A program made the position numbers and the translations under genes. The notes below the pieces were generated by a model. That model saw only the letters and a list, made by a program, of their open reading frames with translations, was not told where the DNA came from and searched no databases. From Kiloniella sp. EL199 (lineage in GTDB: Bacteria; Pseudomonadota; Alphaproteobacteria; Kiloniellales; Kiloniellaceae), in contig NZ_OMPU01000013.1 in NCBI RefSeq assembly GCF_900313065.1, positions 310,001 through 374,000 on the forward strand: DNA of 64,000 nucleotides, read 5' to 3'. Below, in pieces: positions 1 through 64,000 of this stretch. Numbering within the stretch: the first letter of the stretch is position 1; each line of letters starts with the position of its first letter.

Positions 1-216
1 AAGGTTTCCCAGAAACAGTTTCTTGAAATTCCATGCTGGCAAATTTTGATCAGAGTTATTCACTATTGAACCCTTAAATATTTTAGCGGTTGGTATTCCT
101 TACCAAATATCACTAAATATGCTGTTATAATATCGCGAAACAATAAAAAACGTTATAATGCAATTTACGCGTTTTCTCCTAATCCTATTACAAGCATCTG
201 ACAACCGGGAACTGCA
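1..216. other. Non-coding leader upstream of ogt
   Basis: This is AT-rich sequence with no supported gene. It presumably holds the promoter of the ogt-like gene starting at 217. A GGGA stretch about eight bases before that ATG is a plausible ribosome binding site. The upstream neighbour lies outside the window. Confidence 0.4.
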
Positions 217-711
217 ATGTATCACTTAACCTTTTCTTCGCCACAAGGCTATCTGGATGTTGCAGAGGAAGATGGTAAAGTTATTCGATTGCAATGGATT
301 AATAACAAAGATCTATATGAACAAACTCCTACTCCCCTGCTTTTAAAATGCAAAAAACAACTGGAAGAATACTTTGCCGGAAAACGGAATGATTTTGATG
401 ACATTCCTTTGGCACCACAAGGAACAGACTTTCAAAAAAATGTATGGCAAGCCTTGTATCGAATTCCCTATGGAAAAGTTAAAACCTATGGGGATATTGC
501 CCATGAGGTTGAATCAGTCGCCAGAGCAGTAGGCGGAGCCTGTGGTGCAAACCCTATTCCTATCATTATCCCTTGCCATCGTGTCATTGCAGGAAATCAG
601 GCACTCGGTGGTTTTTCCGGTGGTGAAGGCGGAAAGTCTAAAAAAGAGCTCTTGTTTCTCGAAGGTTATAAACATTTTGAAGAAAACCAACCAAGTCTCC
701 CCGGTCTTTAA
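217..711 (+). CDS. ogt: Methylated-DNA--protein-cysteine methyltransferase
   Basis: This is a suicide repair protein that transfers the alkyl group from O6-alkylguanine (and O4-alkylthymine) in DNA to its own cysteine. The 164 residues contain the family signature PCHRVI, with the acceptor Cys at about residue 120. It is preceded by the helix-turn-helix stretch KTYGDIAHEV and the segment RAVGGACGANP, all in the usual order of Ogt/MGMT. There is no Ada-type N-terminal regulatory domain, so it is the constitutive-type short form. It is followed after 27 bp by a quinone oxidoreductase gene on the same strand, possibly co-transcribed. Confidence 0.93.
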   Translation: MYHLTFSSPQGYLDVAEEDGKVIRLQWINNKDLYEQTPTPLLLKCKKQLEEYFAGKRNDFDDIPLAPQGTDFQKNVWQALYRIPYGKVKTYGDIAHEVESVARAVGGACGANPIPIIIPCHRVIAGNQALGGFSGGEGGKSKKELLFLEGYKHFEENQPSLPGL

Positions 712-738
712 TCCAATAATAACAAACACAGGTGAACC

Positions 739-1722
739 ATGAACAAAGGCGTTAAATTTTATGAGTATGGAGGGCCAGAAGTCCTACATTACGAAAACAT
801 TGAGATTGGTAAACCAGGCAAAGGCGAAATAAGACTTAAACAAACAGCTATAGGGCTGAACTTCATTGATGTTTACCACAGAACTGGTCTGTACCCACAA
901 CCATCACTTCCCTCTGGAATAGGTTTGGAAGCGGCTGGTATCATTGAGGATATTGGTCCTGGTGTTACCGATTTACATATTGGAGACAGAGTTGCTTATG
1001 GAACAGGCCCGATAGGATCTTATGCAGAACATAGGATAATCCCTGCAAATAAAGTTATTCTTATTCCTGAAAGAATATCTGATGAAGAAGCAGCATCTGT
1101 AATGCTACAGGGGATGACTGCTGAATATTTGATCAGACGCACCTATTGCGTCCAATCAGGTGATTATGTTCTTTTCCATGCCGCAGCTGGTGGCGTTGGA
1201 TCCCTTGCTATTCAATGGCTCAACGCATTGGGAGCAACAGTTATTGGTACAGTTGGTTCAGAAGAAAAGGCAGAAATAGCCAAAGCAAAAGGCTGTCATC
1301 ATACCATCAATTATAAAACTGAAAATTTTGTCGATCGGGTAAAGGACATTACAGATGGTAAGGGTGTAAATGTTGTTTACGATTCAGTAGGCAAAGACAC
1401 CTTCGAGGGATCCTTGGATTGCCTGAAAGTTCGTGGCACCATGGTAACTTTTGGAAATGCATCAGGCCCGGTCCCAGCTATAGAACCCCTCATTCTCAAT
1501 GCAAAAGGTGGAATTTACCTTACCCGTCCGAGTTTGGCACACTATTGTGGAACTCATGAAGAAATGACAGCTTCAGCAAACGCTTTGTTCCAGGCAATTT
1601 CTTCTGGCGCAATACAGATTGATGTCAACCAAAGCTATGCACTATACGATGCTCGCAAAGCACATGAAGACCTGGAAGCAAGGAAAACCACAGGATCAAC
1701 TATTTTGGTTCCTGCACATTAA
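739..1722 (+). CDS. NADPH:quinone oxidoreductase (zeta-crystallin-like MDR family)
   Basis: This is a medium-chain reductase of 327 residues, close to the usual QorA length. The N-terminal GroES-like fold carries the family stretch GLNFIDVYHRTGLYP. The Rossmann nucleotide-binding motif HAAAGGVGSLAIQ lies near residues 147-159. It lacks the zinc-ligand cysteines of alcohol dehydrogenases, as expected for quinone oxidoreductases, which reduce quinones or enones with NADPH in the cytosol. An AGGTGA Shine-Dalgarno precedes the ATG. It sits 27 bp after ogt and ends at a bidirectional terminator shared with rho. The exact substrate cannot be told from sequence. Confidence 0.88.
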   Translation: MNKGVKFYEYGGPEVLHYENIEIGKPGKGEIRLKQTAIGLNFIDVYHRTGLYPQPSLPSGIGLEAAGIIEDIGPGVTDLHIGDRVAYGTGPIGSYAEHRIIPANKVILIPERISDEEAASVMLQGMTAEYLIRRTYCVQSGDYVLFHAAAGGVGSLAIQWLNALGATVIGTVGSEEKAEIAKAKGCHHTINYKTENFVDRVKDITDGKGVNVVYDSVGKDTFEGSLDCLKVRGTMVTFGNASGPVPAIEPLILNAKGGIYLTRPSLAHYCGTHEEMTASANALFQAISSGAIQIDVNQSYALYDARKAHEDLEARKTTGSTILVPAH

Positions 1723-1754
1723 AGCTGATTATCAATCCGAAATTAAAATAAAAT

Positions 1755-1792
1755 AAAAAAGGGCTACCATAGAAAACTGGCAGCCCTTTTTT
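1755..1792. terminator. Bidirectional Rho-independent terminator
   Basis: An A-run leads into a stem GGGCT-A-CCA paired with TGG-C-AGCCC (one A/C mismatch), followed by a run of six T. Because both flanks are A/T runs it can serve the quinone oxidoreductase gene on the plus strand and rho on the minus strand, which converge here. Confidence 0.85.
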
Positions 1793-1806
1793 GTTCACGA
1801 AACCAA

Positions 1807-3063
1807 TTATTGGTTCATTGAATCAAAGAATTCGTCATTATTTTTGGATGATTTCAGTTTATCAACCAAGAATTCAACAGAATCTGTTACGCCCATTGGT
1901 GTAAGAATACGGCGAAGAACCCACATTTTACTGAGTGTTGCCTTGTCTACGAGCAACTCTTCCTTACGGGTACCGGATTTACTGATATCAATCGCAGGAT
2001 AGGTGCGTTTATCAGACAGTTTACGGTCCAGAACAATTTCAGAGTTACCAGTACCTTTAAATTCTTCAAAGATCACTTCGTCCATACGGCTACCAGTATC
2101 GATAAGAGCCGTAGAAATGATCGTCAGGCTGCCGCCTTCTTCAATGTTACGTGCTGCACCAAAGAAACGTTTAGGACGCTGTAGGGCGTTCGCATCGACA
2201 CCACCGGTCAAAACTTTACCTGAACTCGGAACAACAGTGTTGTAAGCACGGGCGAGACGGGTGATAGAATCAAGAAGGATGACAACATCCTTTTTGTGCT
2301 CAACCAAACGTTTTGCTTTTTCCAGAACCATTTCAGTTACCTGAACGTGGCGATGGGCAGGTTCATCAAAGGTAGAACTAACCACTTCACCTTTCACTGA
2401 ACGCGCCATGTCTGTGACTTCTTCCGGGCGTTCATCAATAAGAAGAACAATCAGGAAAACTTCGGGATGATTTGCCACGATCGACTGCGCAATATTCTGC
2501 ATCAAGACAGTTTTACCTGTTCTTGGCGGCGCTACGATCAATGCACGTTGACCTTTACCCAGTGGCGTCACCAAATCGATCACGCGGGTCGTCATGTCTT
2601 TTTTTGTTGGATCATCAAGCTCAAGCTTGAGTTTTTCATCCGGATAAAGCGGTGTCAGGTTATCAAAATTGATCCTGTGTCGCGAAGATTCCGGTTGATC
2701 AAAATTAATCTGATTAACTTTTAACAGAGCAAAATATCGTTCGCCATCTTTTGGTGCACGAATTTGTCCTTCGACAGTATCACCTGTTCTTAAACCAAAG
2801 CGCCTTACCTGGCTTGGACTGACATAGATATCATCAGGCCCTGGCAGATAGTTTGATTCCGGCGCCCGGAGAAAACCAAATCCATCTTGTAAAATTTCCA
2901 AAACGCCCGAGCCAAAAATAGGCACATCGTTCTCAGCCATTTGTTTAAGGATGGCGAACATCATGTCCTGCTTCCGCAGAGTGCTGGCGTTCTCTACTTC
3001 AAGTTCCTCTGCAAGCTTAAGAAGCTCTGCGGGACTTTTTACTTTGAGATCTTGTAAGTTCAT
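1807..3063 (-). CDS. rho: Transcription termination factor Rho
   Basis: This is a hexameric RNA-dependent ATPase helicase that ends transcription at Rho-dependent sites. The 418 residues are the normal length. The N-terminal Rho_N and cold-shock-like RNA-binding region includes [22 protein letters not shown]. The Walker A motif PPRTGKTVL follows near residue 180, then the Walker B stretch [13 protein letters not shown], the Q-loop segment, and the R-loop. It is the distal gene of the hemE-hemJ-rho run leaving the putative origin leftwards. It has its own 240-bp upstream region, so separate transcription (and the usual autoregulation through its leader) is likely. Confidence 0.97.
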
Positions 3064-3305
3064 ATGATGGAAAAGTTTGGTTCAGTTAAAAAATGAACGA
3101 GATGATAAGGATGCAACATACAAGTTAAGATTTATAAAAGGCTTCGTCTTTATTTATGACGATCCTCAAAGATCTGATATCCTGTTGCAATGTAAATCGG
3201 AGTAACGGGCTGTTGAAGTTGGCCCACGTTTGCTAGCGGGGTGAATTATAGTACCTCAAAAAGGAAGTCAAGTAAAAGAATTCTCTTTTAATTTAAATTT
3301 TAGAC
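3064..3305 (-). promoter_or_regulatory. rho leader / promoter region
   Basis: This non-coding stretch lies between hemJ and rho. It contains a short GGGC/GCCC inverted repeat around 3208-3226 and is AT-rich near the rho start. Rho leaders in many bacteria are autoregulated by Rho itself. Here only the space and a weak structure are visible, so that role is an inference. Confidence 0.35.
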
Positions 3306-3749
3306 TTAAAATGGCTTCACGACTGCAAAAATCACGATAAGAATCATCAAAACTGTCGGAATTTCATTGGCATAGCGATAAAATCGTTCGCTTCGTATAT
3401 TTTCATCAGCCTGAAAGGCTTTCATCCATTTTCCAGCGATTTCATGGAAAACTGTCAAAGCAATCAAAAAGGTAAATTTGCCGTGAAACCAGCCATCACT
3501 ATAAGCTTCAATATTTAAAACCAAAAGAATACCAAAAAGCCAGCTGGCCATCATTGCTGGGTTCATTATGAAGCGAAAGAGTTTTCGCTCCATAACTTTA
3601 AAAATTTCTGACCGTTCGGAACCAACAGGAACCTGAGTATGATAAACAAAAATGCGCGGAAGATAGAGTAAACCTGCCATCCATGAAATAACAGAAATAA
3701 TATGCAGAGCTTTTATCCAGAGATAGCCCTCACCCAAAAATCCACCCAT
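3306..3749 (-). CDS. hemJ: Protoporphyrinogen IX oxidase HemJ (UPF0093 membrane protein)
   Basis: HemJ is the membrane protein that oxidises protoporphyrinogen IX to protoporphyrin IX in most alphaproteobacteria. The 147 residues contain about four membrane segments. The hallmark first helix WIKALHIISVISWMAGLLYL carries the conserved His, followed by the conserved Arg in LPRIFVYH. The C-terminal helix ends in VLMILIVIFAVVKPF. It follows hemE after 22 bp on the same strand, a pairing that supports the haem role. Confidence 0.92.
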   Translation of the reverse strand: MGGFLGEGYLWIKALHIISVISWMAGLLYLPRIFVYHTQVPVGSERSEIFKVMERKLFRFIMNPAMMASWLFGILLVLNIEAYSDGWFHGKFTFLIALTVFHEIAGKWMKAFQADENIRSERFYRYANEIPTVLMILIVIFAVVKPF

Positions 3750-3771
3750 TTGTCAGAAATTCCCGTTTAAT

Positions 3772-4803
3772 TCAGCCCCTGACGAGCTTTAGCATTTTTT
3801 CAACATTCTCAATTGGTGTTTGCGGCACAATGCCATGACCCAGATTGAAAATAAAGGGGCCACCACTGAGATCGTTCATAATGGTTTCAATGGATTTTTC
3901 CAATATGTCACCACCAGCTACCAGCACGAGCGGATCCAAATTACCTTGGACAGTGACGTGAGATTGAATGTTATCTCTGGCCCAGGACGTTGACAAAGTT
4001 GTATCCAGACCCAAGGCATCAGCTCCGCTTTCTTTAGCAAAAACTGGATAGCTGTCCCCTACTCCCCTTGGAAAGAGAATAACCGGGACGTTTGGACAAA
4101 CTGATTTGATTCCGGCTATAATCTGTTTACAGGGTTCCAAGCACCAACGACGTAAAGCAAATTCCGGCCATACGCCTGCCCAGGAATCAAAGATCTGTAC
4201 TGTTTCTGCACCGCTTTCAATTTGTTTGATCAGGTATTTGGTTGTTGCTTCAACCACCAGATTAATAATTTGATCAAACTCTTCAGGTTTTGAATAGGCC
4301 CAGGTTTTAGCTTTGGCATAATCTTTGGAAGATCCACCTTCAATCATATAACTGGCAACTGTCCAGGGAGCTCCTGCAAAACCGATCAAGGTCGTTTCTT
4401 TTGGTAGTTCTTCTTTCAGACGACCTAGTGTTTCATACATGGGTGCTAAATGTTCATGAAGATTATCCATATTGAGGTTTGATAGATCTTCTATGGAATT
4501 AAGTCCTTCGAGTTTAGGACCTACGCCCTCTTCAAACCATACTTTTTGACCAAGCGCATGAGGTATAACCAAAATATCGCTAAACATAATTGATGCATCA
4601 AAACCAAATCTGCGAATGGGTTGAAGGGTAACTTCTACTGCAAGATCCGGTGTGTAACAAAGGTCGAGAAAGCCGTTCGCAGATGCTCTTGTTTTTCTGT
4701 ATTCAGGTAAAAAACGCCCTGCTTGTCTCATTAGCCAGATTGGTGTGCGCTCTGTTTTTTCGCCTTTGAGGGCGCGTATCATGAGTTTGTTTTCGGTTTT
4801 CAC
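3772..4803 (-). CDS. hemE: Uroporphyrinogen decarboxylase
   Basis: HemE decarboxylates the four acetate side chains of uroporphyrinogen III to give coproporphyrinogen III in haem synthesis. The 343 residues match the family length. The N-terminal signature IWLMRQAGRFLPEYR is present, as is the second signature around GFAGAPWTVASYMIEG, and the C-terminal NLGHGI. The first codon is GTG at 4801-4803. An in-frame ATG seven codons later (4780-4782) is possible, but it would trim the start and has no better ribosome site. Its promoter must lie in the adjacent putative origin region, a classical location for hemE in alphaproteobacteria. Confidence 0.96.
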   Translation of the reverse strand: MKTENKLMIRALKGEKTERTPIWLMRQAGRFLPEYRKTRASANGFLDLCYTPDLAVEVTLQPIRRFGFDASIMFSDILVIPHALGQKVWFEEGVGPKLEGLNSIEDLSNLNMDNLHEHLAPMYETLGRLKEELPKETTLIGFAGAPWTVASYMIEGGSSKDYAKAKTWAYSKPEEFDQIINLVVEATTKYLIKQIESGAETVQIFDSWAGVWPEFALRRWCLEPCKQIIAGIKSVCPNVPVILFPRGVGDSYPVFAKESGADALGLDTTLSTSWARDNIQSHVTVQGNLDPLVLVAGGDILEKSIETIMNDLSGGPFIFNLGHGIVPQTPIENVEKMLKLVRG

Positions 4804-5487
4804 GATCTCTTTGAACCTCGCGTTAAGAGTTATCTCTATTAATATACTATGTAATAGTAATTATTTGTTGTTGTTGTAGATCCCTGTGAATCACGAGGAT
4901 TAGTCAGTTATTCATAACTTGTCCTCAAGCTTCAAGTCTTCAATTTAAAATTTTCGTGATTCCTGATTGTTCTGTGAATTTCATCGTGGATTGAAAATGG
5001 GGACTCGTTAACGAATCTCGGAGTCCTATTTTTTCCTTAATTACCTTAATTATGGGGATAACTTTTTTACATTTCGGAGTCCTTTTACAAGTTTTGCACA
5101 GATGTGAGTATTGCAGCGAATTGTCGCATAAGGTGAGGGAATGACTTGAGGACAGGGTGTGTAGAAAAAGAGCATGTGGACAAATAGCTATAGTTATCCA
5201 CAAAGTTTTACGCACTACCCCCAATTTTGTTCACATTTGAGAGTGCGACGAGAATAGTCGTATTGTCCGAAGAATAAATTGTTGTTTTTCTTTGGCTTGG
5301 TGTTTGTTCTGGTGCTTTAAAAAAGGTGAATTTTGCCGATTAAAAATTAACTATTCCTTGAAGAAAATATGAAAATAGATTGCTTTCCCGCTCAGACAGG
5401 TTTCGTGCTTTGGACTTAATGTGTATGTATGAAGCACAATAATGTGCCGGGAAGCCGAGAGGCTGGGCCAAGAGTTCGGAAATAAAT
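4804..5487. other. oriC: Candidate chromosomal replication origin (oriC)
   Basis: This is a 684-bp gene-free stretch between divergent hemE (minus) and ppsR (plus). DnaA-box-like 9-mers cluster at 5053-5061 (minus, TTATCCCCA), 5092-5100 (TTTTGCACA, fits TTWTNCACA), 5175-5183 (minus, TTGTCCACA), 5194-5202 (TTATCCACA, perfect) and 5227-5235 (TTGTTCACA). Six GANTC sites, the CcrM methylation target of alphaproteobacteria, lie at 4888, 4958, 5002, 5013, 5021 and 5077. An AT-rich tract at about 5318-5375 could be the unwinding element. A hemE-adjacent oriC is established in Caulobacter and Rickettsia. A 94-codon open frame on the minus strand inside the region has no recognisable product. Confidence 0.72.
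5194..5202 (+). promoter_or_regulatory. Consensus DnaA box
   Basis: A perfect TTATCCACA is present, 11 bp from an inverted one-mismatch box (5175-5183). Together they form the core of the DnaA-box cluster in the hemE-ppsR gap. Confidence 0.75.
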
Positions 5488-6309
5488 ATGTCGCAAACCC
5501 ATTTACACCTTGTTTCAGATTCTACAGGCGAAACGATCAATTCTGTCGCCCGCGCCTGTATGGTTCAGTTTAAAGTAGAAGAACCTATTGAACATGTCTG
5601 GAGCTTGATCCGAACCAAGGTTCAAATGGAAAAGGTTCTGCATCAAATTCGACAAAAACCTGGACCAGTTCTTTTTACAGTTGTTAATCAAGAGCTTAGA
5701 GAGATTTTAATTCGTGAATGTCGGCGTCTTGGATTACCCTCTATTCCGGTTCTTGATCCAGTTATCCATGCGCTTGCCAGCTATTTCAATCTGGAAATGT
5801 CGGGTAAACCCGGTCTGCAACACACACTGGATTCAGAATATTTCAATCGAATTGAAGCAATGAATTTTGCGCTGAATCATGATGACGGACAACTGCCCCA
5901 AAATCTGAATGACGCCGAGATTGTATTGCTGGGTGTTTCCAGAACATCAAAAACGCCCACCTGTATCTACCTCGCTAACCGGGGATATAAAGCAGCAAAT
6001 GTTCCTATTGTTCCGGGATGTCCCTTGCCGAAAGAGTTGGAAAGTTTAGGCAATCCTTTGGTTGTTGGCCTAACAAAAGACCCGGCAAGCCTGATGCAGA
6101 TCCGTCGCAGTCGGTTGAAAATGATCTCGAATGAAGAAGAAACAGACTATGTTCACCTGGAATCTATCAAGGAAGAGGTGAAAATGGCGCGGAAGTTTTG
6201 TAACGAGCATCGCTGGCCAATTATTGATGTAACCCGCCGTTCTATAGAAGAAACTGCTGCAACAATTATAAAACACTATCATCGTCATATGGGCATTGCT
6301 GATGAATAG
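5488..6309 (+). CDS. ppsR: Pyruvate,phosphate dikinase / PEP synthase regulatory kinase-phosphotransferase (DUF299)
   Basis: This bifunctional enzyme uses ADP to phosphorylate, and phosphate to reactivate, a threonine of PEP synthase or pyruvate phosphate dikinase, gating gluconeogenic PEP formation. The 273 residues open with the conserved HLVSDSTGETINSVARA. The P-loop-like GVSRTSKTPTCIYLANRG lies near residues 150-167, and the C-terminal RRSRL-x-EET segment follows. A GGA seven bases before the ATG is the ribosome site. It is the first gene to the right of the putative oriC and overlaps the start of maf. Its target enzyme is not in the window. Confidence 0.94.
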   Translation: MSQTHLHLVSDSTGETINSVARACMVQFKVEEPIEHVWSLIRTKVQMEKVLHQIRQKPGPVLFTVVNQELREILIRECRRLGLPSIPVLDPVIHALASYFNLEMSGKPGLQHTLDSEYFNRIEAMNFALNHDDGQLPQNLNDAEIVLLGVSRTSKTPTCIYLANRGYKAANVPIVPGCPLPKELESLGNPLVVGLTKDPASLMQIRRSRLKMISNEEETDYVHLESIKEEVKMARKFCNEHRWPIIDVTRRSIEETAATIIKHYHRHMGIADE

Positions 6310-6934
6310 TAACCTCCTAGAACAAGGAAATCTGGAACAAACGCCTGTTATTCTGGCATCAGCAAGTAAAGCGCGTGGACTTCTTTTAAGAAATGCCGGG
6401 GTTCTGCTTACAGATTTACTGCCTGCCGCGATTGATGAGGATGAGGTTAAACAGTCTTTAAAATCCGAAGGGGCAACAGCTATACAAGTTGCGGAAACTC
6501 TTGCGGAGCTTAAAGCGCGTAAAATTTCCATGACAAATCCCAGTTCTTTTGTCATTGGCGCAGACCAGATGTTGAACTGTAACGGGGTCTGGTTTGATAA
6601 ACCAACCGATCTGGATCATGCCGCAGCTCACTTGAAGGCCTTGTCGGGGAAAACCCATCAGTTGGAGTGCTCGGTCTGCGTTGTAAAAAATGGCGAGAGG
6701 CTCTGGCATCATAATGAAACGGCTTCTTTGACCATGCGTCCTTTGGATGATGATTTTATCGCTGCTTATTTGAATAGATTGGGGGATGATGCGCTTTTTT
6801 CTGTTGGGGCTTATCAACTGGAAGGTATCGGCGCACAGCTTTTCCACAGGATTCAGGGGGATTACTTCACAATCCTGGGGCTCCCGCTTCTCCCTCTTCT
6901 CACATTTTTAAGACAAAACAGGATTCTGGCTTAG
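6302..6934 (+). CDS. maf: Maf-family nucleoside triphosphate pyrophosphatase
   Basis: This house-cleaning enzyme hydrolyses non-canonical or specific NTPs to monophosphates. The N-terminal Maf signature ILASASKARGLLLRNAGV is present. The acidic patch follows (AAIDEDE, then VIGADQML near residue 85), with KPTDLDHAAAHLKALSGKTH as the next conserved block. I chose the ATG at 6302, inside the last codons of ppsR. A TTG at 6296 is in frame but less likely. The overlap with ppsR and the abutting aroE start imply one transcript. About 210 residues is normal for the family. Confidence 0.9.
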   Translation: MNSNLLEQGNLEQTPVILASASKARGLLLRNAGVLLTDLLPAAIDEDEVKQSLKSEGATAIQVAETLAELKARKISMTNPSSFVIGADQMLNCNGVWFDKPTDLDHAAAHLKALSGKTHQLECSVCVVKNGERLWHHNETASLTMRPLDDDFIAAYLNRLGDDALFSVGAYQLEGIGAQLFHRIQGDYFTILGLPLLPLLTFLRQNRILA

Positions 6935-7795
6935 ATGATTCTTTCTGGGAAAGCCCGTTTGGCCGGGGTAATTGGTTGGCCTGTATCCCATTCAAAATCC
7001 CCACGATTGCATGGTTACTGGCTTGAAAATCTGGGGATAGACGGTGCCTATTTGCCGCTTGCCATTGAACCTGAAAATTTTGAAGAGGCTTTGCGCGGGC
7101 TTATGTATTCAGGCTTTGGTGGTGTAAATGTTACTGTTCCGCACAAAGAAGCTGCCTTGACGTTTTGCGATGAAGTTGATCCGCTTGCGAAACGAATTGG
7201 AGCTGTGAATACGATCGTTTTTAAAAACGGGCGCTCTTATGGTTCTAATACCGATGCCTTCGGGTTTATCGAGAACTTGAAACAAGGCGCTGAAAATCTT
7301 GATTTTTCCCTTGATTTCTCTGGGGCAAAAACTGTTGTTCTGGGTGCTGGTGGTGCATCTCGTGGTGTGATTGTCGCTTTGCAAGATGCAGGTGTTCAAA
7401 ACATTATTCTTGTGAACCGTACAAGAGAGCGCGCAGAAGTTCTTGCCGCTGATTTATCATCGAGTGCTGATGGTATGATTACAGTTGCTGATTGGGATGA
7501 TCGTAATGATGTGCTTAACGGCTGTGATTTACTGGTAAACACGACAAGCCTTGGTATGGCAGGTCAGCCACCCTTGGAACTATCACTGGATAAGCTGCCA
7601 AAATCCTGTGTGGTGACGGATATTGTCTATGCGCCTTTGATTACACCTCTTCTTGCTTTGGCCAAGGAAAGAGGGAACAAAATTGTGGATGGTCTGGGTA
7701 TGCTATTGCATCAGGCAAGACCCGGATTTGAAGCATGGTTTGGTGAAAAGCCAAAGGTAACAGAGGGTTTACGCAAATTTGTTCTGGAAAGTTAA
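6935..7795 (+). CDS. aroE: Shikimate dehydrogenase (NADP+)
   Basis: AroE reduces 3-dehydroshikimate to shikimate in aromatic amino-acid synthesis. The 286 residues show the substrate-binding GWPVSHSKSPRLHGYWL near the N-terminus and the catalytic Lys in NVTVPHKE (about residue 70). The NADP Rossmann motif VLGAGGASRGV follows near residue 137, then NTTSLGM and the C-terminal DGLGMLLHQARPGFEAWFG. The ATG directly follows the maf stop codon, showing translational coupling within the ppsR-maf-aroE-coaE-dnaQ run. Confidence 0.96.
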   Translation: MILSGKARLAGVIGWPVSHSKSPRLHGYWLENLGIDGAYLPLAIEPENFEEALRGLMYSGFGGVNVTVPHKEAALTFCDEVDPLAKRIGAVNTIVFKNGRSYGSNTDAFGFIENLKQGAENLDFSLDFSGAKTVVLGAGGASRGVIVALQDAGVQNIILVNRTRERAEVLAADLSSSADGMITVADWDDRNDVLNGCDLLVNTTSLGMAGQPPLELSLDKLPKSCVVTDIVYAPLITPLLALAKERGNKIVDGLGMLLHQARPGFEAWFGEKPKVTEGLRKFVLES

Positions 7796-7844
7796 TTCCA
7801 GATTTTTCTACAGGTTTTAGTGTATCAGGAACGGGTTGTTTTAA

Positions 7845-8501
7845 ATGCATGTTCTTGGACTTACGGGTTCAATCGGAATGGGAAAATCGACTGCTGCCAA
7901 GATGTTTCAGCGGTTGAAAGTCCCTGTGCATGATGCTGATGCTGTTGTTCATCAACTGATGGCTAAAAATGGGGCCGCAGTTAAGGAAATTTCGAGGTTT
8001 TTTCCCGGGATAGAGACAAACAACGGGATTGACCGCAAAAAGCTGGGGGATGCTGTTTTTGGACAACCGGAAAAATTAAAACGGCTCGAGGCAATTTTAC
8101 ATCCCCTCGTTAGACAAAGGATGCACCGTTTTATCGACCGCTATGCCCGACAAAGAAGAGAGTTGGTTGTTTTGGATATCCCGCTTTTGTTTGAAACAGG
8201 CGGAGACAGGTTTTGCGACAGTGTTCTTGTTGTTTCCTGCCCTAAATATATACAGGATCAGCGGGTGTTATTACGCAAGGGAATGACAGCGAAAAAATAT
8301 CAGGGAATACTGAAAAAACAGATGTCTGATATGGAAAAAAGGGCGCGGGCTGACTTTGTTATCAGATCAAATCAGGGACGAAGATATTCTTTTCAACAGG
8401 TACAACAGATTGTTGAAAAGCTGGGGTCAAATGATAAAAGAGCAAGTGGTACAAAAGATAGAAGGTTTTCTCCTCATCTGTCACTGGTATGCAAACAGTA
8501 A
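7845..8501 (+). CDS. coaE: Dephospho-CoA kinase
   Basis: CoaE phosphorylates the 3'-hydroxyl of dephospho-CoA, the last step of coenzyme A synthesis. The 218 residues begin with the P-loop GLTGSIGMGKSTAAKMF. The substrate region HDADAVVHQL and the VLDIPLLFETGGD block follow, then the lid segment RKGMTAKKYQGIL. The C-terminus is about 15-20 residues longer than usual and basic. It lies 49 bp after aroE and 21 bp before dnaQ on the same strand, an arrangement conserved in alphaproteobacteria. Confidence 0.95.
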   Translation: MHVLGLTGSIGMGKSTAAKMFQRLKVPVHDADAVVHQLMAKNGAAVKEISRFFPGIETNNGIDRKKLGDAVFGQPEKLKRLEAILHPLVRQRMHRFIDRYARQRRELVVLDIPLLFETGGDRFCDSVLVVSCPKYIQDQRVLLRKGMTAKKYQGILKKQMSDMEKRARADFVIRSNQGRRYSFQQVQQIVEKLGSNDKRASGTKDRRFSPHLSLVCKQ

Positions 8502-8522
8502 TCTGGGATTTAGATAGTCAAC

Positions 8523-9221
8523 ATGCGTGAAATTATTCTGGATACAGAAACAACCGGTTTTAAACCTGAAGAAGGGCACCGTATTGTTGAAATCGGGTGT
8601 CTGGAAGTTTATCAAAATTTGCCGACGGGTAAGTCATTACAGCTCTATATAAATCCAGAGCGTGATATGCCAGAAGGTGCTTTTAAAGTTCACGGCATTA
8701 GTGAAGAGTTTCTGGCTGATAAACCTGTTTTTGTTGATGTGGTTGATGAGTTTCTGGAATTTATTGGCGAAGATCCTCTGGTGATCCACAACGCACCGTT
8801 TGATATGAAGTTCCTCAACTCGGAACTTAAATGGGCGGGTCGACCGAACCTGAAGAATAAACCAATTGATACAGTGGTGATCGCCAGAGAGCTTTTCCCA
8901 GGATCACCTGTTAATCTGGATGCTTTGTGTCGTCGATTTGAAATTGATAACTCGTCACGTACCTACCACGGCGCCCTATTGGATTGTGAGCTTCTTGCAG
9001 AGGTGTATCTGGAACTTCGGGGCGGTCGACAACACGGGTTTGATCTCGGTGCAAAAAAAGCAGCTTCATCTGCAAGCAGCAGTGCTCAAAGTCGAGATTT
9101 AAGTCGAACCAAGACCGGTAAAAAAGTATGTGAAGCAAGGCCTCATGCTGTTCCAGAGGAAGAATTGGCTGCACATAGTGCGATGCTAGAACTTTTAAGT
9201 GATCCAATCTGGAAAAAATGA
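8523..9221 (+). CDS. dnaQ: DNA polymerase III epsilon subunit (3'-5' exonuclease)
   Basis: This is the proofreading subunit of the replicative polymerase. The DEDDh exonuclease motifs are intact: ExoI ILDTETTGF (residues 5-13), ExoII HNAPFDMKFLN (near residue 90) and ExoIII with the general-base His in TYHGALLDCELLAEVY (near 145). A Ser/Ala-rich linker at about 175-190 separates the nuclease domain from a short C-terminal tail that should bind the alpha subunit. The 232 residues are typical. It ends the forward run from ppsR, closed by the terminator at 9264-9292. Confidence 0.95.
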   Translation: MREIILDTETTGFKPEEGHRIVEIGCLEVYQNLPTGKSLQLYINPERDMPEGAFKVHGISEEFLADKPVFVDVVDEFLEFIGEDPLVIHNAPFDMKFLNSELKWAGRPNLKNKPIDTVVIARELFPGSPVNLDALCRRFEIDNSSRTYHGALLDCELLAEVYLELRGGRQHGFDLGAKKAASSASSSAQSRDLSRTKTGKKVCEARPHAVPEEELAAHSAMLELLSDPIWKK

Positions 9222-9263
9222 ATAATCTGGCAAACAGAAAATCTCATGAAGTTTTGGAAAAAT

Positions 9264-9292
9264 AAAAAAGGGTAGCAAAAGCCACCCTTTTT
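9264..9292. terminator. Bidirectional terminator between dnaQ and secB
   Basis: An A-run leads into the stem GGGT-A-GC, loop AAAA, GC-C-ACCC, followed by five T. A/T runs on both sides allow it to end dnaQ (plus) and secB (minus). Confidence 0.82.
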
Positions 9293-9333
9293 AAAAACAT
9301 CAACATATTTCAGGACGGGTCAGTCAGAAGACT

Positions 9334-9834
9334 TTAAGCGTCTGCTGTTTTTTCGTCTTTTGCCATTTCAGAATTTGCTTCGGCAGCGGCAGCTTCGCTT
9401 TTGCGCTGCATGAACATCTGATGGAAATCAATCGGGTTCATGATTAATGGTGGGAAACCACCGTCTCTGGTAATGTCTGCAACGATGTTGCGTGCAAACG
9501 GGAAGAGATAACGTGGCGATTCAACCATTAACAATAGCTCAACGATCTGTGCTTCAAGACCTTCGGCAAGGGTAACAACCCCGCCGTAATCAAGCTCGAT
9601 CATGAAGGCGGTCTTGTCGTCGATTGTTGCAGAACCACGTATGTTCAAAACAACTTCATATGCTGTGTCGGAAAGTTGAGTCGGTGTGACATCAACATTG
9701 ATATCCAGCTGTGGTGCCTTTTCTGACATCATTGGATAGATCATCGGCGAATGTGGATTTTCGAATGATAAATCCTTGATGAACTGCATTTTGATAACCA
9801 GCGGCTGTTGCTGGGCGGTTGTTTCTTCAGCCAT
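9334..9834 (-). CDS. secB: Protein-export chaperone SecB
   Basis: SecB is a cytosolic tetrameric chaperone that keeps presecretory proteins unfolded and hands them to SecA. The 166 residues carry the family blocks KDLSFENPHSPMI, DINVDVTPTQLSDTAYEVVL and the C-terminal FPFARNIVADITRDGGFPPLIMNPIDF (given here only as family blocks). The Ala/Glu-rich tail after residue 150 is typical of alphaproteobacterial SecB. A GGGAGC ribosome site precedes the ATG. It is convergent with dnaQ. Confidence 0.95.
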   Translation of the reverse strand: MAEETTAQQQPLVIKMQFIKDLSFENPHSPMIYPMMSEKAPQLDINVDVTPTQLSDTAYEVVLNIRGSATIDDKTAFMIELDYGGVVTLAEGLEAQIVELLLMVESPRYLFPFARNIVADITRDGGFPPLIMNPIDFHQMFMQRKSEAAAAEANSEMAKDEKTADA

Positions 9835-9958
9835 AAAAAGCTCCCTAAATGTTTGCCTGATTGGCTAGCATGCTTTGAAGGGTTGAACAACCAACGATTA
9901 GGCCAGATGTTAAAAATTCATATTCAACTGCGCTCTGATCTGGCAATAAAGTGCGATG

Positions 9959-10612
9959 TTATGTGGATAGGGGAGCAAGTGGAGATTTCGTTTTATCCCC
10001 ATAGTCAGAAGAGTTTAGCTTGAGATAGATTTCAGCAATTCCCAGATTGACGAGCCAACTTGCCCAGGAAAGAGCAATATAACCTGTATCAAAATCATAT
10101 CCGAGAGCCGGGGCAACAGGTAAGCCCAATCTAAGCGTTATTGCTGCTGCCGTTAGAGCAAAAGATCTTAACATCCATCTGCTGTGAGCCTGAAACTGCC
10201 GATTTGTTGCATAGAGATAGCCTTTGCAAGTTACATAAAGCCAAACGACAGAGAGCAGTGCAAAACCCGCAATTGCAATCGGACCATATTCTGAAGACCA
10301 TGCGATGAAAAATCCCCCGATACCGCCAATGAGGACAGAAATGATATAAATGCGTCCTGACCAACGATGTAGTTTGGGAAATCGAGTTCTGATTCCAGTG
10401 ACAAACTGCCAGGGGCCAACAAGCAGCGCGATTAAACTACTGGTTACATGCGCAAGGAAAGCTGCTTTATGGTTGATATAGTTCTGTAAAATTTCCGGTG
10501 CCACGTGGGGTGGGTTTGGTAGCAAAAACCGTAAGGATAAAAGTGATATGGCAGTTGCTGATAGCATGATAAATAGCCAGAAACCTTTTTGGGCGAAGGA
10601 TTGCAACGTCAT
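9959..10612 (-). CDS. DUF2306 multi-pass membrane protein
   Basis: This is a predicted inner-membrane protein of about 217 residues with six likely hydrophobic helices. The family feature HRWSGRIYIISVLIGGIGGFF sits in the third to fourth helix, with conserved His residues in AFLAHVTSS and HSRWM. Its function is unknown; members resemble haem-binding or cytochrome b561-like membrane proteins only loosely. I prefer the ATG at 10610-10612. A TTG four codons upstream (10622-10624) is in frame. It is divergent from the LysR-type regulator at 10752, which may control it. Confidence 0.75.
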   Translation of the reverse strand: MTLQSFAQKGFWLFIMLSATAISLLSLRFLLPNPPHVAPEILQNYINHKAAFLAHVTSSLIALLVGPWQFVTGIRTRFPKLHRWSGRIYIISVLIGGIGGFFIAWSSEYGPIAIAGFALLSVVWLYVTCKGYLYATNRQFQAHSRWMLRSFALTAAAITLRLGLPVAPALGYDFDTGYIALSWASWLVNLGIAEIYLKLNSSDYGDKTKSPLAPLST

Positions 10613-10751
10613 TATTTTACCCAATCTCTATTGATCATTCTAATGGCTTCAATTTTTGGCAATCCAAAAGAAAGAGCCACTCGTTTTTCTTGTTGCCAAT
10701 ACCTTTGAATAAAACTGGATATTATGCCATTGCATATTTATTATAATTAAC
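10613..10751. promoter_or_regulatory. Divergent promoter region between DUF2306 gene and LysR regulator
   Basis: This is a 139-bp AT-rich gap. An inverted repeat TGCAT...ATGCA spans about 10733-10756 and includes TTATAAT-like -10 sequence, the sort of place a LysR-type regulator would bind to control itself and its divergent neighbour. No experimental-type consensus is visible beyond that. Confidence 0.35.
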
Positions 10752-11666
10752 ATGCATAAAATTCATAATGTTAATATTGATCTGAATCTATTGAAAATTT
10801 TTAACGCGATCTATTCGGAAAGAAGTATTTCGCGTGCAGCAGATCATCTTGGTATGTCGCAATCAGCTGTAAGTCATGCACTACAAAGATTAAGACATGC
10901 ATTGGATGACCCGCTTTTTATTCGCTCTAAAAATGGTGTTGATCCAACAGCGCGATCTCATGAGATTGCGGAACCTGTTTTTCAGGCACTTATCCAAATT
11001 AACGACGTTATAGCACAGCCATCGAGCTTTGATCCCCAGACTTCTGATCGAGTATTTCATTTTGGCCTTCCCGACCATGCCGTTGCGCGCTATGCGCCGC
11101 TTATTCTTGAAAAGTTTACAAAAGAAGCGCCCAATTTGTCGATCAATCTGTACCCTCACCCCATCCATCAGCTTATAGAAATGATGGAAACCAATCAGCT
11201 GGATATGGCTGCTGCAGTTTGCCACAGTCCCCCAGCGCGATTTCGAACCTTGAAGTTATTTAAAAGCCACCATGTTGTAATTGCAGCAAAGGATCACCCC
11301 TTTATTCGGGGTAAGCTTAGCTTGGTTGACTATAAAAAAGCGCGTCACCTTGTTTATTCGAGTGACGGGAACAGGCATTCATATCTGGATGACATTCTGT
11401 TACCGCTTGGTGTAGAGCGTAGCATTGCGGCAACAATAGCATCACATATGGCAAGTCCGATTATTGTATCAAACAGTAACTTGATTGCGACGACCACAAT
11501 GGAGCTCGTGCAGCCTTTTCTTGAACGCTATGAGCTACAAGTTTTTGAGCCTCCGTTTTCGGTCCATGATGTCGACATTAAACTGATATGGCATCAACGT
11601 TATGACAGAGACCCGGCACATCAATGGATGCGTCAACTTACGCAGGATATAACCCGCGATGTCTGA
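10752..11666 (+). CDS. LysR-family transcriptional regulator
   Basis: This is a 304-residue LysR-type regulator. The N-terminal winged helix-turn-helix DLNLLKIFNAIYSERSISRA continues with ADHLGMSQSAVSHALQRLR (residues about 10-50). The C-terminal half is a periplasmic-binding-like effector domain. The fold order and length are standard. The effector is unknown. Similar NodD/PcaQ-like proteins often act on divergent genes, so the DUF2306 gene is the natural candidate target. The ATG at 10752 has no strong ribosome site. It is convergent with the histidine phosphatase gene, with 9 bp between the stops. Confidence 0.88.
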   Translation: MHKIHNVNIDLNLLKIFNAIYSERSISRAADHLGMSQSAVSHALQRLRHALDDPLFIRSKNGVDPTARSHEIAEPVFQALIQINDVIAQPSSFDPQTSDRVFHFGLPDHAVARYAPLILEKFTKEAPNLSINLYPHPIHQLIEMMETNQLDMAAAVCHSPPARFRTLKLFKSHHVVIAAKDHPFIRGKLSLVDYKKARHLVYSSDGNRHSYLDDILLPLGVERSIAATIASHMASPIIVSNSNLIATTTMELVQPFLERYELQVFEPPFSVHDVDIKLIWHQRYDRDPAHQWMRQLTQDITRDV

Positions 11667-11675
11667 TACGGAAGT

Positions 11676-12233
11676 TTACTGTGTCGTGGAAATAGCCGTA
11701 TCGATTGAGAGGGATTGTAGGTCTATATTAAGGATAGCACCATTGTCTATTTCCTCGCCTGTGAAGCCGCGAATAAAGGCCCAATGACTGACAACCAGTG
11801 TTTTTGACCAGTCCTCAAGTGCGAGCATTTTTTGCTGAAACTCCTGACCTCTCAATTTTACCTGATGTTCGGTTTCATTTAAATCCGGCCACCAGCATTC
11901 CGATAGATGTTGAAAATCCAGATGCGGCCATTCCCGGGATAGCTTTGAAGATGGGGATCCAATATCGCAGGAGAAAAAGGCGTGTTCGCGGATCAGTTCT
12001 TCAATTTGGATAGGTAAGTTTAAGATATCACTGATAATTTCGGCAGTTTGAAGGGTTCGTGTATAGGGACTTGCCAAAATCCGGGTAATGTCCTTGTTTT
12101 TTAGGTGTTGGGCTGCGGCATGGATCTGTGATCGTCCTTCATCAGTTAATTCCGGATCCGGAATGTTAGGATCAATGCGCGTTTTTGCATAGGTCACGTT
12201 AAACTCGGATTGTCCGTGTCTGAGAAGGTACAT
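11676..12233 (-). CDS. Histidine phosphatase family protein
   Basis: This belongs to the phosphoglycerate mutase-like superfamily. The catalytic RHG motif is in MYLLRHGQSEFN at the very N-terminus. The second arginine is in ILASPYTRTLQTAEII, an acidic residue is in LIREH, and the second histidine is in TLVVSHWAFIRG. The 185 residues match small broad-specificity phosphatases (SixA/CobC/PhoE-like). The substrate cannot be predicted. It stands alone between the LysR gene and a redoxin gene. Confidence 0.85.
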   Translation of the reverse strand: MYLLRHGQSEFNVTYAKTRIDPNIPDPELTDEGRSQIHAAAQHLKNKDITRILASPYTRTLQTAEIISDILNLPIQIEELIREHAFFSCDIGSPSSKLSREWPHLDFQHLSECWWPDLNETEHQVKLRGQEFQQKMLALEDWSKTLVVSHWAFIRGFTGEEIDNGAILNIDLQSLSIDTAISTTQ

Positions 12234-12428
12234 TTTTTATCCCGTGTGTTAGATCTGACTCTTTATTGCATCTAGGCTACATCTGGTAAAAACTGTTGTT
12301 ATTACCAGTTACAAGAAGAGAGGATATACAGAGATTGGAATCTTGAAAACCAAATAGCGCTATTGGGGGGCGTTGATGGGAATACGGGGGTTCTACGAAT
12401 TACAGACAATATCAAAGGATGATAATTC

Positions 12429-12983
12429 ATGTTGATCAAAACACCTGTTTGCGATTTTGGATGGCCTGCGCCTGATTTCAAGTTGCCAGACCTCGGCGGA
12501 GAGTTCTTAAGTCTTGAAGATATTAGGGGACCAAATGGCACGCTAATCGCGTTTATTTGTAACCACTGTCCTTATGTAAAAGCGATAATTGGTAATCTGG
12601 TGGCCGATGCCAAAAAGCTTCAAGACGCTGGGATCGGTGTGGCTATGATTATGTCTAATGATTATCAAAACTATCCCGATGATTCCCCGGAAAACATGAA
12701 GAAATTCAGTCGAGATAACAATTTTAGCTTTTCCTATTTACTGGATGAAGGTCAGGATGTTGCGCGGACCTATGATGCGGTGTGTACCCCGGACTTTTTC
12801 GGCTTTGATGCCAAAGACGGTTTGCAATATCGGGGTCGTTTGAATGCATCAACAGTGCAAGTTGTTCCAGATGCAAGGCCTGAACTTCTGGAAGCCATGA
12901 TGGGTGTCGTCGAACATGGCAAAGGACCTGTTGAGCAAATTCCTTCTATGGGGTGTTCTATAAAGTGGCGGCAAATAGGTTGA
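12429..12983 (+). CDS. Thioredoxin-like / AhpC-TSA-like redoxin
   Basis: This is a 184-residue protein with a thioredoxin fold. The N-terminal block APDFKLPDLGGEFLSLED is the AhpC/TSA-type opening. The active-site region reads LIAFICNHCPYVKAI near residues 40-55, so two cysteines are spaced C-N-H-C. LDEGQDVARTYDAVCTPDFF holds the cis-proline segment. It resembles alphaproteobacterial thioredoxin-family proteins of unknown partner. No signal peptide is present, so it is cytosolic. An AAGGATG motif about ten bases before the ATG may be its ribosome site. Confidence 0.85.
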   Translation: MLIKTPVCDFGWPAPDFKLPDLGGEFLSLEDIRGPNGTLIAFICNHCPYVKAIIGNLVADAKKLQDAGIGVAMIMSNDYQNYPDDSPENMKKFSRDNNFSFSYLLDEGQDVARTYDAVCTPDFFGFDAKDGLQYRGRLNASTVQVVPDARPELLEAMMGVVEHGKGPVEQIPSMGCSIKWRQIG

Positions 12984-13091
12984 GTTGGCAATAATTTAAC
13001 TTCTTGTCAGGGACCCGTCAGGTATGTCGCTAATATTCAGGCTTCTGTTTAGATGATGTTTCCCATGTTTATACATGGGGCATATGCCTTG

Positions 13092-13610
13092 ATGAAGTCA
13101 GGATTTAATCTCAAAATTATAAAATTTATTAGTGCAGGCCTTTTGGTAATTGGCGTGAGCTTTTTGGCGGGTTGCGATACTACCGAGACAACAATGGGAC
13201 ATGGACAAATTCAGACAACCAATGGAAAAGGTTCTCAATCTGTCCAGTTAAAAATTACTCAAGATACTTTTGATGATTCAGGAGCCGAGGCGATGGTGGC
13301 TCTGGGTAATGGTGAGGTTTTCAAGGGAAAAATAATTATTGAAAGAGAACATATGGAATCTACCACAGACTCTTCTGATTATTTTTCTTGGGATAGTGAC
13401 GATGATAAAAAGAAAAAAGAAAAGCACTATCCAGAAACAACGAATACAAATTCAACCTCTTATTCTTCCCAGGCCAGAGGTGTTCTGTTTAGTGCTTCTC
13501 GCTCTATGCAATGTCTTATGACACTGAGTGATCCCCGAAGCGGTTTTTCAAATGGTGGAGTTGGACGATGCACGATTTCTACAGGTGAAGTTGTTCCTGT
13601 TCAGTTTTAA
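13092..13610 (+). CDS. Hypothetical lipoprotein
   Basis: I do not recognise the family. From the ATG at 13092 the product has a lipoprotein signal peptide: basic start, hydrophobic ISAGLLVIGVSFLAGC with lipobox LAGC, then a mature part of about 145 residues. That part is rich in Thr/Ser/Gln and carries a strongly charged SDDDKKKKEKHYPE linker. Two further Cys residues (MQCLM and GRCTI) lie near the C-terminus. An upstream ATG at 13053 would place 13 residues before the signal and is less likely. It probably sits in the periplasm, anchored to a membrane. It is convergent with fxsA. Confidence 0.7.
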   Translation: MKSGFNLKIIKFISAGLLVIGVSFLAGCDTTETTMGHGQIQTTNGKGSQSVQLKITQDTFDDSGAEAMVALGNGEVFKGKIIIEREHMESTTDSSDYFSWDSDDDKKKKEKHYPETTNTNSTSYSSQARGVLFSASRSMQCLMTLSDPRSGFSNGGVGRCTISTGEVVPVQF

Positions 13611-13631
13611 TTTTCGAAGCATTAAATTTTA

Positions 13632-14189
13632 CTATTTCAGGCGATCTTTATCACTTTCGGTGACATCCTGATAATCGCCATCAATAACGGTGTCATCGTT
13701 TTTATTCCATGAGCCTGCTTTACCAAAAGGTGATTGTTCGTGGGAAGTGCCTGATTGTTGATGATTCGAAAATCCTTGAGCGTGAAAGCCTTGGTTTTGG
13801 TATCTGGGGCTTTGGAACCTGGAATTTTGCAAACCCTGTGAGATTCGTTTACCCAAGGTATTTCGCATTAGTTCCCGAACTGGGGGAATAAGCAGGGCAA
13901 AGCCAATGCTGTCGGTAACAAAGCCAGGGGTGAGCAAAAGAGCACCAGCGGCAAGAAGGCACAAGCCATCAAACAGTTCTTTGGCGGGGACAGCACCCTG
14001 ATTAAGCTGTTTTTGAGCATTTGCCAGTGTTGCTATGCCTTGGTGGCGAAGCATTCCGGTGCCAATGACAGCTGTCAAAATGATTAAGCCAATCGTGCTC
14101 CAGAGACCGATTTGATCGCCAACTTGAATCAAAACCGCGATTTCCAACAGTGGAATACCGATAAAAAGAATAAGGAAAACAATTCCCAT
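13632..14189 (-). CDS. fxsA: FxsA family membrane protein
   Basis: This is a small inner-membrane protein; in E. coli FxsA affects phage T7 exclusion by F. The 185 residues have the family pattern: an N-terminal helix VFLILFIGIPLLEIAVLIQVG, a second helix LWSTIGLIILTAVIGTGMLR, and the GLCLLAAGALLLTPGFVTDSI block. The C-terminal half is a hydrophilic Gln/Phe/Gly-rich tail. The tail is low complexity and variable in the family. It is divergent from the Tim44-like gene at 14304, a conserved alphaproteobacterial arrangement. Confidence 0.88.
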   Translation of the reverse strand: MGIVFLILFIGIPLLEIAVLIQVGDQIGLWSTIGLIILTAVIGTGMLRHQGIATLANAQKQLNQGAVPAKELFDGLCLLAAGALLLTPGFVTDSIGFALLIPPVRELMRNTLGKRISQGLQNSRFQSPRYQNQGFHAQGFSNHQQSGTSHEQSPFGKAGSWNKNDDTVIDGDYQDVTESDKDRLK

Positions 14190-14303
14190 ACTTGCTCTTT
14201 CTTAAGCACTTGCCTATTTAATCTATATTAAGTGATTATGAATATAGTGACTAATGTGGTTTCTCACTAGTAGCTGATCGATATTTATTGGATCAAATCA
14301 TAT

Positions 14304-15050
14304 ATGGGTAGCAACTTGCCTTTTTTCGATATCATTCTTCTTGCTGCAGTTGCAGTTTTCCTCGTCCTTAGACTTCGCAGTACGCTTGGTAAGCGCACAG
14401 GTTTTGATGAAAAGCCTGATCATGATCCTTTTTCAGATCGTGGCGAGAACGACAATGTCGTTAATTTGCCAAGACGTGAAGACAGGCATAGCGACGATTC
14501 ACAGTTTCTGGATTCTGGCGATACATCAACCAAAGAAATCCGTACGGGTTCCTTGCATGGTGGAAAAGTGGCGGTAGATGTTCTGCCTTCTGATTCTGCA
14601 TTGGCCGAAGGGCTTTCTGCTATTCAGATGTCGGATCGGTCTTTTGACCCCGCTGAATTTGTTCAGGGTGCGGGTGCTGCGTTCGAAATGATCATTGGGT
14701 CTTTTGCTTCCGGCGATACCAAAACTCTTCGTAATCTTCTGGATGATGAAGTTTATCATGATTTCAAATCAGCTATTGATGAACGCGAAGCACTGAAGCA
14801 AACGCATGAAACCGTTATGGTTGGTATCAATGATGTGGACATTATTGAAGCCGAAATGTCAGGACGGCATGCTGTTGTTACCGTCAAGTTTGTATCAGAA
14901 CAGGTTAATGTGACCCGTGATGCAAACGGTAACACTGTTTCAGGTGATTCAAATCATGTTGCCAAAGTGACTGATATCTGGACCTTTACACGTGATACAA
15001 GAAGTAAAGACCCAAATTGGTTACTGGTGGAAACGCGCAGTCCCAATTAA
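14304..15050 (+). CDS. Tim44-like domain protein (TimA)
   Basis: This is a membrane-anchored protein of 248 residues. The N-terminal helix FFDIILLAAVAVFLVLRLRS is followed by the GKRTGFDEKP motif and an acidic linker. The C-terminal Tim44/MBA1 domain covers about residues 115-248 (GAGAAFEMIIGSFASGDTKT and onward). This is the bacterial relative of the mitochondrial import motor scaffold Tim44; its own role in bacteria is poorly defined. The fxsA-timA-mltA-smr order around it is characteristic of alphaproteobacteria. Confidence 0.88.
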   Translation: MGSNLPFFDIILLAAVAVFLVLRLRSTLGKRTGFDEKPDHDPFSDRGENDNVVNLPRREDRHSDDSQFLDSGDTSTKEIRTGSLHGGKVAVDVLPSDSALAEGLSAIQMSDRSFDPAEFVQGAGAAFEMIIGSFASGDTKTLRNLLDDEVYHDFKSAIDEREALKQTHETVMVGINDVDIIEAEMSGRHAVVTVKFVSEQVNVTRDANGNTVSGDSNHVAKVTDIWTFTRDTRSKDPNWLLVETRSPN

Positions 15051-15081
15051 GCTTCTACACAGGTTTGAATCTTTGACGACA

Positions 15082-15104
15082 GGCTACCAATTTTATTGGT
15101 AGCC
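15082..15104 (+). repeat. Perfect 9-bp hairpin abutting the mltA start codon
   Basis: GGCTACCAA, loop TTTTA, TTGGTAGCC form a perfect stem that ends at the base before the ATG at 15105. No T-run follows, so it is not a standard terminator. It would place the mltA initiation region next to, or within, a stable structure. Confidence 0.75.
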
Positions 15105-16364
15105 ATGGGGGTGACTTTGCAGGTTTCTTCGCAAATTGTTTCGACTAAAGGACAGGGATTGTTCCGGAAATTATTTCTGATTTCTTTACCAGCTGCAGCA
15201 TTTTCATTAGCCAGTTGTGATCAGGCTGCCAAACCCCCAGCCCCCAGTGTTACAGTTGAAGAAAGCCTGACGCTGAACCCTGTTGGATACGAAACTCTAC
15301 CCGGCTGGCATGATGATGAGTTGTTCAAAGCCTATCCGGCGCTGGAAAGAAGTTGCGTCCGATATCAAAAATGGCCGGATACCAAAAACGTAGGTCCAGA
15401 AGGTATTGCCGGCAAGGCCAAGGACTGGAAAGCTTTGTGTGAGGATTTGAAGCTTTTTATGTCCAACCCGGATAATCACAGCGACTTTGGTGTTTGGTTA
15501 CAAGAAAATCTGACGCCTTATCATGTAAAGAATAATGCAGAGCCGGAAGGCCTTTTTACTGGTTACTACGAAGCCGAATTAAACGGATCTTTTACCAAAG
15601 ACGAAACCTATAAGTATCCCCTTTATGATGTGCCATCTGATCTTGTTTCTGTTCGCCTCAGCGACTTTGATAAAAAGCTTAAGGGGACAACACTAGTAGG
15701 AAAGGTCGAAGGTAATCGGCTGGTCCCTTATCACAACCGGACCGAAATTGATGGCGGTGTTCTTGAGGGGCAGAATCTGGAGGTAATCTGGTCGGATGAT
15801 CCTGTGGATGTATTTTTCCTGCATGTACAGGGATCTGGCCGGGTGAAAATGCCGGATGGGCAAGTTGTTCGCGTTGGCTATGCCGGTAACAACGGACATA
15901 AATTCTATGCTATTGGTCGGGCACTGATTGACGAAAAGATTATCCCTCGGGATCAGATGTCCATGCAGTCCATTAGAATGTGGCTTAGGGAAAACCCTGA
16001 ACAAGCCAATGAGCTTATGCAGCGGAATAACAGATTTATCTTTTTCCGGAAAATAGAGGGTGACGGACCTATTGGTGCAATGGGGGTTGCCCTCACCCCT
16101 GAACGTTCTCTCGCGGTTGATCCTCGTCATATGCCTCTTGGAGTTCCCCTGTGGCTGGATACGACATGGCCCGGAACGCAGAAGCCTTTGCAAAGGCTTA
16201 TGGTTGCCCAGGATACGGGTAGCGCCATTCGTGGCCCTGTAAGGGGGGATTTTTTTTGGGGGCCGGGCGAGCCTGCCTTGGCTCAAGCGGGCAAGATGAA
16301 ACAAAAGGGACAGTACTATCTGTTACTGCCAAAGACTGTTTTACCAAAAAACATTTCGTCATAA
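15105..16364 (+). CDS. mltA: Membrane-bound lytic murein transglycosylase A
   Basis: MltA cleaves the glycan strands of peptidoglycan, forming 1,6-anhydro-muropeptides, and is tethered to the outer membrane as a lipoprotein. From ATG 15105 the signal peptide contains LFLISLPAAAFSLASC with the lipobox Cys. The MltA domain includes LFTGYYEAELNGS and the VFFLHVQGSGRVKMPDG block. The C-terminal 3D domain contains the catalytic-type Asp stretch VAQDTGSAIRGPVRGDFFWG. A TTG nine bases upstream lies inside the hairpin and is an unlikely start. It is followed by smr after 179 bp. Confidence 0.93.
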   Translation: MGVTLQVSSQIVSTKGQGLFRKLFLISLPAAAFSLASCDQAAKPPAPSVTVEESLTLNPVGYETLPGWHDDELFKAYPALERSCVRYQKWPDTKNVGPEGIAGKAKDWKALCEDLKLFMSNPDNHSDFGVWLQENLTPYHVKNNAEPEGLFTGYYEAELNGSFTKDETYKYPLYDVPSDLVSVRLSDFDKKLKGTTLVGKVEGNRLVPYHNRTEIDGGVLEGQNLEVIWSDDPVDVFFLHVQGSGRVKMPDGQVVRVGYAGNNGHKFYAIGRALIDEKIIPRDQMSMQSIRMWLRENPEQANELMQRNNRFIFFRKIEGDGPIGAMGVALTPERSLAVDPRHMPLGVPLWLDTTWPGTQKPLQRLMVAQDTGSAIRGPVRGDFFWGPGEPALAQAGKMKQKGQYYLLLPKTVLPKNISS

Positions 16365-16543
16365 CGATTCTGGGCAGAACAAGTAAGTGGTTAGAGGAAG
16401 CACTTTCTTTTGAGCGGAATAACAGAGAAGATACTTGCAATTTTCAGGTAACTTGATTACCTCCGCATCAGTTGCGCGTAACTGACAGTATAATTGGCGC
16501 AAGAAGAGAGAAATGAGTCTCCCTATTATTCCGGTGATACTGC

Positions 16544-17146
16544 GTGGCCAAAAAAGATAAAAATATATCTTCGAAAACAAAGGATTCTGATCTCTGGCGT
16601 TCTGTCTCTACGACCGTTAAACCGCTTGAGAACAGAGACTATTTTGTCTTTGGTCGTGCATTGCCCCAGCCAGCGTTTGATCCGGATCATCTGGAAGCCG
16701 ATATTCCCAATCTGAAAGAAGATCAACCTTTCAAATCCTATCGCAGTGCGCCAACGGCCCCGAGACCAAGCAAGAAGAAGCAAACTCCGGGCCCCTTGAG
16801 CCACGGACAGGTCGAAAATATGGATCGGCGTCAGGCTGAGCGTTTTATCAAGGGAAAACTCCCTATGGAAGCCGTGCTGGATCTGCATGGACAGACGCAG
16901 GCACAGGCGCAAAGCTCCCTGGAGCGTTTTATCAGGGATTGTCGTGCGCGTGATCTGCGAAATGTCATTGTGATCACCGGTAAGGGATCGGGACCGCAGT
17001 CACAGGGTGTTTTGAAATCCATGGTGCCTTATTGGTTGAATGAAGAACCAAATCGCAGCGCTATTTTGGCCTTTAGCCATGCCAAACATTATCATGGTGG
17101 CAGTGGAGCTCTATATGTTCTCTTGAAAAGACGGCGAGAAAGTTAG
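16544..17146 (+). CDS. Smr-domain protein
   Basis: This is a 200-residue protein with a basic, Pro/Lys-rich N-terminal half and a C-terminal Smr (MutS2-related) domain. The domain motifs are VLDLHGQTQAQAQ (LDLHG, about residue 110) and VIVITGKGSGPQSQGVLK (TGKG, about 150). Smr domains nick DNA or cleave RNA, notably at collided ribosomes (SmrB). The start is GTG at 16544 with GGTGA seven bases upstream. It follows mltA and precedes an XRE regulator, the usual order in this group. Confidence 0.88.
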   Translation: MAKKDKNISSKTKDSDLWRSVSTTVKPLENRDYFVFGRALPQPAFDPDHLEADIPNLKEDQPFKSYRSAPTAPRPSKKKQTPGPLSHGQVENMDRRQAERFIKGKLPMEAVLDLHGQTQAQAQSSLERFIRDCRARDLRNVIVITGKGSGPQSQGVLKSMVPYWLNEEPNRSAILAFSHAKHYHGGSGALYVLLKRRRES

Positions 17147-17180
17147 AGACTGTTCACTCGATACATCGCTGTAATTGTTA

Positions 17181-17186
17181 TATAAT
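17181..17186 (+). promoter_or_regulatory. -10 box TATAAT for the XRE gene
   Basis: A perfect TATAAT lies seven bases before the ATG at 17193. A start of transcription about seven bases after the box would fall on the ATG itself, implying a leaderless mRNA. No convincing -35 hexamer is at the standard 17-bp spacing. Confidence 0.4.
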
Positions 17187-17192
17187 GTTTAC

Positions 17193-17576
17193 ATGACACC
17201 CTTTGGACACAAGCTGCGCGAAATTCGGGCAGAGCGTAATATTACCCTCAAGGAAATGGCAAAAGGCCTAGGCGTTTCGTCTGCCTACCTGTCGTCTATC
17301 GAACACGGGCACCGGGGGCAGCCAAGCCGTCGCTTTGTGCACCGGGTTTGTCAGTATCTCAATATTATCTGGGATGACGCGGAAGAGCTGGAAGAACTGG
17401 CGATAAGATCTGACCCCAAAGTGTCGGTTAACACGGCAGGATTATCGCCTAAAGCTACTTACTTTGCGAATTGCCTCGCCGAAAAAATGTCGACGCTGGA
17501 TGATGAACAAATCGAAGCCATGATGAAAGTTATGGGAGAAGAGTTTGATGACAACCTGGACTCTTCTTCTGAGTAG
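17193..17576 (+). CDS. XRE/Cro-family helix-turn-helix regulator
   Basis: The product has about 127 residues. The N-terminal HTH_3 domain reads FGHKLREIRAERNITLKEMA then KGLGVSSAYLSSIEHGHRG (residues 4-40). The C-terminal region is acidic and ends in DDEQIEAMMKVMGEEFDDNL. I start it at the ATG 17193; a TTG at 17175 is in frame but lies in the putative promoter. The gene is regularly next to smr in alphaproteobacteria. Its regulon is unknown. A bidirectional terminator at 17621-17645 follows. Confidence 0.85.
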   Translation: MTPFGHKLREIRAERNITLKEMAKGLGVSSAYLSSIEHGHRGQPSRRFVHRVCQYLNIIWDDAEELEELAIRSDPKVSVNTAGLSPKATYFANCLAEKMSTLDDEQIEAMMKVMGEEFDDNLDSSSE

Positions 17577-17620
17577 CAGATTTCCAGATTTATTACGGGC
17601 ACTTTCATCTTCAGGTTTAA

Positions 17621-17645
17621 AAAAAGGCGCTCAGAAGCGCCTTTT
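17621..17645. terminator. Bidirectional terminator between XRE gene and msrA
   Basis: The stem GGCGCT, loop CAGA, AGCGCC is flanked by an A-run upstream and TTTT downstream. It serves two converging genes. Confidence 0.88.
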
Positions 17646-17684
17646 GCTGTGATTAAATCTTTTTAGATTCAAAATACTCAGACG

Positions 17685-18191
17685 TTACTCAGCCACTTCG
17701 CGTTTGGGGAGTTTCCAGTTTGGTCGTGCGAAGTGACAGGTATAGCCGTTGGGTACACGTTCGAGATAGTCCTGATGCTCGACCTCTGCTTCCCAGAAAT
17801 CACCAGCGGGTTCAAGTTCTGTGACGACCTTTCCGGGCCATAGGCCGCTGGCATCGACATCGGCAATGGTATCTATGGCGATTTGTCGCTGGTCTTCATT
17901 GGTATAGTATATAGCTGAACGATAGGATGCTCCGCGATCGTTTCCTTGTCGATTGGGTGTGGAAGGATCGTGAATCTGGAAGAAGAACTCTAGCAGGTCC
18001 CGGTAAGTAATCTGGGCTCGATTGTACAGGATCTCGATACCCTCGGCATGGGTCCCGTGATTGCGGTAGGTTGCATTCGCAACATCACCGCCTGTATAAC
18101 CAACCCGGGTTTTTTCCACACCGGGAAGCTTTCTGATCAAATCTTGCATGCCCCAAAAACAGCCGCCGGCTAATATGGCTTTTTCAGTCAT
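17685..18191 (-). CDS. msrA: Peptide-methionine (S)-S-oxide reductase MsrA
   Basis: MsrA reduces the S-epimer of methionine sulfoxide in free and protein-bound form. The catalytic motif [10 protein letters not shown] is at residues 9-18, followed by [21 protein letters not shown] and the conserved [20 protein letters not shown] block. The 168 residues are typical. It lies directly downstream of msrB; the msrB stop abuts the msrA ATG, so the two reductases for both epimers are co-translated. Confidence 0.96.
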
Positions 18192-18638
18192 CTATACGTC
18201 CTCTACTTGCTCTATGTATTCGCCATAACCTTCTACTTCCATCTGGCTTTTGGCAATAAATTTCAGCGAAGCAGAATTAATGCAGTATCTCAGTCCGCCC
18301 TTGTCGGTTGGTCCGTCGGTGAAAACATGGCCCAAGTGGCTATCGCCGTGTTTGGATCTTACTTCCACGCGCTCCATTCCATGTGTACTATCCCTGAGTT
18401 CAGCAATGTTTGTAGACACAATTGGTTTGGTAAAGCTTGGCCATCCACAATGGCTTTCATATTTGTCTGATGAGGCAAACAGAGGTTCGCCTGAGACAAT
18501 ATCCACATAGATACCAGCCTCTTTGTTTTCCAGATATTCGCCGGTATAGGGGCGTTCCGTCCCATTTTCCTGTGTCACCCGGTATTGTTCAGGGGTCAGC
18601 TGTGCGATTGCCTCTTGATTTTTTTTATAGGTCTTCAT
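18192..18638 (-). CDS. msrB: Peptide-methionine (R)-S-oxide reductase MsrB
   Basis: MsrB reduces the R-epimer of methionine sulfoxide. The 148 residues have [39 protein letters not shown] and the catalytic Cys in [12 protein letters not shown]. The two CxxC pairs that bind zinc in many MsrB proteins are absent, so this is the zinc-free form. The Cys in SHCGWPSF is the only other nearby cysteine and may act as the resolving residue. It is first in the msrB-msrA pair. Confidence 0.95.
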
Positions 18639-18882
18639 GACAAAAAGATCCTTTTATCATTATTTCTTATAGGAATATGGGGCGCATGGGCCGTAAATGC
18701 CAAGTGATCCTGCCATAAACTTTGTGTGAAGACAGAATTTGCGAAGATTTATCAAGGAAATAATATGTAAGTTGAGTGGTTTATGCGTCTGTTATTATTG
18801 ACTAAATAAAAAAATGCAGGTGAAAGTCTCACCTGCATTCTGTTCTGTCATCGATTAAGTTTAAACCTATTGATGGCTTTAC
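18639..18882 (-). promoter_or_regulatory. msrBA promoter region and downstream end of DUF1737 gene
   Basis: This 244-bp stretch has no gene. It contains the promoter region of msrBA and the terminator of the DUF1737 gene at 18807-18838. Nothing else stands out. Confidence 0.4.
18807..18838 (-). terminator. Terminator after the DUF1737 gene
   Basis: A perfect 10-bp stem ATGCAGGTGA / TCACCTGCAT with loop AAGTC is followed, on the minus strand, by seven T. It lies 45 bp after the stop of the small minus-strand gene at 18883. Confidence 0.9.
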
Positions 18883-19059
18883 CTAGTTTTTCTCTTTGCC
18901 TTCTGGCCAGATAACAGCTTGTCCGCAGATGACATCTTCACCGTTGAACGTCAGGGACGGAGAGCCATAGAGCTCATACCCATCTTCCAATGCCTGAGAG
19001 ATGCGTTTGCAAAAGATGTCGTCGTCTTTACCAGTGATAAAACGATAATCTAATTTCAT
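18883..19059 (-). CDS. DUF1737 small protein (58 residues)
   Basis: This short gene lies between msrB and hslU. It encodes a 58-residue protein with the DUF1737 pattern: KLDYRFITGKDDDIFCKRI, then ALEDGYELYGSPSLTFNGE, then the ICGQAVIWP end. The function of the family is unknown. Two consecutive ATG codons occur (19060-19062 and 19057-19059). AAGGAAAG just upstream gives better spacing to the second, which I use. A strong terminator follows. The lack of a signal peptide suggests a cytosolic protein. Confidence 0.82.
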   Translation of the reverse strand: MKLDYRFITGKDDDIFCKRISQALEDGYELYGSPSLTFNGEDVICGQAVIWPEGKEKN

Positions 19060-19095
19060 CATCTTTCCTTTGTACTTGTCTTTGTTCTGGGCAGA

Positions 19096-20430
19096 TTAGA
19101 GAATAAATTTCGACAGATCGGTATCTTTGGCAAGGCCAGAGACCTGTTCTCTTACATCATCAGCCGTGATTGTCACGCTTTCGCCGCTTCTGTCTGTTGC
19201 TGTGAAAGAGATTTCTTCCAACAGTTTTTCAAGCACTGTATGAAGACGACGGGCGCCGATATTTTCAACAGAAGTATTGATTTCAGCGGCAAGATCCGCA
19301 AGGGCATCAATGGCAGAATCTTCAAAGGAAAGGGTTAGCTCTTCGGTTCCCATCAAAGCAATATATTGTTTGATCAGGCTGTTTTCCGGCTCCATGAGGA
19401 TACGTTTCATATCATCACGGCTCAGGGCGTTTAGCTCTACGCGAATAGGTAAGCGTCCCTGAAGTTCTGGCAGCATGTCCGATGGTTTGGACAGATGGAA
19501 TGCACCGGAAGCGATGAAGAGAATGTGATCGGTTTTAACGGCACCATGTTTGGTGCTGACAGTTGTTCCTTCGATCAGCGGCAGAAGGTCACGTTGAACC
19601 CCTTCCCGGCTGACATCACCACCGGAACGTTCCGAGCGGATGGTGATTTTGTCGATCTCGTCAAGGAATACGATCCCGTTCTGTTCAACATTGCGGATAG
19701 CGTCCTGAACAAGGCTTTCTTCATCCAGTAGCTTGTCGCTTTCTTCTGTCATCAGAAGTTCGTACGATTCTTCAACCTTCAGGCGGCGTTTTTTGGTTTT
19801 CTGACCAAAGCCTTTGCCAAAAATATCACCCAGATTGAGCATTCCCATGCTTGCGCCCGGCATGCCAGGAATATCCATGGTCGGCATTTGCATGCCGCCA
19901 TGGTCAGTCACCTCAACTTCGATTTCTTTGTCGTTTAGTTGGCCTTCGCGTAGCATTTTCCGGAACTTTTGCCGGGTTTCTTCGCTTGATCCTTCGCCAA
20001 CCAAGGCATCAAGAACGCGGTTTTCTGCATTCTGCTCTGCCTGTGCCTTAACAGATTTACGCTGACTTTCTTTTGTTAACAGGATGGATGCATCAACCAG
20101 ATCACGAATGATTTGCTCAACATCACGACCCACATAGCCGACCTCGGTGAACTTAGTTGCTTCCACTTTCAGGAAAGGCGCATTGGCAAGTTTCGCCAAA
20201 CGGCGGGCAATTTCAGTTTTACCAACACCGGTCGGGCCAATCATAAGGATGTTTTTTGGTAAAACTTCTTCGCGCATATCGTCGCTGAGTTGTTGGCGTC
20301 TCCAGCGGTTGCGCAGGGCAATGGCAACAGCACGCTTGGCCTCGTTCTGGCCAACGATGTAGCGGTCGAGTTCTGATACGATTTCACGCGGGCTAAAAGA
20401 GCTGGCGTGTTGGATGTTATTATCGGTCAT
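19096..20430 (-). CDS. hslU: ATP-dependent protease ATPase subunit HslU
   Basis: HslU is the AAA+ unfoldase of the HslUV (ClpYQ) protease. The 444 residues show the N-terminal [16 protein letters not shown], Walker [16 protein letters not shown] (about residues 69-83), the intermediate I-domain, Walker [12 protein letters not shown], and sensor regions including [15 protein letters not shown]. The C-terminal DLSKFIL is the tail that inserts into HslV. Its ATG overlaps the hslV stop (TAATG), the standard coupling. Confidence 0.97.
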
Positions 20431-21005
20431 TATTTGGCGTCCATACTTTCGACGATCAAATTGGAATTAGTGAAAACGCAGATATCAGCGGCAATTCCCA
20501 GAGATTTTCTGGCGATCTCTTCGGCTTCCATGCCATCGATATCGATAAGTGCTTTTGCTGCAGACAGAGCAAATGATCCACCGGATCCAATGCCCATCAA
20601 ACCATCTTCGGGTTCCAGAACATCGCCATTACCCGTTAGAATCAAGGATGTTGTGGAATCTGCAACAACCATCATTGCTTCAAGTCGGCGTAGATAGCGA
20701 TCGGTTCGCCAGTCCTTTGCCATTTCGACGCAGGCGCGTGTCAGTTGGCTGGGGTAGCTTTCCAGTTTGGCTTCCAGACGTTCGAAAAGAGTGAAAGCAT
20801 CGGCAGTCGCCCCGGCAAAACCAGCGATAACATCGCCCTTGCCCAGTCGGCGTACTTTGCGTGCATTTGCTTTGATAACGGTGTTGCCCAGGCTCACTTG
20901 GCCATCGCCGGCTATAACAACCTTGTTACCTTTGCGGACAGACAGGATCGTCGTGCCGCGCCATTTAATTGGATCGTGTTCAGACATTGTTTTGAAATGG
21001 TCCAT
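20430..21005 (-). CDS. hslV: ATP-dependent protease peptidase subunit HslV
   Basis: HslV is the proteasome-beta-like threonine peptidase of HslUV. The catalytic Thr is exposed in [12 protein letters not shown] after processing; [22 protein letters not shown] and [15 protein letters not shown] are family blocks. The 191 residues include about 16 before the mature Thr. The first ATG (21003-21005) and a later one (M7) both lack a strong ribosome site. hslV-hslU are transcribed away from the his cluster. Confidence 0.96.
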
Positions 21006-21416
21006 TCACTGCTTTACGTCAAGGGATGATCATACGAGAAAAGTATGTTTGTGCTGAGAAAAGCTGAAATTATGTACTTTTTCAGCAACCTGTTTTCGTA
21101 AATGTTTTGTTATCGTCTTCTTATCATACTCTGGCCATAGGTAATACAAGCTATGGCAGAGTATGACAACCACGCTTGGGGGGCATTTATTTGATCTGTT
21201 AAAGAATGTTTTTGGTCAAAAAGAGACCTTTGATGTTTTAATCTGCATGTTGGGTTAAATCTCTCTGGTATCAGGGGGGCTGACCTGTTACAAAAGCCGC
21301 GACTTTACTAGAGAAAAAGCTGTTTAGTCGTCTATACAATTTAGGACAATTTAGACAATTTTCGGATAGACTTTTAAGTCATTGAATCTGATTCAGTCAT
21401 TGGGAAGGATACCCCC
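21006..21416. promoter_or_regulatory. 411-bp divergent region between hslV and hisB
   Basis: No gene was found here. It must contain the hslVU promoter (minus) and the his promoter (plus). Three inverted repeats lie at its hslV-proximal side: CATAC/GTATG at about 21031-21047, GCTGAAA/TTTCAGC at 21063-21086, and the long one at 21125-21165. I looked for a heat-shock sigma-32 promoter and a CIRCE element before hslV and found no clear match. Confidence 0.5.
21125..21165. repeat. Long imperfect inverted repeat upstream of hslVU/his
   Basis: CATACTCTG-G-CCATAG and CTATGG-CAGAGTATG pair over 15 bp with a single bulged G and a 10-base loop. No T-run follows on either strand, so it looks more like an operator or RNA structure than a terminator. 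Confidence 0.7.
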
Positions 21417-22004
21417 GTGCGGCAAGCAAGTATCGAGCGTAACACCAACGAAACGCAAATTACGACAACCATTAATCTGGATGGTTCCGGTAAATATGAT
21501 GTGGAAACAGGTGTTGGATTTCTCGATCATATGATTGAGCAGCTTTCTCGACATTCCTTGATGGACATAACGCTGCGCGCCAAGGGCGATTTACACATTG
21601 ATTTTCACCACACTGCAGAAGATGTGGGCATCGCATTGGGCCAGGCCTTTAAACAGGCTTTGGGTGATCGCAAGGGGATTCGTCGCTATGGATCCTGTCT
21701 TTTACCAATGGATGAAGCTTTGAGCAGGGTTGCATTGGATTTATCCAATCGTCCCTATCTGGTCTGGAACGTAACCTTTGATCGCGACAAGATCGGTGAT
21801 ATGGATACCGAACTTTTCCGCGAGTGGTTTCAGGCTTTTGCCTTTAACGCGGGGATGACGTTGCACGTGGATCAGATTCACGGATTTAACAATCACCATA
21901 TCATTGAGGCGTGCTTCAAAGCTTTGGCACGTTCCATTCGTGAAGCAATCGAGATTGATCCGCGTAAGGCGGATGAAGTTCCTTCGACCAAGGGTGTGCT
22001 TTGA
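21417..22004 (+). CDS. hisB: Imidazoleglycerol-phosphate dehydratase
   Basis: HisB dehydrates imidazole glycerol phosphate to imidazole acetol phosphate in histidine synthesis. This is the monofunctional form (195 residues). The metal-binding motifs are [14 protein letters not shown] with [13 protein letters not shown] nearby, and the C-terminal [14 protein letters not shown]. The start is GTG at 21417 with GGGAAGGA about seven bases upstream. It opens the hisB-hisH-GNAT-hisA-hisF-hisE cluster. Confidence 0.96.
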
Positions 22005-22058
22005 TCAATCTGAGCTGATAGCAAACTTTTCAAAGTAAATATGATGAGGCATTGAAAA

Positions 22059-22700
22059 ATGACGCTCGCGATCATTGACTATGGATCTGGAAATTTACAC
22101 TCGGCTGCCAAGGCCTTTGAGCGTGCTTCTGCTGAATCTGGACTGGGGACGCCTGTTGTTGTGACAAGTGATCCTGAGCAAGTGCGAAAAGCAGATCGTA
22201 TTGTATTGCCTGGTGTTGGGGCTTTTGCTGATTGTTGGCGCGGCCTGAATGCTGTCGATGGCATGATTGATGTTCTGCAGGAACAGGTTATTCAAGGTGG
22301 TAAGCCCTTTATGGGTGTTTGTGTCGGCATGCAGCTGATGGCAACTGTAGGCCGTGAATACAAAGACTGTGCTGGTTTGGGATGGATTCCGGGCGAAGTT
22401 GTCAAAATGGATCCGGAAGACCAAAGCCTGAAGATCCCTCATATGGGGTGGAATGAGTTATGTGTTCTGCAAAAGAACCCTGTTTTGGGCGGGCTGGAAG
22501 ACGGGACACATATTTACTTTGTCCACAGCTATCACTATATCCCTGAAAGCAGGGATCATATCCTTGCCGAAGTAGAGTATGGTCACAGGATTGTTGCTGT
22601 CATCGGGCGCGATAATTTGATTGGTACTCAATTTCATCCTGAAAAATCTCAAACTGCCGGTTTGAGTTTATTTTCCAATTTCCTGAAGTGGAAACCATGA
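22059..22700 (+). CDS. hisH: Imidazole glycerol phosphate synthase glutaminase subunit
   Basis: HisH hydrolyses glutamine and channels ammonia to HisF. The class I glutamine amidotransferase triad is visible: Cys in FMGVCVGMQLM (about residue 88), and His/Glu in GTQFHPEKSQ near residue 195. The start LAIIDYGSGNLHSAAKAFERA is typical. The 213 residues fit the family. Its stop overlaps the next ATG (ATGA), coupling it to a GNAT gene. Confidence 0.95.
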   Translation: MTLAIIDYGSGNLHSAAKAFERASAESGLGTPVVVTSDPEQVRKADRIVLPGVGAFADCWRGLNAVDGMIDVLQEQVIQGGKPFMGVCVGMQLMATVGREYKDCAGLGWIPGEVVKMDPEDQSLKIPHMGWNELCVLQKNPVLGGLEDGTHIYFVHSYHYIPESRDHILAEVEYGHRIVAVIGRDNLIGTQFHPEKSQTAGLSLFSNFLKWKP

Positions 22701-23251
22701 ACGCAACGCCAATTATGCCTGATCGTGAACCCACAGTCGGTGTGAACGAACTAACAGAATTTCGCGGGCCAGATCTTTATGATCTTTGTGATGCGACAGA
22801 AGCTGCTATTGAAGATGGTGGTGGTTTTGGATGGCTACGTGTTCCTGAACGCGATACGCTGGAAAATCATTGGCGTGGGGCATTGCTTGTGCCAGGCCGA
22901 CAAGTTTTTGTCGCGCGACTTGATGGCACGATCTGTGGGTCAGCCCAGTTACACTGTCAACCACGGAACAATGAAGCACAGGCACATTCCGGTCAGTTGT
23001 CCTCATTCTTTCTCGCACCTTGGGCCCGCGGTCACGGACTGGCGGCACAGATGGTCAAGGCAGTTGAACTGGCTGCGAAAGAACGCCAGTTGAGTGTGCT
23101 TAACCTTGACGTACGAGAAACACAAAAACAGGCTATTCGTGTCTATGAACAACTGGGTTTCACACGTTGGGGCACGCAACACAGCTACGCCAAAGTAGAT
23201 GACAAGTGGGTCGCCGGGCACTATTACAGCAAGCTTTTAAATAATTCCTGA
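22697..23251 (+). CDS. GNAT-family N-acetyltransferase inside the his cluster
   Basis: From ATG 22697 the product has 184 residues. The GNAT acetyl-CoA-binding region is recognisable: QLSSFFLAPWARGHGLAAQM with the RGHGLA loop, then LNLDVRETQKQAIRVYEQLGF. The substrate is unknown. The ATG overlaps the hisH stop, so it is translated with hisH. A GTG at 22688 is in frame but less likely. A few alphaproteobacterial his operons carry an extra gene between hisH and hisA, but a GNAT here is not a known histidine pathway step. Confidence 0.85.
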   Translation: MNATPIMPDREPTVGVNELTEFRGPDLYDLCDATEAAIEDGGGFGWLRVPERDTLENHWRGALLVPGRQVFVARLDGTICGSAQLHCQPRNNEAQAHSGQLSSFFLAPWARGHGLAAQMVKAVELAAKERQLSVLNLDVRETQKQAIRVYEQLGFTRWGTQHSYAKVDDKWVAGHYYSKLLNNS

Positions 23252-23263
23252 GGGTAGAGGACC

Positions 23264-24004
23264 ATGATCGTATTTCCGGCAATTGATCTGAAGGATGGGG
23301 AAGCCGTTCGCCTGTTGAAGGGTGAAATGGATACGGCAACTGTTTTCAATACAAATCCTGCTGCACAGGCAAAAGAGTTTGAAGACGCTGGATTTGAGTT
23401 CCTGCATATGGTTGATCTGAACGGTGCCTTTGAAGGTCGTCCGGTAAACCGGGCTGCGGTTGAAAATATTGTTAAAACAGTTTCTATGCCTACCCAGCTT
23501 GGGGGGGGTATTCGCGATATCAAGACCATAGAACAGTGGCTGGATGCCGGGGTTACACGCGTCATTCTTGGAACAGTAGCAGTTAAAAACCCTGAATTGG
23601 TTATGGAAGCCTGTAAAAAATTTCCGGGCAAAATTGTTGTCGGGATTGATGCCCGGGGTGGCATGGTTGCGACCGAAGGTTGGGCCGAAACCAGTGATCT
23701 CAAGGCAACAGATCTTGCCCGTAAGTTTGAAGATGCTGGCGTCAGTGCAATTGTCTATACTGATATTGACCGGGATGGTTTGCTTCAGGGATGTAATGTT
23801 GATTCAACGGCCAATCTGGCAAGAGCGATTTCAATTCCCGTGATTGCATCCGGTGGTGTTGCTTCGGTTGAGGATCTCAAACAACTAAAGCTGGTGGAAG
23901 ATGCCGGGATTGAAGGTGTAATCTGCGGGCGATCCATTTACGATGGATGTATTAATGCCAAAGAAGCACTCGCAATTGCGTCTGCTACGATTGCTGCCAG
24001 TTAG
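23264..24004 (+). CDS. hisA: ProFAR isomerase (HisA)
   Basis: HisA isomerises the aminoaldose ProFAR to the ketose PRFAR. It is a beta/alpha barrel of 246 residues. The start [19 protein letters not shown] has the catalytic Asp (D8-like). The middle of the barrel shows [19 protein letters not shown], and the opposite catalytic Asp is in [15 protein letters not shown]. The C-terminal phosphate site [11 protein letters not shown] precedes [16 protein letters not shown] ribosome site precedes the ATG. Confidence 0.96.
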
Positions 24005-24109
24005 TATGGTTTAAGAGATAATCAAACTGTCATTTGTAATAGGCAACAGGTCGTTTGATATTGTGGATGATATCATGGGGTGGAAACCTTGTAAGTTCCG
24101 GAGAATTAA

Positions 24110-24871
24110 ATGCTTAAGGCAAGAATTATTCCCTGTCTTGATGTGAAAGACGGACGCGTTGTAAAGGGCGTGAACTTCGTCGGGCTGCGTGATGCTGGCG
24201 ATCCGGTTGAACAGGCACGTCTTTATGACAAAGCTGGCGCTGATGAGCTTTGTTTTCTGGATATTACCGCAAGTCATGAAAAGCGGGACATCATGCTGGA
24301 TGTGGTTTCCCAAACGGCAGAAGAGTGTTTTATGCCGCTGACCGTTGGTGGTGGTATTCGTACACTTGAAGACATCAGAAGCCTGTTACTTGCAGGTGCT
24401 GACAAGGTTTCTATCAATACAACTGCTGTTACCAATCCTGAATTTGTCAAAGAAGCCAGTGAAAAATTTGGGTCTCAGTGCATTGTTGTCGCGATTGATG
24501 CGAAGCAGGTTGCACCGGGTAAGTATGAAATTTTCACCCATGGTGGTCGCAAGGAAACAGGACTGGATGCCGTTGAATGGGCTCAAAAGATGGAACGCTA
24601 TGGTGCCGGTGAGCTGCTTTTGACCTCTATGGATCGCGATGGCACCAAACAGGGGTACAATTTACCCCTGACCCGGGCGATTGCTGATGCTGTGCGCATT
24701 CCAGTAATTGCATCCGGAGGCGTTGGAAATCTTGATCATCTGGTTGATGGAGTCAAAGAAGGTCATGCCACGGCTGTACTTGCGGCGTCAATTTTCCATT
24801 TTGGTACTTATAGTATTGCAGAAGCAAAAGATCATATGGCACAGGCAGGTGTCCCCGTTAGAACTGTCTAG
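24110..24871 (+). CDS. hisF: Imidazole glycerol phosphate synthase cyclase subunit
   Basis: HisF uses ammonia from HisH to convert PRFAR to imidazole glycerol phosphate and AICAR. The 253 residues start [20 protein letters not shown] with catalytic Asp11. [36 protein letters not shown] (Asp130-like) and [15 protein letters not shown] complete the barrel motifs. A CCGGAG ribosome site is present. A 105-bp gap separates it from hisA and holds a 7-bp inverted repeat (24021-24059) but no gene. Confidence 0.97.
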
Positions 24872-24891
24872 ACGAATATTGGATCAGGCAA

Positions 24892-25230
24892 ATGGCGAAA
24901 AAGAAACTCTCGGCAGATATTCTGGATGAACTTCACCATGTTATTGTCAGTCGTAAAGGTGACAACCCGGAAGAATCTCATACGGCGCGCCTGTTTTCGA
25001 AGGGTGTAAACAAGATTGCCCAGAAGGTTGGAGAAGAAGCGGTTGAAACCGTTATTGAGGCTGTGAATGGATCAAAAGAAGAGCTTGCGGCTGAATCAGC
25101 TGATTTGCTTTATCATCTTCTGGTTCTTTGGGAAGCCCGGGGTGTAAAGCCCTGTGATGTTTGGGAAGCATTGGAAGGCCGCAAAGGGATTTCCGGCATT
25201 GCCGAGAAGGCGTCTCGTATAAAATACTGA
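24892..25230 (+). CDS. hisE: Phosphoribosyl-ATP pyrophosphatase
   Basis: HisE hydrolyses phosphoribosyl-ATP to phosphoribosyl-AMP, the second step of histidine synthesis. The all-alpha MazG-like fold of 112 residues shows [21 protein letters not shown] with the metal-binding EE, then [17 protein letters not shown]. The separate hisI (cyclohydrolase) is not in the window, as is common in alphaproteobacteria where HisI and HisE are separate proteins. Confidence 0.95.
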
Positions 25231-25320
25231 TCTTAATCACAGCTGGATCTACAGGTAATCTTGACGGATCATGCAGGCTGCTGTTTTATGAGGTAATTAT
25301 ATTTTAAAGGAATAATAACA

Positions 25321-25677
25321 ATGGCCTATGATCAAAATAATATCTTTGCGAAAATCCTCAGAGGCGAAATTCCTTGCGAGAAGGTTTTTGAAAATGAACA
25401 TATTCTGGCTTTCAATGATATTGCCCGCAAAGCCCTGGTTCATATTTTGATCATACCAAAAGGGCCTTATGTCTCCTTTGCCGATTTTTCGGAAAAAGCG
25501 TCTGCTGATGAAATTGTTGCCTTGAATCGTGCAATTGGTGAGATAGCGAAAGAAAAGGAAATCGTTGAATCCGGCTATCGGGTTATTTCAAATCATGCAG
25601 CTCATGCGCATCAGGAAGTCCCGCATTATCATGTGCATTTGCTTGGCGGTGCTGATCTTGGTGGATGCTTTAATTAA
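25321..25677 (+). CDS. HIT-family (HinT-like) nucleotide hydrolase
   Basis: This is a histidine-triad protein of 118 residues. The triad is at the C-terminus in VPHYHVHLLGGADLGG, preceded by NIFAKILRGEIPCEKVFEN near the start. HinT-like enzymes hydrolyse purine nucleoside phosphoramidates. AAAGGA lies about eight bases before the ATG. It ends the his-side forward run, closed by a bidirectional terminator. Its position after hisE is probably co-transcription rather than a pathway link. Confidence 0.92.
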   Translation: MAYDQNNIFAKILRGEIPCEKVFENEHILAFNDIARKALVHILIIPKGPYVSFADFSEKASADEIVALNRAIGEIAKEKEIVESGYRVISNHAAHAHQEVPHYHVHLLGGADLGGCFN

Positions 25678-25700
25678 GATGCGGGATATAGTTCAGTTTT

Positions 25701-25729
25701 AAACGGAGGCTAGAGAGCCTCCGTTTTTT
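25701..25729. terminator. Bidirectional terminator after the HIT gene
   Basis: A perfect 11-bp stem AAACGGAGGCT / AGCCTCCGTTT with loop AGAG and a six-T run lies between converging genes. Confidence 0.93.
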
Positions 25730-25751
25730 GTATCTACTTATGATTTCAATT

Positions 25752-27293
25752 TTATATAGCCATATCAGCAGGGAAATGAAGCAGAGCAATCGTTCCTGCT
25801 CCCTTAGTGCTTGTTAGCTTGAGGCTGCCGCCATTGATAACCGTCAGGGACCTTGATAACGGAAGCCCCAGACCAGTACCTTCGTATTTTCGTTCTATGC
25901 TGTTATCAACTTGTGTAAAGGGTCGCAAAGCGAGTTTAATTTCCGCTTCGCTCATACCGATCCCGGTGTCTTCAATTTGGATCTGAAAGCCGTCTTGTTC
26001 TGAATAGTTGACGGTGATCGTAACAACGCCTTGGTCATCTATAAATTTGAGTGCGTTGGAGAGCAGGTTGAGCAAAATCTGTTTCAGGCTTTTTTCATCG
26101 ATATGAAGTCGAGGAATGTCCTTGGGGATATTTGTCTGTAGTGAAATGCCCGTAGTGATAGCCTTCCGTTGTACGATTTGAATGGTGTGTGCAATTACAG
26201 TTCGCAGACAAACATTTGTTTTCGCAAGATTTAATTCACCAGCTTCGATCATGGAAAGGTCAAGGATATCATTGATAATTCCCAAGAGGTGACTGCCACT
26301 ATGATGGATATCACTGACGTATTCCTGATATCTGGGATGGCCCAAATCACCGAATATTTTTTGTTCCATGACCTCGGAAAAACCAATAATGGCATTGAGA
26401 GGTGTTCGTAGTTCATGAGTCATTGCAGAAAGAAAAGCCGTTTTTGCCATGCTGGCTCTTTCTGCGTGATCTTTGGCAATTCGTAAGGCGCGTTCAACTT
26501 TTTTAATTTCAGTGAGTTCAACGTCTATGCAGTACATTTCATGTTCTTTATGAGAGTTCAAGAGCGTGATGTGACTGGAATAGACGGGCACATTATCTCC
26601 TTTTTTGTTTTTGAGTTCTATTTCACCAGATGGGATTGGCTTGTTTTTTTCCAGCCATTGTTGGTGCACATTGATGACATGATCCCGCATTTTTTCAGGA
26701 ATAATCAGGTCTTCCAGCTTTTGCCCCAATGCTTCGGTTTGTTGGTATCCATAAAGCTTCTCACTGGCATTATTCCAATAGATAACACGCCTGTTCTGGT
26801 CGTAACCCTGAACCGCAATGTTTTCAATTTGATCGAAAATGGCCCTGAATCTGGCTTCTGGAAGCAGGCTGGTTTCAGTTGAATCATCATGCTTTTCCAG
26901 CGGTTCAACATAACCCTCGAAAGCGATAATAGAGCCATAGCGATCTCGGACAGCGACACAGTGTTCTTTTACCCACCGGGTTGTGCCGTCCACTTTGAAT
27001 ATCTGGTATACAATCTGGCTGAGTTGGTTCTGTTTTTTTAGGTTGTCATAGATATCTCTGCGTAAATCGAGATCAGTGTAGAGTTGGCAGTTAGGTGATC
27101 GAGTATACTCAAAAAACTCTTCGACCGTATTCAGGCCAAAAAGACGGGCATAAGCTGGATTTACAGTAGAAAAATAGCCTTCAAAGTCTGTACGATACAT
27201 GCCGTATGGGCAGTTGTTGACGAGACTTTCACACGAACCAATTTCACTTATCTCAGAGGGATGCAGTGACTTGATTTGATTTATTGCGAGCAT
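25752..27293 (-). CDS. Two-PAS sensor histidine kinase
   Basis: From ATG 27293 the product has 513 residues. PAS 1 covers about residues 25-140 (MYRTDFEGYFSTVNPAYARL) and PAS 2 about 155-275 (YDQNRRVIYWNNASEKLYGY). The HisKA domain carries the phospho-His in MTHELRTPLNAIIGFSE. HATPase_c follows with the N box LLNLLSNALKF, G1 EDTGIGMSEAEI and G2 YEGTGLGLPLSRSL. The GTG at 27329 would add a hydrophobic 12-residue start, but AGGACT sits ideally before 27293. No response regulator gene is adjacent, so it is an orphan kinase. It is probably cytosolic. Confidence 0.88.
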   Translation of the reverse strand: MLAINQIKSLHPSEISEIGSCESLVNNCPYGMYRTDFEGYFSTVNPAYARLFGLNTVEEFFEYTRSPNCQLYTDLDLRRDIYDNLKKQNQLSQIVYQIFKVDGTTRWVKEHCVAVRDRYGSIIAFEGYVEPLEKHDDSTETSLLPEARFRAIFDQIENIAVQGYDQNRRVIYWNNASEKLYGYQQTEALGQKLEDLIIPEKMRDHVINVHQQWLEKNKPIPSGEIELKNKKGDNVPVYSSHITLLNSHKEHEMYCIDVELTEIKKVERALRIAKDHAERASMAKTAFLSAMTHELRTPLNAIIGFSEVMEQKIFGDLGHPRYQEYVSDIHHSGSHLLGIINDILDLSMIEAGELNLAKTNVCLRTVIAHTIQIVQRKAITTGISLQTNIPKDIPRLHIDEKSLKQILLNLLSNALKFIDDQGVVTITVNYSEQDGFQIQIEDTGIGMSEAEIKLALRPFTQVDNSIERKYEGTGLGLPLSRSLTVINGGSLKLTSTKGAGTIALLHFPADMAI

Positions 27294-27630
27294 TGCGAGT
27301 CCTGTTAAAATTAAGAGGAATAAACGCACAAGTTGTTATTAATTATAGATGCATGTTGAAATTATTTTTAGTAAAACTTTAGTGATTTTTAATTAATATT
27401 AAAAATCAGACATTTAATATAACTACGCTTGTGATTTTTCATCTGTATCTTTTAAACTAAGGGTTGTTATTTCTGTTTAATATAATGTGGGGATATATGT
27501 TTTTGTGGAGTCCTTGTCTTGTCCATGAACCCTTTTCTCTTTTTTAGGAAATTTGAGAGCTGGGAAAGCTATTCCCAATAGAGCAAATGATTATTAGACT
27601 GTCTGGATTGACCGGGTTGGGAGAAAGAAA
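27294..27630. promoter_or_regulatory. AT-rich divergent region with perfect inverted repeat
   Basis: This 337-bp gap between the kinase (minus) and the ParB-like gene (plus) has no supported gene. It holds the palindrome at 27384-27407 and a TATAAT at 27481-27486 pointing towards the ParB-like gene, without a good -35. Confidence 0.45.
27384..27407. repeat. Perfect 10-bp inverted repeat
   Basis: GATTTTTAAT and ATTAAAAATC are separated by four bases (TAAT). The element is entirely A/T except its ends and lies about 90 bp before the kinase start. It could be an operator. Confidence 0.6.
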
Positions 27631-27879
27631 GTGCTGAAGGTTCATACGCTAAACATAGACGAGATTTATGTGCCAGCAGGCCGCCGCAAAGAGTTTGATC
27701 CTGAGAAGTTAAAAATCACTGCTGACAAGATCATGGAAGAGACAGAACAGAACCCTATAAGTGTTCGTCAGGGAAAAGGCCGCTATGTGTTGTTGCGAGG
27801 GGTCCACAGGCTTGAAGCCCGCAAGGCCTTGGGTGAAACGACAATTAAGGGACATATACTGCAGGCCAAGCAAAGGTAG
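27631..27879 (+). CDS. Small ParB/Srx-like domain protein
   Basis: This is an 82-residue protein that consists only of a ParB N-terminal/sulfiredoxin-like fold. Visible are an opening VHTLNIDEIYVPAGRRKEFD and a nucleotide-site-like YVLLRGVHRLEARKALG, corresponding to the G-x-x-R motif of the superfamily, here with His-Arg. There is no HTH DNA-binding domain, so it is not a chromosome-partition ParB. The start is GTG at 27631 with GGGAGAAAG upstream. It stands alone between the PAS kinase and yifB. Function unknown. Confidence 0.78.
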   Translation: MLKVHTLNIDEIYVPAGRRKEFDPEKLKITADKIMEETEQNPISVRQGKGRYVLLRGVHRLEARKALGETTIKGHILQAKQR

Positions 27880-27938
27880 CTTCTGAACAGGTTTTACCGA
27901 CCAATCTTTTTTAGTGATTTTATGCCTTGTTTACGGCC

Positions 27939-29462
27939 TTACTTTCTTGGCTTTTTATAACGTAAAGCTTCGGCTATGTGCTTTGTCTCAATCATTTCCT
28001 GATTATCCAGATCGGCGATAGTTCGTGAAACCTTGAGAACGCGATGATAAGCGCGGGCTGAGAGTTTGAACGTCTCTGAGGCGCGGTGCATCAATTCTTT
28101 TTCCCTGGGACCGAGTAAGGCAATTTTATCCAGAATTTCGCCCTCTGCTTCTGCATTGCAATGGGGTCGTTTCTGTTCTGGATAAGCTGCATATCGTTCT
28201 GTTTGGATATCACGTGCTGCCTGAACCCGAAGAGCAACATCACGGCTACCTTCTTTCGGAGGTGGCAGGGATAAGTCAGATGCTCTGACGGGGGGAACAT
28301 CGAGATAGAGATCAATTCGATCATAGAGTGGTGCAGAGATACGGGCTTGATATTGAGTGCTACATCTTGGACCTCTGGCGCAAATCTGGGTAACAGGATC
28401 AACCTCTCCGCAACGGCAGGGATTCATTGCAGCAATCATCTGAACACGTGCAGGATATGTAATATGGGCTTCTGCGCGAGCAATGGAAATTTTACCGGTT
28501 TCCAGTGGTTGCCGTAAAGTTTCCAATACATTGCGATTAAATTCGGGGAGTTCGTCGAGAAAAAGAACGCCTCTGTGAGCAAGAGATATCTCTCCGGGTT
28601 TTGCTTTGGGCCCGCCGCCTGCAATGGCGGGCGCAGAGGCAGAGTGGTGCGGATCTCTGTAGGGGCGTAAATTCTCTAACGCGCCATTCTTTAACAAACC
28701 TGCAAGGGAGTGAATCATGCTGACTTCGAGAATTTCTTCGGGCAGAAGTTCTGGCAAAATAGACGGTAATCGAGAAGCGAGCATTGATTTTCCAGACCCG
28801 GGTGGCCCATTAAACAGCAAATGGTGGCCGCCAGCTGCTGCGATTTCAAGAACACGTTTGGCTGTTTCCTGGCCCTTAACGTCCCTTAGGTCAGGAAGGT
28901 GTCGGCGATCACTCGCCGGCTGAGGTAATGCTGTTTTGGGAGGCGAGAGTATCTGGCGTCCATTGATATGATTTGTGAGAGCTAAAAGGCTGGGCGGGGC
29001 AATAATCTCTAACCCTTTCACCCACGCAGCTTCTCCGCCCTGATTTTCAGGGCAAATAATGCCCTTATCACTTGCCAAGGCCTGTAAAGCGGCGGGTAAA
29101 ATGCCATTTACGGCCCGGATAGTTCCATCAAGTGCCAATTCTCCAAGAACAAGATAGGTTGTTAGCTCGCTTGCCGGCACAATTTCCATGGCGGCAAGGA
29201 TGCCAAGCGCGATGGGAAGATCGTAATGACTGCCTTCTTTCTGTAAATCGGCCGGGGCCAGATTGACTGTGATTCTTTTCGGAGGAAGCGCGAGACCAAT
29301 TGCGGTTAAAGCTGCACGTACTCTTTCCCGGCTCTCGGCAACGGCTTTATCTGGTAATCCGACAATATGAAAAGCGGGCAATCCACTTGATAGTTGGACT
29401 TGTACTTCGATGTCGCGAACTTCTATACCCTGAAAAGAAACAGTATTGATCTGGACGGTCAT
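27939..29462 (-). CDS. comM: YifB/ComM-family Mg-chelatase-like AAA+ ATPase
   Basis: This is a hexameric helicase of the ComM family; in naturally competent bacteria ComM promotes branch migration during transformation. The 507 residues have an N-terminal Lon-like fold (PAFHIVGLPDKAVAESRERV). The AAA+ core has Walker A NGPPGSGKSMLASRLP (about residue 218), Walker B GVLFLDELPEF, and the Mg-chelatase block SARAYHRVLKVSRTIADLD at the C-terminus. A zinc-like CRCGEVDPVTQICARGPRC insert is typical. In many relatives it is next to gshB; here about 6.6 kb separates them. Confidence 0.93.
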   Translation of the reverse strand: MTVQINTVSFQGIEVRDIEVQVQLSSGLPAFHIVGLPDKAVAESRERVRAALTAIGLALPPKRITVNLAPADLQKEGSHYDLPIALGILAAMEIVPASELTTYLVLGELALDGTIRAVNGILPAALQALASDKGIICPENQGGEAAWVKGLEIIAPPSLLALTNHINGRQILSPPKTALPQPASDRRHLPDLRDVKGQETAKRVLEIAAAGGHHLLFNGPPGSGKSMLASRLPSILPELLPEEILEVSMIHSLAGLLKNGALENLRPYRDPHHSASAPAIAGGGPKAKPGEISLAHRGVLFLDELPEFNRNVLETLRQPLETGKISIARAEAHITYPARVQMIAAMNPCRCGEVDPVTQICARGPRCSTQYQARISAPLYDRIDLYLDVPPVRASDLSLPPPKEGSRDVALRVQAARDIQTERYAAYPEQKRPHCNAEAEGEILDKIALLGPREKELMHRASETFKLSARAYHRVLKVSRTIADLDNQEMIETKHIAEALRYKKPRK

Positions 29463-29563
29463 TTTCTTTTACTCAAGCAGAACAAATGGAGAACTTAGTG
29501 TATCATTCTTTGATGCACGTAAAAGAAGAAATTTATATTTTAAGTGTAATTTATTGTATTGAC

Positions 29564-30076
29564 TTATTGGTTTGCCAAATCAATAGCATGATCAATGTTA
29601 TGCTCGCTAAAAACTGAAATACCGTTCGCACGCAATAGATCTGTGACGATGCCTGAACCTCTGATTTTTGTTCCGGTAAAGGAGCCGTCGTAGATAAAAT
29701 CACTACCACAGGAGGGGCTGTTCTCTTTGAGGATCGCGATTTTGATGTTGTGATTCAGACATAGAGTGAGAGCTTGTTCTGCGCCGTGGATAAAAGCATT
29801 GGTGAAATTTTCACCTGTTTGGCTTTTTATCTGGTCAGATACACGTTCAGCTGGGGCTCTGGGAGTTGGTAGCCCTCCAGCAATTTCGGGGCAAAGTAAA
29901 ACAATACGTCCTTGTCCCTGTAAGTGGTGTAGTTTTTCTGCGCCTTTGGATGCGTAACACTCATCATAGCGTACAGGCTTTCCCATTAAACAGGCACTTA
30001 CTAGTATTTTCGAAAGCATGGGCTGTGGACCGGATTCTCTAATATTACTGAGATTTATATCAGGTTTATTATTCAT
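29564..30076 (-). CDS. DUF523-family protein
   Basis: The product has 170 residues with the DUF523 signature ILVSACLMGKPVRYDECYAS, GRIVLLCPEIAGGLPTPRAP and the second Cys block AILKENSPSCGSDFIYDGSF. The conserved cysteines suggest a metal or thiol site. The biochemical role of the family is not settled. A later in-frame ATG (M20, at 30019) begins right before the conserved core and may be the true start. Confidence 0.85.
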   Translation of the reverse strand: MNNKPDINLSNIRESGPQPMLSKILVSACLMGKPVRYDECYASKGAEKLHHLQGQGRIVLLCPEIAGGLPTPRAPAERVSDQIKSQTGENFTNAFIHGAEQALTLCLNHNIKIAILKENSPSCGSDFIYDGSFTGTKIRGSGIVTDLLRANGISVFSEHNIDHAIDLANQ

Positions 30077-30101
30077 AATAGCGTTGTGCAGCCTTTGTTA
30101 T

Positions 30102-30539
30102 TCACAGAAACTTAGACATTAAATAACGCGGATGTGACTCGAACCCAAACCGTTTATAGAGAGCTTTTGCCTGGGGATTACTTTGCTCAACTTCTAACAC
30201 AATGCGTTCTGCGCCCAGTTTTTTTGATTCTTCACAGGCAAGTTCAAGCGCTTTTGTGCCAATGCCTTGATTTCTGTATGCCCTTTTAACAAAAAGCTCA
30301 TCAATAAAGAAATCACGCCCTCCGGTTTCGAGAGAAAAGCCAAGTGATACACAAAGATAGCCGATGACAGTGCGCTCTTGTTCAATGATCCAGAGTTTTG
30401 CAAGGGGCTCGCCCGCTAAAATAGAGGCAATTGCCTTTTCTATTCTGGTTTCTCCATAGCTATTTCCGTCTTCGAGGTAATAGCTCTTTGCCATTGCAAT
30501 AACTGTTTCTTTGTCTGAATTCTGAACTTCTCTGAACAT
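30102..30539 (-). CDS. GNAT-family N-acetyltransferase
   Basis: From ATG 30539 the product has 145 residues. The fold is a short GNAT like the aminoglycoside 6'-acetyltransferase group: EVQNSDKETVIAMAKSYYLE at the start, ELFVKRAYRNQGIGTKALEL with the acetyl-CoA loop RNQGIG, and the end NPQAKALYKRFGFESHPRYL. The upstream ATG at 30560 is in frame, but AGGT is well placed only for the later one. The substrate is unknown. Confidence 0.82.
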   Translation of the reverse strand: MFREVQNSDKETVIAMAKSYYLEDGNSYGETRIEKAIASILAGEPLAKLWIIEQERTVIGYLCVSLGFSLETGGRDFFIDELFVKRAYRNQGIGTKALELACEESKKLGAERIVLEVEQSNPQAKALYKRFGFESHPRYLMSKFL

Positions 30540-30629
30540 CCATGTGACCTGTATTGGCATAATCTAGTATTGGGATAAACTAGGCTTTTCGTTTGGCTCG
30601 GTTCTTTAGCTTTCAGGTTTCTTAGCTTA

Positions 30630-31052
30630 TTAGGTTTCTTCTTGGGGAATATTATCTTCCAAGGTGTAATAATCACCTTTGTAGCGGCAAAAGATATGGC
30701 GTTTCATTTTTAGAGGGGATGTATCATTTAGAGATCCGGCTGAAATAGCATAGTAATCCCCCTCCTCACCTTCTTTATTCAGCTTCCAGAATAGGGAAGA
30801 TCCACAGGTCTTACAAAACCCGCGCTTGGCATGATCGGAAGACTTATACCAGATTAGGCTTGAGAGAGAAGACGTGAAAGTCAGTTGATCAGTTGGACAA
30901 TCTGTTGACGCCCAGATGTGACCAGACCATTGCCGACATTGTTGACAATGGCATACTGAAATATCGTTGAGTTCGGATTTTATTTCAAAGCGAATATTTC
31001 CGCAAAGGCATCTGCCTGTGTGCTTGGTCTTTTGTGACGTTGGGTCAGACAT
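30630..31052 (-). CDS. GFA/CENP-V-family zinc protein
   Basis: This is a 140-residue protein of the glutathione-dependent formaldehyde-activating enzyme (GFA)-like family. The zinc ligands appear in GRCLCGNIRFEI, VCHCQQCRQWSG and KRGFCKTCGSSLFWK, the standard CxC ... CxxC and CxxC pattern. Family members bind zinc; for most the reaction is unproven. It is one of several single genes between yifB and gshB. Confidence 0.88.
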   Translation of the reverse strand: MSDPTSQKTKHTGRCLCGNIRFEIKSELNDISVCHCQQCRQWSGHIWASTDCPTDQLTFTSSLSSLIWYKSSDHAKRGFCKTCGSSLFWKLNKEGEEGDYYAISAGSLNDTSPLKMKRHIFCRYKGDYYTLEDNIPQEET

Positions 31053-31251
31053 ATGATCAAGTTTCCAGGGTATCTTATCAATGGCTCTGTATTTCAGAGC
31101 ATAAGGAAGAGAACAAAAATAGAACTTAGTATTAAGATCACTTGTTTGTCGTGTTTTGTCAATTTATGCCGAATGGAGAATGGCGATAAAGCCCTTTCGA
31201 TTACCTTAAATATATCAGAAGAGGAATAGAGGTAGCCATTTGATGGCCGAA

Positions 31252-31279
31252 AAAAAAGAGGACCAAAGCCCTCTTTTTA
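31252..31279 (-). terminator. Terminator after the SulP gene
   Basis: The stem AAAAAGAGG / CCTCTTTTT with an 8-base loop is followed by a T-run on the minus strand, 24 bp beyond the stop of the SulP gene. Confidence 0.85.
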
Positions 31280-31302
31280 TAACAGATTATGACAATTGAT
31301 GT

Positions 31303-32871
31303 TTAAGTTTTATCAGCGATTTCATCATCTTCATGGTACATTTTATTATAATCTACAAAAACACCGTAGTGCGGATCACCTTCTTTGTCTTCTTCGACCA
31401 TGCTGACTGACTTTTCGAGGAGATGGCGGCAATCGGGGCTTAGATGACGAAGGTGCAGCGTTTTTCCTCTACGGGTGTAACGTTCAGCCAAGCCATCGAT
31501 TGCTTCCAGACCTGAATGATCCCAAACACGGGCATTTTGGAAATCGACAACTACATCATCAGCATCATCTGCGGGATTAAAAAGATCTCTGAAAGAGCTG
31601 ATAGATCCAAAGAACAGTGGGCCGGAAATTTCATATACAGTTGTTTTGCCATCTTCTGTTGTGCCAACACGCGCATAGATGTGTTTAGCTGAATTCCAGG
31701 CAAAGACCAGTGAAGAAACAAGGACACCAACCACAACGGCAATGGCAAGATCACTATAAACTGTAACACCGGAAACCAAAATCAGGACAAAAGCATCTGT
31801 TTTTGGAATGCGGTGCAAGATGCGAAAACTTGACCATTCAAACGTGCCGATCACCACCATAAACATCACGCCGACCAATGCGGCAAGCGGGATAAGCTCG
31901 ATAAGATCTGAAGCAAAGAGAATGAAGATCAAAAGAAAGAGTGCAGCTGCAACACCGGAAAGACGGGCTTTACCACCTGATTTAATGTTGATCATTGACT
32001 GCCCGATCATGGCACAGCCACCCATACCTCCAAAGAAACCTGTTACCAGGTTCGCAACGCCCTGCCCCATACATTCTTGCGATGTACCGCCTTTGGTTTC
32101 AGTGATTTCATCAATCAAGGTCAGGGTCAACAGGGATTCAATCAAGCCAATTGCTGCGAGAATGAGAGAGTATGGGAAAATAATGTAGAGTGTCTCAAGC
32201 GTGAAAGGAACACTCGGGATATGAAATTCCGGAAGACCGCCAGCAATAGACGCCATGTTACCAACGGTTGGGATATCAAGTCCAAAACCAATAACAACGG
32301 CACTGACAACAGCAATGGCTGCCAATGGTGCAGGGATTAGCGTTGTCACCTTTGGCAAGAGATAGCTGATCGCCATTGTCAGGGCAACAAGACCCAGCAT
32401 GATGTATAGAGTTGTACCACTCAGCCATTCGCTGTTTGGATCAGTTGGGGTGACTTTGAACTGGGACAACTGCGCAAGGAAGATGACAATAGCCAAACCG
32501 TTCACAAAACCAAGCATCACGGGATGTGGAACCAGACGAATAAATTTCCCGAGTTTAAAAATACCGGCGAGAATTTGCAAAATGCCCATGAGGACCACGG
32601 CAGCAAAGAGGTATTGTACGCCATGTGAAACAACAAGGGCGACCATTACAACGGCCAATGCACCAGTAGCGCCGGAAATCATCCCGGGACGTCCGCCGAT
32701 TAACGAGGTAATCAGGCCAACGATAAAAGCAGCATAAAGGCCAACGAGTGGATCGACCTGTGCCACGAATGCAAAAGCGACCGCTTCCGGTACAAGAGCA
32801 AGAGCAACGGTTAATCCCGAGAGAACATCAGCTTTGATATTTTTCGGGTCGCAAAAATTGTAGGCTTTCAT
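31303..32871 (-). CDS. SulP-family anion transporter with STAS domain
   Basis: This is an inner-membrane secondary transporter of 522 residues. The N-terminal part has about 12-14 hydrophobic segments, with the SulP signature DVLSGLTVALALVPEAVAFA and PVMLGFVNGLAIVIFLAQL. The C-terminal STAS domain covers about residues 400-500 (VVVDFQNARVWDHSGLEAID). SulP proteins carry sulfate, bicarbonate or dicarboxylates; the substrate cannot be fixed from the sequence. Its ATG is preceded by 230 bp of non-coding DNA. Confidence 0.93.
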   Translation of the reverse strand: MKAYNFCDPKNIKADVLSGLTVALALVPEAVAFAFVAQVDPLVGLYAAFIVGLITSLIGGRPGMISGATGALAVVMVALVVSHGVQYLFAAVVLMGILQILAGIFKLGKFIRLVPHPVMLGFVNGLAIVIFLAQLSQFKVTPTDPNSEWLSGTTLYIMLGLVALTMAISYLLPKVTTLIPAPLAAIAVVSAVVIGFGLDIPTVGNMASIAGGLPEFHIPSVPFTLETLYIIFPYSLILAAIGLIESLLTLTLIDEITETKGGTSQECMGQGVANLVTGFFGGMGGCAMIGQSMINIKSGGKARLSGVAAALFLLIFILFASDLIELIPLAALVGVMFMVVIGTFEWSSFRILHRIPKTDAFVLILVSGVTVYSDLAIAVVVGVLVSSLVFAWNSAKHIYARVGTTEDGKTTVYEISGPLFFGSISSFRDLFNPADDADDVVVDFQNARVWDHSGLEAIDGLAERYTRRGKTLHLRHLSPDCRHLLEKSVSMVEEDKEGDPHYGVFVDYNKMYHEDDEIADKT

Positions 32872-33101
32872 CTGATATCCGATCGGATCTTCTTTAAGGC
32901 AGTAAGGATTACCTTTTGCCCGAATTAAGGGCGATCTTTGCCTTTTGGAAAAGCCGCCGTATTCTAGTTCACGTATCTATTCTGGCGCGCTTCTAACAAA
33001 TTTATTTACTTTAGAAAATATCTAATCTGCGTCTTGCCTGTTCTGTGGGGTATGTGTTTGACACATATCTAGGGCTAAAATAATAGAACAAAGACGTCGT
33101 T
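32872..33101. promoter_or_regulatory. SulP promoter region
   Basis: This is 230 bp between the SulP gene start and the end of the nitrilase-family gene. No gene or strong structure is seen. It should contain the SulP promoter on the minus strand. Confidence 0.4.
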
Positions 33102-34049
33102 TCATTTTTCGTTGTCTTCGACGACTACGTGATCAGCATTCCAGGCTCCGGGCCAAACTTCTGCTGAGCCGCTTCGCAATCGACGAATTTCATCAAAGGG
33201 GATATCTTTGGCAACAATCAAAGGTCCTTGCCCGACAGTGGTATCTGTTGGTGAAATTTCTGTTGCAACGCCAATATGTCCAAGGCTTTCTTCACAGGGA
33301 ATGTACACAGCTGCAGCAGAGGTTTGGTTTTGTCTTTTTTTGCCAAAAAAATGCGTGGCCCCAATTGGACCGACAGCGGCTACTGCGGCTTGTAATTCTA
33401 TTGCTCTGGCCTTGGCACAGCCGAAAACGCGATTGTAGCCTGCAAGTTTTGATGTCATTGATGGAACAAGAATTAAATCAATATCATGATCGGCTATAAG
33501 TGATGACAAAGCTGGCATTTCTATATCCAGACAAATCAGGATTGCAATCCGCAAGCTTCGCCATGTAAAAACTTTGATCTTGTTGCCAGGTGTCAAACAC
33601 CAGACCTTTGGGTCTTGTTCATTTGGTGTCAGACAGAGTTTATCTTGTGTGATATATCTGTCATCAGGCAAAAACAGATGTGCCCTGTTGTAATAACCAC
33701 TGTTATCATTGACGGGAGAATCAGAAACGTCATCCTTGGTATCAATCGCAACGGGGAAAGTGCCTGCCAATAACGCGATATCATGAGCTTTTACCAAAAC
33801 TTTTAACTGGTCTATAGCTTCTGTTGCCTGTGTTGCCATCCAGGGAATTTCTTCATCAGGGCCTATACCAGCCGGAGCAAAAGCCATCCACTGTTCTGAA
33901 ACATATTCGGGCATAAGTAACAGATCTGTCCCCTGCTCTTTGGCCTGTTCCATCCGCTGGCTGGTAATCTCTATCCAATCAGACAGAGATTTCAGAGGCG
34001 TTTCCAGATTTACGGCCCAAAGAGCGATATTTAAAGGGGATAGAGGCAC
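33102..34049 (-). CDS. Carbon-nitrogen hydrolase (nitrilase superfamily)
   Basis: The product has 315 residues. The Glu-Lys-Cys triad of the family is visible: Glu in LLMPEYVSE, Lys in ITQDKLCLTPNEQ, and Cys in RIAILICLDIEMPAL. The family hydrolyses nitriles, amides or carbamoyl groups in the cytosol; no specific substrate is evident. The start is GTG at 34047-34049 with AGGAG seven bases upstream, which decides it. It is divergent from a glycosyltransferase gene at 34200. Confidence 0.87.
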   Translation of the reverse strand: MPLSPLNIALWAVNLETPLKSLSDWIEITSQRMEQAKEQGTDLLLMPEYVSEQWMAFAPAGIGPDEEIPWMATQATEAIDQLKVLVKAHDIALLAGTFPVAIDTKDDVSDSPVNDNSGYYNRAHLFLPDDRYITQDKLCLTPNEQDPKVWCLTPGNKIKVFTWRSLRIAILICLDIEMPALSSLIADHDIDLILVPSMTSKLAGYNRVFGCAKARAIELQAAVAAVGPIGATHFFGKKRQNQTSAAAVYIPCEESLGHIGVATEISPTDTTVGQGPLIVAKDIPFDEIRRLRSGSAEVWPGAWNADHVVVEDNEK

Positions 34050-34199
34050 GCGTTTTCTCCTGTGTTATATGCTCCATGATATAGAAAATGTATCCAAAGA
34101 AAATCTTTAAACTGAATAAGATAATTGGCAAAAGCCATGGTCTCTATTACAAAGGCTTTGATTTCTTGTTCTATATCCAAAGCATAAATTGAGATTAAT

Positions 34200-35039
34200 A
34201 TGCATCCCGTGCCGAAAATCAGTTTGATTATCACCACATACAACTGGCCGCAGGCATTGGATTTTGTATTGAGATCATTGGAATATCAGACAAATAAAAA
34301 TTTTGAAGTCATCATTGCGGATGATGGATCTGGTCCAGATACAAAGCAACTCATCAAAAATTTTGCAGATAAGTCAGATATAACCATTAAGCATTTTTGG
34401 CACGAGGATAACGGGTTTCGAGTGGCTGCGGTACGAAATGGTGCTGCTGCATTGGCAGAAGGTGATTATTTTATTTTTATTGATGGTGATTGTTGTCTGA
34501 TGCCCTCCTTTATTGCATTTCATCGTAAGCTTGCTCAAGGGAAATGGTTTGTCGCAGGTCGTAGAGTTTATTTGAAAAAACGTTTTACGGCGAAAATTTT
34601 CAAGAAAGCATGGAATTTTTTCCGTTGGCCCACTGGGATTCTGTTTGCTATGGGGCTGACAGGTCAATGCAATCGACCTTTTCAGTTTCTCAGGATACCT
34701 CAATCAGACATAGCTCGTAAGAAACAGGCAAAAAACTGGGAAAAAGTTCAAACCTGTAATTTAGGTGTCTGGAAAGAAGATTTTTACCGGGTTGATGGGT
34801 TTGATGAGAGTTATGAAGGCCATGGGCTTGAGGATTCAGACTTCACGGTTAGATTGATCAGAAGTGGCGTCTATCGAATTGATGCCAATTATTGCTCGCC
34901 AGTTCTTCATCTTTTTCACAGTAGATCCATTCCTGGGCGAGAAGGTAAAGAGTTGAGGAATCCTGAATATTTCCAAAAATTGTTGGAAAGTGATCGGCAT
35001 ATTGCTGTTCAAGGAATTTCACGCCGTTTAAATCGCTAA
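34200..35039 (+). CDS. Family 2 glycosyltransferase
   Basis: This is a GT-A fold glycosyltransferase of 279 residues. The start SLIITTYNWPQALDFVLRSL and the DxD-like IFIDGDCCLM near residue 95 mark GT2. The C-terminal galactosyltransferase-like block GFDESYEGHGLEDSDFTVRL ends with a His-rich HLFHSRSIPGREGKE. It probably adds a sugar to lipopolysaccharide or another surface glycan. It converges with a GT25 gene, with 33 bp between the stops. Confidence 0.88.
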   Translation: MHPVPKISLIITTYNWPQALDFVLRSLEYQTNKNFEVIIADDGSGPDTKQLIKNFADKSDITIKHFWHEDNGFRVAAVRNGAAALAEGDYFIFIDGDCCLMPSFIAFHRKLAQGKWFVAGRRVYLKKRFTAKIFKKAWNFFRWPTGILFAMGLTGQCNRPFQFLRIPQSDIARKKQAKNWEKVQTCNLGVWKEDFYRVDGFDESYEGHGLEDSDFTVRLIRSGVYRIDANYCSPVLHLFHSRSIPGREGKELRNPEYFQKLLESDRHIAVQGISRRLNR

Positions 35040-35072
35040 AATGCCCTTACTTTAAATTACAAAACGACATTC

Positions 35073-35816
35073 TTAATCGCTTCTGAATTCCCACAATCTT
35101 TTGTTGATTCCATCGACAATCTTTCTTCGTTTCCGACGAAGCTTGTGTATTGTTTTTTGAGGATCTTGAATTGGAGGACTATCAGACCGAATATCTGATT
35201 GAACGCTATTATCATGTACAATAGGGAAGGGATAAACGGCTCGGATTTGTAGCTTGTTTTCCCATACTCTATCCATCGCGATATCTATTGGATGGAAAAT
35301 AGTTTTGCAATAATTACAAAGTTTTTCAGCACCGGACTGGTTCAGAATATATCCAACGGCTCCGCACGCATTGCCTTTGAGTTTTACTAAGTCAGCTATC
35401 TCGGTGATTGGTTCTAAAATCTCAAATTTGCGGTCACGGGAAGATGCAAGGCGTATCATATCCCATGGTGTTTTGACGTTTTTAATAGCTTTTAAAACAG
35501 CTGGTAATTCTTTTGTAATCTTAACATCATCTTCAATAATCAGGGCCATTTCATGCCCTTCATTTAATATGCGCTCAAACAGTGTAAAGTGGCTCAGATA
35601 GCACCCGATTTCATTAGGAGTCATATCTTTACCAAACTCCTTTAAACGATAGCTATGTGCATAGTTTTTTATGCTTTTCCAATCAAGTTCTCTTCCATCG
35701 ATGGCTTTGTAGAACTCATAATTCAACTCGATTGAGTTAAATTGGTCTTCAATTTTTTTTCTTCTCTCGGCAGATCTTTCGAGATTTATAATAAAAATCG
35801 GAATTTGCTGAGTCAT
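35073..35816 (-). CDS. Family 25 glycosyltransferase (LOS/LPS type)
   Basis: The product has 247 residues. It has the GT25 opening IPIFIINLERSAERRKKIED, then NEIGCYLSHFTLFERILNEG and the acidic metal/nucleotide motif ALIIEDDVKI near residue 95. The C-terminus is basic (IHKLRRKRRKIVDGINKRLW). GT25 enzymes such as LgtB/LpsA add galactose or glucose to lipooligosaccharide. AGGA lies seven bases before the ATG. It faces the GT2 gene, suggesting a small glycan pair. Confidence 0.9.
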   Translation of the reverse strand: MTQQIPIFIINLERSAERRKKIEDQFNSIELNYEFYKAIDGRELDWKSIKNYAHSYRLKEFGKDMTPNEIGCYLSHFTLFERILNEGHEMALIIEDDVKITKELPAVLKAIKNVKTPWDMIRLASSRDRKFEILEPITEIADLVKLKGNACGAVGYILNQSGAEKLCNYCKTIFHPIDIAMDRVWENKLQIRAVYPFPIVHDNSVQSDIRSDSPPIQDPQKTIHKLRRKRRKIVDGINKRLWEFRSD

Positions 35817-36104
35817 GAAGAATCCTAAAATGAATTTGCGGCTAGATAGGGCTTATAGTTCTGACCATACAGGTTCGCAAGGATGATAGAGCATATCTAG
35901 TCTGTGTTAATCGCTCTTATGGCGTCAAGTGTAGTAGGGACAGATCCTGGAGATGTAAAAGAAAGGTCAATAAAATAGCTGTAATACTAGAAAAATTATT
36001 ACAACCACATATGATGAGTGTGTTTATCCCTTTAATTTCCACAAATTGGTTAAATCCTCCGACTTCAGTCGGATAAATATACAATTTTGCGCCAAAGGTG
36101 CTCA
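35817..36104. other. Non-coding gap with repeat element
   Basis: This is 288 bp between GT25 and gshB. It contains the first of two palindromic repeats (36057-36073). A 62-codon minus-strand frame across it has no family features and is probably not a gene. Confidence 0.4.
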
Positions 36105-36133
36105 TTACACTGAAGCCTCTGACTTTAGTCGGA
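36057..36133. repeat. Pair of palindromic repeats, IS200/IS605-like ends
   Basis: Two 17-bp copies, CTCCGACTTCAGTCGGA at 36057-36073 and CTCTGACTTTAGTCGGA at 36117-36133, lie exactly 60 bp apart. Each folds on itself (TCCGACT / AGTCGGA; the second extends to CCT...AGG with one G-T pair). Such short dyads with a CTTTAGTC or CTTCAGTC tip resemble the subterminal hairpins of IS200/IS605-type or REP-like elements; no transposase gene is here. The second copy lies inside the gshB 3' end. Confidence 0.55.
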
Positions 36134-37076
36134 GGAGGTTCAGTTTACCTTCAATTGAATCCCAGATGTCAGCTTCGAGCGAAACGCCATTAAAGCGGTT
36201 TATTTCTTGAATGCCAGTCGGGGATGTCACGTTGATTTCTGTCATGTAGTCACCGATGACATCAATGCCTACGAAAATAAGACCCCGTTCTTTCAGGGTT
36301 GGGCCAATGGCAGCACAGATTTCGCGATCACGTTCTGTCAAACCAATTGGATCTGGGCGTCCACCCACATGCATGTTGGATCTTGCTTCGCCTTCTGCTG
36401 GTACGCGGTTAATAGCCCCTGCTGGCTCTCCGTCGATCAGGATGATCCGTTTGTCTCCTTTGCGAACATCCGGCAGGTAGAGCTGTGCGATTATGGGTTC
36501 GCGGTAGTGCTGTTCAAATAATTCAAAAACGGAATTCAGGTTTTCATCATCAGGTTTGATGTGGAAAACGCCTGCACCGCCGTTTCCATAGAGTGGTTTA
36601 ACGATGATATCCTTATGTTCGGCGCGGAAGGATTTGATTTCGTCCAGATCATTTGTGATCAGGGTTGGGGGCATGAGTTCTGGAAATTCAGCAATGAAGA
36701 GTTTTTCCGGGCAATTTCTAACCCAACTGGGATCATTTACGACAAGTGTTTTGGGGTGGACATGATCCAGCAAATGCGTTGCCGTAATATAGGACATGTC
36801 GAATGGTGGGTCCTGGCGCATGAGAATAACGTCAATCGTGGCGAGATCAATGATTTGAGCTTCACCAAGTGTTGCATGGTTTCCCTGTTCGCGCCGAAAT
36901 TCTACCGGGCGGCACTTGGCATAAACCTGTGACCCTTTCATTGAAAGGTCTTTAGGCAGATAATGGTATAGTTTGTAGCCGCGGTTTTGAGCCTCGAGAC
37001 CTAATATGAAAGAGCTGTCGCCATTGATATCAATGGTTGATACTGGGTCCATCTGGATGGCAACGGAGAGTGTCAT
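36105..37076 (-). CDS. gshB: Glutathione synthetase
   Basis: GshB joins gamma-glutamylcysteine and glycine using ATP. It is an ATP-grasp enzyme of 323 residues. Visible blocks are [20 protein letters not shown] near the start, [16 protein letters not shown], the ATP-grasp lysine region [16 protein letters not shown], and the C-terminal [15 protein letters not shown] with metal ligands. The last ten codons ([10 protein letters not shown]) lie in a palindromic repeat, so the original C-terminus may have been replaced. Confidence 0.95.
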
Positions 37077-37097
37077 GAGGTCACATTCCCTAGTAGA

Positions 37098-37973
37098 TCA
37101 GTTCAATTGTGCTTTCAGTTTCTGGAGCATTTGAGACGCTTCCATAAGACCTCTGTGGTCTTCTTCGATCTGTAGATAATGTTCCAGAGTTTCAATTGCA
37201 GCAAGAATGTTATTTAAAAATGCCTGAAGCATGCCTGCTTCTCGCCATATGACAGGTTCATTCGGGGCAATGAGAAGCATTTTTTCCAAGATTTCTAATG
37301 CTTTTTCTGGTTCTTTAGCTTCAATCAATCGTACTTTAATATTATTCTGAAGTCGCAAGAGGATATTACGGTTGCTCACGGATTGAGTGAATTCTGCCTG
37401 TAGTTCAGCTCGATCACTCATAAAACCTTTCAGGGTTGCGCGAAGCCAAGGAGTATCACGTACCTTTCCGCGATCAAAGGGATCAACAATGACGTGCTTT
37501 TTCCCATATGAAATGCGGATAAGGAAATGTCCGGGGAAATTCAATCCGGCAGCAAAAAGAGTCTGTTCAAGATTGATTGAATGTATGATGTGAAGATAGA
37601 GAATCCCTAAAACAATTGGCAAACCTTTGCGTCTTTCAATGACCGCAATAAGGTTTGCATTCTCAAGATCGTCATAGGTTTCTATATCGCCCTTGTAGCC
37701 ATGTATGTCATAAAGCACAGTTTCAATTGTGCTAAGAATATCATCAAGATCAAGTGCTTCTTTATGATTTGCAATTTGTCGTAAAAGATTTTGTGTGTCT
37801 TGAACCAAACAATCCAAATGATCTCTGTAGCGATCAATAGAATTCGCTTTACGATCTTGTGCCGCAATTAACAGTGCCGTTTCAGACAGAGAAATATCAT
37901 GGTCTTCTGATTGACCAATATTTTTTAAGTAGCGAAAGATATTAGCGCTGGAGAGTGATGTGCGATGTAGCAT
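37098..37973 (-). CDS. SirB1-family (transglutaminase-like) protein
   Basis: The product has 291 residues. The diagnostic SirB1/transglut_core2 block is DIETYDDLENANLIAVIERR followed by KGLPIVLGILYLHI (about residues 95-130). A C-terminal TPR-like part (EILEKMLLIAPNEPVIWREA) follows. The canonical Cys of transglutaminases is not at the usual place, so an enzymatic role is unproven. It is transcribed just before gshB on the same strand with a 21-bp gap. Confidence 0.82.
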   Translation of the reverse strand: MLHRTSLSSANIFRYLKNIGQSEDHDISLSETALLIAAQDRKANSIDRYRDHLDCLVQDTQNLLRQIANHKEALDLDDILSTIETVLYDIHGYKGDIETYDDLENANLIAVIERRKGLPIVLGILYLHIIHSINLEQTLFAAGLNFPGHFLIRISYGKKHVIVDPFDRGKVRDTPWLRATLKGFMSDRAELQAEFTQSVSNRNILLRLQNNIKVRLIEAKEPEKALEILEKMLLIAPNEPVIWREAGMLQAFLNNILAAIETLEHYLQIEEDHRGLMEASQMLQKLKAQLN

Positions 37974-37991
37974 GGATCTTATATATATACT

Positions 37992-38028
37992 TTAAACGGC
38001 GGTAAGGATAAATGTTACCGCCGTTTAA
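37992..38028. terminator. Perfect 14-bp inverted repeat after the BON gene
   Basis: TTAAACGGCGGTAA and TTACCGCCGTTTAA pair perfectly around a 9-base loop. It lies 17 bp past the stop of the BON lipoprotein gene and 19 bp before the SirB1-like start. The T-run is short, so termination is likely but not certain. Confidence 0.7.
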
Positions 38029-38044
38029 GTTCATTTGAACAGCG

Positions 38045-38653
38045 CTATTGTGTTCTGGAAGGGTCGTCTTTCAGTGTCACATAACTGACAACGCGTTTGA
38101 CGTAATCAATATCTTTTGCATGCGCAATTACCCGGTTTATTTCTTCCTGGTTTTGAGCAATACCAAGCAGATAAACACTCTGGTTAACAGTATCGACATT
38201 GTAATTAATTGACGTTACTTCCTTGTCGAATAAAAGAACTGTTTTTAGTTGAGTGTTAATCCAGACGTCTCTTGCATAGTCGGTGATTCCGCTGTCGTTG
38301 TTGACTTCGATTTCATTAATGACTTCACGAACGCCTGTTGCTTTCCATGCATCACGTACAGCGATGATACGATGTTCGGGTAGTTCGACATTACCGCTGA
38401 GCAGGACTTTGCCTTCGTTAACCTGAATATTGACTTTCCTGAAAATAGAAATGTTTTCTCTCAAGAAAAGATCGTTGATTTCCAGTTTAATCTGAACATC
38501 CGTTACTGCCTTTTGAAAAGGTCTTTCCTGGGCTGCTGTGTTTGCTGCAACAGCACCTGCACCAATAACTGCGCCGGTTGTGCTACATCCGCTCAGTACC
38601 GTTATTCCGATTAGAGTAAGTGTTAATCTAAGCGCCATCCCCACCTTGGTCAT
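38045..38653 (-). CDS. BON-domain lipoprotein
   Basis: The product has 202 residues with a lipoprotein signal (LRLTLTLIGITVLSGC, lipobox LSGC) and two BON domains. BON 1 covers about residues 50-120 (VQIKLEINDLFLRENISIF; VNEGKVLLSGNVELPEHRII) and BON 2 about 125-195 (DVWINTQLKTVLLF; VYLLGIAQNQEEINRVIAHA). It resembles DolP/YraP, an outer-membrane lipoprotein important for envelope integrity. It is next to yraN/rsmI/lppC-like genes, matching the enteric yraP-yraN-yraM cluster. Confidence 0.88.
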   Translation of the reverse strand: MTKVGMALRLTLTLIGITVLSGCSTTGAVIGAGAVAANTAAQERPFQKAVTDVQIKLEINDLFLRENISIFRKVNIQVNEGKVLLSGNVELPEHRIIAVRDAWKATGVREVINEIEVNNDSGITDYARDVWINTQLKTVLLFDKEVTSINYNVDTVNQSVYLLGIAQNQEEINRVIAHAKDIDYVKRVVSYVTLKDDPSRTQ

Positions 38654-38731
38654 GGTGAAATTACTCCTGTTTATGACCTGATCTCAAATTCTGAGTTCTG
38701 TAATATCTCGTTATGTCTTTGTACGGTTTGT

Positions 38732-39109
38732 TTAGTGAACCTGCCACGCATTTTTTATGTGATAGGGGAAAACTGTGGCACCAATAAGAACAGCATCAAA
38801 TCTTTGGGCAAAATCCTGATATTGAGGGTTTTGCTTCAAAAAGTATTCTGCTGCATGAATGATGCGTATTTGTTGTTTTTGACTGATCGCCTGCGAAGCC
38901 ATTTCCAAGTTTTGTCTTTTTTTCACTTCTACAAAACAAATTAACTTCTTTTTTCTGGCAATCAGGTCAATTTCTCCAACTCTGGTTTTGTAATTTTTAG
39001 AGAGAATTTGATAGCCTTTGCACCGTAAATACCAAACAGAAAAAAGCTCTGCATAACGGCCTGTTTTATAGCTGTTTCTTTTTGAGTTTTTTTGCAAAAG
39101 GTCAGGCAT
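38732..39109 (-). CDS. YraN-family (UPF0102) nuclease-like protein
   Basis: The product has 125 residues and a restriction-endonuclease-like fold with the UPF0102 motifs GRYAELFSVWYLRCKGYQIL, YKTRVGEIDLIARKKKLICF and VEVKKRQN. The acidic residues and the ExK-type VEVKKR look intact. In several bacteria the family is linked to DNA processing, but the substrate is unproven. Its ATG abuts the rsmI stop, so the two are co-translated. Confidence 0.9.
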   Translation of the reverse strand: MPDLLQKNSKRNSYKTGRYAELFSVWYLRCKGYQILSKNYKTRVGEIDLIARKKKLICFVEVKKRQNLEMASQAISQKQQIRIIHAAEYFLKQNPQYQDFAQRFDAVLIGATVFPYHIKNAWQVH

Positions 39110-40060
39110 TCAAGTGTCTTTTGAAAGTTCCAGTGCGCGTTGATAGACTTTCTTTTTGGGCAGGCTGGTGGCTGTACTGACGAGGGCGGCAGCATCCCGT
39201 AGGGAATTGTTTCCCAATGCGCTTCTGATCTGGTTATCCAGATCTTCTTCCGTGAGTTCATTGGAACTTGTACTGTCCTGACCGACAACAATTACAATCT
39301 CGCCTTTGGGGTTCCCGACGTCAGCATAGTGCTCAGCGAGTTCTTTGAGGTTTCCACGCCGTACTTCTTCAAATTTTTTCGTAAGTTCCCGAGTTACTGC
39401 TGCGGAACGATTACCAAGGACGCTGTACATATCTGCCAAAGATCCCGCTAGTCGGTGCGTAGATTCGAAAAATATAAGTGTTGAGGGAATGGTCGTAAGT
39501 TCTTTTAGTGCTTTGCACCGGGCGCCAGTTTTATTGGGGAGAAATCCATTGAAGAAGAAGCGATCTGTTGGCAAACCGGATAAAACAAGTGCGTTTATAG
39601 GGGCTGAGGCACCAGGAATGGATGTTAAAGCGATTCCTTCTTCATGAGCGCTGTTCGCGAGTTTGTAACCCGGGTCTGATATCAGTGGTGTTCCGGCATC
39701 GGAAACCAAGGCCACGACATTGCCTTTTTTTACCTTTTCAATAAGCTTGGGTCTTACTTTATCTGCGTTATGTTCGTGATAAGCCACAAGAGGCGCTGTA
39801 AAGCCAAAAGCCTGAGCCAGCTTTTTGGTGACACGAGTGTCTTCACAGGCGATAAGATCAGCGGCAGCGAGAATTTTTTTTGCGCGGTCCGTAATATCCC
39901 CCATGTTGCCGATTGGGGTCGCAACGAGGTAAAGTGCTGGTTCAGGTTTATCGCTATTGAGGGCGGGTCGACTGTTGGCTTGTTCCTCGGTTAGTGTTTT
40001 ATTGGTCCCGTCTGATTTTACGGCAGGATGATTTTGAGAGGATGACTGTTTTGAGCTCAA
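39110..40060 (-). CDS. rsmI: 16S rRNA (cytidine1402-2'-O)-methyltransferase
   Basis: RsmI methylates the ribose of C1402 in the 16S decoding centre. The SAM-dependent tetrapyrrole methylase fold appears as LYLVATPIGNMGDITDRAKK (about residues 44-63), LIACEDTRVTKKL, ALVSDAGTPLISDPGYKL and PGASAPINALVLSGLP. The first possible start is a TTG at 40058-40060; no ATG or GTG occurs before the conserved core. It therefore carries an extended, Ser/Asn-rich N-terminus. Its 5' end overlaps the start of the divergent lipoprotein gene. Confidence 0.92.
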   Translation of the reverse strand: MSSKQSSSQNHPAVKSDGTNKTLTEEQANSRPALNSDKPEPALYLVATPIGNMGDITDRAKKILAAADLIACEDTRVTKKLAQAFGFTAPLVAYHEHNADKVRPKLIEKVKKGNVVALVSDAGTPLISDPGYKLANSAHEEGIALTSIPGASAPINALVLSGLPTDRFFFNGFLPNKTGARCKALKELTTIPSTLIFFESTHRLAGSLADMYSVLGNRSAAVTRELTKKFEEVRRGNLKELAEHYADVGNPKGEIVIVVGQDSTSSNELTEEDLDNQIRSALGNNSLRDAAALVSTATSLPKKKVYQRALELSKDT

Positions 40061-41481
40061 CGTTGGCGACTTTCTTTGTTGTAAAGGGCACGGACATTAG
40101 CCGTAGGTTTTTATCCCTGCCCGCGATCATCTTGCTTTCTATTTTGATCTCTGGATGCCAGACAACCATGAAAAAGGGGCCGGATGCAACGGCAGAAACT
40201 CCTGAAGTTCAAGAAACTCAGCCAGAGGATGCTCAAAATACGGTAGAGCCTGAAATTACTGAACCTGAAATAATTGAAGAGATCGAACCTTTTGCGGATC
40301 TTGAGACGGCAGAAACTGTTGTGATTAGCGAAAGAAGAACAAAAGTCGGATTTCTTCTACCCTTGAGTGGGCGCCATAAAGCCATTGGTGAATCTCTGTT
40401 AAACGCCGCACAGCTTGCCTTGTTTGATGTGTCCGGAGAGAAATTCGACCTTGTGGTTCGCGATACAGCGGGAACGCCAACAGGGGCACGCACTGCAATG
40501 GAATCACTGATAACAGAACAGGTTGATCTGGTGATCGGTCCCTTGTTTGCAACATCTGTGTCAGCTATAACCCCCCTCGCCCGCCAAGCAAATATCAATG
40601 TGCTTTCATTCTCGAACGATCAGGCTGTAGCTGGTGATGGTATCTATGTTTTGGGACTAACACCGGAAGAACAGATCAGACGCGTTGTTGACTATGCTAC
40701 GGCTCAGGGAATTCGACGTGTTGCTGTTTTTGCCCCTGATAACGACTATGGTCGCCGTATTGTCAGCGCGCTGCAAATTCAATCATATGGATCAAGTGTT
40801 GAACTGACACGGTTGGGTTTTTTCAATCCTTCAGATCCCGATTTGGAAGATGAAGTAAAGGCCATTGCCAATTATAACGCGCGTCACCAGTCTCTTTTGG
40901 CTCATAAAGCAACGCTGAAATCCCGGGGCGATGCGGCCTCACGTCGGGCGTTGGCTCGACTTCGTGGGCGCGATACACTTAATCCACCAAACTACGAGGC
41001 TATTATCATTCCCACAGGGGGCAAGCAGTTGCTAACGATAGCACCGTTGCTGAACTATTACGATGTTGACCCTAATCAGGTGAAATACCTTGGTACGGCA
41101 CTGTGGAATAATCCGAAGCTTGGGCGTGAGCCGGCATTGGTTGGCAGTTGGTATGCGGCCCCGTCTCCAGTACATTGGGAGAATTTTAAAGATCGTTACA
41201 AGGTACTTTATGGCAAGACGCCACCACGTATTGTGACGCTTGCCTATGATTCGGTTGCCCTTGCAGCTGTCATTGCCCGTCAAGCCGAAAGCCAATCCAC
41301 GGCTGTGAACTATTCCAAGAGCCTTTTAACCAATTCACAAGGTTTTGCTGGCCTTGATGGTGTTTTCCGTCTTCACGCAGATGGTCGGAGTGAACGTGGT
41401 TTGGCTATCCTGTCGCTGGAACGTGATTTGATCAATGTTGTTGATCCTGCCCCGGCAAGTTTTACGCCTTTGGTGAATTGA
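40042..41481 (+). CDS. LpoA/LppC-like penicillin-binding protein activator
   Basis: This is an outer-membrane lipoprotein with a leucine-binding (type 1 periplasmic) fold, of the family that activates PBP1A in enterics. From ATG 40042 the signal is RRFLSLPAIILLSILISGC with the lipobox Cys, then an acidic Glu/Pro linker. The PBP1-like domain starts at KVGFLLPLSGRHKAIGESLL. A GTG 16 codons upstream (39994) and a TTG three codons downstream (40051) are alternative starts. The N-terminal TPR part of LpoA is absent. It is divergent from rsmI as in other proteobacteria. Confidence 0.87.
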   Translation: MTVLSSTLATFFVVKGTDISRRFLSLPAIILLSILISGCQTTMKKGPDATAETPEVQETQPEDAQNTVEPEITEPEIIEEIEPFADLETAETVVISERRTKVGFLLPLSGRHKAIGESLLNAAQLALFDVSGEKFDLVVRDTAGTPTGARTAMESLITEQVDLVIGPLFATSVSAITPLARQANINVLSFSNDQAVAGDGIYVLGLTPEEQIRRVVDYATAQGIRRVAVFAPDNDYGRRIVSALQIQSYGSSVELTRLGFFNPSDPDLEDEVKAIANYNARHQSLLAHKATLKSRGDAASRRALARLRGRDTLNPPNYEAIIIPTGGKQLLTIAPLLNYYDVDPNQVKYLGTALWNNPKLGREPALVGSWYAAPSPVHWENFKDRYKVLYGKTPPRIVTLAYDSVALAAVIARQAESQSTAVNYSKSLLTNSQGFAGLDGVFRLHADGRSERGLAILSLERDLINVVDPAPASFTPLVN

Positions 41482-41524
41482 TTATAAGTGACGTTGTTAT
41501 CAAGGGAGCGTTGAAAGTAGAGCT

Positions 41525-41899
41525 GTGGCTATAGAAGATCATCAGAATTGCCAATCTGTTATTTCCAGTGTGTCGGGACAAGAAAACTGCTGTCAGGGAC
41601 TCCCCGATCTTGGCAAGAGTGGCGTTGAAAACCTGAGCAACATTTTCAAGACACTGGGTGATGAAGGGCGTTTACGGCTTTGTCTGTGCTGCTTTCAGAA
41701 TCCCTGTTCTGTGAGTGAGCTTTCAGAAGCAACGGGTCAGTCGCAATCTTTGACCAGCCATAATCTGCGGCACCTCAGAGATGCGCGCATATTGGTGTCT
41801 AAAAAAGTGGGACGCCAGGTTCACTATGAATTAGCCGATGATCATATTCGCCATGTCATTGCTGATATGGCACATCATGTGCTGGAAGATCACAATTAA
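41525..41899 (+). CDS. ArsR/SmtB-family metal sensor
   Basis: The product has 124 residues. The winged HTH runs NIFKTLGDEGRLRLCLCCFQ, then SVSELSEATGQSQSLTSHNL and VHYELADDHI. The C-terminal helix holds the SmtB-type alpha-5 zinc site: in DDHIRHVIADMAHHVLEDH the D-x-H, then His 11 residues on, then Glu 3 on, repeats the spacing Asp104-His106-His117-Glu120 of SmtB. The N-terminus is Cys-rich (NCQ; NCCQG), hinting at a second thiol site. The start is GTG at 41525. It probably represses the P-type ATPase at 44640. Confidence 0.88.
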   Translation: MAIEDHQNCQSVISSVSGQENCCQGLPDLGKSGVENLSNIFKTLGDEGRLRLCLCCFQNPCSVSELSEATGQSQSLTSHNLRHLRDARILVSKKVGRQVHYELADDHIRHVIADMAHHVLEDHN

Positions 41900-41960
41900 A
41901 ATCAAATCATAGCAACAGTTCTGCAACAATTGATACAAAATACCCGCTAGCGGCTTTTCT

Positions 41961-41983
41961 TATGCTCTGTATAGTAGAGCATA
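41961..41983. repeat. Inverted repeat upstream of lemA
   Basis: TATGCTCT and AGAGCATA are perfect arms around seven bases. It lies 62 bp after the ArsR gene and 24 bp before the lemA start. A CCGCTAGCGG palindrome followed by CTTTTCTT just upstream (41944-41961) may be a weak terminator of the ArsR gene. Confidence 0.5.
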
Positions 41984-42007
41984 TTTAAATCTGTTGCAGG
42001 ATTGTAT

Positions 42008-42580
42008 ATGCCTTCTTCGTTTCTTTTTTCCCTTCTTGGAATTGGTGTTCCTGCCCTCGTAATCTTGTGGGGTATTTTTGCCTATAATCGTCTTGTGAAA
42101 TATCGCCAGCAAGTTTCTGAAGGATGGAGCGGTATTGATGTTCAATTGAAGAAACGGAGCAACCTAATTCCCAATCTGGTGAAGGTGGTAAAGGGTTATG
42201 CTGCCCACGAAAAGTCGACCCTGGCCGAAGTCACGAAATTAAGAGCGCAGTGTGTAAGCTCTGTGGGAAACAGTGTTGATCAACGGGGGAAGGTTGAAGG
42301 AGGGCTTGCCTCGGCTTTGACCAGATTGCTTCTGGTCGCAGAGAACTACCCGGATTTAAAAGCGGATGGCAGCTTTCGTGATCTTCAGTCGACGCTGACC
42401 GAAGTTGAAAACGATATCGAGATGGCGCGCCGATATTATAATGGCGCAGTGCGTTTGATGAACGTTTCTGTTGAAAGTTTTCCAAGTAATTTAATCGCAA
42501 AACAGTTTCATTTTATCCGCGCAGAATATTTTCAACTGGAAAACCCAGATGACCGGCAGGCACCAGGAGTAAAGCTATGA
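42008..42580 (+). CDS. LemA-family protein
   Basis: From ATG 42008 the product has 190 residues. One N-terminal membrane helix (LLGIGVPALVILWGIFAYN) precedes the LemA domain, whose motifs are VSEGWSGIDVQLKKRSNLIP, NLVKVVKGYAAHEKSTL and NDIEMARRYYNGAVRLMN. The family function is unknown. AGGATTG eight bases upstream supports this ATG over a TTG at 42002. The stop overlaps the ATG of the DUF2207 gene (ATGA), so the pair is a unit, as often seen for LemA and DUF2207. Confidence 0.92.
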   Translation: MPSSFLFSLLGIGVPALVILWGIFAYNRLVKYRQQVSEGWSGIDVQLKKRSNLIPNLVKVVKGYAAHEKSTLAEVTKLRAQCVSSVGNSVDQRGKVEGGLASALTRLLLVAENYPDLKADGSFRDLQSTLTEVENDIEMARRYYNGAVRLMNVSVESFPSNLIAKQFHFIRAEYFQLENPDDRQAPGVKL

Positions 42581-44523
42581 ACTATCAGATTTTTCGTAAA
42601 TGGAATCTCATCAACCTATTGTTTGGTGCTCTGATCATTCTTGCCCCTTCTCTTGTCTTTGCTGATGAGCGGATCAAGTTGTTTGTCTCGGACATTGTTG
42701 TGCGTGAAGACAGTAGTATAAAGGTAACAGAAACGATTACTGTCCGTGCGGAAGGACAGAATATTAGACGCGGAATCTACAGGGATTTCCCCACGAAATA
42801 CGAAATTCAGGGTAAGCGCTATTCAGTTGGTTTTCACCTTGTGTCTGTCAGACGGGATGGTCGAAATGAATCCTATCATACCGAGAATTTAAGTAATGGT
42901 GTGCGTATTTACATGGGACGGTCTGATTATTTTCTGCCTGTTGGTGAATATACCTATGAGATTACCTACATAACAGATCGTCAATTGACGCATCTGGAGA
43001 CGATGGACGAGCTTTATTGGAACGTGACTGGTAATGGCTGGGACTTTCCGATCGAAAAAGTTGTCGCCAATGTGTACCTGCCCCAAGGTGCCGAGGTTAT
43101 ACAATCCATCGGTTATACAGGCTACTACGGGGATGATGGAGAGGATTATCAATCATCGCTTAGATCTGATGGAGTCTCCTTTGAAACAACTCGTGCGTTG
43201 TCGACGAGTGAAGGTTTAACAATTGCAACTGCTTGGCCAACGGGTTTTGTCTATGTGCCGGATAGCTATGAACAGGCACAATATTATCTGGAAGATAACG
43301 CCAGTTTTTTGATTGGGCTTGTGACGCTAGTGATTATCACGGCGTACTATTCTGTTGCCTGGTTTTATGTAGGACGTGATCCGGCCGCAGGCATTGTCAT
43401 TCCCCTTTTCGAAGGACCAAAAAATATTTCTCCCGCTGCGGCTGGATATCTGAGCCATCTCGGTTTTCGAAAGGGCTATAGCGAAAAAACAGCCTTTGTC
43501 GTTGCACTGACGAGCCTTGCGACAAAGGGCTATATAACCATTGACCAGAGCAAGAGTGATTATTCTCTTCAGCGAACAGAAAAAGCAGATCTTGATAGCC
43601 TGCCGCGCGGTGAATGGACAATTATAGATCGCTTACTTCCTGATCCTGGCGATGAATATAAGTTGAAGCGGAAATATGATTCCAGATTTGCTTCTGTGGT
43701 CAGTTTTTTTGGTGAAGCCGTTAGCGATGAATATGGATCAGGTTATTTTGCGGCAAATACTGGCAAATGGCTTATTGGATTTTTGCTGGGGCTTGGTGGT
43801 GTTATCATGTCATTGGCTTATGCAGGGGGGGATCTTATTATCCCTGCGCTCTTTTTCATGGCATTTTTTGGTATTTTTTCCGGAGTAATTTTACCGCCTT
43901 TGTGCAGGGTGATGTCGGGAAAAATGACAAAGTCAGGGTTACCGAAAAACATTGCTGTGCTTTTACCCCTGAGCATTTTTCTGGTGATACCTTACTGTTC
44001 TTTGTCTGTGGGAGAGCTCATTACCGATCAGGATTTTTCAGCTGAAAATTATGGCGTTATTCTTCTGATTTTTACGATAACGCTGGTTTTTAGCTACCTG
44101 ATGGAAGCGCCAAGCGTTAAGGGGCAGAAAATCCTCGACAAACTGGAAGGCTATAAGTTGTACCTTTCTGTTGCCGAAGGAGAACGGTTGGAAGCGATTG
44201 GTCCCGAGCCTGATTTTAATGAACACGTGTTTGAGCAACACTTGCCCTTTGCTATGGCTCTTGGAGTCGAAGATCAATGGTCAGAAAGGTTACAAAACTA
44301 TCTTACCGTCATGAATCAGGTTCCGATGGATTATAAGCCACGCTGGTATCGCGGAGACTCTTTTTCCCGAAGTTCAAGCTCTATTGCCAGTGGATTGACA
44401 AGTGGTATCGGGCATACGATTTCTTCTGCTTCCAGTCCGCCCAGCTCTTCGTCTAGCAGCTCATCAAGTGGTGGTGGCTCGTCTGGTGGTGGCGGCGGCG
44501 GTGGCGGTGGCGGTGGTTGGTAA
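42577..44523 (+). CDS. DUF2207-domain membrane protein
   Basis: The product has 648 residues: an N-terminal signal helix (FGALIILAPSLVFA), then the DUF2207 beta-rich domain (about residues 30-215; IKVTETITVRAEGQNIRRGI, VGEYTYEITYITDRQL). A membrane helix at about 245, several helices at about 405-510, and a cytosolic part follow. The C-terminus is a Ser-rich run followed by eleven consecutive Gly and a Trp, a tail typical of this family. The function is unknown. It forms a unit with lemA. Confidence 0.9.
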   Translation: MNYQIFRKWNLINLLFGALIILAPSLVFADERIKLFVSDIVVREDSSIKVTETITVRAEGQNIRRGIYRDFPTKYEIQGKRYSVGFHLVSVRRDGRNESYHTENLSNGVRIYMGRSDYFLPVGEYTYEITYITDRQLTHLETMDELYWNVTGNGWDFPIEKVVANVYLPQGAEVIQSIGYTGYYGDDGEDYQSSLRSDGVSFETTRALSTSEGLTIATAWPTGFVYVPDSYEQAQYYLEDNASFLIGLVTLVIITAYYSVAWFYVGRDPAAGIVIPLFEGPKNISPAAAGYLSHLGFRKGYSEKTAFVVALTSLATKGYITIDQSKSDYSLQRTEKADLDSLPRGEWTIIDRLLPDPGDEYKLKRKYDSRFASVVSFFGEAVSDEYGSGYFAANTGKWLIGFLLGLGGVIMSLAYAGGDLIIPALFFMAFFGIFSGVILPPLCRVMSGKMTKSGLPKNIAVLLPLSIFLVIPYCSLSVGELITDQDFSAENYGVILLIFTITLVFSYLMEAPSVKGQKILDKLEGYKLYLSVAEGERLEAIGPEPDFNEHVFEQHLPFAMALGVEDQWSERLQNYLTVMNQVPMDYKPRWYRGDSFSRSSSSIASGLTSGIGHTISSASSPPSSSSSSSSSGGGSSGGGGGGGGGGGW

Positions 44524-44578
44524 AATATCACTGATCCAGTGTCAGGATTTAATTTTCGAGAATGAAAGCTTACTGCCC

Positions 44579-44584
44579 TTGACT
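44579..44584 (+). promoter_or_regulatory. Candidate -35 box of the P-type ATPase gene
   Basis: TTGACT is followed after 15 bp by TATACT (44600-44605), which overlaps the first operator half. The short spacing makes the promoter assignment tentative; a -10 two bases later (TACTTT) gives the standard 17 bp. Confidence 0.45.
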
Positions 44585-44595
44585 TAATTTATACA

Positions 44596-44625
44596 TGAAT
44601 ATACTTTCATATGAAATATTTTTCA
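44596..44625 (+). promoter_or_regulatory. Tandem ArsR/SmtB-type operator
   Basis: Two copies of TGAA-N6-TTCA occur, at 44596-44609 and 44612-44625, with centres 16 bp apart. Between them TTTCATATGAAA is a perfect palindrome. TGAA-N6-TTCA is the core of the 12-2-12 operators of SmtB/CzrA-type sensors. The sites overlap the likely -10 and end 14 bp before the ATG, placing a bound repressor over the promoter. Confidence 0.72.
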
Positions 44626-44639
44626 TGTGTAGGTTTACT

Positions 44640-47012
44640 ATGGCACAAACAATTCTGTTTATCGACCATATGCCCGAGGCAGAAAGCTGTGGGGATTGCC
44701 GCGATCGTATTGGCAAAAGGCTTGAGGCATTGCCCGGCTTGGCATCTTTTGAGGTTTCCCGTAAGGCAATATCCTGGGTTGGTGGTGATGATATCAGGGA
44801 TGCGATTGTTGCAGTTATTGCAGAAATTAAAGATCTGCATCATCACATGGCATGGACAATCAGTGGAATGGATTGCCCCAGCTGTGCAAAATCAATTGAA
44901 AAAGCTGTTGATAGATTGCCGGGTATTCATACGGCACGAATTTCTTTTGCGCGAGAACGACTTAATACAGATTTTAACCCGAGCGAAGTTTCGCAAGATG
45001 ACATTCACAAGGTCGTCACAGGTTTGGGGTATAGCCTCACCGAAGTAAGGGATGGCAATACGAGCATAGTTGAAAGAAAAGCAGGTTGTTGTTCTTCCTC
45101 ACAAGCCGCAGATCAATCATCCAAAACAACTCTTGCTAGCGGTGTACCTGATAAGCTGAAAGTATTCTTGAGCGGAAGTGCTGGCAAGGTAATGATTGCG
45201 GGTACAGCCCTTTTCATTGCTGTGATCTTAACGCAGGTTAATCCGGTTAATGCGCGGATTTATTATAGTGTTGCTGCTTTAATAGGTTTGATTCCAATTT
45301 TCCTTAATACGCTAAGATCTATTCGTTTTGGTCAATACTTTGGTATTCAAACCCTAATGACTGTTGCGGCAATTGGGGCTTTGTTTCTGGGCGAGGCATT
45401 AGAAGCTTCTATGGTCTTGTTCCTCTTTTTAATTGGGGAAGCTTTGGAGCAACGAGCAGTGAATAAAGCACGTGAAGGTGTGACGCTTTTACTTGATCTA
45501 CAGCCTAAAGTCGCCCGTTTGGTTCAAGGAAGCCATAGTCAAGAAATACCCGTTGAAGATCTGTCCGTTGGTGACGTGATTGAAGTGCGTCCGGGTGAGA
45601 GATTGCCCGCCGACGGAGTTGTTCTCAACAGTATGGCTGTCTTGGATGAATCTGCTTTGACGGGTGAATCTATTCCTCGAAACAGAGAAATTGACGATAC
45701 AGCCCAAGCCGGAGTCCTTGTTCTTGAAAAGCTAACAACCTTTCGTGTGACATCGGAAGCTGGTGACAATACGTTGGATCGTATTATCAGGCTGATAGAA
45801 GAATCAGAAGAACACAAAGCCCCTGTTGCACGCTTTATTGATCGTTTCTCGTCCTGGTATACGCCAGCAATGATGGGCGTTTCGTTACTGGTTGCTATGA
45901 TTCCTCCACTGTTTTTCAACGGAGCTTGGGATACCTGGATTTACAAAGCACTTACGCTGTTAATTATTTCCTGTCCTTGTGCTTTGGTTATTTCTGTTCC
46001 AGCAGCAGTGACTTCATCCCTTGCGGCTTCCGCGCGTCGCGGTGTGTTAATTAAAGGAGGTGCAGCTTTAGAGTTATTGTCTCGGGCCAAAACTATGGCT
46101 TTCGATAAAACAGGCACTCTGACGGAAGGTAAACCACAGGTTACGGACGCTGTTGCGCTGGGTGATACGACAGAGATGATTCGGTTGACGGCGGCAGTCG
46201 AGAGAGGGTCAAGTCATCCCCTTGCAGAAGCGGTTGTAAGATATGCCTTAGATCAAAGAATAGAAATTCCGGCTGTATCTGATGCCCAGTCCATAACAGG
46301 AAAGGCAGCATTGGGAAATGTCGAAGGACGTATGGTCGTTGTCGGATCTACGGATTATTTTGCAGAACAACTATCTGGAAATACAAAAATTTATGATCAG
46401 GCACAGGGGCTTTTGGCACAGGGTAAAACAGTTGTTGTTGTCGCAATTGATAATGTTCTTGCGGGAATTTTGGCTTTGCGTGATGAACCGCGTGAAGAAG
46501 CCAGCGGTACCTTGAGTCAATTGCAGCAGTTGGGTGTTGAAACGATTATGCTCACCGGGGATAACCCGAAAACGGGTAAGGCTTTGGGGAGTGAGTTGGG
46601 CCTTGCTGTAAAAGCTGGTTTGATGCCTCAGGACAAGCTCAGTGAAATTGATGAATTGCGGGGCGCAGGTACTGTGGTGATGGTTGGCGATGGCATAAAT
46701 GATGCTCCTGCCCTGAAAGTTGCTGATGTTGGCATTGCAATGGGGGGCGGTACCGATGTTGCTCTGGAAGCGGCTGATATTGCCTTGATGCAAAACAAGC
46801 TACAGGACTTGCCAGCATTGATTCGCCGTGGACGCCAAACCATGGCGAACATCCATCAGAATGTCACTTTGGCGCTGGGCTTAAAGGGAATTTTTTTGAT
46901 GACGACTTTGTTCGGTATGACAGGGCTTTGGGTGGCTGTGTTAGCTGATACAGGGGCAACAGTATTGGTGACTTTGAACGCTTTGCGGCTATTGAGAAGT
47001 TCTTCAGATTAA
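44640..47012 (+). CDS. zntA: Zinc/cadmium/lead-type P-type ATPase
   Basis: This is a heavy-metal efflux P1B-ATPase of about 790 residues. Two N-terminal metal-binding HMA-like domains are present: a degenerate one with ESCGDCRD, and a canonical one with SGMDCPSCAKSIEK, followed by GCCSS. The membrane metal site is SCPCAL, with phosphorylation site DKTGTLTEGK, HP motif, and hinge GDGINDAPALK. The CPC motif with the PAAVTSSLA context fits the Zn/Cd/Pb class (P1B-2). I start at ATG 44640 with TAGG upstream; an earlier ATG at 44595 would lie in the operator. Confidence 0.93.
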   Translation: MAQTILFIDHMPEAESCGDCRDRIGKRLEALPGLASFEVSRKAISWVGGDDIRDAIVAVIAEIKDLHHHMAWTISGMDCPSCAKSIEKAVDRLPGIHTARISFARERLNTDFNPSEVSQDDIHKVVTGLGYSLTEVRDGNTSIVERKAGCCSSSQAADQSSKTTLASGVPDKLKVFLSGSAGKVMIAGTALFIAVILTQVNPVNARIYYSVAALIGLIPIFLNTLRSIRFGQYFGIQTLMTVAAIGALFLGEALEASMVLFLFLIGEALEQRAVNKAREGVTLLLDLQPKVARLVQGSHSQEIPVEDLSVGDVIEVRPGERLPADGVVLNSMAVLDESALTGESIPRNREIDDTAQAGVLVLEKLTTFRVTSEAGDNTLDRIIRLIEESEEHKAPVARFIDRFSSWYTPAMMGVSLLVAMIPPLFFNGAWDTWIYKALTLLIISCPCALVISVPAAVTSSLAASARRGVLIKGGAALELLSRAKTMAFDKTGTLTEGKPQVTDAVALGDTTEMIRLTAAVERGSSHPLAEAVVRYALDQRIEIPAVSDAQSITGKAALGNVEGRMVVVGSTDYFAEQLSGNTKIYDQAQGLLAQGKTVVVVAIDNVLAGILALRDEPREEASGTLSQLQQLGVETIMLTGDNPKTGKALGSELGLAVKAGLMPQDKLSEIDELRGAGTVVMVGDGINDAPALKVADVGIAMGGGTDVALEAADIALMQNKLQDLPALIRRGRQTMANIHQNVTLALGLKGIFLMTTLFGMTGLWVAVLADTGATVLVTLNALRLLRSSSD

Positions 47013-47050
47013 GTGTTTGGTTTGATCTTGGGTTCGCGGGATCGAGCTTA

Positions 47051-47899
47051 TTATTGGACCACAAAGCCTTTGGGCAGTTCAGCGATGTGTTTGTATTTTT
47101 CAAACTGTTGAAAGATAAGATTCAGACGCTCTTTAGGGTGTGGGGGATGTCTGGGATCCAACAAGGGTTCACAGAGAGGATCCAGGGCTGCATTTTGAAA
47201 TTCAAGAGAGAGACTTAATCTTGGTGTTTGGGCGTTCCGATGACTTCTTCCGCCCCAGTGATATATATCTTGTCGCCATCCCAATACGGAACCTGCTTTG
47301 GCGGGCAGGCAAAGAATATCCTGCAGGGCGATTTCAGACGGGTCCGTAACCGGCGTGTCGTAATCTTGCTCACAGCCTAGCGGTAGAACGGACATGCAGC
47401 CATTTTCCGGTGTTGCATCCGTCAAGGGGATCCAAAGGCTCAAAGAGATCAACATTTCTTGACCATACAGTTTGATCACCGATTGATCGGCGCTGTCTCT
47501 GTGTGGTGGCCAGCCTTTTGCCTTTCCGGGATCGATGTACCACGCCCAAAAGTGAGGAAGAACGCTATAGTTTTCCCCGAGGAAGTTTTGTAGGAGTGCA
47601 CGCAGGCGGAAGAATAATTCCCAAGCTTCGTCATAGAGGTAAATGAACGCCTGTGGGAGGTTGTGTTCATGAAGTATTTCCATTGCCTGACGAAGAGGGC
47701 AAATATCTTGCTCCGTAAAGATGCTCTGGCAATTGAGATATCCGTCTTGCCATAATGAATCAGAAACGTCGGACAATAGAGCATCGTCAATTATTTGCAG
47801 AGGAATCATGCTAAGAGGATCTGAGCTGATTGTGAGTTTTGGGTTGATATCGCGCCAAAAAGAAATGCTTTTAAGCTGCTCTGTTGCGATGTGATTCAC
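47051..47899 (-). CDS. Phytanoyl-CoA dioxygenase (PhyH) family protein
   Basis: This is a non-haem Fe(II)/2-oxoglutarate oxygenase of about 282 residues. The HxD iron pair is in WPPHRDSADQSV (about residue 138); the distal His region is in QDIYHWGGRSHRNAQTPRLS, which also has the Arg for 2-oxoglutarate. The substrate is unknown. I chose the GTG at 47897-47899, with AGGA six bases upstream; a TTG six codons earlier (47917) is also in frame. It is preceded by an unknown gene on the same strand with a short gap. Confidence 0.8.
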   Translation of the reverse strand: MNHIATEQLKSISFWRDINPKLTISSDPLSMIPLQIIDDALLSDVSDSLWQDGYLNCQSIFTEQDICPLRQAMEILHEHNLPQAFIYLYDEAWELFFRLRALLQNFLGENYSVLPHFWAWYIDPGKAKGWPPHRDSADQSVIKLYGQEMLISLSLWIPLTDATPENGCMSVLPLGCEQDYDTPVTDPSEIALQDILCLPAKAGSVLGWRQDIYHWGGRSHRNAQTPRLSLSLEFQNAALDPLCEPLLDPRHPPHPKERLNLIFQQFEKYKHIAELPKGFVVQ

Positions 47900-47926
47900 A
47901 GTCGTATCCTGTACCAAAAGTGTGAG

Positions 47927-48271
47927 TTATCTGTTTATATGCTGAGTCAGTGCAACATCAAGAACAGCGGATGCCATGGCCCGTGCTGTATCTTCCAATA
48001 ACTTCCCATCGTCAGACTTTGGTCCTTCGAGCTTCTCAAGTCTATAATCTTCCGGTAGGTCCGCAATTCCTGCGGCTGTAACATCTGGGTGTGCTTTCAG
48101 TTCGGCAATCAGTGAAATACACCCTTTCCATTTATGGGTCAGGGTTTTGATAACACGATCTTTATCAATGGCAATTTCTTGCCATTTTTCCTCTGTGTTC
48201 AGGCCTTCAAAGCCAGGTCTTTTCGCGGCCTGTTGATAAATAACGGCAGCGGCTTTTTCTAGGTATAGCAT
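47927..48271 (-). CDS. Hypothetical protein, 114 residues
   Basis: I do not recognise the family. The product is mostly alpha-helical in character, with no signal peptide, no membrane segment, and a single Cys. It starts LEKAAAVIYQQAAKRPGFEG and has an Asp/Glu/Lys-rich middle (PEDYRLEKLEGPKSDDGKLL). AGAGGATTGATGC precedes the ATG, a good ribosome site. It lies between PAS_5 and PhyH genes on the same strand, possibly an operon. Confidence 0.65.
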   Translation of the reverse strand: MLYLEKAAAVIYQQAAKRPGFEGLNTEEKWQEIAIDKDRVIKTLTHKWKGCISLIAELKAHPDVTAAGIADLPEDYRLEKLEGPKSDDGKLLEDTARAMASAVLDVALTQHINR

Positions 48272-48334
48272 GCATCAATCCTCTATTTAACGCCTTGTCT
48301 CATCTGTTTGATGCTCAGGCAAGTCAAGATAGAG

Positions 48335-48856
48335 CTAAATGTTCGATGTTGAGTGGCGTGACGCTTCGAAATGCCCTTCGGGAGAAAGAAGAGAATAACA
48401 GTAAGTCATGAAATATGACGGTAAATCTTCAGCTGAGGCATCATTTTGTGCGTAGGGGAGAATCAAGCGTAAATAATGGCAGTCTTCTTCTTCCCGATAG
48501 AAAATTTTCCATATCTGAGGGACTGCGACTTCGAAGGTTATTTTAAACTCTTTAAAATGATTCTGATAAATTTCACTCGGTGTACCATCCAGAACACTTT
48601 TACCACGGAGATCTTCGTTTGAAGAGGAGGAAATCTCGGTACCATCAAGGCGGTATATAAAATCCAAGGGGTCTTTCTGAATTTCAATCACACAAAAGCG
48701 GCCAAGGTGTTTACGGTATCTTAGCGGGTCCATCTCGTTTTTATAGGGATTGCCTTGAGCAGGTTTATGATCTTGCCATATCTTCAGAACGCGGAGAATT
48801 TCATCAGGCGCATCCGAAAAATCTATAAGTGAAGAGGTATAGTCATAATTGGGCAT
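48335..48856 (-). CDS. PAS_5-domain protein
   Basis: The product has 173 residues, consisting of a single PAS-like domain of the PAS_5 type common in Rhodospirillales. Family blocks include DPLRYRKHLGRFCVIEIQKD then PLDFIYRLDGTEISSSSNED and LRGKSVLDGTPSEIY. There is no output domain. The ligand or partner is unknown. It is the first gene of the PAS_5-unknown-PhyH run. Confidence 0.8.
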   Translation of the reverse strand: MPNYDYTSSLIDFSDAPDEILRVLKIWQDHKPAQGNPYKNEMDPLRYRKHLGRFCVIEIQKDPLDFIYRLDGTEISSSSNEDLRGKSVLDGTPSEIYQNHFKEFKITFEVAVPQIWKIFYREEEDCHYLRLILPYAQNDASAEDLPSYFMTYCYSLLSPEGHFEASRHSTSNI

Positions 48857-48963
48857 GGCTATTTCTGGAATGATTCAGGCAGATTGTCAACGCGGATAAA
48901 ATGATATTTTCACTGCAAAGATTCCTGCTAAATTTTTGGCGAAATTACAGATCTATGTCTTGA

Positions 48964-50187
48964 TTATGTCAAAAGATAAGAAAGGACGCTGTTTAACCGG
49001 GCTCTACCTTCACTTGTGGCCCCTATTCTGACATCGTCAAGGAACAGCAAGTCTTCTTGTTCAAGCTGCTCAATCTTTTTCTGCTCAATCAGATTTTCCA
49101 GATCTTGACCAGTCTCGTCACAAATATCGGCTCGTTTTATGCCTTCGCTCAGGCGCAATCCCATCATCAGCATTTCTTCAAAACGTCCCGTATCCGAAAT
49201 AGAATCATGAGTGCGCGTTGCATGACCCGCCTGTTCGACGGTGCTGAGCCAGATTTCCGGGGCTCTGTGCTGTCTTGTGGCGATTTTGTTTCCCAAAGAG
49301 GTATTGTCTGTCAGGGTCAAGCGTCCGTGTGCACCGGGGCCAATGCCAACATAATCTCCATACTTCCAATATGTTAGATTATGGCGGCTTTCTTCTCCGG
49401 GGTTGGCATAGTTTGATATCTCATAGTTTGGCATACCCTGTCGGGCCATAACATCGTTGGTAATATCGTAAAGTTCGGCGGCTGTGTCTGGATTGAGTTC
49501 CTTAAACTCTCCCCGGCGACGTGCACCGTGGAATGGCGTATTCTCCTCTATTGTTAACTGATAAAGAGAAAGGTGTCTGGTGCCTTCTGCAAGGGCTCGT
49601 TCCAGTTCTTCTTCCCAGCTTTGTTTATCTTGCTCTGGTCGTGCGTAGATCAAATCAAAAGAAAAGCGTTCAAAGTTTTGTCTGGCAACATCAATTGCCT
49701 TCAGAGCCTCCGCTGCGGAATGTTCGCGCCCCAAGAACTGGAGATCTTGATCATTTAAAGATTGAATTCCAAGAGATACGCGATTGATACCTGCCTGGGC
49801 GAAAGCTGCGAATTTGTCAGATTCTACGGATGTCGGGTTTGCTTCCAGTGTAATCTCAAGATCGTTGTAACAGGGCCAGTGTTTTCGAATTCTTTGAATC
49901 AATGCTTCGGCTGTTTCCGGAGCCATGAGGGATGGGGTGCCACCTCCAAAAAACACTGAACTGACAATCCTGCCGTCATCTCCAGATGATTTCAATAAAC
50001 CGGCGTAATGATCAAGCTCTCGCAGTAAAGCCGCCCGCCATCGTTCCTGAGAGATTTCTTCTCGGACGTGGCTGTTAAAATCACAATAGGGGCATTTCTT
50101 TAAGCAAAAGGGCCAGTGTATATAGATGCCAAATCCACGCTGTGCGGCAGCAGGTATATATGAGGCAGTACTTGGGGTGTTGCTCAA
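48964..50187 (-). CDS. hemW: Radical SAM haem chaperone HemW
   Basis: HemW (long annotated as coproporphyrinogen III oxidase-like) binds haem and an iron-sulfur cluster and delivers haem to respiratory proteins. The 407 residues contain the radical SAM cluster motif CLKKCPYCDFN (C-x3-C-x2-C) near residue 30, GGGTPSLM, and the end domain HemN_C. The start is a TTG at 50185-50187; no ATG or GTG precedes the conserved core. The gene lies in the rph-rdgB-hemW cluster, as in other alphaproteobacteria. Confidence 0.93.
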   Translation of the reverse strand: MSNTPSTASYIPAAAQRGFGIYIHWPFCLKKCPYCDFNSHVREEISQERWRAALLRELDHYAGLLKSSGDDGRIVSSVFFGGGTPSLMAPETAEALIQRIRKHWPCYNDLEITLEANPTSVESDKFAAFAQAGINRVSLGIQSLNDQDLQFLGREHSAAEALKAIDVARQNFERFSFDLIYARPEQDKQSWEEELERALAEGTRHLSLYQLTIEENTPFHGARRRGEFKELNPDTAAELYDITNDVMARQGMPNYEISNYANPGEESRHNLTYWKYGDYVGIGPGAHGRLTLTDNTSLGNKIATRQHRAPEIWLSTVEQAGHATRTHDSISDTGRFEEMLMMGLRLSEGIKRADICDETGQDLENLIEQKKIEQLEQEDLLFLDDVRIGATSEGRARLNSVLSYLLT

Positions 50188-50309
50188 AACGCTGGCCTTT
50201 TAGAAATCAGTTAAAAACTAGACATAACCCAGCTTATAAAAGCCATGGACAGTTTTGCTCGACCACCCGGAAAGCCAACTTGGCACAGTTTCGTCGTTAT
50301 ATTTGTGGC

Positions 50310-50954
50310 TTAGGGCTTTGAGGCGAACTTTTCTGCAACAAGTAAGGCAAAGGCTCGAGCACGGTGACTCATTGAATGTTTTCGTGCTGGATCCATCTCC
50401 CCAAAGGTTATTGTCTCGCCTTCGGCCTGAAAAATCGGGTCATAACCAAATCCCTGTAGGCCCCGTGCCGGATGGACAATAGTGCCATCTACCCGGCCTT
50501 CGAACACTTCTGTTGTGCCATCAGGCCAGGCAAGGCAAAGGGCGCAAACGAAGTGGGCCGCACGTGTATCATTGCCTGTTTCAGCAGCTTTTTGCAGTTC
50601 TCCTTCGACCTTTTCCATAGCCAAAGAAAAATCCTTTTCAGGACCTGCCCAACGGGCAGAATAGATACCGGGATCACCATTGAGAGCAATGACAGCCAGA
50701 CCACTATCATCTGACAGGGCTGGCAGGCCAGATCCCTTTGCAGCGGCAAGCGCTTTTATTTCTGCATTCGCTACAAAGGTTTTCCCATCTTCGACAGGTT
50801 CAGGCAAGCCGAGATCTCCGGCTGAAACAACATCTACGCCGTAAGGGGTGAGAAGCTCTGCTATTTCGCGCAACTTTCCCGGATTATGGCTGGCAAGAAC
50901 CAGTTTGCCATCCCGCAGCATTTTTTCCGGGTGTGTTTTGTCAGCCTGAGTCAT
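50310..50954 (-). CDS. rdgB: XTP/dITP pyrophosphatase
   Basis: This enzyme removes non-canonical purine nucleotides (ITP, dITP, XTP). The 214 residues have the family motifs [36 protein letters not shown] with SARWAG, and the C-terminal GFGYDPIF followed by SHRARAF. A 122-bp gap separates it from hemW. It is 20 bp after rph on the same strand. Confidence 0.95.
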
Positions 50955-50974
50955 GGCCTTGTTTCCTGTTTGTC

Positions 50975-51694
50975 TTATTCGCCTGCTATTGCTTGCTTCT
51001 GTAGCTCTACAAGTTCGGATACGCCTTTTTCCGCAAGGTCAAGCAGCGCATTGAACTCGTCACGAGAGAAAGGTTTTTCTTCAGCTGTGCCCTGAATTTC
51101 GACAACGCCGAGACCGCCGGTGAGGACGAAATTTGAATCAGCCTGGGCATTGGAATCTTCGGGATAATCGAGATCCAGAACGGGAGTGCCTTCGAAAATA
51201 CCGCATGAAATGGCTGCAACATGGTCTGTCAGCGGAATTTCTTCGATCATACCAAGTTTTTTCATGTGCTGGAATGCGAGATGAAGAGCAACAAAACCCC
51301 CGGTAATAGAAGCTGTACGTGTGCCCCCATCGGCCTGTAGAACATCACAGTCAATTTTGATCTGACGTTCGCCAAAACCTGACATATCGGCAACTGCACG
51401 TAGGGAACGACCAATCAAGCGTTGGATTTCCTGAGTGCGACCAGATTGTTTGCCACGCGCAGCTTCACGGCTTGAACGGCTGTGTGTTGCGCGGGGTAGC
51501 ATGCCGTATTCAGCAGTGATCCACCCCTTCCCGGAATTGCGAAGCCAGGGTGGTGTGCTGTCTTCGACTGATGCAGTGCAGAGCACATGCGTATCGCCGA
51601 ACTTAATGAGACAAGAACCTTCGGCGTGCTTGCTGAAGTTAGTTTCAATGGTGATCTGACGCATTTGGTCAGGAGTACGGCCTGATGGACGCAT
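50975..51694 (-). CDS. rph: Ribonuclease PH
   Basis: RNase PH is a phosphate-dependent 3' exonuclease that trims tRNA and rRNA ends. The 239 residues have [19 protein letters not shown] at the start, [20 protein letters not shown] with [19 protein letters not shown], and [18 protein letters not shown] with the active-site Asp residues. It leads the rph-rdgB-hemW run. In many relatives it is directly divergent from hrcA; here 3.97 kb of other genes separate them. Confidence 0.96.
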
Positions 51695-51834
51695 GATATG
51701 CCCTCGATATTATAGATGTTGGGCGGAAACTACCTTATGGTTCCCTCTACGTCCAGTAGGATTGGTGTGTTCAGCGTGATCAGGCCTTCAGAAGGATTTC
51801 TATTTCTTTGTGAAAGATTATGAGACATCGAAAT

Positions 51835-53319
51835 TTATGATTTTTCAGAGGATGTTTCGGGCGCAAGATTTACTATTTTTGCACTATCTCTATTCTTCAG
51901 TTTGACGAGATAGATAGCCAATAGACTGGCGATGAAAAGAACAGGCAAGAAGATCGCATGAACCCAATAGGCAGTTTGTTCTACAACCTGATGGTTGGCA
52001 CCATCCTGAAAGCCAATTACTGCGGCTGGTATACCCGCGATTGCAGGACCAAGGGCGCCGCCACACATCTGAAGAGTTGGGATAGCACCTGAACGTTTGT
52101 CCTGTTCATCGATTGGCCCTGATTCGATGATGACAGATGACAAATCAGCCCAAAAAATACCAAAGCCAGCCCCCGCCAGAAATATTGAAATTGTCAAAGA
52201 CCAAAGAGGGCCGCCGTAAAGGAATAAGGCAATACCAAATAAACCGAGGAATGCCGTGAAAACGCCTGTGGGAATAAGGTATAAACGCCACCGATTATTT
52301 TGTGGGAGCCTCGCGCAGATCAGGGCTGCAGCTGTCCAGGATATTGATTCCAACGCAACCATAAACCCTGCGGCTAGAGGAGAAAATCCATGAACTTTTT
52401 GCAAGATATAGGGACCATAAACCATGAATGATATAGAGGAAACCATCGCGAGGAAAATGATCATGACTCCTGTGCCGGCGACGGTGAAGAGGCTGAGACC
52501 GTGTTTTGGTAGCAGAGAAGAGTTTGATTTTTTATCCCTGTGAAGAAGGTATCCTAATAAAACCAGTCCAATAATCAGAAAGGCCCAGGCATAATCAGGT
52601 TCCCGGTTTCCCATTGCGATAATCAAAACTGCCGATCCCAGAAGCCCGAGCCTGAAAAAGGGTAGAGAGGTTTTTATCTCTGTTTCGCGGGACGCGGTAT
52701 TGGTTTCCTTTTTAGGGAAGTTGCTGCGTACGAGAATTACAAACAGGAATGCACAAACTGTGATGATATAAAAACCTGCCCGCCAGCCTACTGTTTGCGC
52801 AAAGATTCCGCCGGCAAGGGGACCTCCGACAGAGGCAATGCCCCAGACCGCTGATTCCATGGCGAAAACCGTTGGCCATAGATGGCGAGGAAAGAGATCA
52901 GCGATCACGGTATAACAACTGGCGAGAACCAAACCACCCCCTACGCCTTGAACAATGCGAGAGAGCAGGAACATTTCCATGGATGGAGATAAACTAACCA
53001 AAAGAGAGCCAACAGCAAAGACAGAGCCACCGATTGAAAGAATTGCTCTGCCACCTATCCTGGTTTTTGTTGTACCCGTAGCGAGAGAGGCAATCATGGC
53101 GGCAGTGGTGTAGAGCAGGGCGGACCAGTTGATAAATTCCAACCCGTTAAGATCGTCAACAGCTGAAGGTAGGAGCGTTGAGGTGATCAAACTGTTTAAG
53201 GCATAAAGCGCCACACCCATGCAAACGATGACAAGGTGCAGAATATTCTGTCGTGTCATTTTTGTATTGTTAGTAGAAGCTTTTGGCGTGATTGCTTCTG
53301 TCGGAATGTGAGTGGCCAT
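51835..53319 (-). CDS. MFS drug-exporter-like transporter
   Basis: This is a 494-residue inner-membrane transporter with about 12-14 hydrophobic segments. The opening helix VCMGVALYALNSLITSTLLP, the SRIVQGVGGGLVLASCYTVI block (motif C-like) and FGIFWADLSSVIIESG fit the DHA2/EmrB-type drug:H+ antiporters. The substrate is unknown. Its start lies 111 bp from a divergently transcribed regulator, the classical layout of a repressor and its exporter. Confidence 0.88.
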   Translation of the reverse strand: MATHIPTEAITPKASTNNTKMTRQNILHLVIVCMGVALYALNSLITSTLLPSAVDDLNGLEFINWSALLYTTAAMIASLATGTTKTRIGGRAILSIGGSVFAVGSLLVSLSPSMEMFLLSRIVQGVGGGLVLASCYTVIADLFPRHLWPTVFAMESAVWGIASVGGPLAGGIFAQTVGWRAGFYIITVCAFLFVILVRSNFPKKETNTASRETEIKTSLPFFRLGLLGSAVLIIAMGNREPDYAWAFLIIGLVLLGYLLHRDKKSNSSLLPKHGLSLFTVAGTGVMIIFLAMVSSISFMVYGPYILQKVHGFSPLAAGFMVALESISWTAAALICARLPQNNRWRLYLIPTGVFTAFLGLFGIALFLYGGPLWSLTISIFLAGAGFGIFWADLSSVIIESGPIDEQDKRSGAIPTLQMCGGALGPAIAGIPAAVIGFQDGANHQVVEQTAYWVHAIFLPVLFIASLLAIYLVKLKNRDSAKIVNLAPETSSEKS

Positions 53320-53430
53320 TGCGAGAACCTTAAATAAAAAAGTTTTTTCTTTCCTTATTAATTTCTAGTTTGAACAATTAAAAAAGCAAATACTTTTTTT
53401 AATTGATTTTATAGACTATACTCTGCCTTC
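53320..53430. promoter_or_regulatory. Divergent operator region of MFS and regulator genes
   Basis: An inverted repeat CAATTAAAAAA ... TTTTTTTAATTG spans 53375-53405 with an 8-9-base centre. It lies 26 bp before the regulator start and beside a TATACT-like -10 (53414-53420). This makes a plausible binding site for the regulator itself. Confidence 0.55.
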
Positions 53431-54183
53431 ATGAAAAAAAATGCAAAGACAGAAGATGCAATCCTGGCGCTTCTAAAAGCACGTGGAGCTATGCAAGCAG
53501 TTGATTTGGCAAAAGAATTGTCAATGACAGCAATAGGTATGCGGCAACATCTTAAACGCATGTCTGTGGAAGGTATGATCCAAAAGGCAATTGTAGATGT
53601 TACGTCATCCAGAGCATCATCGGGAGCAGGGCGACCCGCTGTGAGTTGGGAGTTAACTGCGGAGTCCCATAATGCTTTTGGTGATTCCCACGCGCTTTTA
53701 ACAAGGGATTTAATTGAAAGTGCCCGCGCTGTGTTCGGTGATCAGGGGGTAGATCAGCTGGTGAATTATCGCGAGCAACAGACTCTTGAAAGCTATACAC
53801 AGGCGCTTTCAGAAGCATCATCCCTTGAAGATCGCGTGCAAAAACTGGTCGTACTACGAGAGCAGGAAGGGTATATGGCATCAGCCGAAGCGGATAATGA
53901 CGGCGGTTTCCTGTTCATTGAAAATCATTGCCCCATTTGTACTGCAGCAACAATTTGCCAAGGGTTTTGCAGGGCCGAGCTATCTGTTTTCAGAGCAGTT
54001 CTGGGACCTGATGTTGAGGTGGAGCGTGCAGAATATCTGTTAGAAGGTGGGCACCGTTGTAGCTATTTCATTCGACCTAAAGATTCAAGAGAATCAAATC
54101 AATTCGAGAAAGATAAAGTTTCTGAGAAAGAGCCAGTAAAAAATCCTTCACCTCAAGCTCGTTACTTGATTGTTGAGGAATAG
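53431..54183 (+). CDS. Cys-rich winged-helix regulator (SufR/DeoR-like)
   Basis: The product has 250 residues. The N-terminal winged HTH reads AILALLKARGAMQAVDLAKE then LSMTAIGMRQHLKRM. The C-terminal half contains a cysteine cluster: ENHCPICTAATICQGFCRAE and, about 40 residues later, HRCSYFI. That pattern of four or five Cys resembles the Fe-S cluster site of SufR-type regulators (COG2345). It may sense redox or iron and repress the divergent MFS gene. It ends 14 bp before the converging decarboxylase gene. Confidence 0.8.
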   Translation: MKKNAKTEDAILALLKARGAMQAVDLAKELSMTAIGMRQHLKRMSVEGMIQKAIVDVTSSRASSGAGRPAVSWELTAESHNAFGDSHALLTRDLIESARAVFGDQGVDQLVNYREQQTLESYTQALSEASSLEDRVQKLVVLREQEGYMASAEADNDGGFLFIENHCPICTAATICQGFCRAELSVFRAVLGPDVEVERAEYLLEGGHRCSYFIRPKDSRESNQFEKDKVSEKEPVKNPSPQARYLIVEE

Positions 54184-54197
54184 GAGCTAATCCAAGC

Positions 54198-55349
54198 TTA
54201 TATACAGCTGCAACTCAATGGCGGGAAGCCGTTGAAACCTATGGAAGAATAGGTGGTTGTGTAGGCGCCTGTTGCGTGGATACGAATTTTGTCACCGGAT
54301 TTCAGATCGAGTGGAAGCTGATAATTGAATTTCTCATAGAGTATGTCGACGCTATCGCAACTGGGTCCGGCGAGAATGACAGGTCCAAGCTTGGTATCTG
54401 CTTCTTTTCCAACCACTGTAACAGGATATTTGATAGCTTCATCAAGACATTCAGCCAAGCCCGAAAAAATACCAATATCCAGATACACCCAGCGCTTTTC
54501 ATCTCCGGCATTCTTGCGCGAGACTAAAATGACCTCAGCTTCGATAACGCCAGCATCACCGACGATATAGCGGCCAGGTTCAATAATGATTCTTGGACTG
54601 TTGGCACCGAAATGCTTTTCCAACGCAATGGTGAGAGCTTCGCCGTACTGCGCGATGGAGGGTACATTCGCATTGTAGGCAGTTGGAAAGCCGCCACCCA
54701 TATTGAGTGTAGAGAGTTCAATACCCTGTTCTTTCAGGTTTTTATAAAGACCCTGAATTTGATGTAGGGCATTATCCCACTGACTTGTTTGTGTTTGCTG
54801 TGATCCTACATGAAATGAAAGTCCGATTGGCTGTAAACCAAGATCGGCTGATTTCAGCAATAGCTCCTTGGCCATTGTTGTAGAACATCCGAACTTGTGA
54901 TTGAGGGGCCAGTCGGCACCGGCACAGTCAACCAGAACACGGCAATAAATGTCAGAGCCAGGGGCCAAACGGGCTATTTTTTGCAGCTCTTCTTCGCTAT
55001 CAAAAGCATAACTTCGAATACCAAGTTCAAAAGCCTGACTTATATCACCTTGTTTTTTTATGGTATTTCCGAAAGAGATATATTCGGCAGGAATACCAAG
55101 CGAGAGACAGAGTTTGATTTCTGTTATACTTGCGGTATCAAAGTATGAACCGAGATCTTTGAGACGGGATAGAATTTGGGGTTCCGGATTGGCTTTTACG
55201 GCATAGTAAACTGTGGCTTTTGGTAGTGCGGATATCAAATTAGTGAAGTTGCTTGCGACTTTATCAAGGTCAATGACCAGATGTGGTTCCTCAAAGGAAT
55301 TCTGCGCGAAAAATGTATCCAGTTTTGTCATCAGAGAACCAGTACCCAT
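54198..55349 (-). CDS. Type III PLP-dependent ornithine/lysine decarboxylase
   Basis: This is a fold-III (alanine racemase-like) decarboxylase of 383 residues, like eukaryotic ornithine decarboxylase. The PLP Lys is in VYYAVKANPEPQIL (about residue 50), then GLSFHVGSQQT, GGGFPTAYN, EPGRYIVGDAG and the active-site Cys in GPSCDSVDILYE. It should make putrescine or cadaverine. A second ATG seven codons in is possible. It is on the opposite strand to its convergent regulator neighbour. Confidence 0.9.
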   Translation of the reverse strand: MGTGSLMTKLDTFFAQNSFEEPHLVIDLDKVASNFTNLISALPKATVYYAVKANPEPQILSRLKDLGSYFDTASITEIKLCLSLGIPAEYISFGNTIKKQGDISQAFELGIRSYAFDSEEELQKIARLAPGSDIYCRVLVDCAGADWPLNHKFGCSTTMAKELLLKSADLGLQPIGLSFHVGSQQTQTSQWDNALHQIQGLYKNLKEQGIELSTLNMGGGFPTAYNANVPSIAQYGEALTIALEKHFGANSPRIIIEPGRYIVGDAGVIEAEVILVSRKNAGDEKRWVYLDIGIFSGLAECLDEAIKYPVTVVGKEADTKLGPVILAGPSCDSVDILYEKFNYQLPLDLKSGDKIRIHATGAYTTTYSSIGFNGFPPLSCSCI

Positions 55350-55667
55350 ATAATCAATCGCTATTTCTGGCAGAATTATCCAAGCCCTTCCAGAATCTGG
55401 TTCAGGCTTAGTCCATGTTAAACAGAATCCTTATCTATGCTTTTCACAAGCGAGGCCATTAATTTCAAAGAGTCTTTAAGAGGTATATGGTTTTGATGCA
55501 AGCGATAGTTTTGAGATGCCCCGGTATTGGCTCAGTATTACCTCATGTATTGGCTTAGCATTGTCTGAGGCATTGACCGGGGCTTTGAGGGTAACTAAAT
55601 TATTGCTATGCAAATGGGTGGATAAGGATCGCTTGTTTAACGGTAAGGGAATTCAAAGGATAATTCT
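55350..55667. promoter_or_regulatory. hrcA upstream region with nested repeats
   Basis: This 318-bp region has no gene. At 55518-55583 GCCCCGGT and ACCGGGGC bracket CTCAG / CTGAG, giving a long imperfect hairpin. Within it TATTGGCTCAGTATT (55525) and TATTGGCTTAGCATT (55548) are direct repeats 23 bp apart. I looked for a CIRCE element (TTAGCACTC-N9-GAGTGCTAA) and did not find one. Confidence 0.55.
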
Positions 55668-56744
55668 GTGAAATTTAATGAGACATCCCTGATATCCGGT
55701 GCAATTGCTGGTATGAATGATCGCTCTCGCGAAATTTTCCGCCTGGTGGTTGATGCTTATGTTGAAACTGGTGAACCTATCGGATCCCGAACATTGTCGC
55801 GTAAGTTGGGTATGGATCTGTCCCCTGCAACAATTCGTAATGTCATGGCTGATCTTGAGGATATGGGGCTTTTATTTGCCAAGCATACCTCTGCGGGGCG
55901 ATTGCCAACTGATGTGGGACTGCGGCTCTATGTGAACGGTTTGCTGGAACACGGGAACCTTAGCAAAGATGAGCGCAGCCAGATAAAAGCACAATGTGCA
56001 GCCGGTGGGAAATCTATGCCTCAGCTATTGGAAGAGGCAACCGGTATGCTATCCGGCCTTTCCCAGTGTGCAGGGTTGGTTGTTGCCCCTAAGTTATCTG
56101 AGCCTTTAAAGCATATCGAGTTTGTATCTCTTGCGCCTGGACGGGCCTTGGTTGTGCTGGTGTCTGATTCAGGATCTGTTGAAAACAGAGTTGTTGATAT
56201 CCCCTTGGGGTTGCCGCCTTCTGCTCTTGTGGAGGCATCGAATTTTTTGGCTGCGCGTCTGATCGGGCGCACATTGGAAGAGGCGATCCAGGAAATTCAA
56301 ACCGAACTCACTGAACATCAGGCCATGCTGGATCAGCTTTCACAGAAAGTTGTCGAATTGGGATTGGCAACCTGGGCAGAAGATATTAATGGCAGCTCTA
56401 ATGGCGCGTTGATTGTCAGAGGACAAGCTCAGTTACTCGACGATATAAATGCCCTTGAAGATTTGGAGCGGGTACGCCATCTGTTCTCTGCATTGGAAAA
56501 ACGGGAGTCTTTGGTTCGTCTGTTGGAAATGACAAAAACGGCCGAGGGTGTTCAGATCTTTATCGGGTCTGAAAATGAATTGTTTGCCCAAGCAGGGTGT
56601 TCTGTAGTAATGGCACCTTATAAAAATACTCGACAACAGGTTGTCGGGGCGATCGGAGTCATTGGTCCAACGCGGATCGACTATGCCCGAATCATTCCGA
56701 TGGTGGATTACACTGCCAAAATACTTGGTCGAATGGTTGGATGA
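55668..56744 (+). CDS. hrcA: Heat-inducible transcription repressor HrcA
   Basis: HrcA represses heat-shock operons by binding CIRCE elements with GroE help. The 358 residues have the N-terminal winged helix (REIFRLVVDAYVETGEPIGS RTLSRKLGMDLSPATIRNVM, shown as two parts) and the GLLFAKHTSAGRLPTDVGLR block. The C-terminal GAF-like half ends IGVIGPTRIDYARIIPMVDY. The start is GTG at 55668 with AAAGGA eight bases before. It precedes grpE by 79 bp on the same strand. Confidence 0.95.
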   Translation: MKFNETSLISGAIAGMNDRSREIFRLVVDAYVETGEPIGSRTLSRKLGMDLSPATIRNVMADLEDMGLLFAKHTSAGRLPTDVGLRLYVNGLLEHGNLSKDERSQIKAQCAAGGKSMPQLLEEATGMLSGLSQCAGLVVAPKLSEPLKHIEFVSLAPGRALVVLVSDSGSVENRVVDIPLGLPPSALVEASNFLAARLIGRTLEEAIQEIQTELTEHQAMLDQLSQKVVELGLATWAEDINGSSNGALIVRGQAQLLDDINALEDLERVRHLFSALEKRESLVRLLEMTKTAEGVQIFIGSENELFAQAGCSVVMAPYKNTRQQVVGAIGVIGPTRIDYARIIPMVDYTAKILGRMVG

Positions 56745-56823
56745 GAATAGCTGGGTAAACAAGGCCGAAATCCTGTGATATCCCAAAGCTGGTAATTTGA
56801 AAAAGAAGATTGGTTAGCGGAAA

Positions 56824-57468
56824 ATGTCCGAAACGGAAAAACAAAATCCGGAAGAGAATGTTGTTGCTGAAGATCAGATTCCTGATGATCTTGTAAATGA
56901 AGAAGCAGCCGATGAAACGACCATTGATACTGGTGCTGTGGCTGAGGAAGCCAAGTCAGACGCCGTAAGAGTTGCTGAACTTGATGCACAGAACGCACAG
57001 CTGACTGACAAGCTGTTGCGTACAATGGCAGATATGGAAAATCTGCGTAATCGCACACGCCGTGATAAAGAAGATGCCATCAAGTACGCACCGCAAAAGC
57101 TGGTAACAGATCTGATCGGTGTCATGGATAATCTTCAACGTGCATTGTCAGCTGTTTCAGAAGAAGCAGCTGAAGGGAACGAAGATCTTAAAACACTTCG
57201 CGATGGTGTTGAAATGACCAATCGTGAAATGCTCAAGGTTTTTGAAAAGCATAATATTACTGAAGTCGAGGCAATGGGCGCCCGCATGGACCCGCACAGC
57301 CATGAAGCGTTGTTTGAAATTCCTGATCCTTCTCAGCCGGAAGGAACGATTGTGCAGGTTATTCAGCCAGGTTTCCGCCTGCATGATCGATTGCTAAGAC
57401 CAGCACGCGTTGGTGTTGCCAAAGGTGGCCCGGTTGCCGGAGCAGAAAAAGTCGATACGACAGCTTAG
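56824..57468 (+). CDS. grpE: Nucleotide exchange factor GrpE
   Basis: GrpE releases ADP from DnaK. The 214 residues have an acidic, disordered N-terminus, the long coiled-coil LDAQNAQLTDKLLRTMADME with NLRNRTRRDKEDA, and the beta-wing region GARMDPHSHEALFEIPD followed by the conserved IVQVIQPGFRLHDRLLRPARVGVA. It forms a unit with hrcA and ends at a strong bidirectional terminator. Confidence 0.95.
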   Translation: MSETEKQNPEENVVAEDQIPDDLVNEEAADETTIDTGAVAEEAKSDAVRVAELDAQNAQLTDKLLRTMADMENLRNRTRRDKEDAIKYAPQKLVTDLIGVMDNLQRALSAVSEEAAEGNEDLKTLRDGVEMTNREMLKVFEKHNITEVEAMGARMDPHSHEALFEIPDPSQPEGTIVQVIQPGFRLHDRLLRPARVGVAKGGPVAGAEKVDTTA

Positions 57469-57490
57469 TTTTTTACGCTGTTTGATATTT

Positions 57491-57522
57491 AAAAAGCCGA
57501 TACAGAAAGTATCGGCTTTTTT
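57491..57522. terminator. Bidirectional terminator after grpE
   Basis: A perfect stem AAAAGCCGATAC / GTATCGGCTTTT with loop AGAAA and six T lies between converging grpE and alkB. Confidence 0.93.
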
Positions 57523-57577
57523 GTTTCATAGGGTCTTGCTCTATGATGACTTGCTCAAGGACAAAGGAAAGAGATAC

Positions 57578-58186
57578 CTAGGTTTTGGTGACTCTCCGCA
57601 GCGTGAGATTAATGCGCCCGCCATTTTTCAACAGCTGGCTTGAACCGTATAGAATACGATCAATACCATGATAGGCATTTCGGGCTTCGCCGCCGAGAAT
57701 GACAATGTCGCCAGAATTCAGCTTGGTTGAGGTTGTTGGCCCTTTTCGTGTGAGGCCGCCAAGGCGAAAGAGAGCACTGTCCCCAAGTGATATAGAAAGA
57801 ACAGGAGCATCAAAATCCTGTTCATCCTGATCCCGATGCAAACCCATTTTTGCTTTTTCGGTTTGATAGTAATTTAACAGGCAACATTCAGGAAGTTCTG
57901 GATAATTGGTCAAGTCAGACCAGATTGAAAGCAATTTTTCCGGAATGGGAAGCCAGGGGTGTTTGGTGACAGGGTGGAAATCTTGATACCGATAGCCGCC
58001 AGTTTTATCAGATACCCAGCCAAGAGAGCCAAATGATGTCATGGCGACTGAAAAGGGTTTCCCCGTTTTAGGCATTGATGGCTGGAAGAGCGGATTTGTT
58101 CTGATCATCTCGCGAATTTCAGCCAAGAGATTTTCTTGTTCTTCCCGGCTTAGATATTCCGGATGATATTCAAAACCGGCGATCAT
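57578..58186 (-). CDS. alkB: AlkB-like alkylated-DNA repair dioxygenase
   Basis: AlkB is an Fe(II)/2-oxoglutarate dioxygenase that removes methyl groups from 1-methyladenine and 3-methylcytosine in DNA. The 202 residues have LLNYYQTEKAKMGLHRDQDE with the HxD iron pair, the block PVLSISLGDSALFRLGG, the distal His in NAYHGIDRI, and the C-terminal Arg for 2-oxoglutarate in RINLTLRRV. It is interposed between grpE and dnaK on the opposite strand. Confidence 0.92.
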   Translation of the reverse strand: MIAGFEYHPEYLSREEQENLLAEIREMIRTNPLFQPSMPKTGKPFSVAMTSFGSLGWVSDKTGGYRYQDFHPVTKHPWLPIPEKLLSIWSDLTNYPELPECCLLNYYQTEKAKMGLHRDQDEQDFDAPVLSISLGDSALFRLGGLTRKGPTTSTKLNSGDIVILGGEARNAYHGIDRILYGSSQLLKNGGRINLTLRRVTKT

Positions 58187-58225
58187 TTTATTATTGCCAA
58201 TTTGTCACTGCGTTGTGGTTCAGGA

Positions 58226-58468
58226 TTAATCTTGAGAGTCATCTTGCGGATTGATGATTCGCGCTTGCCGTTTTTCAAGTAATCGCATTGTGAGGAAGAG
58301 CAATCCGCCAATGAGCGTTACTGCGAGACCAAACCACTGAACAATTTCATTCTTAAGAACATAGTGCGCTGTGAGCATGACAGCGATTCCAAACAAAACG
58401 TCTCCAACGGCAATCCACTTGACCATTGTTCGTATATTGGGGCTGATTCTGGTATTTTTTGAGTTCAT
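58226..58468 (-). CDS. Small two-helix membrane protein
   Basis: The product is an 80-residue protein with two hydrophobic helices (WIAVGDVLFGIAVMLTAHYV and VQWFGLAVTLIGGLLFLTMR) and a charged tail. I do not recognise a family. It lies 39 bp before the alkB start on the same strand and may be co-transcribed with it. The promoter would be in the shared region with dnaK. Confidence 0.6.
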   Translation of the reverse strand: MNSKNTRISPNIRTMVKWIAVGDVLFGIAVMLTAHYVLKNEIVQWFGLAVTLIGGLLFLTMRLLEKRQARIINPQDDSQD

Positions 58469-58753
58469 TACTGCTAAATTCCCGGAATATTCGCGCGATG
58501 ATTCACCAAAAAGGTTTAATGATAAAGGCGAGAGGAAAATTATTATATCACTAATCTATTGATTCATAATGTAATTTAACTTTTCTGAAAAACCTTATTT
58601 TTTTAGGCATATTGCTCCTTGCAGTCCAGGCTCTGGCTGCATATATACTCCGTGAGCCCAGAAGAAGGGTTCACCCCTCAAAAGGGACCAGCCGGCAGTG
58701 CTTGGCATCAAGGCTGCCAAATCGGTTTGCTATATTAAGTGTGAGGAATAAAC
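58469..58753. promoter_or_regulatory. dnaK leader with two or three hairpins
   Basis: This is 285 bp between the small membrane gene and dnaK. At 58651-58674 GTGAGCCC and GGGTTCAC pair (one G-T) around seven bases; next CCCT / AGGG forms a small hairpin (58674-58686), and TTGGCA / TGCCAA another at 58702-58720. CTATAT at 58730-58735 may be a -10. The structures suggest a regulated leader or a small RNA, but I cannot assign a family. Confidence 0.45.
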
Positions 58754-60670
58754 ATGAGCAAAGTTATTGGTATTGATCTAGGGACCACAAACTCCTGTAT
58801 CGCTATTATGGACGGCAAAGACGTCCGCGTTGTTGAAAATGCTGAAGGTGCACGTACAACACCTTCCATGGTTGGGTTTACAGCGGAAGAGCGCCTTGTC
58901 GGGCTGCCAGCTAAACGCCAGTCAGTTACAAATCCAGAAAATACTCTTTTTGCGATCAAGCGTTTGATCGGTCGTCGTTTCAACGATCCGCTGACGAAAA
59001 AAGACATGGACCTCGTTCCATACAATATCGTTAAAGCTGACAATGGTGATGCCTGGGTCGAAGCCAACGGCGAAAAATACAGCCCATCACAGATTTCTGC
59101 TTTCATTCTGCAGAAAATGAAAGAAACTGCCGAGAGCTATCTTGGTGAGCCTGTAACTAAAGCTGTTATCACTGTTCCAGCCTACTTCAACGATTCTCAG
59201 CGTCAGGCAACAAAAGATGCCGGTAAGATTGCTGGTCTTGAAGTTCTACGTATCATCAACGAGCCAACAGCTGCGGCTCTTGCTTATGGTATGGACAAAA
59301 AAGGCTCTGGTACCGTTGTTGTTTATGACCTTGGTGGTGGTACTTTCGATGTATCCGTACTTGAAATCGGTGACGGTGTCTTTGAAGTGAAATCAACAAA
59401 CGGGGATACATTCCTTGGTGGTGAAGATTTCGACAGCCGCATCATTGATTACTTGGCAGAAGAATTTAATAAAGAACAGGGTATCGACCTTCGTAACGAT
59501 ACGCTAGCTCTGCAGCGCTTGAAAGAAGCTGCAGAGAAGGCAAAGATCGAGCTTTCTTCTTCTACACAGACCGAAGTGAACTTGCCGTTTATCACAGCTG
59601 ATGCATCTGGTCCTAAACACCTAAACGTCAAGCTAACACGTGCGAAGCTGGAAGCATTGGTTGATGATTTGATCCAGCGCACAATGGGGCCTGTTAAAGC
59701 TGCGTTGAAAGATGCCGGTGTGAAAGCTGGTGACATCGATGAAATCATCATGGTTGGTGGTATGATTCGTATGCCAAAAGTCCATGACACCGTTAAGGAC
59801 TTCTTTGGCAAAGAACCACACCGTGGTGTGAACCCTGATGAAGTTGTGGCGACTGGTGCTGCTATTCAAGCAGGTGTTCTGCAGGGTGAAGTGAAAGACG
59901 TTCTTCTTCTTGACGTGACACCATTGTCTCTTGGTATTGAGACACTGGGCGGTGTTATGACAAAACTGATTGATCGTAATACAACAATCCCGACGAAGAA
60001 GAGCCAGACCTTCTCTACAGCCGAAGACAACCAGAGTGCTGTGACAATTCGTGTGTTCCAAGGCGAGCGCGAAATGGCTGCAGATAACAAAATTCTTGGT
60101 CAGTTCAACCTTGAAGGTATTCCTGGTGCGCCACGCGGTGTCCCACAGATTGAAGTTACTTTTGATATTGATGCCAACGGTATCGTTAACGTTGGTGCGA
60201 AAGATAAAGCAACTGGTAAAGAACAGTCTGTTCGTATCGAAGCGTCTGGTGGTTTGAGCGATGCTGACATTGATCAGATGGTTCGTGATGCCGAAGCAAA
60301 TGCTGAAGAAGATAAAGCACGCCGTGAAGCTGTCGAAGCGAAAAACCAGGCGGAAGGCCTGATCCATCAGACAGAGAAAACACTTGGTGAAGTTGGCGAC
60401 AAGATTTCCGACGAAGAAAAAGCTTCTATCGAAGCTGCTGTCGCAGAGCTGAAAACAGCGCTTGAAGGCGATGATGCTGAAGAGATCAACGCCAAGATGG
60501 AAGCCCTTGGTCAGGCGTCAATGAAGCTTGGCGAAGCACTGTATGCTGATGCTGGTGCCGAAGGCGCAGAAGGTGCTGCGGAAGCGGCTTCTGAAGCAGC
60601 GGCTGACGACGGTGTTGTCGATGCAGACTTCGAAGAAGTTGATGACGAGAAGAACAGCAAAAGCGCTTAA
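58754..60670 (+). CDS. dnaK: Molecular chaperone DnaK
   Basis: DnaK is the Hsp70 chaperone. The 638 residues begin [19 protein letters not shown]. The nucleotide-binding domain shows [14 protein letters not shown] and [15 protein letters not shown], then the hydrophobic linker DVLLLDVT, the substrate-binding domain, and the acidic Ala/Glu-rich tail ending [12 protein letters not shown]. It is complete with no anomaly. A GAGGAA ribosome site lies six to seven bases before the ATG. It is followed by a hairpin and dnaJ. Confidence 0.98.
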
Positions 60671-60687
60671 GGCGGTTTTGGATTTCA

Positions 60688-60716
60688 GGGGGCTGGCAGA
60701 GTTGCCAGCCCCTTTT
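60688..60716 (+). terminator. Hairpin terminator/attenuator between dnaK and dnaJ
   Basis: GGGGCTGGC and GCCAGCCCC pair perfectly around AGAGTT, followed by TTTT and then CACC. It lies 18 bp after the dnaK stop. The short T-run suggests partial termination, lowering dnaJ relative to dnaK. Confidence 0.75.
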
Positions 60717-60744
60717 CACCTTCTGATGAGGGAAAATTACACTG

Positions 60745-61881
60745 ATGTCCAAAAAGGATTTCTATGAGGTCTTAGGGGTTTCACGTTCGGCAGATGCCAA
60801 AGAGTTGAAATCGGCCTACCGCAAATTGGCGATGAAATACCACCCGGATCGCAATCCGGATGATGCCGAAGCGGAAAAAAAATTCAAAGAAATTAACGAA
60901 GCCTATGGCGTTCTCAAGGACGACCAGCAGCGCGCAGCCTATGATAACTACGGCCATGCTGCCTTTGAAAACGGTGGCGCAGGTGCTGGCGGTGGCTTTG
61001 GTGGCGGCGGTTTCGGCGGCGGTGGATTTGCTGATATCTTCGAAGAAATGTTTGGCGGCTTTGGCGGCGGTGGCGGCCGATCTGCTGGCGGGTCCCAGCG
61101 TGGTGGCGACCTTCGCTATAACATGGAAATTTCTCTGGAAGATGCTTACACAGGGAAAGAAGCCGAGATTCGCATTCCAAGTGCAGTTTCTTGTGATTCC
61201 TGTGACGGGAGTGGTGCTGCAAAGGGATCATCCCCGGTAACCTGTGGTACCTGTAAGGGTAATGGCCGTGTGCGTATGCAACAGGGTTTCTTTACTGTTG
61301 AGCGAACATGTCACAGTTGTCAGGGTGTCGGTAAAGTTATCGAAAATCCTTGCGGAAACTGTCACGGTTCTGGCCGCGTGGAAAAAGAAAAAACCCTTCA
61401 GGTAAACATTCCGGCAGGTGTGGAAGAAGGTAATCGCATTCGTTTGGCTGGTGAAGGCGAAATGGGTGCCCGTGGCGGAACGCCCGGGGATCTTTACATT
61501 TTCCTTTCCATCGAACCACACAGAATTTTCCAACGCGAAGGCGCAGATATTTATTGTCGTGTTCCCATTTCGATGACACAGGCTGCTTTGGGTGGTTCTG
61601 TCGAAGTGCCAACGATTGACGGTGGCCGAGCGAAGGTCTCTATTCCGGATGGCACACAGAGCAGACAGCAGTTCCGTTTGCGGAATAAGGGAATGTCTGT
61701 CCTAAGATCAAGTTCTCGCGGTGATATGTATGTTGAGGTCACTGTGGAGACACCGGTTAACCTGACAAAACACCAGAAAGAGCTGTTGCGTGAATTCGAA
61801 GAAGAGAGTGGGGATAATTCACCCCTCAGTTCTGGTTTCTTTAAGCGCGTAAAAGAGTTTTGGGAAGATCTGACGGAATAA
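60745..61881 (+). CDS. dnaJ: Chaperone DnaJ
   Basis: DnaJ is the Hsp40 co-chaperone that stimulates DnaK ATPase. The 378 residues have the J domain with HPD ([10 protein letters not shown], residue about 32), a Gly/Phe-rich linker, and the zinc-finger domain with four repeats [33 protein letters not shown]-terminal substrate domains follow. It is complete. Its transcription continues from dnaK through the intergenic hairpin. Confidence 0.97.
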
Positions 61882-61899
61882 AGATCAGATGTTATAATA

Positions 61900-61940
61900 A
61901 GAAAAAGCCTGTCAGCGACATCACTGACAGGCTTTTTCTT
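61900..61940 (+). terminator. Rho-independent terminator after dnaJ
   Basis: A perfect long stem AGAAAAAGCCTGTCAG / CTGACAGGCTTTTTCT with an 8-base loop and TTTTTCTT end lies 18 bp after dnaJ. Confidence 0.93.
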
Positions 61941-62039
61941 TGAATGTTGATTGTCAGATTCCTTTGGTTAATCTGACACGAAAATGAAACCTAACCTTGT
62001 TAAGGCAATCAATCTGATTGTGTATGAGGTTAGGAATTT

Positions 62040-64000
62040 ATGATGGATGATCTGGCTGTTGACCTTCCGGATGAGGGGATTGAAAAGCATAAAAAGGAAA
62101 CTGATCATCCTGATTGTGATTGGCTGGCTAAGAAATCGCCCAAGCGCTTCATTAATCGTGAACTGTCTTGGTTAGCATTTAATTTTAGAGTGTTGGAAGA
62201 AGCAAGTAATTCCCAGCACCCTCTGTTGGAGCGGCTGCGCTTTGCCTCGATTTCTGCAAGTAATCTAGATGAGTTCTACATGGTGCGTGTTGCCGGTTTG
62301 ATGGGACAGGTCGCGGCTGGTGTTACGAAGCTCAGTCAGGATGGCCTGACACCGGCAGAACAATTAGAGGAGATCTCACTTCAGGCAGGGCGCCTGATGC
62401 AGCAGCAACAGATTGCTTTGCAAGATGTGTTTACCAGGCTCCGGGCCAAGGACGTTTTTCTTTTAAACCCGGATGAATTGAAACAGGACGAAAAGGAGTG
62501 GCTGACATCATGGTTTCAGACACAGGTTTTTCCTGCTTTGACGCCCTTGGCAGTTGACCCTGCTCATCCATTTCCTTTTATTCCGAATAAGGGATTGGTT
62601 TTGGCACTAGAGCTTTCTCGAAATCAGGATAATCACTTGATTAATGCTCTTGTTCCCATTCCTCATAACATCAAACGCTTTGTTAAATTACCGGGAAATC
62701 AGGACCGTTTTATTGCTCTGGAAAATGTTATCCGTATGTTTATGGATACATTATTCCCGGATTTTAAGCTTTTAGGGGATGGGCTCTTCCGCATATTGAG
62801 AGATTCGGATGTAGAGGTCGATGAGGAAGCGGAAGATCTGGTTCGAACTTTTGAAACCATGCTGCGCCGTCGCCGTCGGGGTTCTGTTATCAGGCTTCAG
62901 GTTGATGCATCTATGCCGGAAGGTTTGCGTGCTTTTGTGACAAAGCATCATTTGGTCAATGATAACGATGTTTTTGTCTTGGCTGGTATGCTGGGTATTT
63001 CCGATGTATCCCAGATGATTGTTTCTTCGCGGCACGATCTTCTGTTCGAAAGTTATACACCTCGTTTTCCAGAAAGAATTAAAGATTTTGGTGGGGATTG
63101 TTTCGCCGCGATCAGGGCCAAGGATTTCATTGTTCATCACCCTTACGAAAGCTTTGATGTTGTTGTCCAGTTTGTGAAACAGGCTGCTCGTGATCCAAAG
63201 GTTATTGCCATCAAGCAGACACTCTATCGGACATCAAATCAGTCACCAATCGTCCGTGCGTTGATTGATGCTGCAGAAGCTGGAAAATCGGTCACGGCGC
63301 TGGTTGAATTGAAAGCACGCTTTGATGAAGAAGCGAATATTCGTTGGGCACGTGATCTGGAGCGTGCTGGTGTTCAGGTTGTTTATGGCTTTGTTGATCT
63401 GAAAACCCATTCCAAGCTGTCTATGGTTGTGCGACGTGATGGTGACGGGATGAAGACCTATGTTCATTTTGGAACAGGAAACTATCACCCGATCAATGCC
63501 AAGATCTATACGGATCTCAGTTTCTTTACCTGTGACGAGAAACTGGCGCGAGACGCTGCCTGCTTGTTTAATTTCACGACCGGATCTGCCGCGCCAAAGG
63601 GCATGGAAAAGCTCGAATATGCACCAAACACTTTGCGTCAACGGATCAAAAGAGAGATTTCATCAGAAATCAAACATGCGAATGCAGGGAAGCCAGCGGC
63701 GATTTGGATCAAGGTTAACAGTCTGGTCGATGCAGATATTATTGATGCCCTTTATGAAGCCAGCAATGCCGGGGTGCAGATTGAAATTGTGGCTCGGGGG
63801 ATTTGTTGCCTGAAAGCAGGTATAGCTGGTTTGTCAGAAAACATACAGGTACGCAGTGTTATCGGGCGCTTTTTGGAACACAGCCGTATTTTTTGTTTTG
63901 GTAATGGACAGGATCTGCCGTCTCCTGATGCCAAGGTGTATATATCCTCAGCGGATTTAATGCCCCGGAATCTGGATCGCCGGGTCGAGGTGATGGTGCC
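62040..64000 (+). CDS. ppk1: Polyphosphate kinase 1, 5' part
   Basis: PPK1 reversibly makes polyphosphate from ATP. The frame runs off the window after about 653 codons; full-length enzymes have about 690-730. The N domain shows [20 protein letters not shown] and the core shows [20 protein letters not shown]. The phospho-His region is [15 protein letters not shown] (about residue 475), and the second His is in [12 protein letters not shown] 62040 is chosen with TTAGGA six bases upstream; a second ATG follows at once (62043). A long promoter gap of about 100 bp after the dnaJ terminator precedes it. Confidence 0.95.

What the first reader, a model, noticed from the sequence alone, without database searches (positions are those of the whole stretch)
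4804..5487. Putative oriC between hemE and ppsR
The sequence shows five DnaA-box-like 9-mers in 183 bp (one perfect TTATCCACA, one TTWTNCACA match, three with one mismatch) and six GANTC sites between 4888 and 5081, where fewer than one would be expected by chance in 194 bp. Genes diverge on both sides (hemE, hemJ, rho left; ppsR to dnaQ right). hemE-adjacent origins are established in Caulobacter and Rickettsia. Two GANTC sites form the arms of an inverted repeat GGACTC / GAGTCC at 5001-5026, which might link methylation state to local structure.
Basis: partly seen in the sequence, partly recalled or inferred. Interest (0 to 1): 0.72.

Follow-up and report, generated by a model that had tools for sequence, protein, structure and literature searches.

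The report
Chromosome replication origin of Kiloniella
The stretch between hemE and ppsR is almost certainly where this bacterium starts copying its chromosome, a known arrangement in its class, and its DNA-opening element carries an unusual three-letter repeat that may be read by an altered residue of the DnaA starter protein.

Summary
The 684-bp gap between hemE and ppsR in this Kiloniella genome is very probably oriC. It has the window's only exact TTATCCACA and its densest GANTC cluster. The GC-skew minimum over a contiguous 184 kb falls at window 4610. Four parS-like sites and parB lie 5.5-12 kb away; dnaA is 253 kb away without a skew switch. In 8 of 8 Kiloniella genomes with hemE in the fetched stretch (own included), the perfect box and five of six GANTC sites are kept. 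Divergent hemE/ppsR occurs in 52 of 56 sampled class members with ppsR. This is the known Caulobacter/Rickettsia type: a new member.

Oriented TNG triplet arrays recur in the class. Its DnaA mostly has Tyr/Phe/His where B. subtilis Asn187 reads the middle trio base (36 of 39; 0 of 20 non-class genomes). A shifted trio code is plausible and testable, unproven. The inverted-repeat idea is not supported.

The parts
4804..5487 (.). putative oriC: intergenic region between divergent hemE and ppsR
3772..4803 (-). hemE (uroporphyrinogen decarboxylase), left boundary gene
   Evidence: TIGR01464, 414 bits, cut-off 303
5488..6309 (+). ppsR / PRK05339 family gene (taken as the DUF299-COG1806 gene of the papers), right boundary gene
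   Evidence: NF003742, 336 bits, cut-off 225; the equation with COG1806 is from recall
4885..4893 (-). DnaA-box-like TGATTCACA next to the putative unwinding element; contains GANTC 4888
   Evidence: 7 of 9 columns invariant, GANTC kept in 8 of 8 Kiloniella genomes
4894..4902 (-). abutting weak DnaA-box-like 9-mer TAATCCTCG (TAATCCCCA/G in K. laminariae), possible tandem partner
   Evidence: inference
4880..4884 (-). 5-bp spacer GGGAT between box and triplets
   Evidence: architecture as in PMC8235120 (passages)
4865..4879 (+). triplet array TTG TTG TTG TTG TAG (read from the box: 3'-GAT-GTT-GTT-GTT-GTT-5'), putative variant DnaA-trios
   Evidence: the only 5-of-5 TWG run in the window on either strand
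4852..4864 (.). AT-rich block TAATAGTAATTAT, invariant in 8 of 8 Kiloniella, putative strand-opening site; 4852-4860 reads as canonical-type trios 3'-AAT-GAT-AAT-5'
4908..4924 (+). 17-bp block TTATTCATAACTTGTCC invariant in 8 of 8 Kiloniella; starts with a DnaA-box-like 9-mer
5053..5061 (-). DnaA-box-like TTATCCCCA
5092..5100 (+). DnaA-box-like TTTTGCACA
5175..5183 (-). DnaA-box-like TTGTCCACA
5194..5202 (+). exact DnaA box TTATCCACA, invariant in 8 of 8 Kiloniella and exact in 4 of 4 genomes of sister genus g2
5227..5235 (+). DnaA-box-like TTGTTCACA (TTATTCACA or TTATGCACA in three relatives)
5116..5131 (.). 16-bp block GCGAATTGTCGCATAA invariant in 8 of 8 Kiloniella, role unknown
4888..4892 (.). 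GANTC (CcrM) site, kept 8 of 8, N varies A/G
4958..4962 (.). GANTC site, kept in 3 of 8 only
5002..5006 (.). GANTC site, kept 8 of 8
5013..5017 (.). GANTC site, kept 8 of 8, N varies A/G/C
5021..5025 (.). GANTC site, kept 8 of 8
5077..5081 (.). GANTC site, kept 8 of 8

Best explanation
The hemE-ppsR gap is the chromosome's oriC. Inferred mechanism: DnaA loads on the box cluster at 5053-5235 and on the box(es) at 4885-4902. From there a DnaA oligomer crosses the GGGAT spacer onto the + strand triplets (from 4879 towards 4852) and melts the AT-rich block on the hemE side, where helicase is loaded. Two forks leave in opposite directions, which gives the local GC-skew switch. ParB on the four parS-like sites 5.5-10 kb to the left segregates the new origins. 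Shown here by sequence: anatomy, skew switch, synteny, conservation, parS/parB proximity, a CcrM gene. Inferred, not shown: DnaA binding, site of melting, actual initiation, ParB binding, any role of methylation.
For: Box-like and GANTC clusters. Cumulative GC-skew minimum of the contiguous C3:230001-414000 at window 4610; of the sampled 5-kb bins from 30 kb to 310 kb all but one are negative, and all sampled bins from 315 kb to 454 kb are positive. parB at C3:302962-303489 and parS-like sites at C3:304789, 305074, 307353, 309283 with 0-1 mismatches. Conserved blocks and boxes in the 8 of 9 genus genomes that had hemE in the fetched stretch, own included; no conservation from 5244 to about 5364. 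Divergent hemE within the fetched flank of ppsR in 22 of 23 family genomes and in 52 of 56 class genomes with ppsR, of 60 searched. Same boundary genes as the experimentally identified Caulobacter origin (PMC1914354, passages). Order box - 5-bp spacer - triplets - AT-rich as in PMC8235120 (passages). No Rfam match; promoter-like matches at chance level (3 against 2.1 +/- 1.1).
Against: No direct replication data. The genome is a 19-contig draft, so skew was judged on 304 kb (12 stretches plus the window), not on a whole circle. One bin left of the origin (255001) is slightly positive, +0.020. By TTATCCACA with up to one mismatch the cluster only ties with one at 28003, and exact boxes also occur at four other sampled places on C3. 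No exact CtrA site (TTAA-N7-TTAA) and no exact IHF consensus. In one of nine genus members (G011) hemE was not found in the 1.5 kb upstream of ppsR. An exact TTATCCACA is in the gap of 0 of 8 genomes of genus g5, and of neither G005 nor G006.
Confidence: 0.96

Rival explanations
1. The gap is only a divergent promoter/5'-leader region of hemE and ppsR; the boxes are transcriptional DnaA sites and the true origin is nearby, for instance at parS.
For: The gap should hold the hemE and ppsR promoters (inference); three weak sigma-70-like matches; a partly conserved stretch at about 5384-5443 next to ppsR could be a leader.
Against: The promoter count is at chance level; the best conserved blocks include boxes, GANTC sites and the triplet element, far from ppsR; the skew minimum is at window 4610, not at parS, C3:304.8-309.3 kb; class-wide synteny with the established Caulobacter origin.
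Confidence: 0.03
2. The origin is at dnaA, 253 kb away, as in many other bacteria.
For: dnaA-linked origins are common outside this class (recalled).
Against: GC skew is negative in all twelve 5-kb bins at C3:30-90 kb around dnaA, with no switch; no exact TTATCCACA in those 60 kb.
Confidence: 0.01
3. The TTG/TAG array at 4865-4879 is not read by DnaA at all; it is an easily melted spacer, and the working trios are the canonical-type 3'-AAT-GAT-AAT-5' just beyond it (4852-4860), or trios next to another box.
For: Canonical-type NAN trios exist there; B. subtilis DnaA works poorly with T in the middle position (PMC10721633, passages); 12 of 29 loose boxes in the gap have 3 or more NAN trios within 16 bp, so such arrangements are cheap in AT-rich DNA; TNG arrays of 4 of 5 also turn up in 23 (+) and 18 (-) of 651 mostly coding slices of the own genome.
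Against: The array is in phase directly after a 5-bp spacer; TNG arrays recur on the same strand and in the hemE half of class gaps (15 of 52 at 4 of 5 triplets, 0 of 52 on the other strand, 15 in the hemE half and 0 in the other); non-coding control gaps of the own genome show 0 and 1 of 126; DnaA of the class differs at the residue that reads the middle base.
Confidence: 0.4
4. Methylation of the GANTC sites by CcrM gates re-initiation (a Dam/SeqA-like switch), with the GACTC/GAGTC inverted repeat as a structural sensor.
For: Six sites in 194 bp; five of six kept in 8 of 8 genomes while N changes at two of them; one site lies inside the box at 4885; CcrM gene present (1.5e-161 to CcrMI, 6pbd).
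Against: In Caulobacter, DNA content of cells without CcrM was like wild type and the authors concluded that CcrM is not required for control of initiation (PMC3973325 section 15 read), although over-expression gave extra chromosomes (cited there). GANTC is over-represented more than 1.5-fold in intergenic DNA of the class in general (same paper, passages); the class gaps here show 150 against 88 expected, about that level. The outer pair of the inverted repeat is broken in 3 of 8 genomes.
Confidence: 0.15

Closest known systems
Caulobacter crescentus Cori (hemE / COG1806 origin)
   Same: Same boundary genes, DnaA boxes, AT-rich DNA (PMC1914354, passages) and several GANTC motifs (PMC3973325 section 15). 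That dnaA lies elsewhere and parS/parB near in Caulobacter is recalled.
   Different: No exact CtrA (TTAA-N7-TTAA) or IHF consensus found here, where Cori has five CtrA sites and one IHF site; the gap is longer (684 bp against 404 bp listed).
Rickettsia prowazekii ori (hemE / RP001)
   Same: Same boundary genes (PMC1914354, passages).
   Different: There AT content is 82.6% over 384 bp; here 63% over 684 bp.
BUS, basal unwinding system (DnaA box + DnaA-trios) of Bacillus subtilis and others
   Same: Box, 4-5 bp spacer, in-phase triplets, then AT-rich DNA, in the same polarity.
   Different: Trios 2-5 have T, not A, in the middle (3'-GTT-5'); the published search rule of three NAN trios within 16 bp (PMC8287927) is not met from the box at 4885 or 4894 (1 trio each). 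The DnaA residue aligned to Asn187 is Tyr217.

Membership tests
Alphaproteobacterial hemE/COG1806 oriC | intergenic region between hemE and the COG1806/DUF299 (ppsR) gene | tested here: met
Alphaproteobacterial hemE/COG1806 oriC | cluster of DnaA boxes | tested here: met
   conserved in Kiloniella
Alphaproteobacterial hemE/COG1806 oriC | AT content above the surrounding genome | tested here: met
   gap GC 0.37; the 64 one-kb bins of the window range from 0.37 to 0.51, one bin (35001) as low as the gap
Alphaproteobacterial hemE/COG1806 oriC | GC-skew switch at the site | tested here: met
   minimum at window 4610 over 184 contiguous kb
Alphaproteobacterial hemE/COG1806 oriC | CtrA sites TTAA-N7-TTAA | tested here: not met
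   0 exact; two one-mismatch places (4812, 5347), neither kept across Kiloniella by eye on the alignment. Not strict: an accepted member (E. ruminantium) also lacks them at that paper's stringency
Alphaproteobacterial hemE/COG1806 oriC | IHF site | tested here: inconclusive
   0 exact WATCAANNNNTTR, one with one mismatch at 5275; the looser consensus of PMC1914354 was not run
Alphaproteobacterial hemE/COG1806 oriC | replication starts here in vivo | not testable with these tools
   needs marker-frequency data
BUS (DnaA box + DnaA-trios) | DnaA box followed by 4-5 bp GC-rich spacer | tested here: met
   TGATTCACA-GGGAT, (spacer 3 of 5 G/C; the box has one mismatch to TTWTNCACA)
BUS (DnaA box + DnaA-trios) | at least three NAN trios within 16 bp of the box | tested here: not met
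   one NAN trio from the box at 4885 and one from 4894; triplet periodicity is there but with middle T. Twelve other loose boxes of 29 in the gap meet the rule
BUS (DnaA box + DnaA-trios) | DnaA-dependent strand separation that needs box and trios | not testable with these tools
   in vitro assay needed

The most novel reading that the evidence does not exclude
Alphaproteobacteria use a shifted DnaA-trio code. Their origins keep the G and T frame of each trio but accept T, A or G (rarely C) in the middle (3'-G[T/A/G]T-5'), and this goes with Tyr (or Phe/His) in DnaA at the position of B. subtilis Asn187, which contacts the middle base. Kiloniella, with four GTT trios in a row behind one GAT, is a clean case.
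Probability: 0.4. Interest if true: 0.72.

Novelty: new member of a known kind. Interest (0 to 1): 0.42.

Why it matters
The origin fixes the replication map of Kiloniella (gene dosage, strand bias) and gives a candidate minimal region for a replicating plasmid. If the trio reading is right, single-strand recognition by DnaA has diverged in a whole bacterial class together with one residue of the initiator. Trio searches built on a middle A would then fit such origins poorly, and the idea can be tested with purified DnaA and short scaffolds.

Tried and rejected
Origin at dnaA: no skew switch there. Regulatory RNA in the gap: no Rfam match at gathering thresholds. Inverted repeat at 5001-5026 as a structural element: outer pair not conserved. 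CtrA and IHF control: no exact sites. Class-wide excess of GANTC at origins as a special feature: 150 against 88 expected by shuffling, about the general intergenic excess reported, so not claimed. A link inside the class between the DnaA residue and a TWG array of at least 3 of 5: Y/F/H in 17 of 18 with and 10 of 12 without, so no contrast; the contrast is only between the class and others. The pattern ATCCCTGTGANTCNNGGGGAT with up to 2 mismatches: 33 of 289 class genomes (own genus included), reversed-pattern control 1 of 289. Of the 30 loci fetched from it, 15 hold hemE (13 also ppsR; two of these are Kiloniella) and 15 do not; those 15 were not followed up.

Searches for print, in one open-access library: DnaA-trio with Alphaproteobacteria gave 1 paper, on Epsilonproteobacteria (listing only); DnaA-trio with Caulobacter 16 (listing; passages of two of them seen, PMC8235120 and PMC10225481); DnaA / tyrosine / initiator specific motif / single-stranded DNA / Caulobacter 0; Kiloniella with replication origin 0. 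A shifted trio code is said to be unreported only as far as these searches go.

Full report
What is there. The window is C3:310001-374000 of a 4.18-Mb, 19-contig assembly. The closest named records by ppsR (91-99% identity) include Kiloniella litopenaei, spongiae, majae and laminariae, so the organism is taken as a Kiloniella (Alphaproteobacteria, Rhodospirillales, Kiloniellaceae); its own record is not named. hemE (3772-4803, -) and ppsR (5488-6309, +) diverge from a 684-bp gap, with hemJ and rho to the left, and maf-like, aroE, coaE, dnaQ and then secB (on the - strand) to the right.

Observation. GANTC: 6 in 194 bp where about 0.5 are expected, and the best places elsewhere have 4. Boxes: by TTWTNCACA with up to one mismatch, 9 in 183 bp against 4 at the best other place; by TTATCCACA with up to one mismatch, 3, a tie with a place at 28003. 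The exact box occurs once in the window and five times in the 304 kb of C3 examined.

Is it the origin? The cumulative GC skew has its minimum at C3:314610 (window 4610) over the contiguous 230001-414000. Of the 5-kb bins sampled from 30 kb to 310 kb all but one (255001, +0.020) are negative; the bin 310001 that holds the switch is -0.017; all sampled bins from 315 kb to 454 kb are positive. dnaA sits at C3:60.2-61.6 kb in negative skew. A parB gene lies at C3:302962-303489. Four parS-like 16-mers with 1, 0, 0 and 1 mismatches lie at C3:304789, 305074, 307353 and 309283; elsewhere in the 304 kb examined only one site with up to 3 mismatches was found. parA was not looked for.

Conservation. 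Of 23 family genomes all have ppsR, and 22 have hemE divergently upstream in the fetched 1.5 kb; G011 does not. The eight Kiloniella gaps (own included, G011 left out) align from 4804 to about 5240: 269 of 437 columns are invariant. Then conservation is zero until about 5364, with a partly conserved stretch at 5384-5443. Invariant runs of at least 9 bases are TAATAGTAATTATTTGT (4852), GTTGTTGTAGATCCCTGTGA (4870), TTATTCATAACTTGTCC (4908), GGGGATAACTT (5054), GGAGTCCTT (5076), GCGAATTGTCGCATAA (5116) and AGTTATCCACAAAGTTTT (5192). Five of six GANTC sites are kept in 8 of 8, with N changing at two of them, which points to selection for GANTC itself; the sixth (4958) is kept in 3 of 8. Five of the eight genomes are close to one another, so these are not eight independent tests. 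In sister genus g2 the exact box is kept in 4 of 4; in g5 in 0 of 8, and in G005 and G006 in neither. Across the class 60 genomes (chosen from the list, mostly one per family and above 2.2 Mb) were searched, 56 have ppsR, and 52 of these have hemE divergent beside it in the fetched stretch.

Known kind. The Caulobacter origin lies between hemE and the COG1806/DUF299 gene, and the Rickettsia one likewise (PMC1914354, passages). The gap is therefore a new member of an established type. No exact CtrA or IHF consensus was found.

Methylation. A CcrM gene is present (N6_N4_Mtase plus RAMA domains, 1.5e-161 to CcrMI). In Caulobacter the authors concluded that CcrM is not required for control of initiation (PMC3973325, section 15 read), so a gating role here is only a possibility.

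The putative unwinding element. Read on the - strand, 4902 to 4852 is TAATCCTCG-TGATTCACA-GGGAT-CTA-CAA-CAA-CAA-CAA-ATAATTACTATTA. This matches the published order of DnaA box, 4-5 bp GC-rich spacer, trios (3'-GAT-5', seen as 5'-CTA-3' on the other strand) and AT-rich DNA (PMC8235120, passages; PMC8287927, section 14 part 1 of 2 read, and passages). The departure is the middle base of trios 2-5: T instead of A. By the published rule of three NAN trios within 16 bp of a box, the boxes at 4885 and 4894 fail with one trio each. Loosely defined boxes with NAN trios are common in this gap (12 of 29), and three canonical-type trios (4852-4860) lie just beyond the TTG array, so a canonical reading stays open.

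Class-wide test. Among 52 class gaps, arrays with at least 3 of 5 TWG triplets occur in 18 on the + strand and 1 on the - strand (20 shuffles: mean 2.5, maximum 6); in the family in 18 of 22 against 1 (mean 3.0, maximum 8), though these genomes are related. With the middle base free (TNG, at least 4 of 5): 15 of 52 on +, 0 on -, 100 shuffles mean 1.8, maximum 6; at 3 of 5: 42 against 10. TNG is the commonest of the 16 period-three pairs (15; next GNG with 9), and 15 gaps have it in the hemE half and none in the other. Controls from the own genome: non-coding gaps (126 pieces, 23.1 kb) show 0 on + and 1 on -; mostly coding slices show 23 and 18 of 651. Middle bases in the 15 arrays are G 23, T 22, A 20, C 1; at the laxer 3-of-5 level G 47, T 47, A 42, C 11. 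The stretch looks C-poor in general (by eye), so the lack of C is suggestive only.

DnaA. B. subtilis Asn187 contacts the middle adenine; C can replace A, while T and G are poor (PMC10721633, passages). The same paper says that the residues around the trio are not universally conserved. In the alignment to 8btg, Kiloniella has Tyr217 there and Lys232 at the place of Arg202; Lys is at that second place in all 39 class and 14 of 20 other genomes, so it is not class-typical. At the Asn187 place 39 class genomes have Y 29, F 4, H 3, N 2, S 1 (the S is G205, a distant DnaA at 29% identity). They are 30 chosen genomes and 9 further ones from a phylum sample; 6 class genomes of that sample gave no locus. 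The 20 non-class genomes have A 6, T 6, N 6, Q 2; they are the best-scoring 20 of 44 non-class genomes in that sample. So a class-typical residue and class-typical triplets with a non-A middle go together at the level of the class. Within the class there is no contrast to test cause, and origins of the non-class genomes were not examined for TNG arrays.

Verdict. oriC: very probable, ordinary for the class. The altered trio code: a real pattern in sequence, an open claim in function.

Noticed in passing
L020 (G011:C31:1787-5605): In this incomplete genus member no hemE was found in the 1.5 kb upstream of ppsR; rearranged origin or misassembly.
   Followed up: no
window 5116-5131: Invariant 16-mer GCGAATTGTCGCATAA between the DnaA boxes in 8 of 8 Kiloniella; no known site recognised.
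   Followed up: no
G000:C3:304789, 305074, 307353, 309283 (left of the window): Four parS-like sites with 0-1 mismatches within about 10 kb of the origin, beside parB.
   Followed up: partly
L029-L036 (genus g5 hemE-ppsR gaps): 0 of 8 genomes have an exact TTATCCACA in the gap, yet a GATCCCTGTGA-type element and a GGGGATAACGGGGA block are kept in the alignment; DnaA-box usage seems to have drifted.
   Followed up: partly
L055-L084: 15 of 30 fetched matches to the element pattern in class genomes have no hemE in the fetched stretch; moved origins or chance.
   Followed up: no
window 28003-28185: Three TTATCCACA-like 9-mers (up to one mismatch) in 183 bp, as many as at the origin by that rule, inside a long ORF at 27939-29462 (-).
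   Followed up: no
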